Of a DNA stretch of 64,000 nucleotides, positions 1 to 64,000 are shown in pieces. A model generated the notes under the pieces. The model was not told the DNA's origin and searched no databases. It saw only the letters and a program-made list of their open reading frames with translations. Within the stretch, counting starts at the first letter, position 1. Each line of letters starts with the position of its first letter. The position numbers were made by a program, and so were the translations under genes. The stretch is from Actinomucor elegans (lineage: Eukaryota; Mucoromycota; Mucoromycetes; Mucorales; Mucoraceae): contig JAMSLZ010000001.1 of the NCBI GenBank assembly GCA_026027325.1, forward strand, positions 1,922,001 to 1,986,000. The letters run 5' to 3'.

Positions 1-242
1 ATTATGTTTATAGGAGCAAAGTTTAAAGCGATCAACGCCTAGGAAAATGATATGTCGGTCGAAGACCAACTTGTAATCCTCGTACAAACAAAACTTGTAT
101 GCAAACTCCAAAAGGATAAACACATAGCTTATTGTACGACACTGAAAGTTACACTGATCTTATACAAGATGTTATGAACGCAGTGAATGCATTGAGATTT
201 TTTTTTTCAGCTTTTTTTCCCCTCTTTACGTGTCGTTAAAAA

Positions 243-2418
243 ATGATGAAAAGGCGTAATCTCTCTTTAGGCATCTTATTATTATTGTTAGTTAATATGA
301 TACTGAGCGTGTATTCTGTAACCGTGTTGCCACGAAAATCATCTCGTATATAAATATCAAACAAATACTTTTTGCTTTTATTAATTGTATTGTCTTAGGC
401 TGTGCTTTTCTCAACCGCAAGATTTATTGCTATGGCGGAGCTCTTTCATTTCTAAATGAATGGCCAATCAAGTCAACTAGTGAGCTATTCTCTTTAGATA
501 TATATGATAGAAGCCTTCAAAACAACATCAATAGTGGCTGGCAATATACTTTATCACAAGAAAACGCTGTTCTTGGGTCCACTGGGCGTGGATATCCTCA
601 GGCTGTCCCGCATCCAGATGGTACTAGTCTTCTCATTACTGGTGGAGTTACTGATAAAGAGAATTTGCAAATCAACACTGTCTTGTATAATGCTTCATCT
701 AATACATGGATAGCAGTAAATGGCTTACCGGATGCAGATAATGGCGGTGAAAGACAAATGTATACTTTTCAGTATGAAAACAGGACTTGGCACCTAATTG
801 TACTAGTATAGATATCATGGTGTGGGTGTTTATGCTCCGGAAACTGACTGCTATTACTTTCACGGCGGCTATCAATGGTACAATTTCATTTAATGCTTCC
901 ATACTTAGTAATTTGTCTAACAGTAAGGACTCAATCTTCTAGGTTGGCTAAAGGGGGTATACATACATGGTTTTTTGATTCCCCAAGCCATAATAACTTT
1001 ACTGGATTGCCGCTATCTGGTAATAATCTGACAAATGTCATGTTTTTGGGTTATTATCGAATGACATCCTTGTCTTTGAACAGTGGTAGTGCTGCTGATG
1101 TAAGTTAATATGTATGTTTTTTTTTGCTGTTTACTAGAATTTATTATAAATGCTCACAGGTTTGGGACTTGCTACCTACTCAAAGCAACATCCCTCAAAT
1201 AAGTTACTTTCAGCATTCTGGCGTCTATCATTCTAAATCACGCACCATCTACTACTTTGGAGGAAAGTTCACCAACGTTTTTAATTTTAATGGAGATTAT
1301 TACCAGTCGCTTGGTGAAAGTTTCACATTCAACACTGCTACCTCCAATTGGGGTAAACAGATTCTTAATGGGCCTACACCACAACCAAGAATGTTCCATA
1401 CCACGACTTTATGTATGTATCGTTTCATTTATATACTTATATAAAGCATTTAACTAACTAACAATACTATTCTCTTAATAGTACCTTCATCGAATGACGT
1501 ATTATTGTATGGAGGGGCAGATGGAAGCTCGTCTGGTATATCTACAAACGAAAAGTGTACAGTGCTTTGTTTGAAAGAGGATTAATCTACCTTTTTTTTA
1601 TTTTTATTTTTACTATTAGCGCTTGAGTTATTTTGCTATACTGTTAACTTAGAAAATTTCACTTGGACTCCTCATGGCTACTTGTGGAACCCTAACGATA
1701 ACTCTAAGGCTCGATCGGAACATGAAGGTAGGCTATCTCTGATATATGTATATGACCAATTTATAGTAGCTTTAAAGTATCATTGACATATTATATGAAT
1801 GATAAGCTGTTCTTGCCGGTACAGATCTATACATTTTGTTTGGCGTCCTTAGCAACAAAAGCCTCACTAGCACCATATTGATATTGGATGTCTCAAATCC
1901 TGCTGTATTGTCATTCAAAGAGGCCACTGATATCTCACCAGCAGCTACTAGTGAAGCCTCTAATGGAGCCACCGTTGGTGGAGCCGTTGGCGGTGCTCTT
2001 GGTGTAAGTTTTTTATGGGATACATATATATATGTAGATATGGACACTTTTTACTAATGCAGTTCTACAGTGCATCTTCATACTAGCCCTTGTTATTTTC
2101 TATATGAGAAGAAAGAAGAAAAATATACCAAAACAGAATAAATGCGAAAATGAACTTTCCGTGGATTGGGACGCAATTGAAGGAAAGTTTACTGAGACGT
2201 CTCCTGCTGCTTTGACACACCCTTCCGCTATAACAACGGAGAAAGGGAGCCTAGTATTACAACCGGAAACTAGCATCACAGTAGCTTCATCGCCAATTGC
2301 TTCAGTGGATGCTCCAGCCACTGCCGATATCAAGGTTCATGCTGCTATAACTGAAAGGCTTCATTGTCCGGATATGCCCCAAATAACTAAACCTGATATA
2401 TATATCATTCAGAAATAA
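243..2418 (+). CDS. Type I membrane kelch-repeat protein, copy A
   Basis: Nine exons: 243-345, 399-759, 812-877, 943-1099, 1160-1412, 1482-1535, 1620-1727, 1807-2003, 2071-2418; all phases agree and give 548 residues. Residues 1-25 are a signal peptide (basic MMKRR, then a Leu/Ile core). The ectodomain carries about six kelch-like blades marked by aromatic-Gly-Gly turns (IYCYGG, LLITGG, YYFHGG, IYYFGG, LLYGG, LYILFG). A Gly/Ala-rich stretch and CIFILALVIFYM form one membrane span near residue 435, followed by RRKKK as stop-transfer and a cytosolic tail of about 100 residues containing SVDWDAIE. Six or seven blades would make a beta-propeller facing the outside or a lumen. Function is unknown; Mucorales carry families of such proteins annotated as kelch or galactose-oxidase-like. 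No copper-site residues could be assigned, so an enzyme role is not claimed. It is the first of three tandem copies. Confidence 0.88.
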
Positions 2419-3194
2419 TTTGACCTGTTATTACCTCACCACTTTAACTCCATCCTGTAAACTAACATTATAGCAATGCTATATAATAAAGTTTCTAATA
2501 AGTGTAGCAGTTTTTTCTGTGCATGAATTATTATTCAAATGCGGTGTTTCACCCGGATTAGAAGAACCTGAAGATCTATAATCTAATTTAATATGAAACT
2601 AGTCAGTCCCATATTTGCTGCACTCGATTTACTGTCATTTTCTTCTGAGGGCCCCGTGAGAAGAGGCTGCTACGGGCCTCCGATTGGGGAGGATATTTGC
2701 ATTTCCTTCATATTTTTGCTTGAACCTCTACTTTACCCCAGTAAGCAAAAACATGAAGACGGAGTGAAAGGACTTTCAATAAAATCAATGTTAACAAGTT
2801 ACTTGTTGATTTCGGCATTCATTTAAGAATAGACCCAACAGAAATTGATAGTAGTAGGCATATTAAACACAAACTCATTGGTGTGGTTTGACAATTCATA
2901 TTCCGCGTAAGATGTATTTTTACACATTTCGTGTTTTATTGCGTTGTATTCTGACTACCTCCCTCTGGGCATCCCGAATTCGAACCTCGGTAATTCAAAA
3001 TAGTTTTGATGAACCAATACTTTAATGATGTAAAATTGTTCAAAAAGGTCGTATAAAAAGTACCTGGTTATAAAAAAAGCGGCAATCTAGGACACTTTAT
3101 TTATAAAGAATCGACGGTTTATACTAAGCTAATCCTGAATGGTAGTCTAAGTCTGTTTTTTGTTTCCAAAATGCTGTTTTGCATTGAAAAACAA

Positions 3195-3366
3195 TGTTTC
3201 TAACCATTTGGTTAATGAAAGGCCGTATAGTGCCATTTGCAACCAAGAGAAAACTTATGTTAGAGTGAAATTTCTATTTTCATCAATCATTGAATTGTTT
3301 TAGACGTGGCACACTAACCAAATACAACATCTGATCAAGGTTGACCGATAGATTTATAGATCATTT
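3195..3366 (+). repeat. 3' flank duplicated with kelch cluster (unit 1)
   Basis: Shares runs such as AACCAAGAGAAAAC and GATTTATAGAT, in the same order, with 6445-6630 downstream of copy B. The duplicated unit therefore extended past the coding region. Its last ~55 nt (3311-3366) are also a plus-orientation copy of the dispersed element. Confidence 0.7.
3311..3366 (+). repeat. Dispersed element copy 1
   Basis: Matches the core (CTAACCAAATACAACATCTG, then GACCGATAGATTTATAGAT). Confidence 0.6.
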
Positions 3367-3979
3367 GTGTCTGTTATGCAACGTGCACACTCTTTACAGC
3401 AATTGCTAAAATGAGATATAACTATTGAGCTAAAGTCGAACAGCAATTCTATTAATTGTCATAGTTCATAAAGAACATGGAATAGATATCGTATACTGCA
3501 TTATTGGAAATAATTCACCAATAAAAAAAAGTTAAAATGAACCAGAATGATCAAATGCAGGTTGAAAATTATTAAAACTAGATGATTAGTTATTTCGGAG
3601 TAAGGCTGCTATATATTGCTTTTCTTTGTTTGTTAGCTGCATAAAGCAAACTATTCCCTATTCGTTGATAATACCAACCACTGCCATACATTATCCAAAT
3701 TGAATACGGCAACAATGGCCTTTAAATATCTTAGGAGTGCAATATCATTCCATCAGCGCCTTTTCCACCCATTAATTACTGTATTTTGGAATTGAAGTGT
3801 GAAAAAATCTCACATTGTACGGCAGAGAATGAGATCCTGCCATAGCTGTAATATTCGTCAAACTTGAATCGTAAAACGTTTTGAGATTAGAAGAAAAAAC
3901 GCAACCTTATTTACTCTATAGTATACACTACGCACAAAAACTTTCTAGCACCATCAGTTACACCAGTGTTGAGTATTAG

Positions 3980-4105
3980 CAACATGCATACACACAAGAG
4001 GGGTGCATGGCATAATTGATACATTAAAGCATTATTATTTGAAACTTCTTACTTCCAGCCTTTGTTTGTCTTTTATCAAATCTATACATACAACGACAAT
4101 ATTGA
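3980..4105 (+). promoter_or_regulatory. Presumed promoter block of kelch copy B, shared with copy C
   Basis: The stretch ACATGCATA, CA.AAGAG, GCATAATTG, CTTTGT in this order recurs at 7921-8047 before the third copy. It lies directly upstream of the copy B start and is not found before copy A. It could be a retained promoter or simply unit boundary sequence. Confidence 0.5.
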
Positions 4106-6270
4106 ATGGTGAGACTAAGACTCTGCCCAGTTATTTTGATCTTGGTGGCAACCGTTGCCAAGATCTCTTCATATAACATTACCGGAAGGGCATCTGCAAG
4201 TAATTATAACAACAAATTCCTTATAAATTTCAATAAAACTGATACTATTTCACTTTTGATAAAGGTTGCGCTTATCTTTCAAGTAAAATATACTGCTTTG
4301 AAGGCGTTCTTTCGGACGCAGTGGATTATCCACTACAATATAATATGGATATCTTTATTCTGGATATTCACGATAAAGCAATGGCTTCTGGGGACCTCGA
4401 AACCAGGTGGACAACGGCTAGCGAAGGGAAAAACAGCGATATTTCTACAATTACAAGAGGTTATCCTCAAGTTGTTGCTAATCCAGATACGAACACCCTG
4501 CTTATCACAGGTGGCAAAACAGACAATTGGACCCTAAATGCAAATACCATCGTTTATTATACAGAGACAGGAGAATGGGAAGTTGTAGACGCTTTCGAAG
4601 ACCCAAACAATGGTGGCGAGAGACAAATGTAGGTTATTTTTATGCTGAAGAAGCTTTAGTCTTAATGTCCATTTCCATAATTATACTTGTTAAGATATCA
4701 TGGCACAGGAGTTTATGCCCGCGATAAAAAGATTTATTATTTCTATGGTGGTTATCAATGGTATACTGTTATAATTCATATACTGGTATCCCACCAGTTT
4801 AGTTTCTCAACTAATATATGATGTCTAGGAAAGATGATAGTGAATTAAATAGATGGTTTATTGATACGCCTACCGGTGCAAATCTCAGTAACTTGCCTTA
4901 CAGCACTTCCAAATCTGTAAAGTCGGATATTATCAGTCCGCAGAGTAATACTTTGTTTATAGGTTACTATAGAATGACATCTCTGATGTTAAGTAACCAA
5001 AATAATCGCCAAGACGTAGGTTATTCAATATAACTGAATTATCCAATGATAAGCTAATAGATGCTATGCATTTATTCAGACCTGGAGTTTACTGTCTAAT
5101 ATTCCACAAAAGAATTATTTTTTTCAATCAGCTGTATATCATCAACAGTCGAGTACTATCTATTATTTTGGAGGTCTTTACTCTAATGTAACTGGTTATA
5201 TTGATATTCAATGGCAGCAGTTTAATGAAAGCATTACGTTCAATACAAGTACATCTGAATGGAGTAAGCAAGGCTTTAATGATGGACCTCAGCCTAAACC
5301 GAGAATATTCCATACAACGACTTTATGTACGTATAGTCTACATTCTCATTAGATATTTTATTATTCATTCGTATGGCGATATACTAATAGCTCTTTGCTG
5401 ATTTAAAATAGTACCCTCTTTAAATGATATCTTATTATATGGAGGAGCTGGCAGTGATCATAGGCGTAAGTTCAATAAAGAAAAGTTAATAGCATTGACT
5501 GCTGTATTAAAGTATTACTCTATTATAGCACTTGATAAATTTTGCTACACTGTTAATCTGGAAACTTTTACTTGGGTTTATCACAGTAAAGTAAATTTTA
5601 CAAGAGAAGACAGTGGAGCTCGATCTGAACATGCAGGTACATATTGAATTATATGTGCTTATGATACGATTACAATAATGCTAACGTGATTATTTTCTAC
5701 TATAAGCTGTTCTCGTCAATACCGACGTATACATCTTGTTTGGCTATAATAGCACATACCAATTTGCTTCTACTATACTGATATTAGATGTATCGAACAT
5801 TACGGCTTTATCTATCAGTAATATCACGCCTGTTCAGCAGCAAACACAAATAAGTAAATCTGTCATTGGTGGCATTGCAAGTGGATCTCTTAGTGTAAGC
5901 TTTTTTATAGACTATGGGATAGAAAAAAAAAGAAATGACCATTATTAACATAGTATTATAATAGGGTATCTTAATATTAGCAGTTATCATATTCTATTCA
6001 AAAAAAAAGAAAATATTAAGAAAGAGCGGTGAAGACGAGATTTCTGTGGATTGGGATGCAATTGAAGCAGAGTTTACCAAGGCTTCTCCTATTGATTTGA
6101 TGCAGTCTGCTGAAATAAAGGACAAACAACCAACATCTAAACCAGCAGTGATCACTATTGATATTGATAACAAGATTCATGCTTCCAAAACTGATAATTC
6201 TGGCAAAAGACATTCCCCTCCAGATATATCTCAAACAACCAAGCCTGATATAGGAATTCCAAAAAGTTAG
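4106..6270 (+). CDS. Type I membrane kelch-repeat protein, copy B
   Basis: Nine exons: 4106-4199, 4265-4628, 4695-4760, 4829-5015, 5080-5326, 5412-5465, 5529-5636, 5707-5894, 5965-6270, giving 537 residues. Every intron sits at the same position and phase as in copy A; exons 3, 6 and 7 have identical lengths (66, 54, 108 nt). Signal peptide MVRLRLCPVILILVATVAK; kelch turns include YYFYGGYQW and IYYFGGLYSN; the span is GILILAVIIFYS followed by KKKK. The cytosolic tail repeats the SVDWDAIE motif and ends PDIGIPKS. Paralogue of copy A, clearly diverged at the protein level outside the blade turns, so the duplication is not recent. Probably a cell-surface or endomembrane protein; ligand unknown. 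Confidence 0.88.
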
Positions 6271-6444
6271 TTATTCTATTTATTATTGCTCCACTTTATA
6301 ATTTAATTCCACATATAAATAGAATGGTAATATTATAAAATACATTTCGTTTATAAACTGTTATTTCAAGTAAATGTCGATTAATGGTATAGTACAGGTT
6401 CTCTATTTGACAATAATATCTTCTACTAAAATAAATATCCCCAT

Positions 6445-6630
6445 GTTTCTAAATCCATAACACAGCTCCTCTTTGGTAAATGAAAGGTGATACAATATCA
6501 AATACAACCAAGAGAAAACCTACATTAGAGTGTAATTTTTATTTTCGCCAGATTCAGTGGCTTACTCTGGACATGGCGCACTAACTAAACATAGTTTTTG
6601 TCCAAGATTGACTAAGAGATTTATAGATTA
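6445..6630 (+). repeat. 3' flank duplicated with kelch cluster (unit 2)
   Basis: Counterpart of 3195-3366 with several indels. The 3' part (6577-6630) is a plus-orientation copy of the dispersed element. Confidence 0.7.
6577..6630 (+). repeat. Dispersed element copy 2
   Basis: CACTAACTAAACATAG then TCCAAGATTGACTAAGAGAT; part of the kelch flank duplication. Confidence 0.55.
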
Positions 6631-6738
6631 CTGGTATCAATTGTATAAAATGCATGGTATTTACCAGCCAATTACTGAAATGTAATATGTTTTTTTTTTT
6701 TGAAATTTAGTTAAGCATAGTAGATTATCTTGGATAGA

Positions 6739-6785
6739 TACTAGCTATCGGATGCAATGTTAAGCCTGAACTGATCAAGAGATGT
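6739..6785 (+). repeat. Dispersed element copy 3
   Basis: ACTAGCTATCGGATGCAATG followed by CTGATCAAGAGATG. Confidence 0.5.
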
Positions 6786-7055
6786 CGCCATATTGAAAAT
6801 GGCATGGTTGCCGAAATTTGGTCAAAGTATATACGTAGACCCCGATGTCAAAAATTACATTTTTTTTGTAGCCCATAAAGACAACATTTTCAATGAATTA
6901 TTTATGTGTAATATATTGAAGCTTTTGAGAGAGTGCAAGTGAATTTGTTCTGAGTTTTTAGCTTAAGGAGCACTCGAGTTATGGATACACGCCTTTTTTT
7001 TTAAAAAAAAAAAGTATATACGTTTCATATTGCTTAAATCTGAAGTAAATCAGCA

Positions 7056-7101
7056 ACTCTTTCCATTGATCTCGGTCAAATATCGCATCTGAGGAGTAGC
7101 C
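7056..7101 (-). repeat. Dispersed element copy 4
   Basis: Reverse complement reads CTCAGATGCGATATTTGACC then GAGATCAATGG, very close to the core. Confidence 0.65.
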
Positions 7102-7170
7102 TACACTAAAAAAGAGCTATTGAATCTGTTAGAATTATTTTTTAACTGCAGTGCAGTTAATCCATTGCAT

Positions 7171-7215
7171 TCATCAATAGATTCCTCGACTGATCTCGGT
7201 TTAAATGTCGAAACC
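7171..7215 (-). repeat. Dispersed element copy 5
   Basis: Reverse complement reads CGACATTTAAACCGAGATCA then GTCGAGGAATCTATTGATG. Confidence 0.6.
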
Positions 7216-7920
7216 CGCTGTTTATTGGTTTAATCAATCTCCTTAAGCAGACCCTCTCATTCTTTAAATGGAGTTTGATTTGATGGAGGACTTGTTACAT
7301 TGTTAACTAAATAAAAGCCTAAATACTTTTGGAGATGAGCGCAAGAGTCAAAAAACAGGCTATTACGACAGATAGTTTTCATTATCTTCAAGATGAATGT
7401 TTGTTTGTATATATGGACTAAAGGAGAATGGACTGAGCCCACGTACATGCTTTTTCTTCTTTATTGACTGTATCAAGAAGCAGATCACTCATTTATCTGC
7501 TGGTTACATTAGCAATTATTATGCAGTAACGGGTAACCTTCAAAAGCGCCCAAGTGTAGTATTATTTATTTGCATTATTAAGTTTTGTGTTCAGAAATTG
7601 AGTTGCTAAATATCCGGTATTATTATGTATGGCGAATAATTGAGGCACCACCATAAGTACAGTACACATTATAAACAATTCAACAAACTATTTATCTCTA
7701 AACACATGGTAACAGAGAAAAGTGTATAGTGATCGGCTTAAATGAAGAGATATAACATGTATATAAGTATCAAGCAAAAGATATGGTAACAAAAGGAACT
7801 ATTGGTTAAGTCTTGATCGTCAAACACCTGAAGCCCAGACATGTATAAATTTTGTAGGCAGGATGGGAAGAACAATTTTCTCTGATCCTTACTATTTGCA
7901 AAGTTTCCTACTACCATTGG

Positions 7921-8047
7921 TAACATGCATATACCCAAGAGAGGTACAAAGCATAATTGGTCCTTTGAAACATTAGTATTTGAGATTTCTTTCAGTCTTT
8001 GTCCACCTTTATTTTATTTTTCCAATTTATACGTACCTCTCTACTGA
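7921..8047 (+). promoter_or_regulatory. Copy of kelch promoter block upstream of remnant C
   Basis: Aligns with 3980-4105 (ACATGCATATA, CAAGAGAGG, GCATAATTGG, CAGTCTTTGTC). It ends exactly where the start codon of copy B has its ATA counterpart. Confidence 0.5.
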
Positions 8048-8790
8048 ATAGCAAGGCTAAGGCTCAATCTAGCACTTTCCATCACGACAGAAATCATTTC
8101 CAAAGCCTCTTCAGATAAAATTAACGATAGTCGATCTACTAGTAATTATAATGATTACAATAGTGCTAACATGATTATTTGTCATTATAAGCTGTTCTTG
8201 TTGATACCAGTGTATACATTTTGTTTGGCTATGATAGCACATTCAAAATTACCATTACTATATTGAGATCAGATGTATCAAATCCTACAACTTTGTCCCT
8301 CAGTAATACTGCCAGTTCAAGTAGCATGAGTAAAGCTGGCATTAACGCTGCTATTGACGGCACTATTAGGGTAAGAAGCTGTTACAAGCTAACATTATTG
8401 AATCTAAGTACATCAATGCAGGAAGCGGTACTCATTTCCATCATTGCATTATTTTGGATTAAAAGAAGGAATAAAAAAAAAAAAAAAGAGAATACAACAC
8501 TTGAAGATGGGCTTTCAGTAGATTGGGATGCTGTTGAAAGAACATTTCCCGATTTATATCCAAGGATAGTAGCAACTGATAATAGACATATAAAGCTTTT
8601 CACAGCGGCAACACCAACAGCCATTTCACCTAATTTGAAGGATGAGCATACAAAGACTGTGTCAGATTCTAGAGTCAATCAAGGACGTTCGATTCCAAAT
8701 GTGGAGATAATAAATAAGTCTGATAAAGCTATTTTAGTTTCAGATGTGCAAAACCAGGAATATTTGAATGGATGCCCTTGCATACTTTGA
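8048..8790 (+). pseudogene. Kelch copy C: internally deleted remnant
   Basis: 8048-8144 aligns with exon 1 of copy B, but the start codon reads ATA and the signal peptide frame is broken. At about 8145-8155 it jumps straight to the sequence of intron 7, so exons 2-7 (all but the last blade) are absent. Exon 8 (8192-8370) and exon 9 (8422-8790) remain open: they encode the last blade (VYILFGYDST), a weaker membrane segment (AVLISIIALFWI), a KRR-rich stop-transfer, SVDWDAVE and a tail ending CPCIL. The 51-nt intron between them is a multiple of three with no stop. Without the start, signal peptide and blades it should not give a normal protein. Confidence 0.85.
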
Positions 8791-10198
8791 CCATTTTAAC
8801 AAGAATTTCTCATACGATACTTAAATAATACAGCAATACATCCAACAGCGTTTGTATTACAGTTATATAGCTAATTTCGTCTGTATTGATATGAAGCTTA
8901 TATAACAGTGGTAAGATGCTTGCACTCTGAAGTTACAGGCCAAACTTGATTCACAAGATGTGAAATCTATAATTTGAAGTGACACGAGATCGTAATTTCA
9001 TTCAACGCTAGACCTAGCTATTGATACTATATTTGAGTGAATGTATATGCATGTTTAACCTTTTGAAGACCTAGAATAAGGTGATACAGGACCATGGCCT
9101 TTAAGAATAGGTATATGAGTCTTTTAGTTGATGCTAGTGCTTCTTGGAAACCAGGCTGTTTCGACTCGCTCATACCTCAAGCTATCTGAATCAAAATGGC
9201 CAAGGAATGAAGTATTGTTAAGGTTATATATACATAATAGGCCCGCCTCCACGGGAGAAAGCCCCACGTTTTTCAAGTTTTTACAGAGAAATACAACCAT
9301 GGTGGTACAGTAGAAGCCAATTGTTACTGTACTGCATGGATCATTCTTTTAGAAGCTTATACTTGTAACGGTGTCGGATACACTCCATTGTAACTAATCG
9401 CCATAAGCTAGAAAAGAGGACATCAGTCTGTAGCTAATCGAGCCTCTCGTTATGGACAAGTCATTCGTCCTAATGTAACAATCAATTGGAGCAGTTGCCA
9501 TTTCTGCAGGGTGAAATACAGTTTTCGGACAATATTCTCTCACACAAATGAGTCATTTATTGAGCAATCGAGTATCAATTGGATTGGATGTACTCGTTTT
9601 AATATTCCACAGAGCGCATTGTCATGGTAGCCATGGTAACCGGCTATATTTTCGGCCACCATAGTAACCAGTCTCGGTTATCGTAGCAGCGGTTCTTTTA
9701 TATGACTTTTTTTTTTAGCCTAAAGCGACACGTTTTTTCCGAAAAAATGGCGGCGATGACTCTTCTATACACTTATACGTGAATATATACCGCGAAACGC
9801 GAACATTTTTCGTAATAAAGTGGAATAAAAAGCGGCGAAATCATAGTCAGTTCGAATGGGTGACACATTTTTTAGTCATAAAAGATAAAATTCCCACGAT
9901 TTGCGACACAGATTTTAAATTTACAGTTGCTTTCACATGTAGTGTTTTTGAATCATTTGAAAAACAACCCATATTTTGACTATTTACGCTTGATAAATAG
10001 CATAAAATTGAACAGGTTAAGTATTTTCTCTCCCTCTTTCTTTTAATAATAAAGAAAAAAAAAAGGTATAGTTGTAGATAAACAAAAAAAAAAAAAAAAA
10101 AGAGATTAGATAAAGAAAAAACATCATGACACATATTTTCAAATAGTGACTACTGCGACTTACGCCGAAAAATAAATAAAACCCGCAACTTTTTCATA
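8791..10198. other. Intergenic stretch upstream of aspartate aminotransferase
   Basis: No gene seen. 9625-9700 holds a short palindrome-like run (CATGGTAGCCATGG and neighbouring GGTAACC motifs), and 10030-10105 is rich in A and pyrimidine runs just before the gene, as often in fungal promoters. Small frames at 9128-9313 and 9779-9979 lack support. Confidence 0.55.
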
Positions 10199-11729
<1,531 letters not shown>

Positions 11730-11930
11730 ATACATAATTATTATATAACCCTTCATATTTCTCATTTATAAAGAATCTCATCATTTTTATTATTCTAAAA
11801 AGACATGCTATATCCATTGTAAAAGGTTTGATCAGTTGCAGCAACTCCTTCCCAGTAGAGTCTTTTATGATTAGATCATTGTGGTTTGCTTAAATGGCGG
11901 TTCTAATAGATGACAAAGAGGTTCATGCTG

Positions 11931-11985
11931 AGCATGGTGCTTTAATCAAAAGCAACACTAGAACAGAAGCCGTCTCAAGGTCTGG
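11931..11985 (+). repeat. Dispersed element copy 6 (diverged)
   Basis: GAGCATGGTGCTTTAATCAA then a degenerate core ending CTCAAGGTCTGG. Confidence 0.45.
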
Positions 11986-12287
11986 GGCTGGATATTTTTT
12001 TGTCATCATAATATGGAATACAAATAATTCACAGCTTATAATTATTGAGGAACATAATATATTGATTGTACGACGATCAAACAAAGACCATAATACATAT
12101 GGCAGATCTTTCAAGTATGGCTTACGTGTTTAAAGCGACATTAAGTCAGGATAGATCAGGAAATCTATAGTTCTATAGGTTTACATTATACTCATTATAT
12201 GCAATTTAATGCCAATTACTAAAATATAATATACTCGTAACACTTTGTTCAAATAGAGCCTTTGGTAAACACAGTAGTTCATTCTAA

Positions 12288-12350
12288 ACATATACTAGCC
12301 ATCAGATGTGACATTAAACTAAAACTGGTCTACGAATGTAGAGATACTGA
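12288..12350 (+). repeat. Dispersed element copy 7
   Basis: ATACTAGCCATCAGATGTGA then CATTAAACTAAAACTGGTC and AGAGAT; the left half AGTAGTTCATTCTAAACAT precedes it. Confidence 0.6.
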
Positions 12351-12550
12351 AAGTGAAACCAAAATGGCCGATTTCAACGAGGGGAAGGGGGTTTAAAAAC
12401 AAAAACTCTTATGAAGCATGAAGACTGTATTTTTGAAACTTAGCTTAAAACTATTATAGAAGTGTTATGTCTGAAAGTATATGTTTTTTTGTTCAGGTTT
12501 TTGATGATGTGAGATACGCTGATTATTGGATTTCAAAGAAGTTCGATACA

Positions 12551-12552
<2 letters not shown>

Positions 12553-12581
<29 letters not shown>
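12553..12581. repeat. Poly-T run (29 nt)
   Basis: Uninterrupted T homopolymer in a gene-poor stretch. Confidence 0.95.
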
Positions 12582-12583
<2 letters not shown>

Positions 12584-14916
12584 CTCTGATAAACTGTAGG
12601 AGTCTCAGCTCAAGGTTTAAAACGTATTAAAATACCGTCATATTTCGTAAAAATACTACCTAAAACTTGAAATATCTCTTCAGTATAACTTGTCATTGAC
12701 CATGAAATCACCAATAACCAATAAAAAGTTGAGAAATGCCCAGTGGTGGCGGTGGAGGTTGGCATATCTTTATAGCATGTTTGACTTATTAAAGATATTT
12801 TAGAAATAAATCAAATAATTTAAAGTAAATTGTGTTGCCATTTGGTGTGATGTTAAAGCGAATAAGGGCTCGAGTTCGCAATCTCAAGCCCAGAATGGTG
12901 TTTAAATGAAACGCTTTAATTATTAATTAGTATACTAGTCAATGTCTTCCACTTGAACATACTTGGTTAAAAAGCCTTATTCTGATATTGTACCATTTTA
13001 TTTCATGCGATATTTGACCAAAATTGACATAATAGAAGTCTATAAATGTTTAACCATTGTATTGCTAAAAACATAGATAATTTACTGGTAATCATGAACA
13101 TCATCTCATATTTATTATATATCAACGAACTAAATTATAATAGGCCACATAGTTCATTATAAGTGTACAATAGCCATTAAGTGTCCTATTAAATCAAATA
13201 ATGTAGACATTAAAATAGTCAGATTTCGGAAAAACCAAAGGGCATACCTTTTGACCAGATTTTCTCCGACGTTTTTGTTTTGTTTAGTAAGTAAACAGTT
13301 CTTTTGAGATATATCCTGTTAATATATTAAGTTTCATACACACGAGTATGTATTTGTATTTATTTTATATATATATTGTAATATAGAGTATGTGAGTTAT
13401 GACGGCTTTTCAAAAAATACAGGGCTTATCTTTTATCGATTTGCTTCCAAGCACTTACATATATATCAAATAATGTTTAAATCATTTTAAGTGTACTTCA
13501 ATTTTGTGCAAACATTATTGGGACCCATTATATTTATTGTCATATTTGTATTGTTAAAAGTTTGGAGAGATTTTGTTTTGGAAATTTCAAACAGCCAGCA
13601 GTAGCAGCATTATTAATTGAATAACCGACATCTAATGGAATTCTAGTGAAACTAAATAATAATAATACTGGTAATAGTAATGGTATTATATCTTTGTGAG
13701 ATTTGTTTGATAGTATGATTTATTACATACTCTTCACCGTATCGTGCATATTTATTCGATGTTTGTCTGCATGTAAAAAAAATAAAAAATAAAAAAAAAA
13801 GCTTGACTGGGAATTGTAAACCAAAGTAGTAGAAAGCATATATCATTATATTAAAGGAAGCTCGATAGTTTTAAACGAAATACTAGCCTTGAAAGTTTAG
13901 TTGTATTTTAAGTGATCGTTTTTTTTTGAAGATAGGATTGTATTAACATACATATTAGCTGTAAAGTCTTATTAGTATATTCCAGTTATAAAGTATCTCG
14001 GTTGTACAAAGAGATTTCTTCTGATTCATATCAGAGGTTCCCTTCTTCTCATGAAACAATATTGTCCTCTCAATAGATAAAAGCTTTAGTGGATTTACTT
14101 CTGTGACCTTCTTCAGATCAAATGATATATGTATAATTTATAAGTGAATAAACCCGATGATTCACAAGATATTTTTGCTGCTGCGAAACGGAAAGCTCTC
14201 TTTTGCATTACACATCCCTAATTGAGCCTAGTATGGTATTAATTAACCCTATGATATGATGATATTACCCACTCTCGTAAGTCAATACAGTCTCTTTATT
14301 AGATTCTATTATAAAAAATAAATATAGGCACAGTTCATCCAAAAAACAAGAAAGATGTATCTGAAAAATTATACATACAAACCAAAGATGGATGACTAAT
14401 CCATTCATATTTGTCACCAATAACAAAAAGCGTTCGTTCATTGCTGCGAAATTTACAGGCTTTTTTTTTTCAGTCGGCTTTTCTTTTGAATTTTAGTCAT
14501 GTCATTAATTACACTGCGGCTTTGCTGGACAAAAAAAAAAAAAATCGGCCTGTCAATTTGTTTTTGGCTGCGGGCTAGCTGCGGTCTCTTTCCCCTCCCT
14601 CATCGACTAGCGTACAGGGCGATCATCATGCAAAACAAAGATTTCATGGATCACTTATCTTATTTTATTGAATAATATATGCTTCTGTTCAAAAAAGATT
14701 GAACAGGAAAACAACGCTTTTTTTTCTTTTTTCTTTCAAGGAACTTTTTTGGTATTCATCAAGGTGAATAAGATATTCGTCATTGATAAATGTTTTGAAT
14801 TGTTTTTTATGTTGTTGGGTTGATGCGTTAATTGTCGAGAAAAAAAAGAGTAGCATTGTTATTTTTTGTAAAGACGTTACTAGCGAGTAAGAAAGAGAGA
14901 GGGATATAGCAGGATA

Positions 14917-16045
14917 CTATTGACAAACACGTTTCGAATCTAACATAACTTCATCGTCTGGATTGAATTGTCTTTTAGCGCCTGTGGGTTGAGAGGAAGG
15001 TGGAGAAAGGATATCAAAAGAAACGCCCGAATCAGTTCTTTGATAACTAGTACATTTATCCTCACTTCCATTGACTGGGTTCATGGGTGGAGAAAGTGGG
15101 GCTAAAGGATGTTGCTGTTGTTGCGTAGCACTGGCGGAGGTTTCTTCATCAGGTGGTGGAGAAGGATAATTGGTGATCGAATGATAATTGTTCGTATTGC
15201 TAGAAGTAAATTGACGGTTGGGGGTAATCGTCGTGTTAGTTGGCATGGTTTCTGATGGTTTGGTAGTAGTGATTGTGTTCGAATTGTAACCTTTCTGAAT
15301 GTGTCCATGAAGTTGAGTATACCATCTATCAAAAGTAGGCTTACTGACGTATAATCTGTAATCAATCAGTTTCAAGAAAGCCATTTCAGCAGCATTGATC
15401 TCTTTGATATCAAGACCAGTGATTTTGGACCAGGCTTTGTTGTGATAGTTCTTATCATGAAGATATTTGGAGGCTACCATCAAAGAAGCTAGAAACATGC
15501 GTCGTCCACAGCACATCAAGTCATCCATTTGAGTGTTGGTCTGCATACTAGCTGATTGTTGTTGTTTTATACGTTGGTAAAGTTTTTCATGAACTACCTT
15601 TTTGACACGAAAGACGTAAAAGAGGCTGATTTGTAATGTTGAATAGGTTGCTTTAGATCTTTTGAGTATTTCATTACAAAATCCTCGAGTGGGCATCACT
15701 TTGACTTTTTGATGCTCCACCAAAAATTTTGGGTGCCAAATAGAATCAATGACATTAGCAAAAGTTTCTAAGTGTGGGTGTTAATTTCCAGATTTGGTTG
15801 TGCAAATTTTTTTTTTTCCAGTGGGATGATAAGGGCTTACCAACTAGTTTTTCGATCATAAAGGTACGTTCTTGGCGAGACGAATCCATGAATTGACGGT
15901 ATTTTTCACAAGGACGTTCTTCAGAATATGTACATTCGCTTGATAAAGGTGTTATATTGTTGGTGATATGACCCAATGAGGGTCCAGTAATAGTTGCTGC
16001 GGACGAAAATCGTCCATCGTTTGGAGGGAGTATATCATTTGCCAT
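14917..16045 (-). CDS. Pho85-type (PCL) cyclin
   Basis: Two exons on the minus strand: 15841-16045 and 14917-15767; 351 residues. The cyclin box spans roughly residues 85-215, with motifs typical of PCL1/2/9 and fission yeast Pas1: FCNEILKRSKATYSTLQ, the helix FLASLMVASKYLHDKNYHNK, WSKITGL and FLKLIDYRLYVS. Such cyclins activate a Pho85/CDK5-like kinase and act in G1, polarity or nutrient control. The C-terminal 120 residues are Ser/Thr/Pro/Gln-rich with several SPP and SP sites, suggesting control by phosphorylation. Which PCL branch it belongs to cannot be settled by eye. Divergent from the dihydroxyacetone kinase gene. Confidence 0.88.
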
Positions 16046-16892
16046 TGTCTTGTAGGGGAAAAAAAGCTAATTTAATTGCAAGTGGTACTTCTTTTTTTCT
16101 TTTTTTTCTTGGTGGGTGAGGTTATAAAGAAAAAGAAAAGAAATGAATTGGACTTGCAAAAATGATAAGTGTTGGAAGTAATTTATAAAAGAAGAAGGTG
16201 GAGAAAAAGTATAGATAAAAGTTTTTTTTTTTGATAAAGGTTTCCTGGAATTTATAATAGAAAAGGAAAAGAAGTGAGTAACGAATAGAAGAAGAAAGGT
16301 TGACTTGAGGGTTTATTATAGTGTCTTATTGACGAACAGGATGATGAATCATTAGGATATGGATTTAAGGTGAAAAAGTGGGTTTTTGAGTGTTTAAAAA
16401 GCTGTTGAGAGTTGAAGTTGGAGTTTTAAAGGCGGTTATAGCTAAATTCCATGCGTTTTTTGTTAGTCGAGCGGGTTGGTTTTCTTCTTCTAAAAGGTTT
16501 GAAAGAGAAAAATTGTTACGCAGTTCAAGGAGGGAAAAAAATAGAATCTATTGGTTCTCTAGCTACTTTTATACTGGCTTTTTCATCAGTATTGGTATTA
16601 TAACCAATCATCTCGTGGCGCAGCAAAACAGAGAACTCAAAATAACCCTTTGGTGACGTAGAACTTGAGACTTGCTTATTTAAAACTTTAACCGCCTTTT
16701 GGTTACTCAAGTGAAGTGACTGTAGATTGCCTTATAGGTATACATGATGGGAAAAAAACACGTTGATTTCCCTCTTTTTTATTGTTTAAAGATAGCCTGT
16801 TTGATTCAATTTGAAACAAGGCTGCATCTTATAAGTGATAATATCATTCATTTATTTTATTTTTTTTCGTTCTTGAATATTATAATAAAAAA
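16046..16892. promoter_or_regulatory. Divergent intergenic region, cyclin / dihydroxyacetone kinase
   Basis: 847 nt between the two divergent starts. The cyclin side is purine-rich on the plus strand (many GAAAAG runs at 16120-16350). No specific operator could be identified. The frames at 16390-16656 and 16525-16710 overlap on opposite strands and are not supported. Confidence 0.5.
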
Positions 16893-18951
16893 ATGGCCTT
16901 TGAAGGTATTTTAACCATACAAGCAGACAATCAAAACACGTTATTAAGCATGTCTTTCTATTTCAAGCCAAGCATGTTGTGAATAATCCCGAGAATGTAT
17001 GCATATTTATAGTTTACTGTAGAGTCAAATTTAACATACGCTTTCATCAATCATAGCTTGTCTTGGAAAGTCTCCAAGGTCTTTGTTATGCGAACACCCA
17101 TCTGCGCCTTCTTGAAAAAGACAAAGGTAGGTTAGATAATTTACAAATCATCTCATCGTTTCTGATGACAACATAGTGGTATACTATGCCAACGTTGATG
17201 AAATGGCCGCTCGCCAAGTGACATTAGTGTCTGGCGGTGGTTCAGGCCACGAACCAGGTTTTGCCGGTATGGTTGGCGAACATGGTCTAGCCGCTAGTGT
17301 CTGCGGTCACGTCTTTGCTTCGCCTTCCTCCAGTCAAGTTTTGGCTGCCATTGAACGCGTCCAATCGCCTCACGGTACCTTGGTCGTGATCCTTAATTAT
17401 ACAGGCGATTGTCTCAATTTTGGTTTGGCTGTAGAACGTGCAAAAGCGCGCGGTATCAAGGTAGATCTGATTGCTGTTGGTGATGATGTTTCAGTGGGTC
17501 GTCAAAAGGGTGCTAAAGTCGGCCGACGCGGCATGGCTGCTACAGCATTAGCTATCAAGATGGCTGGTGCGTTAGCTTCCCAAGGGTAAAATTATTTTTA
17601 AAAAGAGATCCCTTCCCCTCCTTTTCTTCTTATTCATGCTCTCCTTTAGAGCTTCTTTGAGTCAAGTACGTCAAATTACTCAGTATGTTATAGATCACTC
17701 AGCTACCTTGGGTGTTGCATTTAATCATTGCCATGTACCTGGTACTGCCACAACGACTACTACGCCACTTGGAGCACATGAAATAGAATTGGGCATGGGT
17801 ATTCATAATGAATCAGGGTGCCTTAAAACTACCATGATGCCTGCGAAACTCCTTGTGAATAAAATGATGGCCATCTTGCTTGATAAAGACCAGGATCGTC
17901 ATTTCTTGCAGCTAGATAGTAATTCAAGGGTTGTCTTGATGATAAACAACTTGGGTGGATTACCTGTTATTGAACTCAACTTAGTAGTGAAAGAGGCTGT
18001 GGAATATTTGTTGGCTTATGGCGTAGTCTTGGAGCGTGTGTACGTGGGTTCATTTGTCACGAGTTTAAATATGCCTGGGTTTAATGTATCAGTATTGGTG
18101 GTAGAGCAAGATGAACATTTGGCCTTATTGGATTTACCAGCACATATTGCTGGCTGGCCCCTCATGGCCGCCCAATCATTCTCCACTAAAACTACTGCGG
18201 ATAATGCAAGCAAGGCTAGCAAACAGCCCTCATCTTTTGACTCTTCTGTAGGCAAAGGTAGCCTTTGTTTGTTTGTTGTGTTGCGTTTCTAAACTTGATT
18301 TATGATAGTGGACCCCAAGGTCTTGGAAGCTGCGATTCGAGGTGCTACTGATGCGGTGATTCAAGCAGAGCCTCGTATTACAGAATACGATACTATATTA
18401 GGTGATGGTGATTGCGGGCAAACTCTAAAGACTGCAGCACTTGGTAACTATATAAACCAACTATGAAACTTGCATGCTTACTGTATAGAAAAGCTATCCA
18501 GGCATCTCTTAATCGATATGATCTTACATCGTTTGCCAGTACTTGCCTTAGTATTGCAGAGACTATTGAGCAGACTGCGGGCGGCACTTCATCTGCTATT
18601 TATTGCATTTTCTTAAATGCATTTGCTGGAGGGCTTTTAAATCAAGCACCTATTGCAGCTGCTCATCATGCACTCATGACCTTGATGAGTTATACCAAAG
18701 CACGTGTAGGAGACCGCACTTTAATGGATACCTTGTGTCCCTTTATTGAGACATTACGCAGCTCAAACGATTTGCGACTGGCGTTACAAGCAGCTCGTGA
18801 GGGTGCGGATCGAACCTGCGGTTTGGCTGCGCAATTAGGCCGTGCCTCGTATCTTTCCAATGAGCAAGTACTGGAATCGGGTATTCCCGATGCCGGTGCC
18901 TATGGTTTACTTGAATTATTAAATGGCATGGTGAATGCTATTTCAGAATAA
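16893..18951 (+). CDS. DAK1: Dihydroxyacetone (glycerone) kinase
   Basis: Seven exons: 16893-16905, 16968-16996, 17057-17126, 17177-17585, 17650-18257, 18309-18443, 18494-18951; 573 residues. Phosphorylates dihydroxyacetone with ATP, feeding glycerol carbon into glycolysis and detoxifying dihydroxyacetone. DhaK domain: [12 protein letters not shown] (His62, expected general base) and GMGIHNESG (His226, expected covalent substrate histidine). DhaL ATP domain: LGDGDCGQT with the Mg-binding aspartates, then [10 protein letters not shown]. Length matches fungal DAK. Exon 1 is only 13 nt (MAFE) and exon 2 29 nt, so simple gene finders may miss the start. The last intron has two AGs five nt apart; only the second (AAAAG) keeps the frame. 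Confidence 0.94.
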
Positions 18952-19854
18952 ACATACCTTATTACAAGCTACTCTGATATATACTATTTTATTTGGAATC
19001 CTCTGCTTCCATTAATATGTTGGCGTTTTATATTATATTCTGAGCCATTGAAAAGAGTGACTTTGTCTGTTTTTTTTCTAGAAAATAACATGTATATCTC
19101 CGTTCGCTGCTAATCTAGTAGCGAATTCTAGAGTTCTAAGACGGTGTGAAGCGCTGTGTATCATTTGATTCTTCGATGTGATTCTCGAATATGAGTATAT
19201 CAGCATCTAGAACTTGAGAATATTGACACAATGTTATAAAAATAGGGTAACCCAAAAGAACGTATTTTGTTCTATATCTTCCTGAGAATCATTGAATTTT
19301 CTCTATTCATTGATAAATTAGCTACAATTACGTAATATGATGATAGGATCAATTTCAAACAGCGTTCCAATTAAAGTAAAGCCGACATATATCGACCTGT
19401 AGTACCTGCACATGTGAGCATCTTTTCAGGGCGGCATGTGCATTGAAAAAAGAATATTGGCTTCTACATTGTGTTCAAAAATCATTTAGTTACCTTGGTT
19501 TTTTTTGTTGAACTAGATAAGATTTTGTGATTTACCGAAGATCCTGTTCGATCAATGTCCACCAATGATTGACGCTTCATATTAATGTAAATCAAGACCT
19601 TTTCTATGGTTTAACAATTTGATATAGATATACATAGTACTAATGAACTTGAATAGGATCATGATCCACTGGACTAAGCGCACTATATTGTATAAATATA
19701 TATATATATAAATATATGTATACTTTATATATAAAATAAGAACAATCTAATATATATATATATAAAGTATATTGTATATGAAGGTATTACACTAAATAAA
19801 TATATAGTATATGAAACCCAGGATTTCGCATTCTTTGTGCAAGTCGGGGTATTG
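18952..19854. other. Intergenic stretch with AT microsatellites
   Basis: Between the 3' ends of the kinase and the ERT1-like gene. 19688-19805 is almost pure A/T with several (TA)n runs and an imperfect inverted repeat around ATACTTTATATATA. No gene seen. Confidence 0.6.
19688..19805. repeat. AT-rich (TA)n tract with inverted repeat
   Basis: Contains TATATATATATA runs on both sides of ATACTTTATATATAAAAT and its near reverse complement TATATATATATAAAGTAT, so it could fold as a hairpin. Confidence 0.75.
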
Positions 19855-20957
19855 TTAATGCTTTATGATGGTGGGGATGATGTCGGTTTTGATGAAGAAT
19901 CTATTGGTAAGAAATTGCCTATAATCACAGTCTAAAATATCTTGTTAGTTCTTTTTTTTTTTGCCGTTAATTTATCTCGTATTTTACCGGTCTATGATAA
20001 TTATGGATTATTAATATGAGCCAAAATACATAATACTACGCAATACTTACATATTAAACTTGTCTCTTCTCACGGTAAATGAAAAACAGCAAGATATGGG
20101 AATCACATTCGTGTTTTTATTCTTTTTCGATAACTCTATATCTTGTTGATCTTCATCTGTTATTTGCTGGTTTTTTAATGGTGGATTAGGTGTTAGCTGA
20201 TAATACAGCAGACATGAAGTTAAAACTGCCTTTTGCTTGGGATCGAAAGCTATATTTCCATATTTCTATCATAAATAAATAAATAAAAATAAAATAAAAA
20301 AGGGTGAGGTCACATGATCTCACACTTTACATGTAATAATGTTACCTCCCAATAATTCACAATGGAATCTTCAGCCATGATTTCGTAAATACAAAGTTTG
20401 CCCTATTGTTATAACAGGTTATTTTGACCGTAGTATATACGTAATTTATACTTGCATCACGTAGTGTATCATAGGGTACATTAATCAATGCAGCAAATTC
20501 CTTATTTCCCTTGTAAATCTCCCCTGTTCTTCTCCATAAACAAGCAGGTATTGCCATAGCACTAAACACGCGATCATAATCTAACAATAGACGCTCAAAC
20601 GACTCCTCTACCAAAATCAGATCGATGTCCGTCAAGGCCTGTGCAACATCACGGAAAGTAGGTCGGAACATGCCCATTACATTCAGAATACGTTGTCGAC
20701 TGTCAGATGACATGCTAGGAAAAAAAAAAAGACAAGGTGAGCTTTTTTTTTTCATCAAAAAATATATGTAATATTTACTGTTGCTCCATGTATCGTTGTA
20801 ATCGAGCATAGCCACTAACGTAGTTATAAGGTTTTAAGAAACCTGCTTGATATTTCGCGTTAATCACTTCGTTAAGTCTGTCTTCGATTCGACCATCTTT
20901 TGGATCTGCTGCTGTTAAGAAGAATTGGTCTTGTATTTGATGATGATTGTTTGACAT
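19855..20957 (-). CDS. ERT1/AcuK-like PAS protein without zinc cluster
   Basis: Five exons, minus strand: 20779-20957, 20456-20714, 20346-20402, 20051-20265, 19855-19918; 257 residues. It matches the C-terminal half of the ERT1/RDS2/AcuK/AcuM family of gluconeogenesis activators: FFLTAADPKDG, KYQAGFLKPYNYVSGYARLQ, LLLDYDRVFSAMAIPACLWR, then the PAS-like part RTGEIYKGNKEFA, GKLCIYEIMAEDS, VNYWEKYGNIAFD, and SCCFSFTVRRDKFN near the end. The family normally carries an N-terminal Zn2Cys6 DNA-binding domain; no Cys-rich cluster is encoded between this start and the next gene. An acceptor-like TTTAG just before the start leaves room for an unseen upstream exon. The second intron (20403-20455) uses a GCAAGT donor. 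It may act as a partner or competitor of a full-length paralogue. Confidence 0.85.
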
Positions 20958-21351
20958 GCCATCTAAAGAGGTATTTCAAAGAAAAAAAAAACGTAAGAGA
21001 AAAGAAAAGAAAAGGGAGTAGTAAAACGCTTTAAGAAGTAATTTATATTTGAGAAAATCCTTTTCCATCCTTCTTATGCGCGTCTGGTGGAGTTTGAATA
21101 AGTAACCAATAATATTGCAAACAGTTTACAATGTCATGTAATTATTTTCTCCCTTTTCTCAACTTAAACGCGTACAATGTCAGTCTATTCTCGGGAATTC
21201 GTTACAAACCAAGGTAATATGATATACCCAGTTATACTTTTCTTTTATGTTTTATTGGTTGTACTACAACTTGTGACGCAAGAAACAAGCTTTTTTATTT
21301 CCCCACATGAATGGATTTAGTAACAAAAAGGTCGCGTGAGCAGATACTTTA
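20958..21351. other. Short intergenic region upstream of the ERT1-like gene
   Basis: 394 nt between two genes on the same strand. Read on the minus strand it encodes no Cys-x2-Cys-x6 pattern, so a missing zinc-cluster exon is not visible here. Confidence 0.6.
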
Positions 21352-22737
21352 TTAAGGTATATTGTCAGTGGTTGGTTCATTAATAGGAAAACATAGCACT
21401 CTTCCTTTAACAAGAGGCTCATATTGATTGGCAATCTTTACTACAAAAGGTGGTGATATACAGAAAGCAATCACACCACTTGTCTGACCATCTTCATCCT
21501 CCATCAACTGTGCATCAAACGACTGCTTCCCTTCTCTAACATCCACCGCTGTAATACACACCTCTTGCCCTTTTATAGCAGATCCCAATCCAACTGTATA
21601 TTCTACCAATCCACGTAGTTTTTTCGAATACGCTTGGGCCACTGATTGTTCATCCGCACTGGCCCCATCCTTATTCGCCAAATATGTCGGATAAGCTTTT
21701 TGTAGCCCACGATAGAGATGATGCCAGTTACGATCCACACATTTCTTCAGTGTTGCAGCTACTTGGCCTTTGTTTTGTTGCTGAATCACCACCAACGATA
21801 GTTCTTGCCTTAACCGTGTACTGAAAAAACTCGAGGTATCGTGCTGATCAAACCAAGTTTGCAATTCTAAAAACTCGTTGTTACATGACAGGCCTGGAAA
21901 GATATTGATATTGAGGTTTTGTACCAACACATCCATCATGAATTTCTCAGTAAGTAATTGGATACGTTTTGGGGGTAACGGTTTGCCTAAATGTTCAATG
22001 GCAGGACCAAGATTGAGCCAAAGTGTGCCGAGTTTCTCGGTGGTGGTAATAGGTTCTGCGTGCGGTAAAAGTTCGCTGGCTAGCTCGTGGATTTGACGTC
22101 GCAGTTCAAGTAATTTAACAGCGATACTGCTTGGATCATCATCAGAAGAACGAACAGAACGTAAATGCTGCTGGTAGTTGGTTTGCAACATGGTCATATC
22201 GTTAGTACGTTGCCTGATCTTTTCTTGTGCTTTCTCGAGTTGATTAGTGAGCTGTGCGTTAGTACTTTGGAGTTGAGACTTTTGAAAGTCGAGTTCTTGG
22301 AGTAGTTGACGCTGGTGCTGTAGTTGCTGCTGTATACTGGGTGATTGGTGGCGGGATAAAGACATGTTTCTAGTCAGTTTTTGTTGTATAGAAGCTATAT
22401 GAACAACTTGGTGAGTCGCAACTCCTTAAGCACCTCCTCTATTTTGAATGAACTCACCAGTTTCGTTATCATTGGCATTATTAGAGTGCATCATGTTGGC
22501 ATTATGTCGAAATTCTAAAGAAGAATTCCGGCTATTCTCGGGGGGTATACTTAAATGAGAACTACTGGCTATACTAGATGCTGTAGTCTGTTTTGATAAT
22601 GCTGGATCAGACAAAGATAATGAGGAAATTGAAGAAGCAACAGATTTCTTTTTAGGCTTCTTTTGAAAAAGTCGAGATATTCTACCGACTGTCTTATTTT
22701 TTGACTTTTCTTCTCTATCAATCGTGATTTCATTCAT
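21352..22737 (-). CDS. Unrecognised coiled-coil protein
   Basis: Two exons, minus strand: 22458-22737 and 21352-22394 joined by a 63-nt intron with a perfect GTGAGT donor; 440 residues. Without splicing it would look like two separate frames of 103 and 337 codons. The N-terminus is basic (RLFQKKPKKKS) then Ser-rich. Residues about 105-165 form a Gln-rich coiled coil (SIQQQLQHQRQLLQELD, QLTNQLEKAQEKIRQR). The C-terminal 250 residues look globular, with LWLNLGPAIEHLGKPLPPKR and TWFDQHDTSSFF. I recognise no family; it may be lineage-specific. The KKPKKK stretch could be a nuclear localisation signal. Confidence 0.75.
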
Positions 22738-23116
22738 CTTTTGGTGTATAGGTCTGAAGGAAAAAGGAAGATATTAGCTTTGATAACAATTAACTTTTAT
22801 TTAAACTACCGGCCAATCGTTTCTTGGCAAAAATATGAGGGTCTGCTGTTGTAGATCCTGCGATGGTTTGATGATATTCCATATGTATAAACCCGCAGTT
22901 TCTATATATGTATCTATGGAGGATATTTTATTACATAGTATTGCTGCCATCCTAATATATCAAGAAAACCCGATACTTGTATTTCAAGTAAAAGAAAACA
23001 AACTGCCATATGACTAATAAAGATTATAGTTGAACAAATGCCAAAGAGACATCCTTATACAATGCTACTTTGGAGTTAAATAGGGGGGGGGGGACTTAAC
23101 GGAAGTATTGGTTTAC

Positions 23117-23181
23117 CATGAGCAGGAAATACTAATCAAATGCGACATTTGACTAAGATCAACCAAGATCTCGTACATCAA
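23117..23181 (+). repeat. Dispersed element copy 8
   Basis: ATGAGCAGGAAATACTAATC, AAATGCGACATTTGACTAAG, ATCAACCAAGATCTCG; among the best preserved. Confidence 0.7.
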
Positions 23182-23681
23182 TTAACATCTACTAGGAAAT
23201 TCTTCAGTTTTGATTGGTTGTCGAAATTAAAGCATCAAACCTGAGTTTCGCCCAAACGCACAAAATATTCTTCTATTCTAAAGTCTGACCTCATTTTTTT
23301 TATGATAAAGAATTGTTCATACGCATATTAAGTCTTAATAAAACTTGCGTAGAATTTAATGGCTAATCAAATAGTGTAAGTAGCAGTTAATACTTTATTC
23401 AATGACTTATTATTGATAAAAGGAGAAAGTTTAGATTTTTTTTAGGAATGAAACTGTATCTCGAGTATTCTATATACAATAAAATATATAATTAATACAG
23501 TGGTATATTCCCAAATATACTACTAATATCATGTTTTCAAAATGAGGTCTTTATATTCCAAAAAAATGATTTGAAAATGGGAATGTAACATAAATCCCCC
23601 CTTGAACGCTTCAACTGCTGGTTGCGATTTTCTTTCTGGACTAAGAGCCCAAAAAAAAACACTTCAACTGAGTTATTTTAA

Positions 23682-23730
23682 TGCATCAAGATTTCTCGAC
23701 CGATTTCAGTTTAACTTCACATTTGATATT
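23682..23730 (-). repeat. Dispersed element copy 9
   Basis: Reverse complement has CAAATGTGAAGTTAAACTGA and ATCGGTCGAGAAATCTTGAT. Confidence 0.6.
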
Positions 23731-24038
23731 TAATACATGTTTAAAGTACGTCGTTGTACCTATCAGGGCCTTTATTTATTAGAGTATATCTATTATGCCG
23801 TAGGTATGCTAATGGCTAGAAATAGATTACATATACTTCATTATGAGGCTAGTAAATCTAATAAAGATCTCTCCATTAAAAGTTTGAAGCGAAACCTGAT
23901 CCCTATTTCAAGCTCAGAATAAACTGCTGTATATATTGAAACTATTGTCTAACTAAAATACAATAAATATATGATACAGTTAATGATTGTAATTAAATTA
24001 CATACATTTTCATGTGAAATATATACATTTACTGACCA

Positions 24039-24113
24039 CCAATAGATCTTTTGACAGACCTTGGCTGTATACGTCACATCTGACTAGTACTTCAAGTTCA
24101 GAATAAATTGCTT
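24039..24113 (-). repeat. Dispersed element copy 10
   Basis: Reverse complement: left half AGCAATTTATTCTGAACTTG, then ACTAGTCAGATGTGACGTAT, then CAAAAGATCTATTGG. Confidence 0.65.
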
Positions 24114-24535
24114 ATTCTAAAAAATTATTCATTTGATTCTGAAGCTTTGAATTACGGTGATGGTTTATTATCGTTAATTCTTCGATAATTGCTATTCACC
24201 AACAAAAAGTTGAGGGAAGGGATTATTCTAACTTAGGCATGATTCATATTTGATTGTTATCAGTGACTTTCTGGAGTAAGGATACTTTTAAACCAATGAT
24301 ATGCCACATAAATATTTGTAAACCAAGAATTGGCTTTACAAACTGTTTGGGTTTCCTTGGAACTCCTTTATTATAAGTAACTCATGAGCCAATGAAAGGA
24401 ATATTATTGGTTATCGCGAAAACTACCGTTTCTCTAGACTTCCATGTTTTGATTAATAAGAGAAGCAAGGCTGTATTCGCTATATTGATGTTAAACTAGT
24501 ATTTTATCAGATGTAGTATCTCATTTTGAGAGTAG

Positions 24536-24584
24536 ACTACTAATTGGATGCGACATCTGACCTAGATAAGTCAATATCTTTCAC
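24536..24584 (+). repeat. Dispersed element copy 11
   Basis: ACTACTAATTGGATGCGACA, TCTGACCTAGATAAGTCAA; left half GATGTAGTATCTCATTTTGA lies just before. Confidence 0.6.
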
Positions 24585-24844
24585 TTGAACTATTTGATTC
24601 ATGCCAATTTCAAAACTGATGTTATTAAAGTTCACAACATAAATTATGTACCTAGAAAGAGAGGTATATATTTGCGCTTTCTGGATCTAATAGAACTTGT
24701 ATATAGTAAAACTATATTTTAAATTATATAGAGATGTTAAAGAAAGAAAAAAAAAATATGACTGTAGATATTTCATTGGAGGTATGTAGTACCTGTTAAA
24801 AATACAAAGTGATTGTCAAAGTTATTAATTTATTGCTTTTGTTT

Positions 24845-25087
24845 CTATAGAACTCCCGGGATATAAAGCCATAATTGACCTTGTTCCTGATATAAATGCA
24901 TTTTTATAATTTCACTGTTTTGAGGAATCCTTCTCTCTAGATCTTGTAGGAACGTTTCAGTTACCGCAGCAAATGCAATTGACCTATTCGTATATCGAGA
25001 ATAATCAAATACGATCCTGCACTGAAATACTATAGAGGTGCTTGCAAACATGAATTTGGCTTTGATATGATAGCTTGACACTGCCAT
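24845..25087 (-). CDS. Possible small protein, 80 residues
   Basis: Uninterrupted frame from MAVSSYHIKAK to LWLYIPGVL just downstream of eIF3j. Composition is protein-like (mixed charged and hydrophobic residues, ETFLQDLERRIPQNSEI looks helical). I recognise no family, there is no splice evidence, and a GTATGT...TTTCTATAG pair on the opposite strand (24780-24850) looks like an intron in the other direction. It may be real, part of a gene on the other strand, or chance. Confidence 0.3.
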   Translation of the reverse strand: MAVSSYHIKAKFMFASTSIVFQCRIVFDYSRYTNRSIAFAAVTETFLQDLERRIPQNSEIIKMHLYQEQGQLWLYIPGVL

Positions 25088-25230
25088 AGGAGCCTATCAT
25101 CTTATTATACATTCAACTCCCTATACTTAAAGAATATGTTTATAGAGTATCTCTTATTTACTATTGCAAATTGTACACTTTATTCACTTGTTTTTTTCGC
25201 TTTTTTACTTTTGTTTTCTTTTTGTTTTAA

Positions 25231-26112
25231 TTACATAAAGTCATCATAATCATAGCCATTATCGGCATAGTTATCATCAGCAGCAGCGTTTTTACCAGCA
25301 GCGACTAATTGGGGCTTTCCTTTGCCCTTACCCTTCTTGGTAGCTTCTTTAGCGACTCTTTGTTTTTCATTGGCAATGGCAGTCAAGGATTGAGCGACCT
25401 TTTTCACTTCGGTATCCTTCAAAGGTACTGCAATATCACGTAGCAATTCATCAATGAACCAACCGAAATTGATGGATTTCTATACCTGAGCATTAAAATC
25501 AAAATATCCGGACATGCATAATCATACTTACAGAGGCAGGTGTAATAATCTCAACTAATCTCTTGCGGAAAGCATCCATTTCAACACGGTTCTTGGGTCT
25601 CCATTCCTCAAGAGGTTTATCCTTCATATCGGCTAAACAAAGAAAAGTCAGGACATCGCATGTAAGAAAAAAAAGAGACAGTAACTTACAAACAGTGACA
25701 CCCGAGAAAAGATCAGTAGCATTTGCCATATCAGCTTCCAATTCCATACGGCGCAAGCGTTCCTTACGTTCATAAGCATCTTCTTCTTTCTCGTCCTCAC
25801 CAGCCAATTTTTTGGCTTCCAACTCTTTTTTCTTTTGTTCCTCAGCAGCTTGCTTTTCAGCAATCTTTTGCTTCAAAGGAACCTTCTTTTTGATAACAGC
25901 AGCGGGCTTGGCAGCCTTCTTCTTTTCTTCTTCGTCCGAATCTTCCCAAGATTCCTTGACATCCTCTTCGACATCCTCGTCGTCCCATCGACTCTTTTTA
26001 GGAATGGCAATTTCTACCTTGACATCGTCGAGTTCTTCCTCTATGTAGGGAGTCGGGATTAACGCTTTGTTTCGGTAGAATGGTCTCGGTTATAATTACC
26101 CCAATCGCTCAT
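25231..26112 (-). CDS. HCR1: Translation initiation factor eIF3 subunit j
   Basis: Four exons, minus strand: 26100-26112, 25690-26040, 25532-25632, 25231-25479; 237 residues. The start MSDWEEELDD is the typical eIF3j opening and binds the eIF3b RRM in characterised homologues. It continues with a Lys/Glu-rich coiled coil (EKQAAEEQKKKELEAKK), LFSGVTVSDMKDKPLEEW, and the conserved domain with INFGWFIDELLRDIAVPL. It ends in an acidic Tyr/Asp tail (YDYDDFM), as in eIF3j proteins that contact the ribosomal decoding centre. Loosely associated eIF3 subunit acting in mRNA recruitment and ribosome recycling. Exon 1 is 13 nt. The last intron has two AG acceptors six nt apart; using the first would insert GTA TAG, a stop. 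Confidence 0.93.
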
Positions 26113-26653
26113 TCTGTAATTTTTGTTTAATATGTAAAGAATGAGCTTCAGAAGCACCATATCGCGTTTGAGATAAAATTTTGAAAAAACGTGACTGTCT
26201 TTTTGTGATGAAGTTTACCATATGGACTTGAAGGGGAGTACATTGGTCAGGCCAGCCAATTTTTAAAACTGGTGATTAAAACAGAAGAAATTATTTCGCA
26301 TTAAGGTATGATTTAGACGAAAATAATTCTACTGATATGTAGAATGATGGAAACACTACTGAGTCAGAGCTATAAGTAAATTTTGACTTTTGGACGACTG
26401 AAATGTAAGTAGTAAGTGGAATATTTATATATAAGTTTTACAAAAAAAATAGTATCATTTGATGCACCTTTTTTTTTATGTATATATATCATTTTTGTCA
26501 AGAGCTATACCTTCACAAATGCAATTTAGCTTATGATTATAGGGCAAAAAGATGTATTGAATGTCAGTTTTGGATCCAAATGGAAATTTTAATGTTCTAA
26601 TATGTAAACTCCGACGCCAGCGCACTGGTGGACTAAGCGTGCTTTCTTTTCAA
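26113..26653. other. Intergenic region between eIF3j and CNOT11
   Basis: 541 nt between the start of eIF3j and the 3' end of CNOT11, both on the minus strand. It must hold the eIF3j promoter. No clear element seen. Confidence 0.5.
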
Positions 26654-27938
26654 TCAGTAATGCTGGTTTGCTGAAGCCTGACGAAACAAGTGGGTAACGC
26701 CTTTAATCTTCATATAGCTAACGCAAAACGATTGGATTTCGACAAAATAATCAGCCATTGGTATAATCTTCTTTTCTAATAAAGATTGAATGAATCGAGC
26801 GACCTGAAAAGAAACAAGATCAGCCTCTTTTTTTAAAAAAAAATAAGGATTATGAATTGCAGTTATTTTACCTGCTTCACTTGTCTATCTCTTTTCGCTA
26901 CAGGCCCTTGTTCAGTCAATTGATCACAAGATCGAATACTATTCGATATGTAATAATGTAAAAACTCTTGAGATAGTGTTATCTTTTGATGACCAGTACG
27001 TGATGTATTACTTCCAACGAGTTTATCGTAACAACTGCATTTAACAATGCTTGTAAATATTGAGTGGCATGCGTGGATTCCAGTAAAAGAGGGACAAGTT
27101 CCATCGCAAGAAATTGATTCAAATCGATCAAGCCAGGTAATTGATGAGGTGGTATACAATGTGTCAATGGATAATTGGCAAATTGTTCATTTCTAAGCGT
27201 CTATTGATACATGTGAACGCGTCAATTTGACCGACTGAAATACATAGTTGTATATGATTTACCTCGATCTCGGAGAGTGTCAATATTCGGGTACATGCAG
27301 CGGATAACAAGCGTGTTATATTCTCATCAATAATAATAATGTCACTATAAAGTTTGTTAGTGTATCCATCATTGATTTGCTAATAACTAAAGCAAACCTT
27401 ACGGATCATCAATCAAACGAGTTACTTTAAGCTTCAATGTATCGATCAAGAGTGGATTATTTTTTTGTATGCTGGGTAATTTACTATCGGGTTCATTACA
27501 AACGTCTTGAGGCAGAATGTCTTTCAACTATATACAGAATGTCAGTTGATCCAAGCCATCTTTTTAACTTCTTGCCTCTTACTTTGGATAGATTCTCTTC
27601 TAATATACAATATACAAAACGATACTCTATGGACGATGTTGGTAGTTCATCCACAAGCTGTAAAAAGAAAGTCAAGAACGGATTACGATCCAGTGGCAAT
27701 GTAGCATATAATGTATATAAAATATATAAAATAGATAATCGTACAGCCGGGATCTAAAATAAAAGCATAGATGAACAAAACATCGCCTTTATACGGTATG
27801 AAATGCTTTATTTACGCGACTGTTTTCGAATTGCAAAAAAGTACCACATGCTGCTGTAAAGGTGTCTTGATTACTGGATTCTTGCTTCGAACGAAATGCG
27901 TTGAATAGTTCTGAGAATGTGCTTTCTTTGTCTACCAT
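26654..27938 (-). CDS. CNOT11: CCR4-NOT complex subunit 11
   Basis: Seven exons, minus strand: 27816-27938, 27583-27753, 27403-27527, 27263-27344, 27012-27200, 26872-26964, 26654-26803; 310 residues. CNOT11 docks on the NOT1 N-terminus with CNOT10 and helps recruit the deadenylase. Seen here: STFSELFNAFRSK and LYATLPLDRNPFLTFF at the N-terminus; VPLLLESTHATQYLQALL, FLHYYISNSIRSCDQL, RFIQSLLEKKIIP and YFVEIQSFCV in the conserved C-terminal domain. Shorter than animal CNOT11 because the Pro/Ser linker is nearly absent. Oddity: the intron between exons 5 and 6 (26965-27011) is only 47 nt and removes a segment that animals keep; without splicing there is a one-base frame break at an AAAA run. Start chosen at MVDKES; an in-frame ATG lies 13 codons upstream. 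Confidence 0.85.
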
Positions 27939-28636
27939 AATGAAATAGAAGAAAGAAAAAGCAGCCGATACCCCCAACGTGATACAGCAAACCAGAAAAA
28001 AAACACTCGAGTTTCAGACCTTATTCGCATAAACACAGCTGGGTAGTTTTGAATTCTGGTCTCCTTTGTAATACTTTATAAAAATAGGAGTTCTCAAACG
28101 AGAAGCAATGATAAGCTTCGTTATTAACACAAGAACACAAATATAAACATTGTTGAAATAAGCTATTAGAATAACTGGAAGCTATATTGTGATAAGATTC
28201 TTTTAATTTTTATTGGTCAACGGCCTTCGAACATATCCTCCTCCTCCATCTTTCTCTTCCTGTTGTTACTGACGCTCACTTAAAACTTCCTGATATTTGG
28301 GTACGAACTTTAATCCACTGTTTATTAAGTGCAAATTGTCGATACAGAAAAAATGTATTTATATTTGATTTCTCATCAAGTAATACAGCTTTCATAGTAT
28401 CAATCCTTAAATTTAAGGGATTTATGCTTGGTAAAAGGCGACTTTAACACCTTTTAGAAATCCAGTCTTAACTCGCGCACATTATGGTATATAAACATAC
28501 CAAGCATAAGATAACATAGCTTCATGTATACTCAGCCTATACTATTAACAGATTAGACCTATAAAACGCTACCTCTGTACTCCACAAGAATAAAGGTTTT
28601 TTTTTTTTTTTTAGGAATAAGAGAATATTTGGGAAT

Positions 28637-28668
28637 TTTTTCACTTTTTCACTTTTTCACTTTTTCAC
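28637..28668 (+). repeat. Tandem repeat, 4 x TTTTTCAC
   Basis: Four perfect 8-nt units in an otherwise unremarkable region. Confidence 0.95.
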
Positions 28669-28837
28669 ATACTCATATCCTTCGCTTGATCCAGGTTTAA
28701 TGCTGCATTTAATGACTAGTATACCTTTATATTGAAATATTCCATCTATTATATCCACTAGTTGGCTAAAATAAAAAGAATATCTTATGTTTCACTTGTA
28801 CACTGTAAACTAAATATAATAATCTCGAAATCATTTG

Positions 28838-28875
28838 ACTGATTCTGATCAATTGCCGCATTTGATAAGTGATCT
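28838..28875 (-). repeat. Dispersed element copy 12 (short)
   Basis: Reverse complement: ATCAAATGCGGCAATTGATC then AGAATCAGTC. Confidence 0.45.
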
Positions 28876-30067
28876 ATACATTGAATGAATGATGGTATAT
28901 GTTAGGATGTTACCTTAACTAAAGTTCAATACGTACTATATACGTTTGTAATTAGCTGCAATCTATACAATTTGCTAAATTAAATCAAATCATGCATTTA
29001 ATTCTGGGCTGATCCTTTTCAAATGTCATATTTCAATGTTCAGCTTTGCCTCTATTCATCCCAGCGTACCATCGTTATTTCTGTATTAATTAATCTCCAA
29101 ATCACTATCGCTATAATTTAACATAATCTGCCGCTACATTTCATTCCTTTTAAGTATTTTGCATCCTTCTCTTCTGTGTCTACTACCAATGTATGTCTAT
29201 GCGACAACTCAGATACGAATTCCTTAATAAATGATAGTCTAGAAGATTCTTTTCCGATTATCATTAGTTGACTGATCTCCATTTTTCCGCGTTTTTACCT
29301 ACAAATTCTTGCCTCGAATCTCGTTGTTTGAACTAATAGTACTTCCGTATGAAGCGCGGAACTGCATATCCGTGAGTGGGAATTAAAGCGCCTAGTGATC
29401 CTAAAATCCTATTAAAAAAAAATAATGCCTCATAGGACGATAGATCAAGAATTTATGTATACTAGTCTAAATTGAGCAGTTCTAGCCCTTTGAGACATCT
29501 ATCCACACGCGAATTACTGAAACACTGCTAAATGTTCAAATTCTTCTCAGCGGAAAAATGAGCCCTCCTAAAAGCCTGTGCTTTGTTAGTCAGTATTTTT
29601 TTTGATGGGTAATAGAGCTCGCTTTTGAGGAATTATGTTTGCTGAGGCGCCATAAACGCGATATGAACCTATAAATAATGATTTTTGGCAGACAACACCT
29701 GAAAAACGCCAATTCCTAAGCTATGGTATATACTAATCATATTTTCCCTTACAATGAAGTCATACTTTGCTGCATTAGTACTTGATAAATAACTCTTTTG
29801 AATTGTGGGTAAACTGATCTTTAAAATAGTCAAACCGAGAGATAGGAATTTTAGAGGAATATGAAATAGTATGGTTACATAGATCAAACCCTTAAACTTG
29901 AGTTAAAACAGCTGTTTTAGGCAGCGATCACATCATTTCTGATCTGAAAAACTCGATATTTCAGTTTATAGAAAAGTACAAAAGACGGTATTGACTATTT
30001 AAGAAGAGGACTTGCATTGCATGTTCAGCTTTGAATCAAGTTTGAGAATCAACCGCAACGATGGACG

Positions 30068-30092
30068 AAAAAAAAAAAAAAAAAAAAAAAAA
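30068..30092. repeat. Poly-A run (25 nt)
   Basis: Uninterrupted A homopolymer in the gene-poor stretch. Confidence 0.95.
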
Positions 30093-31504
30093 GCTACTAA
30101 TTCACAGTGCATATAGCTAGATCGCAAATTTGCTCGAGTTATATGAAAGTACCACAATGCCAATCGGATTAAATTGTTCAGTTTAGGCTAATCAAAATAA
30201 GAAATAATATCGGACTGTATATAGAAGCTACCGATTCCAAAATACCACTGTAGTTGTTGTACAGAACAAGAGACATAGATATATCAAATATCAGATAGAA
30301 TAGCACTTCCATTTCGTCCAAAGCAACGCTATAACATGAAGCCACATAATATTCAAGGTAATAAACTATTCAAATCAGCAACAAAATGAATACAAACAAA
30401 GAGAACTGATCCTAAATGTTATACATACATGCCCAAGCGAACTATACAATAAAAAGGGTATTATTTTTCCTTGATTTACCTAGTCGTACAGCACGTCTTT
30501 TAAATTATGGAAAGCTATTTGATAGGTTTGGTAGCATCTATTATAAAAATGTGATGTAAAGGCTTTAAACGGTTTCAAACACGAAACAAAGCTAGTTTGA
30601 TGTATTTAATCTTAATAATTCCAATTGCTTAGGTAAAAGCAGCAGTTTATTGAAATTGGAATTAAAAGCTGGTTACTAACATAAATTAATTCGACAATAC
30701 CTTGCACAAGCATGAACTTATCATACAAGGCAATGGTCTCGGCCATAAGATTAATTTGTACATGTCTGATTTGCAATTGGATTCGAAGCCAGAGAAACCA
30801 AATGGTTCTTCTTTATCTTCCACCACATGCCTAATGAAGGAACTGGGCCTTGGTTGCACGCGGTGAGAATTTCGCTGGCTTAAATTGCATTCGCCATAGG
30901 TTTGGGTATTGAGCCACGTTTCACGTTAGTAAAATGAATGTTATCGCCGTTTTTTTTTTTCGTCCCACAGTGACATTGTCAACTGTCATTTCGTAAGTTA
31001 TATTCTATCCACACAGCTTCTTTTATTGGCAGATGCAACTCAATAGAACACCATACCGACTCTATCAGATCATTGAATGGCATTTCTGTGTCTTGTGTTG
31101 TTTTGAATTTTTAGATACGTTTCTTTCCAAGATTCTTAAAACTTATTGTTTAATAGTGCATTTGCATTACTCGTGACACAAAATCAAATTGCAACAGTAG
31201 TAATTCACTTTTTTTTGGAGGCGTGGAAGTAATCAAAGGGCCATAATTTATAAGATGTTACAGCCACAACTTCACAGGAGTATATGACTTGATTATCATG
31301 GTAAATATTTCTTAAATACAAGGTATATTTGTTTTTTCTTCTCCGCGTGTATATAACACTCCGGATCTTGATGTCTTTCCAGATATATAAGTTAAGCTTT
31401 TTTTTTTATTTTTATCAAGCTGATAGTCCTTTCTCTTCTTTTTCTCCTCCATACTTTCTTTAAATACACCCATCAAAATTTCATCAGTCCCAAGAAATAA
31501 TTTC

Positions 31505-33917
31505 ATGATTCCGTCAAATACACGCTACCTTTCAGACCGATTCAATGATACCTGCACATCAGAAAAACCTTTATTAGATGAGCATAGCCTTTCATCTCCA
31601 CCATTATCTCCAGATAGTGTATCTTCTCAATTAGCTACTGTAAATACTCTTTCATTTTGATCTATTGCTCGATGTAATGACACTTTCTTTTACATATAGG
31701 AACAGCGCAATATACAATTTTCTTATGAGCTGTAAGTTCCGCTTGGACCATCCATTTCGGATTCAGTTTCTTTTCCGAATGACATAAAAACCGGATTTGC
31801 TGATATTCTTTTTGTCCCATAGACTATCTGATGCACGACCCCACTTGAACGAAGTGAGCTCTGAAAGCGAGTTTGATGAGTGAGTCTTTTTTTTTCTATT
31901 TTTTTCTTTTTGTTCAGCATTAAAATCTTATTTTCTTTTCATTTTCCTCTTATGGTTTTATCAGAGAGCTTCGGATTCGCGTGGATGGAATTCCCGACAG
32001 TGGTGCAAAATCGCGCGTCGAAACTCAGATTAAGCTTTTGATATCGCTCACAACAAAACGTGGTTCCAAGATTCCTTACTGGTCCTATATTCGTATCTCT
32101 GAATCACTCTTGGCTACATCCAAATTACGCAAAAGCCAGCAACAAAAACTACTTGATGGTAGTGCTGCTACAATGGTCTCTGATGATTCTAAGATCCTTG
32201 ATTTGGAAGCTCGCGTTGTATGTGAAACTGATGAGAACAAAATAATCCAAATGTGCCAAGGTTGCGTCAGAAGAGAAGTAGGTTTCTAATAGCTATATCA
32301 AATATACTTTGCTAATTCTTAATACTTTTCTAGAGAAAAAGAGCTGGAAGAAAGAAGGACGCCAAGCCTTCCTACTATAACATGGACTCTAAAACCAGTA
32401 AAGAGGCCTTTGAACGTGATCGAAAGCGTGTCCTACTTTTCAATTGTGAACGTTTGGTCAATTTCAGCATGGGGGAAGCCATCATACCTACTCGCATTAC
32501 ATGCTATTGCCGCCACCATAATGAACCCATTGGTTTTCGGTAAGCACTTTATAATCATGATCTCAATCAATAATATGAATTAATTCATATTTTATCATTC
32601 AGCGTTCGATTTACATTAAAGAACGGTAGAGGAACTATTATTGCTACAGGTGAATCGCCTCCCATCATGGTTACAGATGATCACAAGGGCTCCAAAGAGC
32701 GCTCTCCAACCATGCTTAATACCAAGAAAAGAAAAAGAGCGACTTCAACTGAAACTAATGAAGATGCATATTGTTCATTGGCCACCCCAGCTTCATCAAG
32801 AAGGAATAGCGCCTGCGAAAATGATTTGAACAATACTGCCTCAGGAAGCTATTTCCCAGATTTAAATATTAACAGTTCATCAGTTCTTGGGGCAGCACCA
32901 TTAGCTACTAGCCTCTATAATGATAGCGTCTCATCATCTCCTAGCACACCTGTTTTAGCAGATTTATGGCAAGATCTGACGGTGAATTCAACCTCGTGCG
33001 CGCCTTTTCACCTTCCGATAACTGACAAGTCAAACCTACATCATGGTTGTACAAGCACCAGCCTAGCAAGTTCGCCATCAACACCAATCAACGAATTCTC
33101 CCCTCCTTCTCGTCAAAAGGTTCAGCATGCAGTAACACTTGGTGATACAAATTTAATCAATCCCTTGCAATATAACGTGGACATTGCCCTATGCCCACCT
33201 ATGACGCCAAGTCCTCCCATCTTATTAACAAGCGCACAGGCCGCCTTAGTGCCCGTCTTAGACCGCATTGAGCCTCCACTTGGTCCTACTATGGGTGGCA
33301 CAGAGATCGCTATTATTGGCCAAAACTTTGATGCAGGCCTAACTATCATGTTTGGTGATCATCCAGCCACTACTCTTTCTTGCACCCCCAATACCATTGT
33401 CTGTCTGTTACCCATCATGGATAAGCCTGGCCCTGTTATATTGTCGTTTAAAGAGCATTCTTTCTTAAGAACTTGTCCCGAGCCACCTTTGTTTAGCTAC
33501 TACGAAACCGGCCTTCAAAATATGATTGATCTCGCACTTGAAGCTTCTTTTACCCAGATCCCGGCTATAGAGAGACAGCATATCTTATCACAAACTAATA
33601 TTGAAATGGAGGTGATCCATATACTATCGCAGCAGCACTACATGGATGTAGCGCGATCAAATATGTGTGGTCAAAACTTGCTCCATCTTGCAGCGCATCT
33701 CAATTATAGTAGACTCGCACATCTCTTAATGACGCGAAATTCTGCTTTGGTTCATACCCAAGATCGTAATGGTCTGACTCCTTTACATTTTGCTTGTCTA
33801 TCCAGATCAGCTTTTGCCATCGAAGTCCTCTTAAATGCTGGTGCACATATAGATACACTCTCTAACTTTGGTACTCCTTTGCAAATGTTAGGTACTCGCG
33901 AGTTTGAAGCTTTGTAA
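31505..33917 (+). CDS. SPT23/MGA2-like transcription regulator (IPT + ankyrin)
   Basis: Six exons: 31505-31639, 31700-31731, 31823-31879, 31965-32277, 32334-32539, 32603-33917; 685 residues. Residues about 75-275 match the SPT23/MGA2 N-terminal domain (VETQIKLLISLTT, WSYIRISESLLATSKLRK, CQGCVRRERKRAGRK, LFNCERLVNFS, TRITCYCRHHNEPIGF, SPPIMVTDDHKGSK). A Ser/Thr/Pro-rich linker follows. An IPT/TIG domain lies at about 464-535 (IEPPLGPTMGGTEIAIIGQN) and ankyrin repeats at about 600-675 (LLHLAAHLN, GLTPLHFACLSRS). In yeast these ER-anchored factors are cleaved to activate OLE1, the fatty acid desaturase gene, when membranes stiffen. Here the protein ends GTPLQMLGTREFEAL with no C-terminal membrane span, so it looks soluble and constitutively free. 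Confidence 0.9.
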
Positions 33918-35950
33918 AAAAAAAAAAACTCTCAAGTAGACAGCCTAATGTAAACCCAGTGTCATGGTTACCAGACATATATGGCATGTAGTTTTTTTTT
34001 AAACTATCAGAACCCCCAGCTCATATATTATAATATATATAGTATATACAGTTTCTCAATTCATTCAATATATCAATTCACCCATCACAAATTTTTATTT
34101 CGAAAATCCTATTATATCAACACAGCAGGGCAATTCTTTGCTCTATCATCATATCTAGAAATCATTATCATTTGTATATATTATGTAGTTTTCATCCGTT
34201 TACCCACAATAAAAAATCCTCTTTCATTCACTATATTTATTTGCTTTTTATTGACATTATTTCGCATCGCCTAAAAAATCGATATTTATCATCTAAATCA
34301 GAGCCGATAATCTCTTCAGAGAAGTTTTTAAGGATAAAAAACAGGATGGAAGGCCACCAGCAACGATGATCAATATTCTACAATCGTTAAGAACATGTAA
34401 AAACAGTGATTATGGACTGTTCATCTTTTGGTAGCTGTTGCAGTCTTTGTCAAGTTTCAGTTCGTCAGCTTTGCTATACTAGCTTTGATGTATACTATGA
34501 ATTATAAAGAACAGAATTTGATTAAGACCTGTATCTCTATAATACTTTAATGCAAAAAAAAAATAATCAATTTGTCCCATCACCATGAGATTATTTTATT
34601 ATTTATTGGCTGGCGATGATACTAGCAATAGAAACAGTCTTAATATATTTTTTCACGTGAAGAAAAATGCGAGTTATAGACATGTTTAGAAAAGTCAAAA
34701 AAATCAACCTTATACCTAGTAAATTTTATGAATTTAGCGAAATATAATGCGCGGTTTGCATTATTCTACACACAATTTGATCTATGCGAACTCTATATCA
34801 TATTTCTAGTCTTTTTGAATCAGTATCTGCAAGTAAAAACCGCTTACTTCAGATCAACAATATTTAGATAACCAAAAGTATGTAGTAAAGTTGGTTATAA
34901 AATATGGCACTGAATGATGCAAAGAAGTTAACGAATTTTCATAGTTTCATAATTTGCGTATTTTTTTAAGGTGAAAAATACAATGAAAACGATTCTGTAT
35001 ATTATAAGGTTTATCCAATGCATATTATGTATAATTGCTCCTTGAAATACCGCCTTTATGATTCACCCCAAAAAAAAGGGGGGGGGGAGACCTAGGGAGG
35101 TATTCTCGCATTTTTTCGGAATCGGCCATTTTAAACATCCATATAGAATCTGACAATCATTCCATGCTCATACTACACTACGCATCTGTCAGCGCTATTT
35201 TTCAACTAAACGTGAATATCTGCATTGAATTTTTGCGAGTGGTTGCAGAGAACTCGTGTTTTATGTTGTCTAGATCTAATGATCAATAAATCTCTCGACT
35301 AATTTTAATTGAATGTTGCAATGGAATAGTAGTCCGGACTTGAAGTGAGACATTCCATCTATTAGAAAGTTGAGAATATTTATGATTAACAAGAAAAAAA
35401 TTGAGCATATGATTTGCTCACATCGATGGTCATGCAGTAACCCTTTTGACTTCTTATCTATAGTATGTATAACATTTAAGAATCAGTTGAGGCGGGTACA
35501 AATAATACAACATAGATGAGCCTGATAAACTATAGTTATGGACTACTGTATAACAATGTATATGTAATAATGACAATATAGGCCAGAGACTATTATTTCA
35601 TAAACCTTGTAAAAACATATCCTCTATAGTGTTATTTACGATTTCGTCGTATTTTTCTCTGTTCATCAACATTATAGAGACAATGAGAGCCACTTATTAT
35701 CAGTAACAAAGAATGCATGTATATCTAATGCCGTTGCGCTATTTAGATATTTGTTTAATGGACTTTAGGATACAGAAAGGATGGGGTTTCACTTACTGAT
35801 TACCGCTGATCAATTAATGTTAAACCCTTTCCATGATTGAAACATAAGCCAATGATATATGAAGGATGCTATGGTGATTTACACCTTACACTAAGCATGC
35901 ATCTCTCTCTTTCTCTCTCTCTTTCTTCTTTGATAGTATAATAATAAAGA
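33918..35950. other. 2 kb intergenic stretch
   Basis: No supportable gene. The 97-codon frame at 33981-34274 is hydrophobic but low-complexity and AT-driven. Contains a minus-orientation dispersed element copy (35273-35335), an A run followed by a G run near 35070-35088, and a CT-repeat (CTCTCT) at 35900-35930 before the next gene. Confidence 0.55.
35273..35335 (-). repeat. Dispersed element copy 13
   Basis: Reverse complement: ATTGCAACATTCAATTAAAA, TTAGTCGAGAGATTTATTG, ATCATTAGATC. Confidence 0.55.
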
Positions 35951-37441
35951 ATGAAAAAGAAGAATACATTTAGAAACTGCCTTACATCACGGCCACTGGC
36001 GTTTGTAATATTGCTGCTCCTCATTGTAAGTCGCCTTATCACACTTGAAGAGTACAAGCTAATTGCATTTTATTTATAGGTGATGGGGCCCATCATGATA
36101 TCCATGGATCTTACTTTTCTACGAGGTAATAAGCATCATTATTTTTGTAATTTGAAAGAGTGCACTTATGCAATTCATATAGAATCGGTTGACGGGCTTC
36201 AAATGATTGATTTGTATGTTTATTTGGGATTCATGGGCTTTGTTAGTATGTGGAGCATCTACGGCTTCCTTACTGCTCTTATGGTAAGTTTATATACTTT
36301 TGAAGCAGCACAGCAAAACTGACAATTTACTTTTTTTTTTTTTTTTTTTTTAAAAAAAAAAGAGGTCCTCTGGGGGTTTTACAGCTTATATGGTAGTATT
36401 ATTTGTTATTGTAATTCTACATTTTATTGTAGGTATTGTTCATATCCTGCTCTTGTTTATAACGTATCAACCCATTATTATGAACAATTGCTTACAAAGG
36501 CATCCTTCGAGACTGTTCTGGTGGTCCCTCGGATTTGAAGATACTAAAGAAACAAAACAAATTCTCAAAGGCTGTCAAGCCACATGGCAAAGTATAGCAA
36601 CCGAAAGGATCGTTTCTTGGTTGATTTACAGCATACTCTCAGTAAGTTTTGTGAGTCAGTCGTTTATTAGGCATTTGTGTTGATGTGTTTGCAGTTTATC
36701 TGTCTTTTCTTTATCGTTCAATATCAACGTCTTTTGCTGTACCAGCATAAACAAGCTCAAGGCTTAATCGCTAGTAATCAAACTGATGGATGGTCTGATG
36801 ATGACAGTGACGAAATGGATGAAAAAAAGAAAGGACGTGTTTCATCCATCACTTACCACGACGTTGAGTTTCCTTCTCATGAAGAAACGACCAAGAAAGG
36901 AATTTCTGCCAACATGTACCGACAGCGACAGCGACTCTTTGATGAGATCGCTAAACGTAAGCGAGCACGCAGGAATATGAACCGCAAATCCATCGTCGGC
37001 CATTATAATCGCAATTCGGCACTAGTTGTTCATCCACTCGATTTATCGCAAGATACCGAGCCTTATCAACCGCCATCCATGCCTCCTTCTGAACAAGGCG
37101 ACGAGGAAGAGTCGTGGAATCGCTATAATAAGGTGGTACATACGCTGACGGAGGATGAAGAAGCCATTGAACGGCAAAGGAAGCTCAATGTATTATCAGC
37201 TGAACGCATGGAATATGAAATGTACCGTTCTGATGAACGCCAACCTCTAAAGGCTGAAATACAAGAAGACGACGATACATCGGAAACAGGAACGTCGCAT
37301 CGCAAGAGGCCGAAATCAGGTCGTTGGTCTACAGTATATGCTGATAATAATCTATCGAAGCCTTTGACTAGTATTAATCAGCAAGCTGAAGAAGACGAAG
37401 AAGATGACGAGAATCAGAAGCTGATGAATCCTTCATTGTAA
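35951..37441 (+). CDS. Four-span membrane protein, unknown family
   Basis: Model: 35951-36025, 36080-36125, 36183-36283, 36363-36641, 36695-37441; 415 residues. Four hydrophobic segments: LAFVILLLLIVMGPIMIS, LYVYLGFMGFVSMWSIYGFL, MVVLFVIVILHFIVGIVHIL and LIYSILSFICLFFIVQYQ. Then comes a ~230-residue charged tail with acidic runs (DDDSDEMDEKKKG, EEDEEDDENQK). I do not recognise the family. Intron 2 is 57 nt with no stop, so its retention would add 19 residues (GNKHHYFCNLKECTYAIHI) with two Cys between spans 1 and 2. Intron 3 contains a T21 then A10 run and its acceptor (AAAAAG) is weak but the only one found that keeps the frame; this junction is the least certain. Its stop is 10 nt from that of glyoxalase II. 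Confidence 0.7.
36331..36361. repeat. T21-A10 homopolymer inside an intron
   Basis: Lies in intron 3 of the four-span membrane protein gene, directly before the presumed acceptor. Confidence 0.9.
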
Positions 37442-37451
37442 TAAATTTATT

Positions 37452-38417
37452 TTATTGGAAATTATTCTTCATTTCTCTTAATGTATGCAACACTTCAACG
37501 GGATCTGACTTCCCAGCCATGACTTGCAACGACTGTTCATTGACTCTCAAGAAAGGGTTAAACATCTTTTCTTGTCCAATCGTTGATGGCACAGTGATAA
37601 GTTTATCTTGGCACCAGTTCCATTTAGCAATTAATGTTTCGTTATGAGGCTCAACACTTAGAGCAAACTATCGAATAGTTAAATCTCGAGCTTTTCTTAT
37701 CGACGATTTATGTAATATATACCTTCAAATTGTTTTTTGTATATTCGTGTCCACAGTAAACCCAAGTTTCATCGGGTAGTTTTGTAAGTACGTGAAACAG
37801 GATTCTATACATATCACGAGCATCTCCTTCAAAAAACTTGCCTACACCACCGATAAACAATGTGCTATAACGAATGCTTAATATGTATTCGATCTATAAA
37901 TTTGTATACTTACTCTCCGGTAAATACAGCTTTTTCACCAGTAGTAGGATCGGCTACATAGTAACAGACATGTCCTTTTGTATGGCAAGGTGTATGAAGA
38001 GGTGTTATATCTAAGGAACCCAATTTGAATTCTTCATGATCTTTGCAGACGTAATTGATCTCTGGAATACGTGCATCAGCACCATAGACAGCCAAACCAG
38101 GCTTCTTCGCTATACAATCACGCTGTGTTACTCGAATCCCAACAAACAAGATGTATGTACTTTACCTACGAGTTCTATATTACCACCTGCATGATCCCAA
38201 TGATGATGTGTTGTAAATACACTATTGCTTATTAATACAACACGTAAAACAGACTAAATAAGTCGTGATACCTTGATAGCTTTGAGCCTGTTTGACTGAT
38301 GACATTTAATATCTTTATCGGCTCAACAGGATCAATGACGGCAGCCTCTTTTGTCTTATCATCAATAAGAATATATGAATAGTTGTCTTCTAAGACTTGG
38401 ATTGGGATAATCTTCAT
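37452..38417 (-). CDS. GLO2: Glyoxalase II (hydroxyacylglutathione hydrolase)
   Basis: Five exons, minus strand: 38272-38417, 38166-38227, 37914-38109, 37723-37864, 37452-37667; 253 residues. Hydrolyses S-lactoylglutathione to lactate and glutathione, the second step of methylglyoxal detoxification. Metallo-beta-lactamase fold: opening [19 protein letters not shown], metal motif [11 protein letters not shown], a further metal His in [11 protein letters not shown], the metal-bridging Asp in FTGDTLFIGG, and the glutathione-site part [14 protein letters not shown] with its His. No mitochondrial presequence is visible, so the product is probably cytosolic. Length fits cytosolic GLO2. Confidence 0.94.
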
Positions 38418-38656
38418 TTTGAAATATAAAGGAAAGAGAGAGAAAAAAGAGAAAGAAAAGGGGAAAAAGGCTCAAGTAGGACTTAAAAAGAATGTTTCTG
38501 AACAGAAGCTTCCTGCCAGAGAACAAATAAGATCAAGTCCGACACACAGTACGCTAAAACACTGCATTTATTATCAAGGTAAAAACATTATATCTATTCT
38601 TCGCCAACACGAGCCTATATATACATTAAACATTAGTTACTATCACCATAACGGTT

Positions 38657-39239
38657 TTAAATTATATTTACTCCACGTGGACGGACATCGCCTTCACGAG
38701 CACCAAATTCTTCGGTCAAACCATTGTAAGGATAAGTACGTTGGACCTATTCCAAATTATCAATCCCAATTGCCATATATTCTTCTTTTAGAAACTTACG
38801 ACAGGTCTTTCAGGGTAAAACTTGTAAACAACAGCAGAAACGCCAGCGAGAACAGTAGCGAAAAATGCTAATTGACTGGCAGCCTTGTAAGGGCTGTAGG
38901 TATGAAGATCAGGTGCCCAGACACCCATAATTTCATCTTCTTCGTGAACCTATATACTCAAATACAGTAAATATCCAAACGCGGTCCTTTTCTACATTCT
39001 TTGCTTACGGTTTCTCCAAAGTTACGCTTATCTTGAGGATCATCCCAGCCGAAAGGGCCTCTGGTTTGTGCACTGATGCGAGGCAAGTTGGGATAATCAC
39101 CAATTTGAGGATCTTGAACAACTTCGCCGGTGCTCAATGTGGATTGAGGACGAACAGAAGTAATGGCGATAGGTTGACGAGTGACATTCATCATATGGCG
39201 CATGTTTAATGCACGTTGTGTAGCTGCACGAAATGCCAT
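38657..39239 (-). CDS. NDUFB8: NADH:ubiquinone oxidoreductase subunit NDUFB8 (ASHI)
   Basis: Three exons, minus strand: 39009-39239, 38800-38949, 38657-38746; 156 residues. Accessory subunit of the membrane arm of mitochondrial complex I. The N-terminus (MAFRAATQRALNMRHMMN) is an Arg-rich mitochondrial presequence. Family marks: QIGDYPNLPRISAQTRGPFG, WDDPQDKRNFGETVHEEDE, a single membrane span around QLAFFATVLAGVSAVVYKFY, and the ending QRTYPYNGLTEEFGA. Slightly shorter than the human protein. Followed downstream on the same strand by glyoxalase II, 239 nt away. Confidence 0.9.
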
Positions 39240-40228
39240 TATTATTCGATAATGAAAGAGTGGGGTGTTAAAGAAAATGTCGAATTCAAATAAAAAGAGC
39301 TATCAAATAATAAGGATATAGGATTTTTTCGTCCCCACACACCACAACCCCCTGTGGATGCCCCGCTCACCGATGTCACCCAGCCAATCTCAAAGGTCAA
39401 GCCAGAGGCTTAGCGCGGTTGAAAGCCTTCGTCCAATCATAACATCCTATCTATTAGCTTTTCAAATGTTTTGGAATCGAGATATTACGCATCAAGATAC
39501 ATTTGGTCCGTTTTGCGCAAATATACCAGCTTTAACTGTAACCACAGTCGTGTTATAATCTATGGTCTCTTTGATGGGCAAAGGTATTCTCTGACGTAAT
39601 CCTAGTTTCAAGCCGCGCTTAGAGTACCGGCGCGCTCTAAAATATACGACCCATTAGCTTTAACTTTCAAAGAGGTTTCGAAGGCATAAATAACGTTTTT
39701 GAAGCATAGTTTCTATTGCAAAAGCGCTTACAACTAGTATACCCTTGTCTAAATATCTATATATACTGTTTCATATGTAGAATGTGGATTCTTTATCCTA
39801 AACCAGCTGCCAAAAAAAAAAGTATATAATTTGGAAACAGCTTGAATATTTAGACAAAGTGTAGTATAATCAATATATCATACCATACTATGCAACTTTT
39901 GTTATTAAATTCTATGGGTTCATTTATTTTTCTAGATACGTGACGACGGGGTTAAAACAATGATATTCTGATCCAGGAGAACACGCATTTTCTGGATCTT
40001 CACTAAAATAAAATAAAATATAACAGAAAAAAAGGATTTATAGTAGGTTACATATACACTTGAGCGATCCCGACCAAATGTTTTTCGGATTAGTACCTTT
40101 TTACTCAGAATGAGCTGCTGCATCTGTTAGAATCTTTACTTGACTGAATCACCATTAATATATTTTATTTGTCAGCCATTAACTATAATGTATATATGTT
40201 TCATATAACGATATCCACTCCTCTTTAG

Positions 40229-40330
40229 ATCTCTCTGGCGATCTCATTCGTATCTCGCATCTAATTAATGATCCATATTCGAAATGAGCTACTACATCTA
40301 TTGGATCTCAATTGAACCTCAATTGAGCTA
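40229..40330 (-). repeat. Dispersed element copy 14, long
   Basis: Reverse complement: left half ATCCAATAGATGTAGTAGCT, then ATTAATTAGATGCGAGATAC and GAGATCGCCAGAGAGATC. One of the few copies showing both halves. Confidence 0.6.
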
Positions 40331-40440
40331 TAATACTTTTGTTACGTTACGTATTGCGCGCACTTTTATTCATTGATAAGGCCTCTTTTGACTCTAGAAG
40401 GCGCAGGGAAGCAACTCCAGAACAATTGGCTTTTTATTTA

Positions 40441-40465
40441 TTTTTTTTTTTTTTTTTTTTTTTTT
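40441..40465. repeat. Poly-T run (25 nt)
   Basis: Uninterrupted T homopolymer in intergenic DNA. Confidence 0.95.
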
Positions 40466-40789
40466 ACGCTATAGAAGTATGTCTACGATAGTTGAGGAAA
40501 AATTGCTTGAGCCACAAAGATTCAGAATCTCTCAAGCAATATACATGATCCAGCCAGTCTGGAACACGGCGGATTTTCAAATACTAGTCAAAGTATCCAG
40601 CTTCCGAATCATCGCGGGAAATGGGTATATTTCGTGCTTTTCTAGAAAGTACTATCTCTCTTATGACAAAGAATTTATAACAAAATAAGCAAGTTTATTT
40701 CAAATTCACCATATTTTTGTAAATATCTAGTAACAGTGTACGGTATTCTTTTTTTTTATATACATTAGTGGAAAGAGAAAGCATCAAAT

Positions 40790-41501
40790 TTAGTTGACAG
40801 CAGAGAAGTATTCCTTGGACTTTTCGACATCAGGCTTGATGGTCTTGGCACCAGCGGTCCAGTTGGCAGGGCAGACTTCACCGTGTTCATCAGTGAACTT
40901 GAAGGCCTCAACAAGACGGAGGACTTCATCAACGGAACGACCAACGGGGAGATCGTTGATAGTGATTTGACGAACAATACCCTTGGGGTCAATGATGAAG
41001 AGACCACGGAGAGCGACACCAGCTTCTTCAATGAGAACACCATAGTCCTTAGCAATAGACTTGGTCTTATCGGCCAAAAGAGGAATCTTCATTTCACCGA
41101 GACCACCTTGCTTACGGGGAGTGTTGATCCAGGCAAGGTGAGAGAATTCTATAGTGAAAGTTTAGCCACTTGTGCTTTCAAAAAAAAACCCCCCCATGTC
41201 CTTAATAAACTTACCAGAATCAGTGGAGGCACCAATGACGGCGGTATCCAAAGCTTCGAATTCCTTGACACGCTCAGAGAAAGCGAGGATCTCAGTAGGG
41301 CAGACGAAAGTGAAATCCATAGGGTACCAGAAGAAAACAACGTACTTGCCCTTGTAGTCAGAGAGGGAGATATCCTTGAACTCACCATCAACGACAGCGG
41401 GAGCAGTGAAGGCAGGAGCAGGCTTTTGAACTTGAGCAACTATCAAAGTAAAACGCGTAAATAACCATACGGTTTACCGTGACAAAGTCATACATACCCA
41501 T
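40790..41501 (-). CDS. TSA1: Typical 2-Cys peroxiredoxin
   Basis: Three exons, minus strand: 41498-41501, 41215-41439, 40790-41148; 195 residues. Reduces hydrogen peroxide with thioredoxin as donor. Peroxidatic Cys48 in DFTFVCPTE, resolving Cys169 in HGEVCPANW. Both marks of a peroxide-sensitive form are present: GGLG at 91-94 and the C-terminal YF, which together allow overoxidation and chaperone or signalling roles. Exon 1 is only 4 nt (ATG G), so the start codon is separated from the rest by a 58-nt intron. Codons are visibly enriched for C-ending forms (GCC, ATC, TTC, AAG) compared with neighbours, fitting high expression. A 193-codon frame on the opposite strand is a by-product of that codon bias. 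Confidence 0.95.
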
Positions 41502-42007
41502 TTTAGATGTTTTTTCTATTTGTTTAAAGAGAAGAAAAGAAGATTAGTTTAGTGAGAAAATGTCTACGTATTTATAATGAAAAGTCAACTGTGATTTGAT
41601 TTGCCAGTAGGGCAATCTTACTAAACAACCAGAATCCAGCCATTCACTGTTGAGACCTGGCATTGAATTCAGCTTACTAACAAGAGACATCTGCCAATCG
41701 TATCTAGTTTTCTTAGAATGGATAATTCGAAAAAAGTTTAAGGAACGCGAGAAAGCACGTTAGGTTTCACTGTCATTAGCGATATCACTACGTCAAGATA
41801 CAAACCAAAATGTGTACGAAAGTACTTACTAAGCTTATATTTAGCTATTGAGCTCAAATTGAAACGTTTAACACGGAAAGAAATCTGTGGAATATTTCAT
41901 TATAGATAGTCCTAACCTTAAATTCTATCTTATTTATTTGAGAAACGTCAGTGACACAGGACTTTTATATATGGGTTTGTGTAATACAATTCAAGGGTAT
42001 ATTATAA
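41502..42007. other. Promoter region of the peroxiredoxin gene
   Basis: 506 nt between the peroxiredoxin start and the 3' end of the Tonsoku-like gene. No Yap1-type TTACTAA box could be named with confidence; TTACTAA does occur at 41619-41625 and 41826-41832. Confidence 0.45.
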
Positions 42008-45000
42008 TCAAAAAGGTGAATTTGGTAGTCTTGATGCAGGTTGATAGGCTAAACCATACGTTGGTCTAATCTGTGAGCTCTTTACAATACCCTAGAACCA
42101 AAAAAAAAAAAAAAAACGATGAGTTGATCAAGTAAAAATGGGTTTACCATTCATATTTACCTTTGTGTCATCCACTTTGATTAATGTGGACATAGAAGAA
42201 TCTTGACTGGTAAGTGTATTTTGCATCTCGTTATCAAATGATAGACTAGGATTCTTGGTGACATTTAACTGTTTAAGATAACGGGCCCATCGGATGATCA
42301 ACATAGTACTCTTATTAGTCAGGCCGCAGTCAGACAAATCCAAGATATCTAGTTTGGATTTTTCGATAATTCCATTTAAAAACTGGACGCCTAAAAAAAG
42401 CGCATTGATATCAAAAGCTTGATCGAGAAAAAGAGCTTAAGCTTACCATCATCTCCGATTTGAGGATTCGAGTCTAGTGTTAGTTTTCGAAGCTTAGTCA
42501 TTGAGTCAAGGCAGAATGTCAAATTGATCATATCTACAGCATGTTGTTAGCCGGACACATTGTTGATTTACAGCTACATACCATCTAGTGTCAAACCGCA
42601 GCCAGTAAAGTCGATATGATGCAAATTGGGTTTTCTTGTAAAAAAAGGTTGAAAACGGCAATAGTCAAAGGTGCGTTTCATTGAATACCGAAAACTCAAA
42701 TCTGATAATCTATGACAGCAAATACAAATAGTAAGCAACACAGCCTATTTCTCATTGGATAAGGAAAGTTTTACCTTGGTAGATCGGATAAAGTATCAAA
42801 ATTTTTCCAATCAAAATCCGAGGTAATACTGGCTAACTCTAATCCTGATACTCTCTTTAAATGAATCCACAGGGCTGTCCATTGTGCAAGCATATCATTT
42901 TCGAAATGATTGCTTGCCAAGTTAATAATCAAACCTGCAGCTTGGGATACTAGGAACGTGGTTAAACAGGATCTACCGGATTTTAATGCAAACATTATCA
43001 TTACCTTTCTTTCCTTGGTCTATATAAACCTGTCGCGTCCGATCATTGATTACAAAAACCTTTCCTATATCTGTATTTTCTAACAATAAATGCTTGAGCG
43101 ATGGAATCAAATCCAAAAAGGCCGGCAGTTTTTCAAACATCAATGGACCCAGAGGGTTATGAGAAAGGTTCAAAATACGCAAACGAAATCCGGTTAAACT
43201 GGACAAAATAGCTGCTGATACTAGATTGTTACTAAGATCAAGTTCACTTAGACCTTTGTTAACAACTTTGAGCAAGGAACTTATATCACTATCGCTTAGC
43301 ATGTTGGATGCCAAATTTAATACTTGGAGCGAAGTCGAATGTTGCAATACTTGCTCAACAAGTATCATCTGCCCACTTGCAATGTCTATAGAAGCGAACA
43401 ATTAGCATTTAGATAAGCATCATGAAAATATCTGGTCCTACTTTGACGGTCCAGACATAGTTTGGTCAATGACTGAGAAGTTAACCGCTGGCGCATGTAC
43501 CTTGTTGGCTCCAATTTGAGCCTTTCACATGCATTGGTGTATATATTCAATGGTGGCTTTTTTACAATACCTAGGTAGATTGAACGTGAGTATATATGCT
43601 ATGTGTGGGTTTGCTGGTAGGTTACTTTTGACATATGCTTCTATATATTGATCATCTTGAGTAATAATGTTTCTAATGTGATCTTCTGGGTAGATATCAT
43701 GGTCCAATGTACGCATGTGACTCAGTACAGGCTACTCAGAGTTGACATTTAGGCATCAAATCGCGTCATTTGCTGGATAGATTCTTACCTCTACTCCATG
43801 GTTTACCCAGCACCTTGAGGATACGTCATTCATGAGCTTTTGAACAGTTTCTGGAGCATAATCATAGTGGATGCGAAGCTCAATAGGCTCTTGAGTCAAT
43901 ACTTTGACGCGAACATTCTGAAAAGTGCATTAATATAGCTTATTCTATTAATAAGAGAGAGGGAGAGAGAAAGGCTACCTTTTGTAATGCCCTTTTATGA
44001 ACCGCAGGCGTAATTCGAGAATGATCTTGTATATCTTCAACAAAACTATTCTCAAGTTTTTGTCTCTATTGTATATTACATTCAATAGCCTATTCTTTGA
44101 ATTTCTATATACGCGCTTACCATTAACTGTTCTTCTTTCATCACCTCAACCAAGATACTTTTACAAGATTTCATTTGAAATTCTTGATCAAAATATTCAT
44201 GCATGCGGACACGAAGTTCGAGGACTTGACAAGTTAACTTTAATTGATCTAAAGGTGCGTCGACCAAGCTTGCTTGGATGTACTCTAAAGTTTCATTACT
44301 GGATTTAAGGTATTCTTCTTTTTGCTATAACAATACATGAGATAGCCTATTCTATTTCCAATCATGCCTGCTTTACCGATTCGGATAGTTTCCACAAAGC
44401 TTCTGTCTTTAATTGCAAGATTTGCGCATAGATCAATGGAGAAAAGTCTCGAGCATCAAGCAAGAGTTTCATACTATTATCCACTGTATTTACAATCATT
44501 CGATACAGCTCATAACTCTCCAAGAGCTTGATAAACGCTAGAAACAAGGCTGCAATGGAAGCATTATGATCTCCTCGTAGCGCTAAAGAATCCAGTTTTT
44601 CTTTTTCTGCTTTTACTCGCTTCACCATTTGGAATGTTTGTTTCTATACAGCATCGTTAGTAAACGCATCAAGAATAATGAGTTCTTTACGCTTTACATA
44701 GATATGACTGATTTCTGGATCTGCTTCGTCGATATTTTCCTTATACAAATGAGCACACGTATTATACTCGCCAAGAAACAACAGGAATTTCACTAATAAA
44801 TACTTAGCCCAACTAACTCATTTTCTGTCAGAGAGACTCACTTCTTTCTTGAACGCAAAACATTAAATCATCCGTAAACTCATATAGCTTGATCAGCTCA
44901 AATTCTTTCTGTTGGCATCCTTTCACCAAATCGAATTGACCTGTTCTTTTATACAGATTACCCAACTCCCACCAAGCTGTCTTTTCAGACACATGATCTC

Positions 45001-45838
45001 TTAAATCCATCGCCAATGCCAAAGCGCGTTTTAGATTGGATTCTGCGTCTTCATGCATCCACGGCATCTTGGCCTCCATGACACCCATATTAAAGTACGA
45101 AGACTGTGACAAAATTTGTAAACTGCCTTGTTCCTCATCAATATCCTCAGCTGTCATTGTGTCAATAATCTCACGTTCTCGTTGATAGTATTGATGCGCC
45201 AGAGTGAAATCTTGGTATCGCGAGGCTTTGGAGTCAAGACTTTTTGTGAAATAAATGGTACCGAGTAGTTTGTAAGCGCTTTGAAGAAATAATTTGGGTT
45301 TGATAGGTTGATCTATATCCATTGGATCATCTATATCGTTGGGTTGATCTCGTTGTTTCTCCATGAATTGAATAGCTAAAAGACTGTGTTTGACAGCAAG
45401 TTCGTATTTGTTCAATCTATTATAACTTGATTTAGTTTCATTCTCGCTCAAATGGAAATTTTTACTTGCATTAAATAGCATTGACCTATACTTTTATGAG
45501 CTCTAATATACCTGATTAGCACAGTCTGATTGTATAATATTCAATGGTATTTACTTGGGTAACAAATGTTCGTCGATTGTAGATTCTAGAGTAGTAACAG
45601 CTAGCTTACAATGCTTGATCGCAACTTGTAAATACTGTTGAAATGTAGTATCTTCGGGATCGTCTACTTCATCGCCTTCTTCGGCTAACCATGTTGACAG
45701 TTGAATGGCTACTTTTGCAGCTTTGATTTTTTTGTGAGATGCAAGATACTCTTTGTATTCATTAATGTAATATTTGTATCCCTCTTGTATGGGATCAGCT
45801 CGTGTGTATCCAATTCCATAAGTTACTTGTTTCCCCAT
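42008..45838 (-). CDS. TONSL: Tonsoku (TONSL/TSK)-like TPR-UBL-LRR protein
   Basis: Fifteen exons, minus strand: 45555-45838, 44842-45485, 44698-44792, 44377-44643, 44121-44324, 43979-44050, 43789-43917, 43571-43731, 43442-43521, 43005-43385, 42775-42949, 42582-42709, 42447-42533, 42161-42390, 42008-42091; 1006 residues, all phases consistent. Residues 1-500 are helical TPR-like repeats (NKYELAVKHSLLAIQFM, SYFNMGVMEAKMP, TAWWELGNLYKRTGQFDLVK). About 520-610 is ubiquitin-like (NVRVKVLTQEPIELRIHYDY, DIYPEDHIRNIITQDDQYIE). About 640-1000 is LRR (LQVLNLASNMLSD, LSELDLSNNLVS, LRILNLSHNPLG). This order is that of TONSL/TSK, a histone-reading partner of MMS22L at broken forks. There are no ankyrin repeats, as in plants. 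Intron 3 carries a perfect TACTAAC branch site. The last short exon is the least certain; without it the protein ends at 42128. Confidence 0.82.
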
Positions 45839-46551
45839 TATATACACATGATATTAATAAGTTTAAAACAATTGTCTTTGCTTAACGTACCCATCCTCTT
45901 ATTATGAGACCCGAAATGGCTTAAACCTTCGATTTTTAATAAACGTGCGAACTAGTTCGCTACTTTGATTGGGTACTGGCATCAAGCAAATTACTGGATT
46001 TATCTATCAGAACTTCAAAGCGATAGTATGATAGTAAAGGAGCATCCATTGATAAAAGGATACTCTAGCAAACATTTTAAAGTACTAGTATTTACATTAA
46101 ATGGTGCAATTACCATACGATTTCTATTATGGAAAAGGCGACACTTTCCTTTCATGCGCTTTTATCGCCATATGAAAAAATTTGAATAAACATAAAGTAT
46201 AACAAAGTATATAACAGAATAGGTACAGATTGTGTTCGTGTGTCAAAAGCTAATACGATCCTATTGGAGGTCTATTTGAGTTATATGTGCTTTTCGGGCT
46301 CTTGGTTTGATATAAATACTTTTATTTCAAAAATTGTAAAACGAAGCATGCTTGTAGACGTCCAAACATGAGAAATACGCTTTACTTGTAAACTTTTGTT
46401 TGAAAACTCACGCTTCTACAGTCAAATATATGACAACGTTTTTAAGGACCGAACGCAAAGGGGGTTAACCTTACAAAAAATTTAAACACCTCTCATCTTT
46501 AAGAATTAGAATGCTTTTCTCTTTTTGATTCAACTAATCAAAGACATAAAA
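45839..46551. promoter_or_regulatory. Divergent intergenic region, Tonsoku-like / dynactin p24
   Basis: 713 nt between two divergent starts. The 74-codon frame at 45965-46189 has no support. No specific binding site was recognised; an MCB-type ACGCG box was not seen. Confidence 0.5.
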
Positions 46552-47302
46552 ATGGATGAACATGGGTTCGAAGCAAGATTAAGGCATTTAGAACACGTCC
46601 TTAGCGGACATCAGCAGAACAATACATTAGCAGCTAAAGAAAGTATCCTGAAGCGAATAGGAGCAATACAGAAAGAGTTGGACACAGTGTATAAAAATAA
46701 CAAGTGCATTAAAGAATTTATTAGCAAATGTAAAGAATAACCGTGAAAAGCATACAAAAGAGATGCTCAACAATTTTGTTTTGTACTTGTAGATGATATT
46801 CATTCAAAATTACTGAATCCTAACACTTCAACATACTCTATGGAGCGCGAGATTTTAGCACCCGACGTAAAGCTCGAGCTATTGCTTACAGCTCAAGATG
46901 ATCTAGAAAAGTTTGCGCAAGAAGTGAAGCAGGTCAAGGATCTAGAATACGTTGTGAGTGGGACTGAATTTGATGGTATTGTTATAGATTTTTTTTTATT
47001 GAAGTGCAATTGTTTAAAGCGTCTTGTGTAGTTATTGATACATTAGGACCCAAGTTATCGCCATTAGAGGTTGCACATGCAGAACAAGTTACGGAATTGA
47101 ATCATTTAACAAAGCAGGTTTCCCAGTTTATGGAGCGTTATAATGGAACAGTAAGTTTATCTATATAAAATATGTGTAAAGTAGACGATTCATCTATATT
47201 ACTGCTTAGATCAATACCCTCTCTGAAATCTTTATATCTTGGGACAATATCTTGACCAGCATGGAGATGCATGTCACTGCTCTTGAACGTCAAAAAGCCT
47301 GA
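46552..47302 (+). CDS. DCTN3: Dynactin subunit 3 (p24)
   Basis: Four exons: 46552-46729, 46793-46975, 47032-47150, 47210-47302; 190 residues. Small coiled-coil subunit of the dynactin shoulder, which links dynein to cargo. Pattern matches DCTN3: an opening helix (FEARLRHLEHVL), ILKRIGAIQKELDTVYKNN, KLELLLTAQDDLEKFAQEV, VIDTLGPKLSPLEVAHAEQV and the conserved end ISWDNILTSMEMHVTALERQ. Almost entirely helical and of family length. The intron 2 acceptor was chosen (GTGTAG at 47031) because it restores the VIDTLGPKL reading; an earlier AAAG gives a slightly longer in-frame variant. Confidence 0.82.
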
Positions 47303-47431
47303 GATGCTTATACCAAGATTTGATTTACCGATCTCTATGCTAATTAGGAATAGCCGGATAGTATATAAAAATACACCTGCTTCTGTTTTTTAAAAGATAA
47401 GCTTCCCTTCTTCTTTTCTATAATAAAAAAA

Positions 47432-48169
47432 ATGGATAGATTGCCTTTAGAAGTCATCTTTCAAATACTAGAATGTCTACCACTATCTAACTATAATACA
47501 CTGTATTCTGTCTTTCCTCAATCACTGATAGACGAAGCACTGATATATAAGCTACGCAATAATAAGCAACAACCTGTGATCGATCTAGTTTCGACTAACT
47601 TACACGAGCTTGCAACCAATTCAAACGAACGAAATGAATCATCATTGCCTCTCTTTTATGCTTCTTATGACCATCAAAACCGGTTTATCTGGACTTTACC
47701 CAACTTTACTCAACAAGATTACTTTTTTCGAGTCAAGGACGCCTACGTGTCCCATGGTAAGCTTGTGATCAGAAGACCTCATGTTGCTAAGAAATCATTA
47801 CTGGTTTCGTCATTATGGGATATCCGTAAAAACTTTCCTCCTACAAGAGCCGGCTCTTTCTCAGGTGCAAGTGAATATACGTCTGGAACAAAGCTGCAGG
47901 AATTGACAATGTATCAGTCAGGTTGTATATTGGATTCTTGCTTGATATTTGGTAATCATCACCATACAGAAGTGAAGCAACAAAAGCCCAGTGATGGGGT
48001 GTTAAAAAGACCTTGCTTACCTTCTACTTACTCGAGACAAATACCAAATACTAAAAACACTATAAAATCTTCGTCATTCTTTATACCCACTTATCCAGAC
48101 CCCACCTGTGGCTATTTTCTTGTGGAACGTCTTGCGATAAGTATTCCAAATTTTCTGGAACTTTTTTAA
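47432..48169 (+). CDS. F-box protein, otherwise unrecognised
   Basis: Single exon, 245 residues. The N-terminus MDRLPLEVIFQILECLPLSN is an F-box (LP-x-E-x-x-x-x-I-L), which binds Skp1 in SCF ubiquitin ligases. No substrate domain such as LRR, WD40 or kelch can be recognised in the remaining 200 residues; FIWTLPNFTQQDYFFRVKD and PTCGYFLVERLAISIPNFLE look globular. Intronless, unlike its neighbours. Lies 129 nt after dynactin p24 on the same strand. Confidence 0.78.
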   Translation: MDRLPLEVIFQILECLPLSNYNTLYSVFPQSLIDEALIYKLRNNKQQPVIDLVSTNLHELATNSNERNESSLPLFYASYDHQNRFIWTLPNFTQQDYFFRVKDAYVSHGKLVIRRPHVAKKSLLVSSLWDIRKNFPPTRAGSFSGASEYTSGTKLQELTMYQSGCILDSCLIFGNHHHTEVKQQKPSDGVLKRPCLPSTYSRQIPNTKNTIKSSSFFIPTYPDPTCGYFLVERLAISIPNFLELF

Positions 48170-49518
48170 GATTATGTCATATTGTACACATCAGCTTTCC
48201 ATTGTCATATATATATACACACACACCTTCATCTATAATAAAAGGCTTGTTTAACCAAGGCTAGATTCTATGCACTATTGTTATGTTTACATTGGTTAAA
48301 ATGTTTAATCTATCTATATGCTAGTAAACAATGCAGCTTCATGTATCATCAGGGTTTATTACATTCAACTTGCGATTGAATGAAGACTTTAATCATTGGC
48401 ACTGCTAGTAACTGCTGATATATATATATATATATATATAACAGATGAGTATCTGCAGTTAATATACCATTTCTGTATTTGCCATTCCTTTGATACTGAC
48501 ATACTAATAATTGCATTTAGCGGACGGGGTTTGAACGTGGAATTGAGGCATGGTATACTCGGCTAATCATATAATCGTATATTATAGGGTCAAACACATA
48601 GGCAAAATCAATAATGCTTTAAATCTGGGGAAACATATGGATCAAAACATGTTTTTTTTCAATACACCAAATTTCACATATAACTCTAGATCAGATGGGG
48701 TAGGTTCTAGATCGTTCCAAAGGTATAATGTTTTTGCCATTCGGAACTACCTTTTATTTACTACTATTTCATCTGTACATAGACAATTTTGTCTTCTATA
48801 AAGTTAATAATGACTAAAAATCCAAGCTGGTGCTATTCGTCTTCTACAATCAGGATAAAAGTTCGATTCCTGATGCTATCATCGGAGATACAATGAACCT
48901 AACTCCCAGTTTCGTTGGCTAAAGCCCATCGAGATGATTTGGGTAGATAAAGAACGTTATCCTTACTAAATCTCATTCACATCAATAACGAAAAGCGCTA
49001 CGTTCTTGAAATCCGGGGTCAAATATTAAGTCATTAAGAGTTCTTTCAAAGTACATTTAGCTTTGCAATTTAATACTGCCTTCAACAGATGCTAAGTAAC
49101 TCGAGAATATATAGGATTTGCCGTTTAAAATCTTGTTTTACATTTTCATCATTATACAGTTAACACCATCCGAATTTAACAACTTTTAAGTTTGATTAAA
49201 ATTAAAGGCCTGAATGCATGTCTTTTGTTTCCTATGTCACAATTCCTATTTCTTAGGGGAAAATTTCAATTAAAACTTCAAAAAAATTGGCATGGCACAC
49301 TAATTGACACATAAGATCTCATTCTATATATATATATACACCAAAGTCGAGAACCAGATAACAAAGGTACTTCCTAACATCTATTCTCATATATAAATTA
49401 TCAGTTTAACATGATCTTCATCCTCAAAATATAAAGATCCGTATGTCCAATACTGAATAAAATGTTTTATTTATTTACAACGATTCCATTACTAAACTAA
49501 TATATCTTTTTATCGACC
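48170..49518. other. Intergenic stretch
   Basis: 1.35 kb between convergent genes. Contains a (TA)n run at 48419-48440 and a second (TA)n near 49327-49339. A tRNA-like fragment near 48815-48885 is discussed among rejected items. The 83-codon frame at 48550-48801 has no support. Confidence 0.55.
48419..48440. repeat. (TA)n microsatellite
   Basis: Eleven TA units. Confidence 0.9.
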
Positions 49519-50882
49519 TTATTGCTTTTTCTCTATCATGTTACTAACAAATTTGTCTATCTGTGTCTGCTGAATCTTCAACTGTTCCATTAACATATGG
49601 ATCATTTTATCCTTTTCCTCTAAAGCGCTCTTGTTGTTTCTCTCCATCGTCTCCAAAGCACTCCTATGGCCTGATTCCATCAACTCCAACTTTTGTTGAA
49701 GCAACTTAATTTGTTCATCCTTGTTAATACCAAACAACGATGTAGTGGATGGAGTGAATACCGACGGCTTAAACACCGGTGTACTGAATGCTGGTTGAGG
49801 AAAGAGAGAAGTAGCGCTTCCATTTTGTGCCTCCAGCTTCTTTCTTCGCTCCACTTCATGTATAAATGATTGAGATTCGGCAATGCCTCCTTGGCACGCG
49901 TTTGTAAAACATTCTAATGCTAGGTCCAAATTGGTAAATGTGCCAGTACCATTGAGATAGCACTCGCCCAAATTCTGCTGTCCTTGCTTGCTTCCTGCTT
50001 CCGTTGCTTTCTTGTACCATAAAAATGCTTGATACCAATCCTGACGTACGCCCATTCCCTTTTCATAAAAATACCCCACATTGCACATAGCGTCAGCATA
50101 ACCGCTTTGTGCAGCTTCCAAGTACAACTTGAAGGCCAAATCAAGATTCACCTGTTTGCCTAATCCATGTTGATGTAAAAGAGCTGAATTGTAGGTAGCC
50201 AGCGTGTGGCCCTTTGCAATTGCCTTGTCATAGTAACAATGCGCTTGCACATAATCACAGTGAGTACCATGGCCGTGATGATACAAGTTTCCCAAACGAA
50301 ACTCGGCTTCTGCGTAGCCTGCTTGAGCCGCTTCCATGTAATAAAGATAAGCGCGGTAGTAGTTTTGAGGCTTTCCTCGACCATATTCGCACATGATACC
50401 TAACTGCGTTTTGGCTTCAGCATCGCCATTGGCTGCTGCTTTGAGATACCATGCCTCTGCTGTTGTATAGTTTTGCTGGCTGGCATCCCCAGTATTGTAA
50501 AGATCGCCGAGTTTACATTGGGCTTTGACGTGATTCTTTTCAGCTGCTTTTTTAATGTACACTTCAGCCAACTCGCGCGAGACGTGGACACCTTCACCGT
50601 TGAGATACATGATACCAAGTTGATATAATGCATTTTCATTATGGTTTATGGTTGCACAATACTCCAAATTATTGAATGCTTTTTCATATTGTTTGTTCTT
50701 GTAATGCTCCATACCGACTCTGTAGTTTTGTAGCTCTAAAGGAGGCGCTGGGCTCTTAGAAGTGATAGAAGCTGTATAATATTAAAACTGTTAGTCTAGA
50801 TATTCACATAACGCCTATGCTTTTACATTGTATACTTACGTCCTGCTGCAGCTCCAAAAGTGAATACGTTATTATCGCCCAT
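49519..50882 (-). CDS. Sel1-repeat protein with C-terminal coiled coil
   Basis: Two exons, minus strand: 50840-50882 and 49519-50771; 431 residues. After MGDNNVFTFGAAAG and a short Pro-rich stretch there are seven or eight Sel1-like repeats of 36 residues (ALYQLGIMYLNGEG, AQCKLGDLYNTGD, AKTQLGIMCEYGRG, AEFRLGNLYHHGHG, AMCNVGYFYEKGMG, GQQNLGECYLNGTG). Then a Phe/Pro/Ser-rich linker (SLFPQPAFSTPVFKPSVFTP) and a coiled coil (KLLQQKLELMESGHR, EEKDKMIHMLMEQLKIQQ). Sel1 repeats scaffold complexes, for example in ERAD and chitin synthase regulation; there is no signal peptide or membrane span, so a cytosolic adaptor is likely. The partner is unknown. Confidence 0.85.
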
Positions 50883-52731
50883 GCTTAGTTTATGAGTATG
50901 CTTTGGTATGAGAATGAAAAGTAAAAGAATGAATAAAGGAAATCAAGCTATTAAGATGCACTATTTATCAATCTTCGTGTTACGTATAGAGCCGCAGTAA
51001 ATCTGTAGTAAGTAATATACTATTCCACTCTTCAGCTACCTATATAGAAAGAGTCTCACAAAATCCCAGATGAGTTTATTTACAACCATCAGTTTTAGGA
51101 TTTTAGCTATTTAATATAATATATTCCAGACTTAAAGATAGCTTTGATCTCAAAAACTGTTCGTTCCAACCAAATATGTGCCATGTTATAAATTAGCAAA
51201 TGCTAATAAACATTTTGGCGGCTCAAACCTTCAGAATAAAATTCAGCGCCTGTTAGATTCAACAACTCATTATGCGCATGGAGCACTAATCAAATGTGAT
51301 ATGGGGACCAGGATCTGTAAAGTGATCTATTGCTTGTACTGCGGTGCACTGAGTACGAAATGAGCATATACTTTACAAAATACCTAAGGAGTAATCTCAA
51401 ATTATTATTTCGTTTTGTTGAAGTACTAAGGGTATTTCGGATAGTATACAACGAGTAATTTTTTAGTAATCGATATTTCACCAAATTTTTAAAACACTTG
51501 GCAAAGTTTGGATAACGCTAGAACAAGTAGGCCAAGTAGCATCTTGGGTTGACATTTTAAACTTCTTTATGAGAAAACTCGAGAATTAAAAGGAACAAAG
51601 ATAGATTCCTACATACAAAGAACTGATTATGCACAAAAAAACGCGAAATTAAATACTTGTATGTAAAAGCAACCGCTTACCTAATACCAGTAATCGTCAA
51701 GGGCAAATAAAGTTTTGAAAACTGACATTTGAAAATTCAGTGAAATCTCCGCTATTCTTTGCCCATTTTGAACGAATGCTAGTAAAAGGTTTAGAACGAG
51801 AAAACAACGATTCATTTTCATTATCAAATAATACAGACTTCGAGAGACAGAGTAGTCAAATTTGATATGTACTCCCTTGAAGCAATATCGACATCATATC
51901 GAGATAGCACTGCTGCATTAGTAGGAAATGCGCTTATACTACTATTATTATATCATACAAAATAATTATTCATATCCTGAATACAGACAATAAAGAGTTT
52001 CACATCCAAGCTATTCATAAAGACAGTCATGTAACGATTTACAATTTGCTTCTATAATGTGTTCTTTTATTGATATAATCATGAACATTTACAACACATT
52101 TGATTCTTTTTTGTCAGTAATAAGAAAAAAAAGGGAGGAAGGAAAATAAACTATTTGACAATTTTGGCTACTTTTCTTATTCTTGATTTAGCTTTCTAAT
52201 CATGCTAAAATATGGAAAAAGGAATATATAGCGAAAAAAAAAAACTTCGTTTTTCTCTTCATTGTAGCATGCTCCCCACTTCATCTGACTATTTACTATT
52301 TGCTTTAAAGTTCTCGACATGATCGAGATTATTTTTGATGATGGCATTATTGGTTTGGTGGGGAACAGAGAGTTTTGAGATACCAGAGGTATTTTCAATA
52401 GGTACTGCATCTCTGTTCTTTTTCATTGAATTTTTTTTTTCAAATGGGTTTTAGATATTTCTAAGTATACTGCTATAAGGAGGTGTTGGCTGTCTACACC
52501 ATCTTCTAAATCAACAGATCTAATTATATATAATAATAATCACTGGCAAACTATGGGATTACTCTGTGAGTAGGGATAGTAAGTTGACTGATTGTAAGCT
52601 CCAATTAATCTTTCTTGGTAGTCCACTTGGATTCTGTACAGCTACCATCCTGGCGGAATTTTAATGCTTCTGGATGATCAGACTGGTAGAACAAAATCCA
52701 GAAGCGAAAATCTTTTTATTTTAGCTCTACT
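50883..52731. other. Intergenic region between divergent genes
   Basis: 1.85 kb upstream of both the Sel1 protein and the helicase. Carries a plus-orientation dispersed element at 51247-51320. Frames at 51178-51363 (overlaps the repeat), 51290-51484 and 52177-52410 are not supported. Confidence 0.55.
51247..51320 (+). repeat. Dispersed element copy 15
   Basis: Left half CTGTTAGATTCAACAACTCA, then ATGGAGCACTAATCAAATGT and AGGATCTGTAAAG. Confidence 0.6.
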
Positions 52732-55700
52732 ATGTCGGGTAAGAAGAACAAATCCAGCAAGGCTTCAACACCAGTCCCTGCTGCCACCACTAACACCAAA
52801 AAGTCGGCCCCATACAAAAAGGGTATCGTGAAATCCGGCAACGCAGGCTCGAAAAAAGATCTTACGAACACCGATGATCAACCCGTTCAACGTAGCATCT
52901 TTGGCGACTGGACCGGCAAGACGCCTGTCTCATTACTCCATGAACATTGTCAAAAGGCTAATTGGGAAAAACCTGAATACGACATTAAGCGCCGAAAAGA
53001 CGGGCAATTCCTCGGCACCATTACCTTGAGCCAGCGAAACAAAAAAACCGCCCAAATGCAAACAGTGACCATGACACCACCCGAGGAATGTCAGTTACCT
53101 ACTGCGATCGAGGCTCGTCACTTGGCTGCTACCTACGTACTTCACCGCGTCAAGTCTCATATGCCTTTATATCGCGTTTTACCACCTCAGCACCGAGATT
53201 ACTGGCGCCAGTTTGATGCAGCCAAGACAAACGCTAATGCATGGCAGTACGAACCCGATCCATTTACAGCACATGCACCTTTGAATACACCAAAGAAACA
53301 TAGACAGATACCAACCAAGGAACATGCTGCTTCCGCTGTGCCAATGCCCGTCAAGGCATCAAGTAATGAGAAGCCTACAGAAATGGATGAAAAGATGAGA
53401 AAGGATTGGAAGAATTTGCCAGCAATTCAGATGGGTGCCGAGAACCGAGAACTAGTTGAGCGCGTAATAAAGAAATCAAGAATCGCATATCAACCTGTAA
53501 GTTGTTCAAGGAACAGACACAAAAAGACAATGAGCTAAAAGTCAATCTAGTTACCTAGAAAACATACAAAAGAGGAACGAAAGCAGATCTTGGATGAGTT
53601 GGTGAAAATGGGATTTCGAAGTGCTCATGCTGATGAAGCACTGGATTATTCAATTGACAAGACAAGTGCATTGGATTGGCTTTGTAAGTGGATTCATAAT
53701 ATCATGGAGCTTCATTACTGATCGTTGACATTTGATAATTAGGTTTACATGTACCTGAAGATGGTAAAAGAAAACCACAGTCATGCATATTCAATTATCT
53801 GTTAGTAATAAGTAATTATTATAGATCTACCTGCTAACTTCATGCTGGCCAACTACAATCCCACCATGACTACCATCTCGCACACGACCCAATCATTGGG
53901 TCGAGACTGGCTTCTCAAACGCATGAGCGCCATAGGATACCCTGAGAGCATTTGTCAAGAAGCCCTTGTTTTGGCCAATGAAAATGACGCTAAAGCTATT
54001 GAATTCCTGCAATGGCGTCTAACTCATGGGGATGAACCTCTGCCTGAAGTTGATTCCTCTCTTATTGATCAAGAAGAGCTGTCACAATCCCGTCAAGACG
54101 AAATCACTGCACTTGCCTCTATTTATGAATCATCTCGCTTTCAGCACGAGACGGATAAAGACAATCGACAGGTTTATAGCTTTGCTTTTAGTGTCAAGAC
54201 CAATCCTGAAAAGAAACATTTGCGTGAAAAACTTGTATTACAAGTGATTATCCCACAAGACTCATATTATCCTTTCGCCTTACCTTTATTTACCATTGAA
54301 TGCGAAGGATTACCAAGTTATTTGAAACTAGCATTGATAAAAGGATTGGTGGAAGAGGCAGAGATGAATTTAGGTATGCCTTTTATCTACATGTGCGCTG
54401 AATGGTTACAAGAGCATGTCGACCGTATGATTGCTCATCCACCCAAGTTGCGTGATATGACCGAACGACTCAACAGCTTCGATTTATTGACAAACGGTAA
54501 AAAGATGCCTCGACATAACAAGTATCAACACAAGCAACGACATCAGAAGCCATTGAGACCTGATGCTGCTGTCTCACAATCACTAAAGGATGCTTTAGAG
54601 GAGATGCATAATTCAGCTGCATATGTATCTATGGGTCTTGTACGTTCCAATCTACCAGCACATCATTTCAAATCCACTGTAGTGAAAACTGTGCTAGCAA
54701 ATACTGTTACCATCGTTAGTGGTGAAACTGGTTGTGGTAAAACGACTCAAGTGCCTCAGTTCATTATGGACGAAGAGATCATGCAAGGCCGTGGATCTAC
54801 CTGTAACATGATATGTACACAGCCACGTAAGATCTCTGCTATAGGCGTAGCAGAACGTGTAGCCGCTGAACGATGTCAATCAATCGGTAAGACGGTCGGT
54901 TACGCAGTTCGTGGTGAAACCAAATCGTCTGCTGAAACACGATTGCAGTTTGTCACCACAGGTGTATTATTACGTCGATTACAGAGTGATCCTTCATTAC
55001 AGGGCATTAGTCATGTCTTGATCGATGAAGTTCACGAACGTTCAGTCGACAGTGATTTCTTGTTGATTATCTTGAGACAAGTGTTGAAACGTCGTAAGGA
55101 TTTGAAAGTGGTGCTCATGTCTGCTACAATCAATCAGGAGCTGTTTAGCAAGTATTTTGATGGAGCACCCGCAATTGAGATCCCAGGTTTTACGCATCCT
55201 GTCCAGGACTTTTACTTGGAAGACATCTTGGATATGACGTCCTTTGTTTCACATATGCCTATGGTGAAAGGATCTAACAAAAAAGACGAAGAGAGCTCAG
55301 TATTACCTAAAGGTGAATGGGCACAATGGCAAGTACCGTACTTGGAGAAAGGATACAAGGAGCATACAGTGCGTACCTTGGCAAAGTACCGTAACCAAGA
55401 GAAAATTGATTATGACCTTGTGGCCACTACTGTTCGTCACATTGTAGATACTGAAACTGTGCATATTGATGGTATTCAACCTGCTATTCTCATTTTTATG
55501 CCTGGTGCCATGGAAATCAAACGCTGCGTAGAAACGCTTCATGAAACATTAAGAGGCGGTGATTTTGAAATATTACCTTTGCATGCCAACTTATCTCCAC
55601 AAGAACAAACTCGTGTATTCAAACCTGTGCCAGCACACATTCGTAAGATCGTAGTAGCCACCAACGTTGCTGAAACTTCCATTACCATTGAAGGCGTTGT

Positions 55701-57182
55701 GTATGTTATTGATACTGGTCGTGTTAAAGAAACCCAGTTTGAAGCAGCTAACAGTATGATGCATTTGGTGGAAACATGGGCTTCTCGTGCTTCCTGTAAG
55801 CAACGTCGAGGTCGTGCTGGTCGTACACGTCCTGGCCAGTGTTTCAAGCTGTTTACACGCGATACAGAACAGCAAAGAATGCGTCCGCAGCAAGTACCTG
55901 AATTGCTTCGGACGCCTTTGGAACAGTTATGTTTGACGGTCAAATCGATGGGAGAGCATGATGTACGAAAGTTTTTGGCTATGGCTATCGATCCTCCTTC
56001 GACAGCGGCTTTAGATAGTGCCTTGAAATCGCTACGCGAGGTAGAAGCGATTGATCTAACAGACCGTGGTGATTTGACGGCGTTAGGAAAGCATATGGCT
56101 AATATCCCTGCTGATTTAAGAATTAGTAAGATGCTATTGTTTGGTTCTGTGTTTGGTTGTCTTGACCCTATGTTGACTATTGCTTCAATCATGTCTTTGA
56201 AGAGTCCATTCACTTCACCCATGGAGAAAAGAGATGAAGCGAGACAGTAAGCCTGATAGACTTTGTGTCACTCTTAAAGAAACTTATGCATATATTTCAT
56301 AGGGCTAGAGAAAAGTTCAATTTCAGTAAGAGTGATTGGTTAACAGACATGAAAGCTTACGAAGAATGGTACAGTATTATCAAGTCAAAGGGTATGAGAG
56401 CTGCCCGTCAGTTTTGTGAAGAAAACTTCTTATCTTTTGCTACATTGAATGAAGTTCAAAACTTGCGCCGTCAATATGCTGATGCATTAGCAGATATTGG
56501 ATTTTATAAAAGAAACCATGACCAGCACTACAATCAACATGCTGATAATGCAAACCTACTTAAGGCCATCTTGTTTGCTGGTCTCAATCCTAATGTAGCC
56601 AAGATTCGACTTCCTGATACCAAGTATGATAAAGTACTTAGTGGTACGATTGAAAGAGAGAAGGAGGCAAGAGAAATCAAGTATTATACAAAGGATGATG
56701 GTAAGATATAAAAGTACTAGATAGATCTGATTGCTGAGCATACGTTTCTTTGTTAATGCAGGCCGCGTATTTTTGCATCCTTCCTCTTTGTTGTTCAATA
56801 ATAACAATTACAGTACCTCATTCTTGACTTACTTTTCAAGAATGACTACGAGCAAGACCTTTATTAGAGATGGAACAGAAGTACCTTCCTATGGTATTTT
56901 GTTTTTTGGTGGTAAAATAGATGTAGATCACCTTGGTCGAGGTCTCAAAGTCGGAGAAACAGGCTGGATTAAGTTTAAATCCTGGGCTCGTATAGGCGTT
57001 TTAGTTAACCAACTTAAGAGACTACTCCAACTTGAGCTGGAATTCAAGATAGAAGAACCTGAACTAGATGGTATGTTACTTTTTTAAACAAGTCAAGACA
57101 TGTTTACTCATTACTTTATACAGTTTCAAGCAGTGGAGTAGCACATGCAATTATATCGCTGATAACGAATGATGGTGTCTAA
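52732..57182 (+). CDS. DHX57: DHX57-type DEVH-box RNA helicase
   Basis: Seven exons: 52732-53496, 53551-53683, 53743-53763, 53825-56246, 56303-56700, 56762-57070, 57124-57182; 1368 residues, close to human DHX57. Order: Lys-rich start; a dsRBD-like region (WTGKTPVSLLHEHCQKANW) near 60-160; two UBA-like segments (ILDELVKMGFRSAHADEALD near 268 and DWLLKRMSAIGYPESICQEA near 337); an RWD domain about 395-505; Walker A GETGCGKTTQ near 606; DEVH at 707-710 with ER following; SATI motif MSATIN; TNVAETSITI; QRRGRAGRTRPG near 966; then the helicase-associated and OB-fold regions. ATP-dependent RNA helicase, yeast relative YLR419W; the exact RNA target is not known. Exon 3 has only 21 nt. Confidence 0.93.
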
Positions 57183-57353
57183 TTCTACTGCGGCTGATAA
57201 TCTCCGTCAGTTTCAAACCCAATAGAATAAAAATTTTCACTATAAAATGAAGCCTTCTTTTTGAATTTGCAAGTTCTTTCCTTTTCTTTATTATAACCTA
57301 GAGGGCCGCCAACTTTTGTTTTTCATTTCTTTGTTCAACTTATTTTTAAAAAA

Positions 57354-57766
57354 ATGGATCTTTCTTGGTGTATTATCTGTGACAACCGTGTTGATGATGT
57401 ATTGGTAAGTTTGTTATCACGAAAGAAGCAACCTGTACCTTGAAATCTAACATTTGCCTGTAGAATGATTCTTCTCTTTACTGTTCTGAATCATGTCAAC
57501 TTAAAGACCAAATGACTAGCATAACCAACCAACTCACTATCAATCAACAACAGCAAAAGAAACCTACAGTTGCCAAATCAAGTTTACCTACAGCTACATT
57601 ATTGCGTACTAAGCGATCAAATGCTCCCTCGGCCTCATATCCTTGGATTCCTTTGTATCGCCGTCGTCGTGGTGTAGTTGTATCTAAACGCTGTCAACCT
57701 GTTGTAGCCAGTTCTCTTACAACTGCCAGCGCTTTTATCACTGCTCCTAAAGCTACGATTGTTTAA
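57354..57766 (+). CDS. Ecl1-type small zinc-binding protein
   Basis: Two exons: 57354-57404 and 57464-57766; 117 residues. The N-terminus is a C-x2-C...C-x3-C cluster: WCIICDNRVDD then LYCSESCQLKDQ, the pattern of the Ecl1 family (extender of chronological lifespan in fission yeast, zinc- and starvation-responsive). The remainder is low-complexity, with QQQQKK, SYPWIPLYRRRR and a Ser/Thr/Ala-rich end. The RRRR stretch may direct it to the nucleus. The intron falls between the two Cys pairs, so the module is only visible after splicing. Assignment rests on the Cys pattern alone. Confidence 0.7.
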
Positions 57767-58467
57767 TCATCACTCTTTAATCAACTTCAACATTCAACAT
57801 CTTTCATAACGTTCAACCCCAAAAAAAAATAGAAAACTCAATCAAAACACCTCCAAAAAAAAACTCAGCCAAAATTTAATCACAAAAAATGATAGAAAAA
57901 CATAGAAAAAACTCTTAGAAAACCCTCGCAAAAAAAAACTTTTTATCAAGACTATATTTTCGGTTGATTTTAGGCACGGGGAGGATTGTAAATTACAAGC
58001 AAACCTTTCAGGTTTCTTTATATTTTTTTCTTATTTTATCTTTTATCAAAACAATGTTCCCTTTTAAACCTTTCCGGTTTAATAGAGGTCATTTACATAC
58101 CCATGCCATCTCAACCCATTACTACTTCTCTCTTTTTTTTATAACTTCGAAGCACTCACATACATTATTCATTTCAATAAAAGCATTGGTTATCACAGAC
58201 CAAATCTCTTCAACAGAGATATATACAAATAATACAGTATTCTCCTTTTGTTTCATAGTGTTGTATCAATAATTGACTGGAATGCACATATTATTAGTGA
58301 ACGTGATGACTTCAATGTTTGATTATATCGGATACTAGGGTTTCCCCTGACTATAAACAAACAAAAATGGATAAATATAGAAATTTGTGTTTAATTATGT
58401 AGATATAGTATATTGATTGCATTGCAGTTAAACAAAGACTCTGTTCGATGAAAAGTTTATTTAGAAT

Positions 58468-58525
58468 ATGAAGCACCAATCAGATCTGATATTTGATCGA
58501 AATCATTTCGAGAGGTCTCGAATTG
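58468..58525 (+). repeat. Dispersed element copy 16
   Basis: ATGAAGCACCAATCAGATCT, GATATTTGATCGAAATCATT, TCGAGAGGTCTC. Confidence 0.65.
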
Positions 58526-59036
58526 AACAACTAACGCTGTATAAAATACATATATTATTATATAAAGTTAAGTACGGTTATATATACTCTAGTAAATGTC
58601 TCGCGGTAAAACACAGGCTCTATTAGATTATAACGTGCGTCTTTTGTCTTAAATCGACAATTTTTTTTTTCCATCTCTAAAAGTTTTTACATTTCCCAAA
58701 ACAAAATATGTCAAAAATATTATCCAACAGGCTTAATATTTGAATCCTTCTTAAAATTTCTATTAAATCAGATCTTATTTTTCATTATAAAAAAGGCTCT
58801 TCTATAGGCTTCAAGTTTGGCCGGTATATATTTAAGCAAGAAAAACAGGCATAATCTCAAATTTGAAACAGTTTGATTAAACTACCACTTTATATCTTGT
58901 AATCACCGTTATCAATAAAAACCTTTTTAAAATATGTGCCATGCTTTACCGCCATTTCGCACGTTTAGCATGAAAGATCTGAAACAAAAATAAAATGCAG
59001 TTAGTCTAAAGATCTTTTTGACTATAATCTATTAAC

Positions 59037-59085
59037 CAGGTGTGAAGCTTAACCAAGATTGATTCAGAGATCTATAGATCGAAGC
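59037..59085 (+). repeat. Dispersed element copy 17
   Basis: GTGTGAAGCTTAACCAAGAT then TGATTCAGAGATCTATAGAT. Confidence 0.55.
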
Positions 59086-59160
59086 TTTCGATTGCAGGAT
59101 GGAGCATGTGTAGTTTACAGTCAATCGTTAAAGTGTAGTATATTCATAATACTTTCATTG

Positions 59161-59243
59161 TACGATAGCTCCAATAGATTCAGCACTTCAGTATGAGCAT
59201 GTACTGATTATCAGATGCGAAATTAATCAAAAATTTCTTAGGG
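59161..59243 (+). repeat. Dispersed element copy 18, followed by poly-A
   Basis: Left half CTCCAATAGATTCAGCACTT, ATGAGCATGTACTGATTATC, core AGATGCGAAATTAATC; a 41-nt A run starts 10 nt downstream. Confidence 0.65.
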
Positions 59244-59252
59244 CCAGATTTC

Positions 59253-59253
<1 letters not shown>

Positions 59254-59294
<41 letters not shown>
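59254..59294. repeat. Poly-A run (41 nt)
   Basis: Longest homopolymer in the window, directly after a dispersed element copy in the same orientation. Confidence 0.95.
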
Positions 59295-59296
<2 letters not shown>

Positions 59297-60492
59297 GATA
59301 ATAGCCTACTTAATTAAAGAAGATATCTAATATTTTTTATTCTTCTAAGTATATAATGATTTTTTACACAAATAGTATTAATATATATTGTGTCTTTCTG
59401 CAACTGTTTGCTTTCAAAATAAAAAGTATCAAACTTCACGACTCATTCTGAGCTAGACTATGAAACAAGGAAAACTGGTCACAGCTTTCTATCATTGTTT
59501 GTTGGTTTCCAAGGCATTCTAAAGATATAATTTGTACAGTAACTTTATTGTTTATAATTCAAAGTATACACTCCTATTTTTATCGTATTTTTGTAAATAT
59601 AAAACATATTACTAATTACTGTTAAACAAAATTTAGCACATATCAATATCTCATCAAAGCAAATTCTGCATTTTAGAGGAAATACAGGGCGAATTTCACA
59701 CCATTCGATACGCAAGTGAATTATGTATAAAGACTATTATTGTAGTTTTTTGCGTATGGATGTTTCGTTGTCATTCAAATGTCGGATGAAAAGTATTACA
59801 GAAGATACTGAACTAACTAATTGTACTTCTTCAGTTCATGCTTTATGAGCCTGGCTTTGAAATCTTATTGAGCAACCTTCGATCGTTAGCTATGGGATCT
59901 AATTCTATGCTACTAGAATTTAAACTTTTTTTTTTGTGGGTTAGCTATAGATTATCTGAATTCAAAGCATGTGGTTGTACAGAAAGGTTAGCTAATAGAT
60001 ATACTTTGTATTTTTCGAGAATTGTGAAAATGTCGCAATCAAGGTACATACATAGTAAGTGTGAAATACTAAGAGCGTAGTACATTTTAGCCCTTGACAG
60101 CAGTTTTAAATGGAGCTCTTAATCCAACATTCTTGATTAATGATTGCTCAAGATGACACCATAGAAATCGTATCTTTAGATACATGCTAAATCCTTGGTT
60201 AGTATACTAATAGTTAAAGCCACAGTGAATATGTTTTACTATCTGTATTCGAATAAAGATAGATTTTTCTTGCATTTATAAAGGAACTGTACTCCCCCCC
60301 CCCCTTATATAAAGTTACTAAAAGTAACTTCTTCAGCAAAAAGAGAAAAAAAAAGTTGCGCAATTGGATATTGAAAGGCGCAATAAACACGAAAAAGGGT
60401 TGAATGTTACACCATAAGCTTTGAGATATATGTACAATGAAAAGCATCTGTATATTTCCTTTTTCTCCTCTTTACCTCCATTAAACAAAAAC

Positions 60493-62481
60493 ATGTCTTT
60501 TAAGGATGAACATCAACCTTTGTTGACAAGTAATACATCATCCGTTTCCACAATCGAGACTCCACAAAGTTATGATGCCATTGCTACCAAACTAAGAGAT
60601 GAAGAGGAGTTAGGCAATAGTAGCGATAGTACAATAGATGAACATGATTCAGAGTACTTGATCAAGCATCGGTTAGGAGATGCTTCATTATCTCGCATTG
60701 TATTATGGTATGTAGACAGCATTCAATTGGCTTTCAAAGGATGTAGGTTGACTTTATTTGACCTAGTCTTTGTATTGGTGGATTTTTGGCTGCTGTAGAT
60801 ACTTCTATTATTACAACTATCTTCAATGAAATCGGAACAGAATTCAAGAGGTAGTCATTCCAATTAAAATGAGATTCTATAGAGAGCTAATATCATGCGT
60901 AGTTCTAATCTTTCGGTTTGGATCATGACTTCGTATATGCTTAGTACTTCAGCACTTCAACCGCTTTGTATGTATGAATATCAATATCAGTTTTGCAGTA
61001 TCACTAACATGTAGATCTATTTTGGCAGATGGAAAACTATCAGATATTTTCGGCCGTAAATCCACACTTGTATCTATCGTTATCTTCTTTCTCGTAGGAT
61101 CTTGGCTTTGTGGTGCCGCTCGAACCATGCTAGAAATGAGTATTGCGCGTGCCATTGCCGGTCTTGGAGGGGGAGGTATCATGACTATGGCATCTGTAGT
61201 GATTCACGACTTGGTTCCCATGCGTAGTCGAGGACAATATCAATCTTATGTAAACATGGCTCAAACAGTACGTATACAATTGCTCTATAATTTAATCATT
61301 CGCTCATCTTTTATATTCAGGTGGGAACTACGATAGGTGCCCCCTTGGGTGGTATTATTAACGATACCTTGGGATGGCGTTACTGCTTTTACATCAATAT
61401 TCCATTCTGTTTCTTCTTGCTCCACACTTACACTTACAAGATGCAAAACTATAACCTGCCAGAGAACGTCACTGTGAATCGCCACGAGCAATTATCCAAG
61501 ATTGACTTTATTGGTGCTGCTTTGTTACTGATCGCTAATGTGTCCTTTGTCACAGGCGCTTCATTAGGTGGCAATACCCATGAATGGAGTCATCCTTTGA
61601 TTGTGTCCCTCTTGATTACCGCCATTACTTTCTTTGTGTCCTTTGTCGTGTATGAGTGGCAATGGGCCACACACCCATTGGTATCTCGCACCTTGGCCAA
61701 GAATCGAAATGTAGTTGCTGTCTGCTTGACTAATTTCTTTTTGACTTCCTCAACAATGACATTCATCTACCTCATTCCCCAGTACTTTATGGCAAGAATA
61801 TTGAACATTCTTAATTTGATATAAGCATTAACTTTTTGTTTGTAGGGTGTTCTGGGATACAATGCTTCCAGCGCTGGTCTATGGGTCCTTCCTCGTACGT
61901 TTATGGTAGCTGTTGGCTGCTGGCTTGCTGGTCGCTACCTAGGCCTCACTGGTCGCTATAAACACTTTCTAACCTGGGTCATGGTGATACACATGTTCTC
62001 TGCAATAGGTACTTACCTTTGGGATATCGATACGCCTATTTGGAACCGTCTTACTTGCATGAACATAGAAGGCTTTGTGTTTGGTTGTGTGCTTGTGGCC
62101 ACTATGGTTGCTTTAGTTGCTGATATTTCACCAAAAGATACAGCTTCAGCTACATCCATGATTTTCCTTTGTCGATCCACTGGCTGGCTATCAGGTAGTA
62201 CTATATCGGCTGCGATTTTGCAATCAAGATTCAAAAACTATTTGGAAAGGGAGATTCAAGGCCCTGAGGCTGCAGAGATTGTCAAATTTGTGAGGACGTC
62301 GATTACGCAGTTACGTACGTTAGAGCCTGAGGTGCAGGTGATAGTGATAGATGCGTTGCAAAAGGCAATTAAGCAAGCTTTCTTGTATGGCGTTGGTGCG
62401 TCGATTTGTTGCTTTTTAGCAACCGCGTGTATGCGTAACTGTCAGTTGGTGTCTCAGATAAAAAAAGTTAACAATAAATAA
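60493..62481 (+). CDS. MFS transporter, DHA2 / vacuolar basic amino acid type
   Basis: Six exons: 60493-60707, 60767-60850, 60903-60967, 61029-61267, 61321-61791, 61846-62481; 569 residues. Signature motifs: CIGGFLAAVDTSIITT in span 1, GKLSDIFGRKS (motif A), RAIAGLGGGGIMTMAS, and GAPLGGIINDTLGWR (motif C of proton antiporters). About 14 spans with the loop around NYNLPENVTVNRHEQ, as in the DHA2 family, which includes the VBA vacuolar amino acid and Fnx1-like carriers. The cytosolic N-terminus has an acidic dileucine motif (DEHQPLL) that in yeast sorts proteins to the vacuole. The intron 61792-61845 uses a GCAAGA donor; no GT donor keeps the frame. Substrate cannot be told from sequence. Confidence 0.88.
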
Positions 62482-62592
62482 AACATATAAATGATGGTAT
62501 CGCAAACTTTTATTTGGGCTACTTAAAGCACATTAATTTAAAATATGAGGGTATATTATGAATATCAAGGTATAGGTTCTTTATCTTTCTTA

Positions 62593-64000
62593 TTATTTTG
62601 AAGAGGATTTATCCTCTGAAGCTTCGTCAATAGGAGAGACCTTTTTCGTCTGTGTTTTTTTGTGTGCTTCAGCTTGCTTTCTATCGCGTTCAACTCTTTC
62701 CAGAAACTCAGGGATGCGTTCAAACAAAACTTTGTAAATGCGATCTCTTGTCCAGCCATTGTCACAGGAGTTTGCCTCCAGCAAAATATCGATAAAGTAA
62801 CCCTGAATCTCGGCTGTAGTGACCATGTTGGCTGGGATAGCATTTCCAAACTCTTCCATATATTTTCTTGCAATAGCCTTCTCTTCATCCGCTAATGGCA
62901 TTGATGTCTCTTCATCTATGCTCATAAATCGCCAAAATGTATCTTTCACTTGTTCAGGCGCAGCATAACCTAAATGGAGCTTGACATCAATTCTACCAGG
63001 TCGAAGCAAGGCAGGTGTGATCTTACTGATATTATTACAAGTCATGAAAACAACTGCAACAAGAGGAATTATAATTAGTATCGTAGCTTTTGGGTAATAT
63101 ATGATATCTTAAGTGCACTTACTGCAACCGCTTTTTGATTGTAGACCATCCATGATATTCAATAGACCCGACATAGTGACTTTTTTTGCCTCTTTCGAGT
63201 TATCAGATGATTCAAACAAATGATCAATATCTTCAATCAATAGAATTGTATTAGAAGACAGGTTTTGCATCAGTTCGCAAAGCATATCATTAGTTGAAGA
63301 AGCGAGAGAACCGAGTATAGAGATATCGTATTTGAGATAGTTCTAAGTTAATTGTATATTAGTCACACTTACTGCTCCAATTTCAGTTTTCCATCTATAT
63401 ACTTACAGCAACTGCTTGTATGATGGACGATTTACCAGTACCGGGAGGACCGTACAGCAGGTAACCTCTACGGTGTGGAATTCTTCTATTTGTGTACCAA
63501 TCCTCTCGTGCCTTAAACGTTTGAATATCTAGGTATGGAAAGGAAGTCAGTCTAAGTTTCCCCTCACTCAAATACTAGAATAAAGTTACCTTTGATTAAG
63601 CGCTCTTTTTGTCCATGACCCAAGTGCACAGAGTTTATATCTCTCCAGGGCACAACTCTTTCAAAATCCCAACTTGCATCACATGCTTTGTAGACATACT
63701 ATGCAATAATAGGTTATAACGACATGAAAAATAGCAGATTTTAACATTTACGTTGTTTTTTTCGGACTTATTGTGCAAGTCAGACCATTCTTGTAAAATA
63801 TAATGCAGCCTCTTTGTGTCGCGGTCAACCATGCTACATACATAGATAAGTACATGGTAGTATAACAGATGGATTCATTGTACCTGACAGCAATATGCGC
63901 CATATCTATTTCGTCTTTAGTATTGATTGCCTCTTTAAATTCCACTTTGATTGTATGGCCTTTATAAACCAACTCCTCATCAAACTCTAAAGCTACAAAT
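62593..64000 (-). CDS. BCS1-like AAA ATPase, 3' part (5' end outside window)
   Basis: Visible exons, minus strand: 63884->64000, 63752-63833, 63590-63698, 63407-63528, 63123-63342, 62593-63053 (about 370 codons). Order as in BCS1-type AAA proteins: [10 protein letters not shown] and PWRDINSV before the ATPase; [20 protein letters not shown] (Walker A); [16 protein letters not shown] (Walker B); [31 protein letters not shown] (sensor 1); [14 protein letters not shown]. It ends in a Lys/Ser-rich tail. Mitochondrial Bcs1 inserts the Rieske protein into complex III, but fungi carry many Bcs1-like paralogues and the N-terminal span that would decide location lies off the window. Convergent with the transporter gene, 111 nt between stops. 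Confidence 0.85.

Follow-up and report, generated by a model that had tools for sequence, protein, structure and literature searches.

A compact, ankyrin-less protein of probable TONSL/TSK descent in Actinomucor elegans and other Mucorales

A gene of Actinomucor elegans, located on the reverse strand of the 64-kb stretch of DNA analysed here (the window), encodes a TPR solenoid, a ubiquitin-like domain (UBL), a conserved linker and ribonuclease-inhibitor (RI)-type LRRs, in that order and in one polypeptide. The protein is very probably a TONSL/TSK orthologue and represents a new fungal member of this known family, apparently overlooked within the literature searched. It is likely to be a compact form, without ankyrin repeats, whose TPR region would bind the tail of new histone H3 and whose UBL-LRR region would dock a repair partner.

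Gene model and mucoralean relatives

The gene (Table 1) consists of 16 exons and 15 introns, and the reading phase is kept across every junction in the model built on the window letters. An initial model of 1000 residues, with introns of 43-69 nt, became one of 997 residues once the acceptor of exon 2 was shifted by nine bases to fit the homologues (LLPR/AHKSIGQ, with the junction at the slash). The initial annotation had placed the start and the stop exactly and was right about phase consistency, but its counts of 15 exons and 1006 residues differ slightly from those given here. The discrepancy probably traces to the 33-nt exon 2 and to the GC-AG intron that follows it. The product spliced at this intron matches P0001 and P0002; residues of exon 2 are missing from the database entries of two relatives (P0004 and P0006), those from Mucor lusitanicus and M. 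bainieri, so that the short exon and GC-AG intron may misdirect gene finders across Mucorales. In the alignment of the seven relatives, P0001, P0002, P0003, P0005 and P0007 have a tail like that of exon 16, which the models P0004 and P0006 lack.

Table 1. Features of the TONSL/TSK-like locus and its surroundings (window coordinates), and the variant histone H3 gene (genome coordinates)
Feature	Position	Strand	Basis or remarks
416-aa ORF, IPT/TIG and ankyrin repeats	32667-33914	+	Pfam
Peroxiredoxin (AhpC-TSA, 1-cysPrx_C), flanking gene	40793-41437	-	Pfam
TONSL/TSK-like gene	42008..45838	-	ATG 45838, TGA 42008; 16 exons, 997 aa
Exons 1-6, TPR solenoid, about residues 1-486	44121..45838	-	Gene model, relatives, orthologue structure model, Foldseek
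Exons 1-3	45838-45555, 45502-45470, 45416-44842	-	Part of TPR solenoid
GC-AG intron after exon 2	45417..45469	-	TAAT/GCAAGTAA ... TTATAATAG/A; canonical TPR restored on removal
Third TPR (approximate limits)	45182..45271	-	Joint alignment, count by eye
Exons 4-6	44792-44698, 44643-44377, 44324-44121	-	Part of TPR solenoid
Exons 7-9, UBL (beta-grasp fold) with a short spacer, about residues 487-593	43626..44065	-	
Exons 7, 8, 9	44065-43979, 43917-43789, 43731-43626	-	
Exon 10, conserved linker between UBL and LRR (IVKKPPLNIYTNACERL)	43442..43570	-	Aligned to TSK and provisional TONSL
Exons 11-15, ribonuclease-inhibitor-type LRRs	42161..43385	-	
Exons 11-13	43385-43005, 42949-42775, 42709-42582	-	LRRs
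Exons 14-15	42533-42447, 42390-42161	-	LRRs
Exon 16, C-terminal tail	42008..42091	-	Last residues LPNSPF
Dynactin p22-like subunit, flanking gene	46552-46737	+	Pfam
Intron-rich H3 variant (T31, K42, A96)	G000:C27:520870-521536	+	4 introns

Rfam gives no match within the window. The open reading frame with IPT/TIG and ankyrin repeats, perhaps an Mga2/Spt23-type factor, is a separate one on the opposite strand, at a distance of about 8 kb; it is unrelated to the TONSL/TSK-like gene and forms no part of it.

A search of 5.8 billion proteins, in which 7,997 candidates were scored, returned seven matches, from Parasitella, five Mucor species and Choanephora, with 46-51% identity to the window protein upon alignment. 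P0003 and P0005 begin at about residue 141; the other five (P0001, P0002, P0004, P0006 and P0007) carry TPR, UBL and LRR together, so that the two halves are not separate genes in the annotations of these relatives. The single gene proposed initially is thus supported by the protein models of five of the seven. An alignment-based search gave 12 matches: the same seven, P0008 (unnamed, 978 aa), P0009 (Blakeslea, 652 aa), P0010 (Mycotypha, 548 aa), and two generic proteins, P0011 (a TTC28-like coral protein) and P0012 (an unnamed LRR protein), which were set aside and reused as controls. Mycotypha and Choanephora belong to the Mucorales according to a taxonomy look-up, as do the remaining genera among the nine named relatives. 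Since these searches, and the one for plant TSKs below, score only the roughly 8,000 candidates that have the most words in common with the query, the lack of other fungi and of animals among the matches is uninformative.

When the A. elegans genome (36.5 Mb, 27 contigs) was searched with the Parasitella orthologue, all 11 matches fell at the locus described here, the best six candidates being scored; no second copy was found among the best candidates with this query. It had been suggested that automated annotation might miss such a gene, and the relatives are indeed deposited as "hypothetical" or "unnamed", shortened (862, 862, 652 and 548 aa) or misnamed. The orthologue of Mucor velutinosus (P0002) carries the misleading name "phosphate transporter (Pho88)". 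A newer Pfam model, PF27087, is precomputed on four of the seven fungal matches (P0002, P0003, P0005 and P0006) and on most of the plant TSKs listed; the generic LRR protein P0012 carries it as well.

Family assignment

Sequence searches of Pfam and the PDB return only generic TPR and LRR families, the PDB matches being GPSM2/LGN and RNase inhibitor, and naming the protein by this route was rejected. Plant TSKs were collected in a search with 383 matches (among the 120 listed, 115 came from named plants and five were unnamed); the animal TONSL and RNase inhibitor sequences used for comparison are provisional versions, not database entries. Between a profile of nine fungal sequences and one of 12 plant TSKs, the alignment reaches P = 2.4e-18. 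It is colinear throughout the UBL and LRRs (fungal 555-961 to TSK 765-1179), and a separate colinear piece covers part of the TPR region (fungal 87-285 to TSK 60-281). Against a 28-member profile, where fungal 554-623 aligns to TSK 764-834 over the UBL, every segment exceeds its column-shuffled controls (n = 20 each): 155.9 against a shuffled maximum of 26.1 at full length, 61.6 against 29.4 for the TPR segment, 41.1 against 18.9 for the UBL and linker, and 116.2 against 23.3 for the LRR segment.

Such shuffles are blind to generic repeats, and real TPR and LRR proteins were therefore also compared. The TPR half alone scores 36.6-54.0 with three TSKs and 51.0 with the TTC28-like control; with provisional TONSL it scores 23.9, with the register lost and no significant alignment. 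The LRR half alone gives 57.3-89.6 with the TSKs, 81.5 with provisional TONSL and 69.8 with provisional RNase inhibitor. On these scores neither repeat half by itself tells TSK/TONSL from generic TPR or LRR proteins. The UBL and linker together score 25.2, 35.4 and 44.9 with the TSKs and 26.6 with provisional TONSL, all at the matching position, as against 14.7, 22.0 and, for provisional RNase inhibitor, just 13.6; the lowest TSK and provisional TONSL exceed the control at 22.0 only narrowly. The UBL and LRRs taken jointly give 89.4-131.3 with three TSKs and 104.0 with provisional TONSL, against 71.2, 59.7 and 19.1 for the three controls. In hmmsearch, 57 of the 120 listed TSK proteins match, and in all 57 the best domain starts in the UBL, before the LRRs; the remaining 63, Arabidopsis included, give no row. 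Moreover, the third TPR is irregular in all three groups: compared with the canonical 12-residue spacing, the stretch joining its helices is longer by about nine residues in the fungus, about eight in Arabidopsis TSK and seven in provisional TONSL, as counted by eye in a joint alignment.

Two structure models of the Parasitella orthologue were used, model 1 built with seven fungal sequences (mean pLDDT 64.4) and model 2 with 10 fungal and 20 plant TSK sequences (mean pLDDT 78.6). The predicted fold has helical hairpins along residues 17-488, consistent with an N-terminal TPR solenoid, and a beta-beta-alpha-beta pattern for the UBL. In Foldseek, LRR proteins lead the list for model 1, and 7t7t, the crystal structure of the TSK TPR domain with H3.1, takes ranks 7 and 11 and is the best of the TPR chains, the first LGN standing at rank 24. 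With model 2, 7t7t takes ranks 1 and 2, above LGN. Model 1 is the cleaner test, because plant TSKs went into model 2. Normalised to target length, the TM-scores stay modest, at 0.30-0.34 for model 1 and 0.48 for model 2. VIA-align places RNase inhibitor at the top, together with LGN for model 2, and the 50 rows that it lists do not contain 7t7t for either model, a listing too short to show absence.

The TONSL/TSK homology put forward initially is therefore upheld by the profile alignment, the UBL and linker, the joint UBL-LRR alignment, the third TPR and Foldseek; among these the UBL and linker, the joint alignment and the structure search decide the assignment. The initial annotation had regarded a preference for generic families in both halves as speaking against it. 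On sequence this outcome was narrowly escaped: the halves alone tell against the assignment, whereas the UBL and linker, the joint UBL-LRR alignment and the structure search favour it.

Plant TONSOKU/BRUSHY1 (Arabidopsis P0013; 7t7t) has the TPR, UBL, linker and RI-type LRRs in the same order as the fungal protein, and the two plant proteins scanned have no ankyrin match. Ankyrin families are likewise lacking among the Pfam matches to the window protein (E up to 1) and to its seven relatives, two of them partial (E up to 0.1), in agreement with the absence of an ankyrin block noted at the outset. The description of the architecture as plant-like holds for domain content but not for the stretch between TPR and UBL, which is about 25 residues long in the fungus and about 200 in plants. 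The fungal protein also differs in length (997 aa, against 1311 in Arabidopsis) and in the absence of the Cys-rich C-terminus of the plant consensus, and identity between the Parasitella orthologue and 20 plant TSKs amounts to just 18-21%. Animal TONSL/NFKBIL2, judged from the provisional sequence, resembles the fungal protein in the joint UBL-LRR alignment and the third TPR. It differs in having an ankyrin domain and a long middle region, several hundred residues including the ankyrins lying between TPR and UBL, which makes the fungal form the shortest of the three.

Histone H3 context and possible function

By homology, the TPR channel would bind the N-terminal tail of new, unmodified H3 in H3-H4. 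Such binding would mark freshly replicated chromatin and keep the protein at the fork. The second half, from the UBL through the linker to the LRRs, may be where a repair partner docks (in animals, MMS22L), and the protein would promote the repair of stalled or broken forks. ASF1 is present in the genome and counts in favour of this explanation. The MMS22L/Mus7 families PF14910, PF14911 and PF09462 gave zero matches each in the genome, an outcome of no weight, as no control genome matched either; the same holds for the PRC2 CXC domain PF18264, where no control matched. In exon-wise genome search, a plant TSK query misses even the known locus described here. Plants are described as having no clear MMS22L (PMC9409234).

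Four H3 genes were found in the genome with a provisional human H3.1 sequence as query, a search that could miss further ones. Three, on contigs 12, 24 and 25, encode one and the same H3 (S31/R42/S96), and the fourth, on contig 27, encodes a T31 variant that differs from this major H3 solely at S31T, R42K and S96A, its exons having been joined by eye. In its T31 and its introns the variant resembles plant H3.3. A31 occurs in none of the four. The residue-31 pairs are A/T in plants and A/S in animals. In PMC9409234, TSK is reported to read A31 of H3.1 as against T31 of H3.3, and animal TONSL to favour H3.1 and also to read H4K20me0 via its ankyrins. Since no A31 H3 was found, A31 reading, the known specificity of TSK/TONSL, could not operate as described, and selection for A31 is an improbable activity of the fungal protein. 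It may either read the tail blind to residue 31 or sort the major S31 H3 from the T31 variant. Because the variant differs from the major H3 at three positions only, it is conceivable, if rather doubtful, that the fungal TPR distinguishes H3 of the replication and replacement types through a third residue-31 code, S31 against T31.

A true TONSL orthologue might instead have lost histone reading and kept a partner-docking or structural role. We regard this as unlikely, though it deserves consideration: the TPR half matches TSK more weakly than the LRR half does, the Parasitella orthologue is distant from plant TSKs, and the H3 genes found lack A31. Against it, the TPR half is conserved in Mucorales and, among TPR chains, both models find H3-bound TSK first. 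The TPR half is also net acidic in five fungal proteins (charges between -9 and -22 for residues 1-480, with -19 in the window protein), although charge is not diagnostic, since three plant TSKs carry only -3 to -8 over 500 residues. A histone-binding orthologue remains the preferred reading.

Origin and evolutionary setting

The likeness to TONSL could also lie in the repeats only, the protein being a fungal TPR-LRR scaffold of other descent, of LGN- or NLR-like type and acting perhaps in signalling or cell polarity. It shares repeat folds with the TPRs of LGN/GPSM2 and the LRRs of RNase inhibitor/NLR proteins. These have one repeat type each and are not known to show the TPR-UBL-linker-LRR order. 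The equal scores of generic TPR and LRR proteins when the halves are tested singly, the PDB sequence matches and the top rows of VIA-align all fit a scaffold. Nevertheless, such an origin is improbable: the non-repeat UBL and linker align in place with TSK, the three domains have the same order as in TSK/TONSL, the third-TPR irregularity is common to the fungus, TSK and provisional TONSL, and Foldseek puts 7t7t over LGN with both models. The UBL with its linker, the colinear order and the irregular third TPR set the protein apart from generic repeat proteins. Acquisition from a plant by horizontal transfer, which the ankyrin-less domain content might suggest, is very improbable, at least as a recent event, because so few residues are shared between plant TSKs and the Parasitella orthologue (19 other plant TSKs are 52-68% identical to that of Arabidopsis) and the divergent form occurs in several genera of Mucorales.

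An orthologue is the favoured explanation. The initial proposal that early-diverging fungi kept the ancestral, ankyrin-less form is compatible with the data, but goes too far on relatives from Mucorales only. Gain of the ankyrins in animals is the shorter story, given that plants and Mucorales are both ankyrin-less; loss of the block in the mucoralean lineage is possible. TONSL is not known from yeasts. The family is patchy, as TONSL is reported absent in Physarum (PMC9864664), and absence from yeasts therefore need not extend to all fungi. A fungal TONSL was not described in the titles and abstract beginnings of the literature found, subscription journals lying mostly outside its coverage. 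PMC9409234 discusses how TSK/TONSL reads H3.1 in multicellular plants and animals, and the strings "fung" and "yeast" appear nowhere in that text.

A compact orthologue in a fungus with no detected A31 H3 places TSK/TONSL beyond this multicellular plant and animal setting, and bears on the origin of the animal ankyrin module. It also supplies a likely identity for "hypothetical" and misnamed proteins of Mucor and its relatives. The question arises whether TONSL was first a general reader of new H3, turning to residue 31 later, or whether reading of residue 31 is ancestral. If the S31/T31 code were true, the H3.1 reader would be older than A31 H3.1 itself, and discrimination at residue 31 would go far back in the history of the TPR pocket, each kingdom having adapted it to an H3 pair that arose locally.
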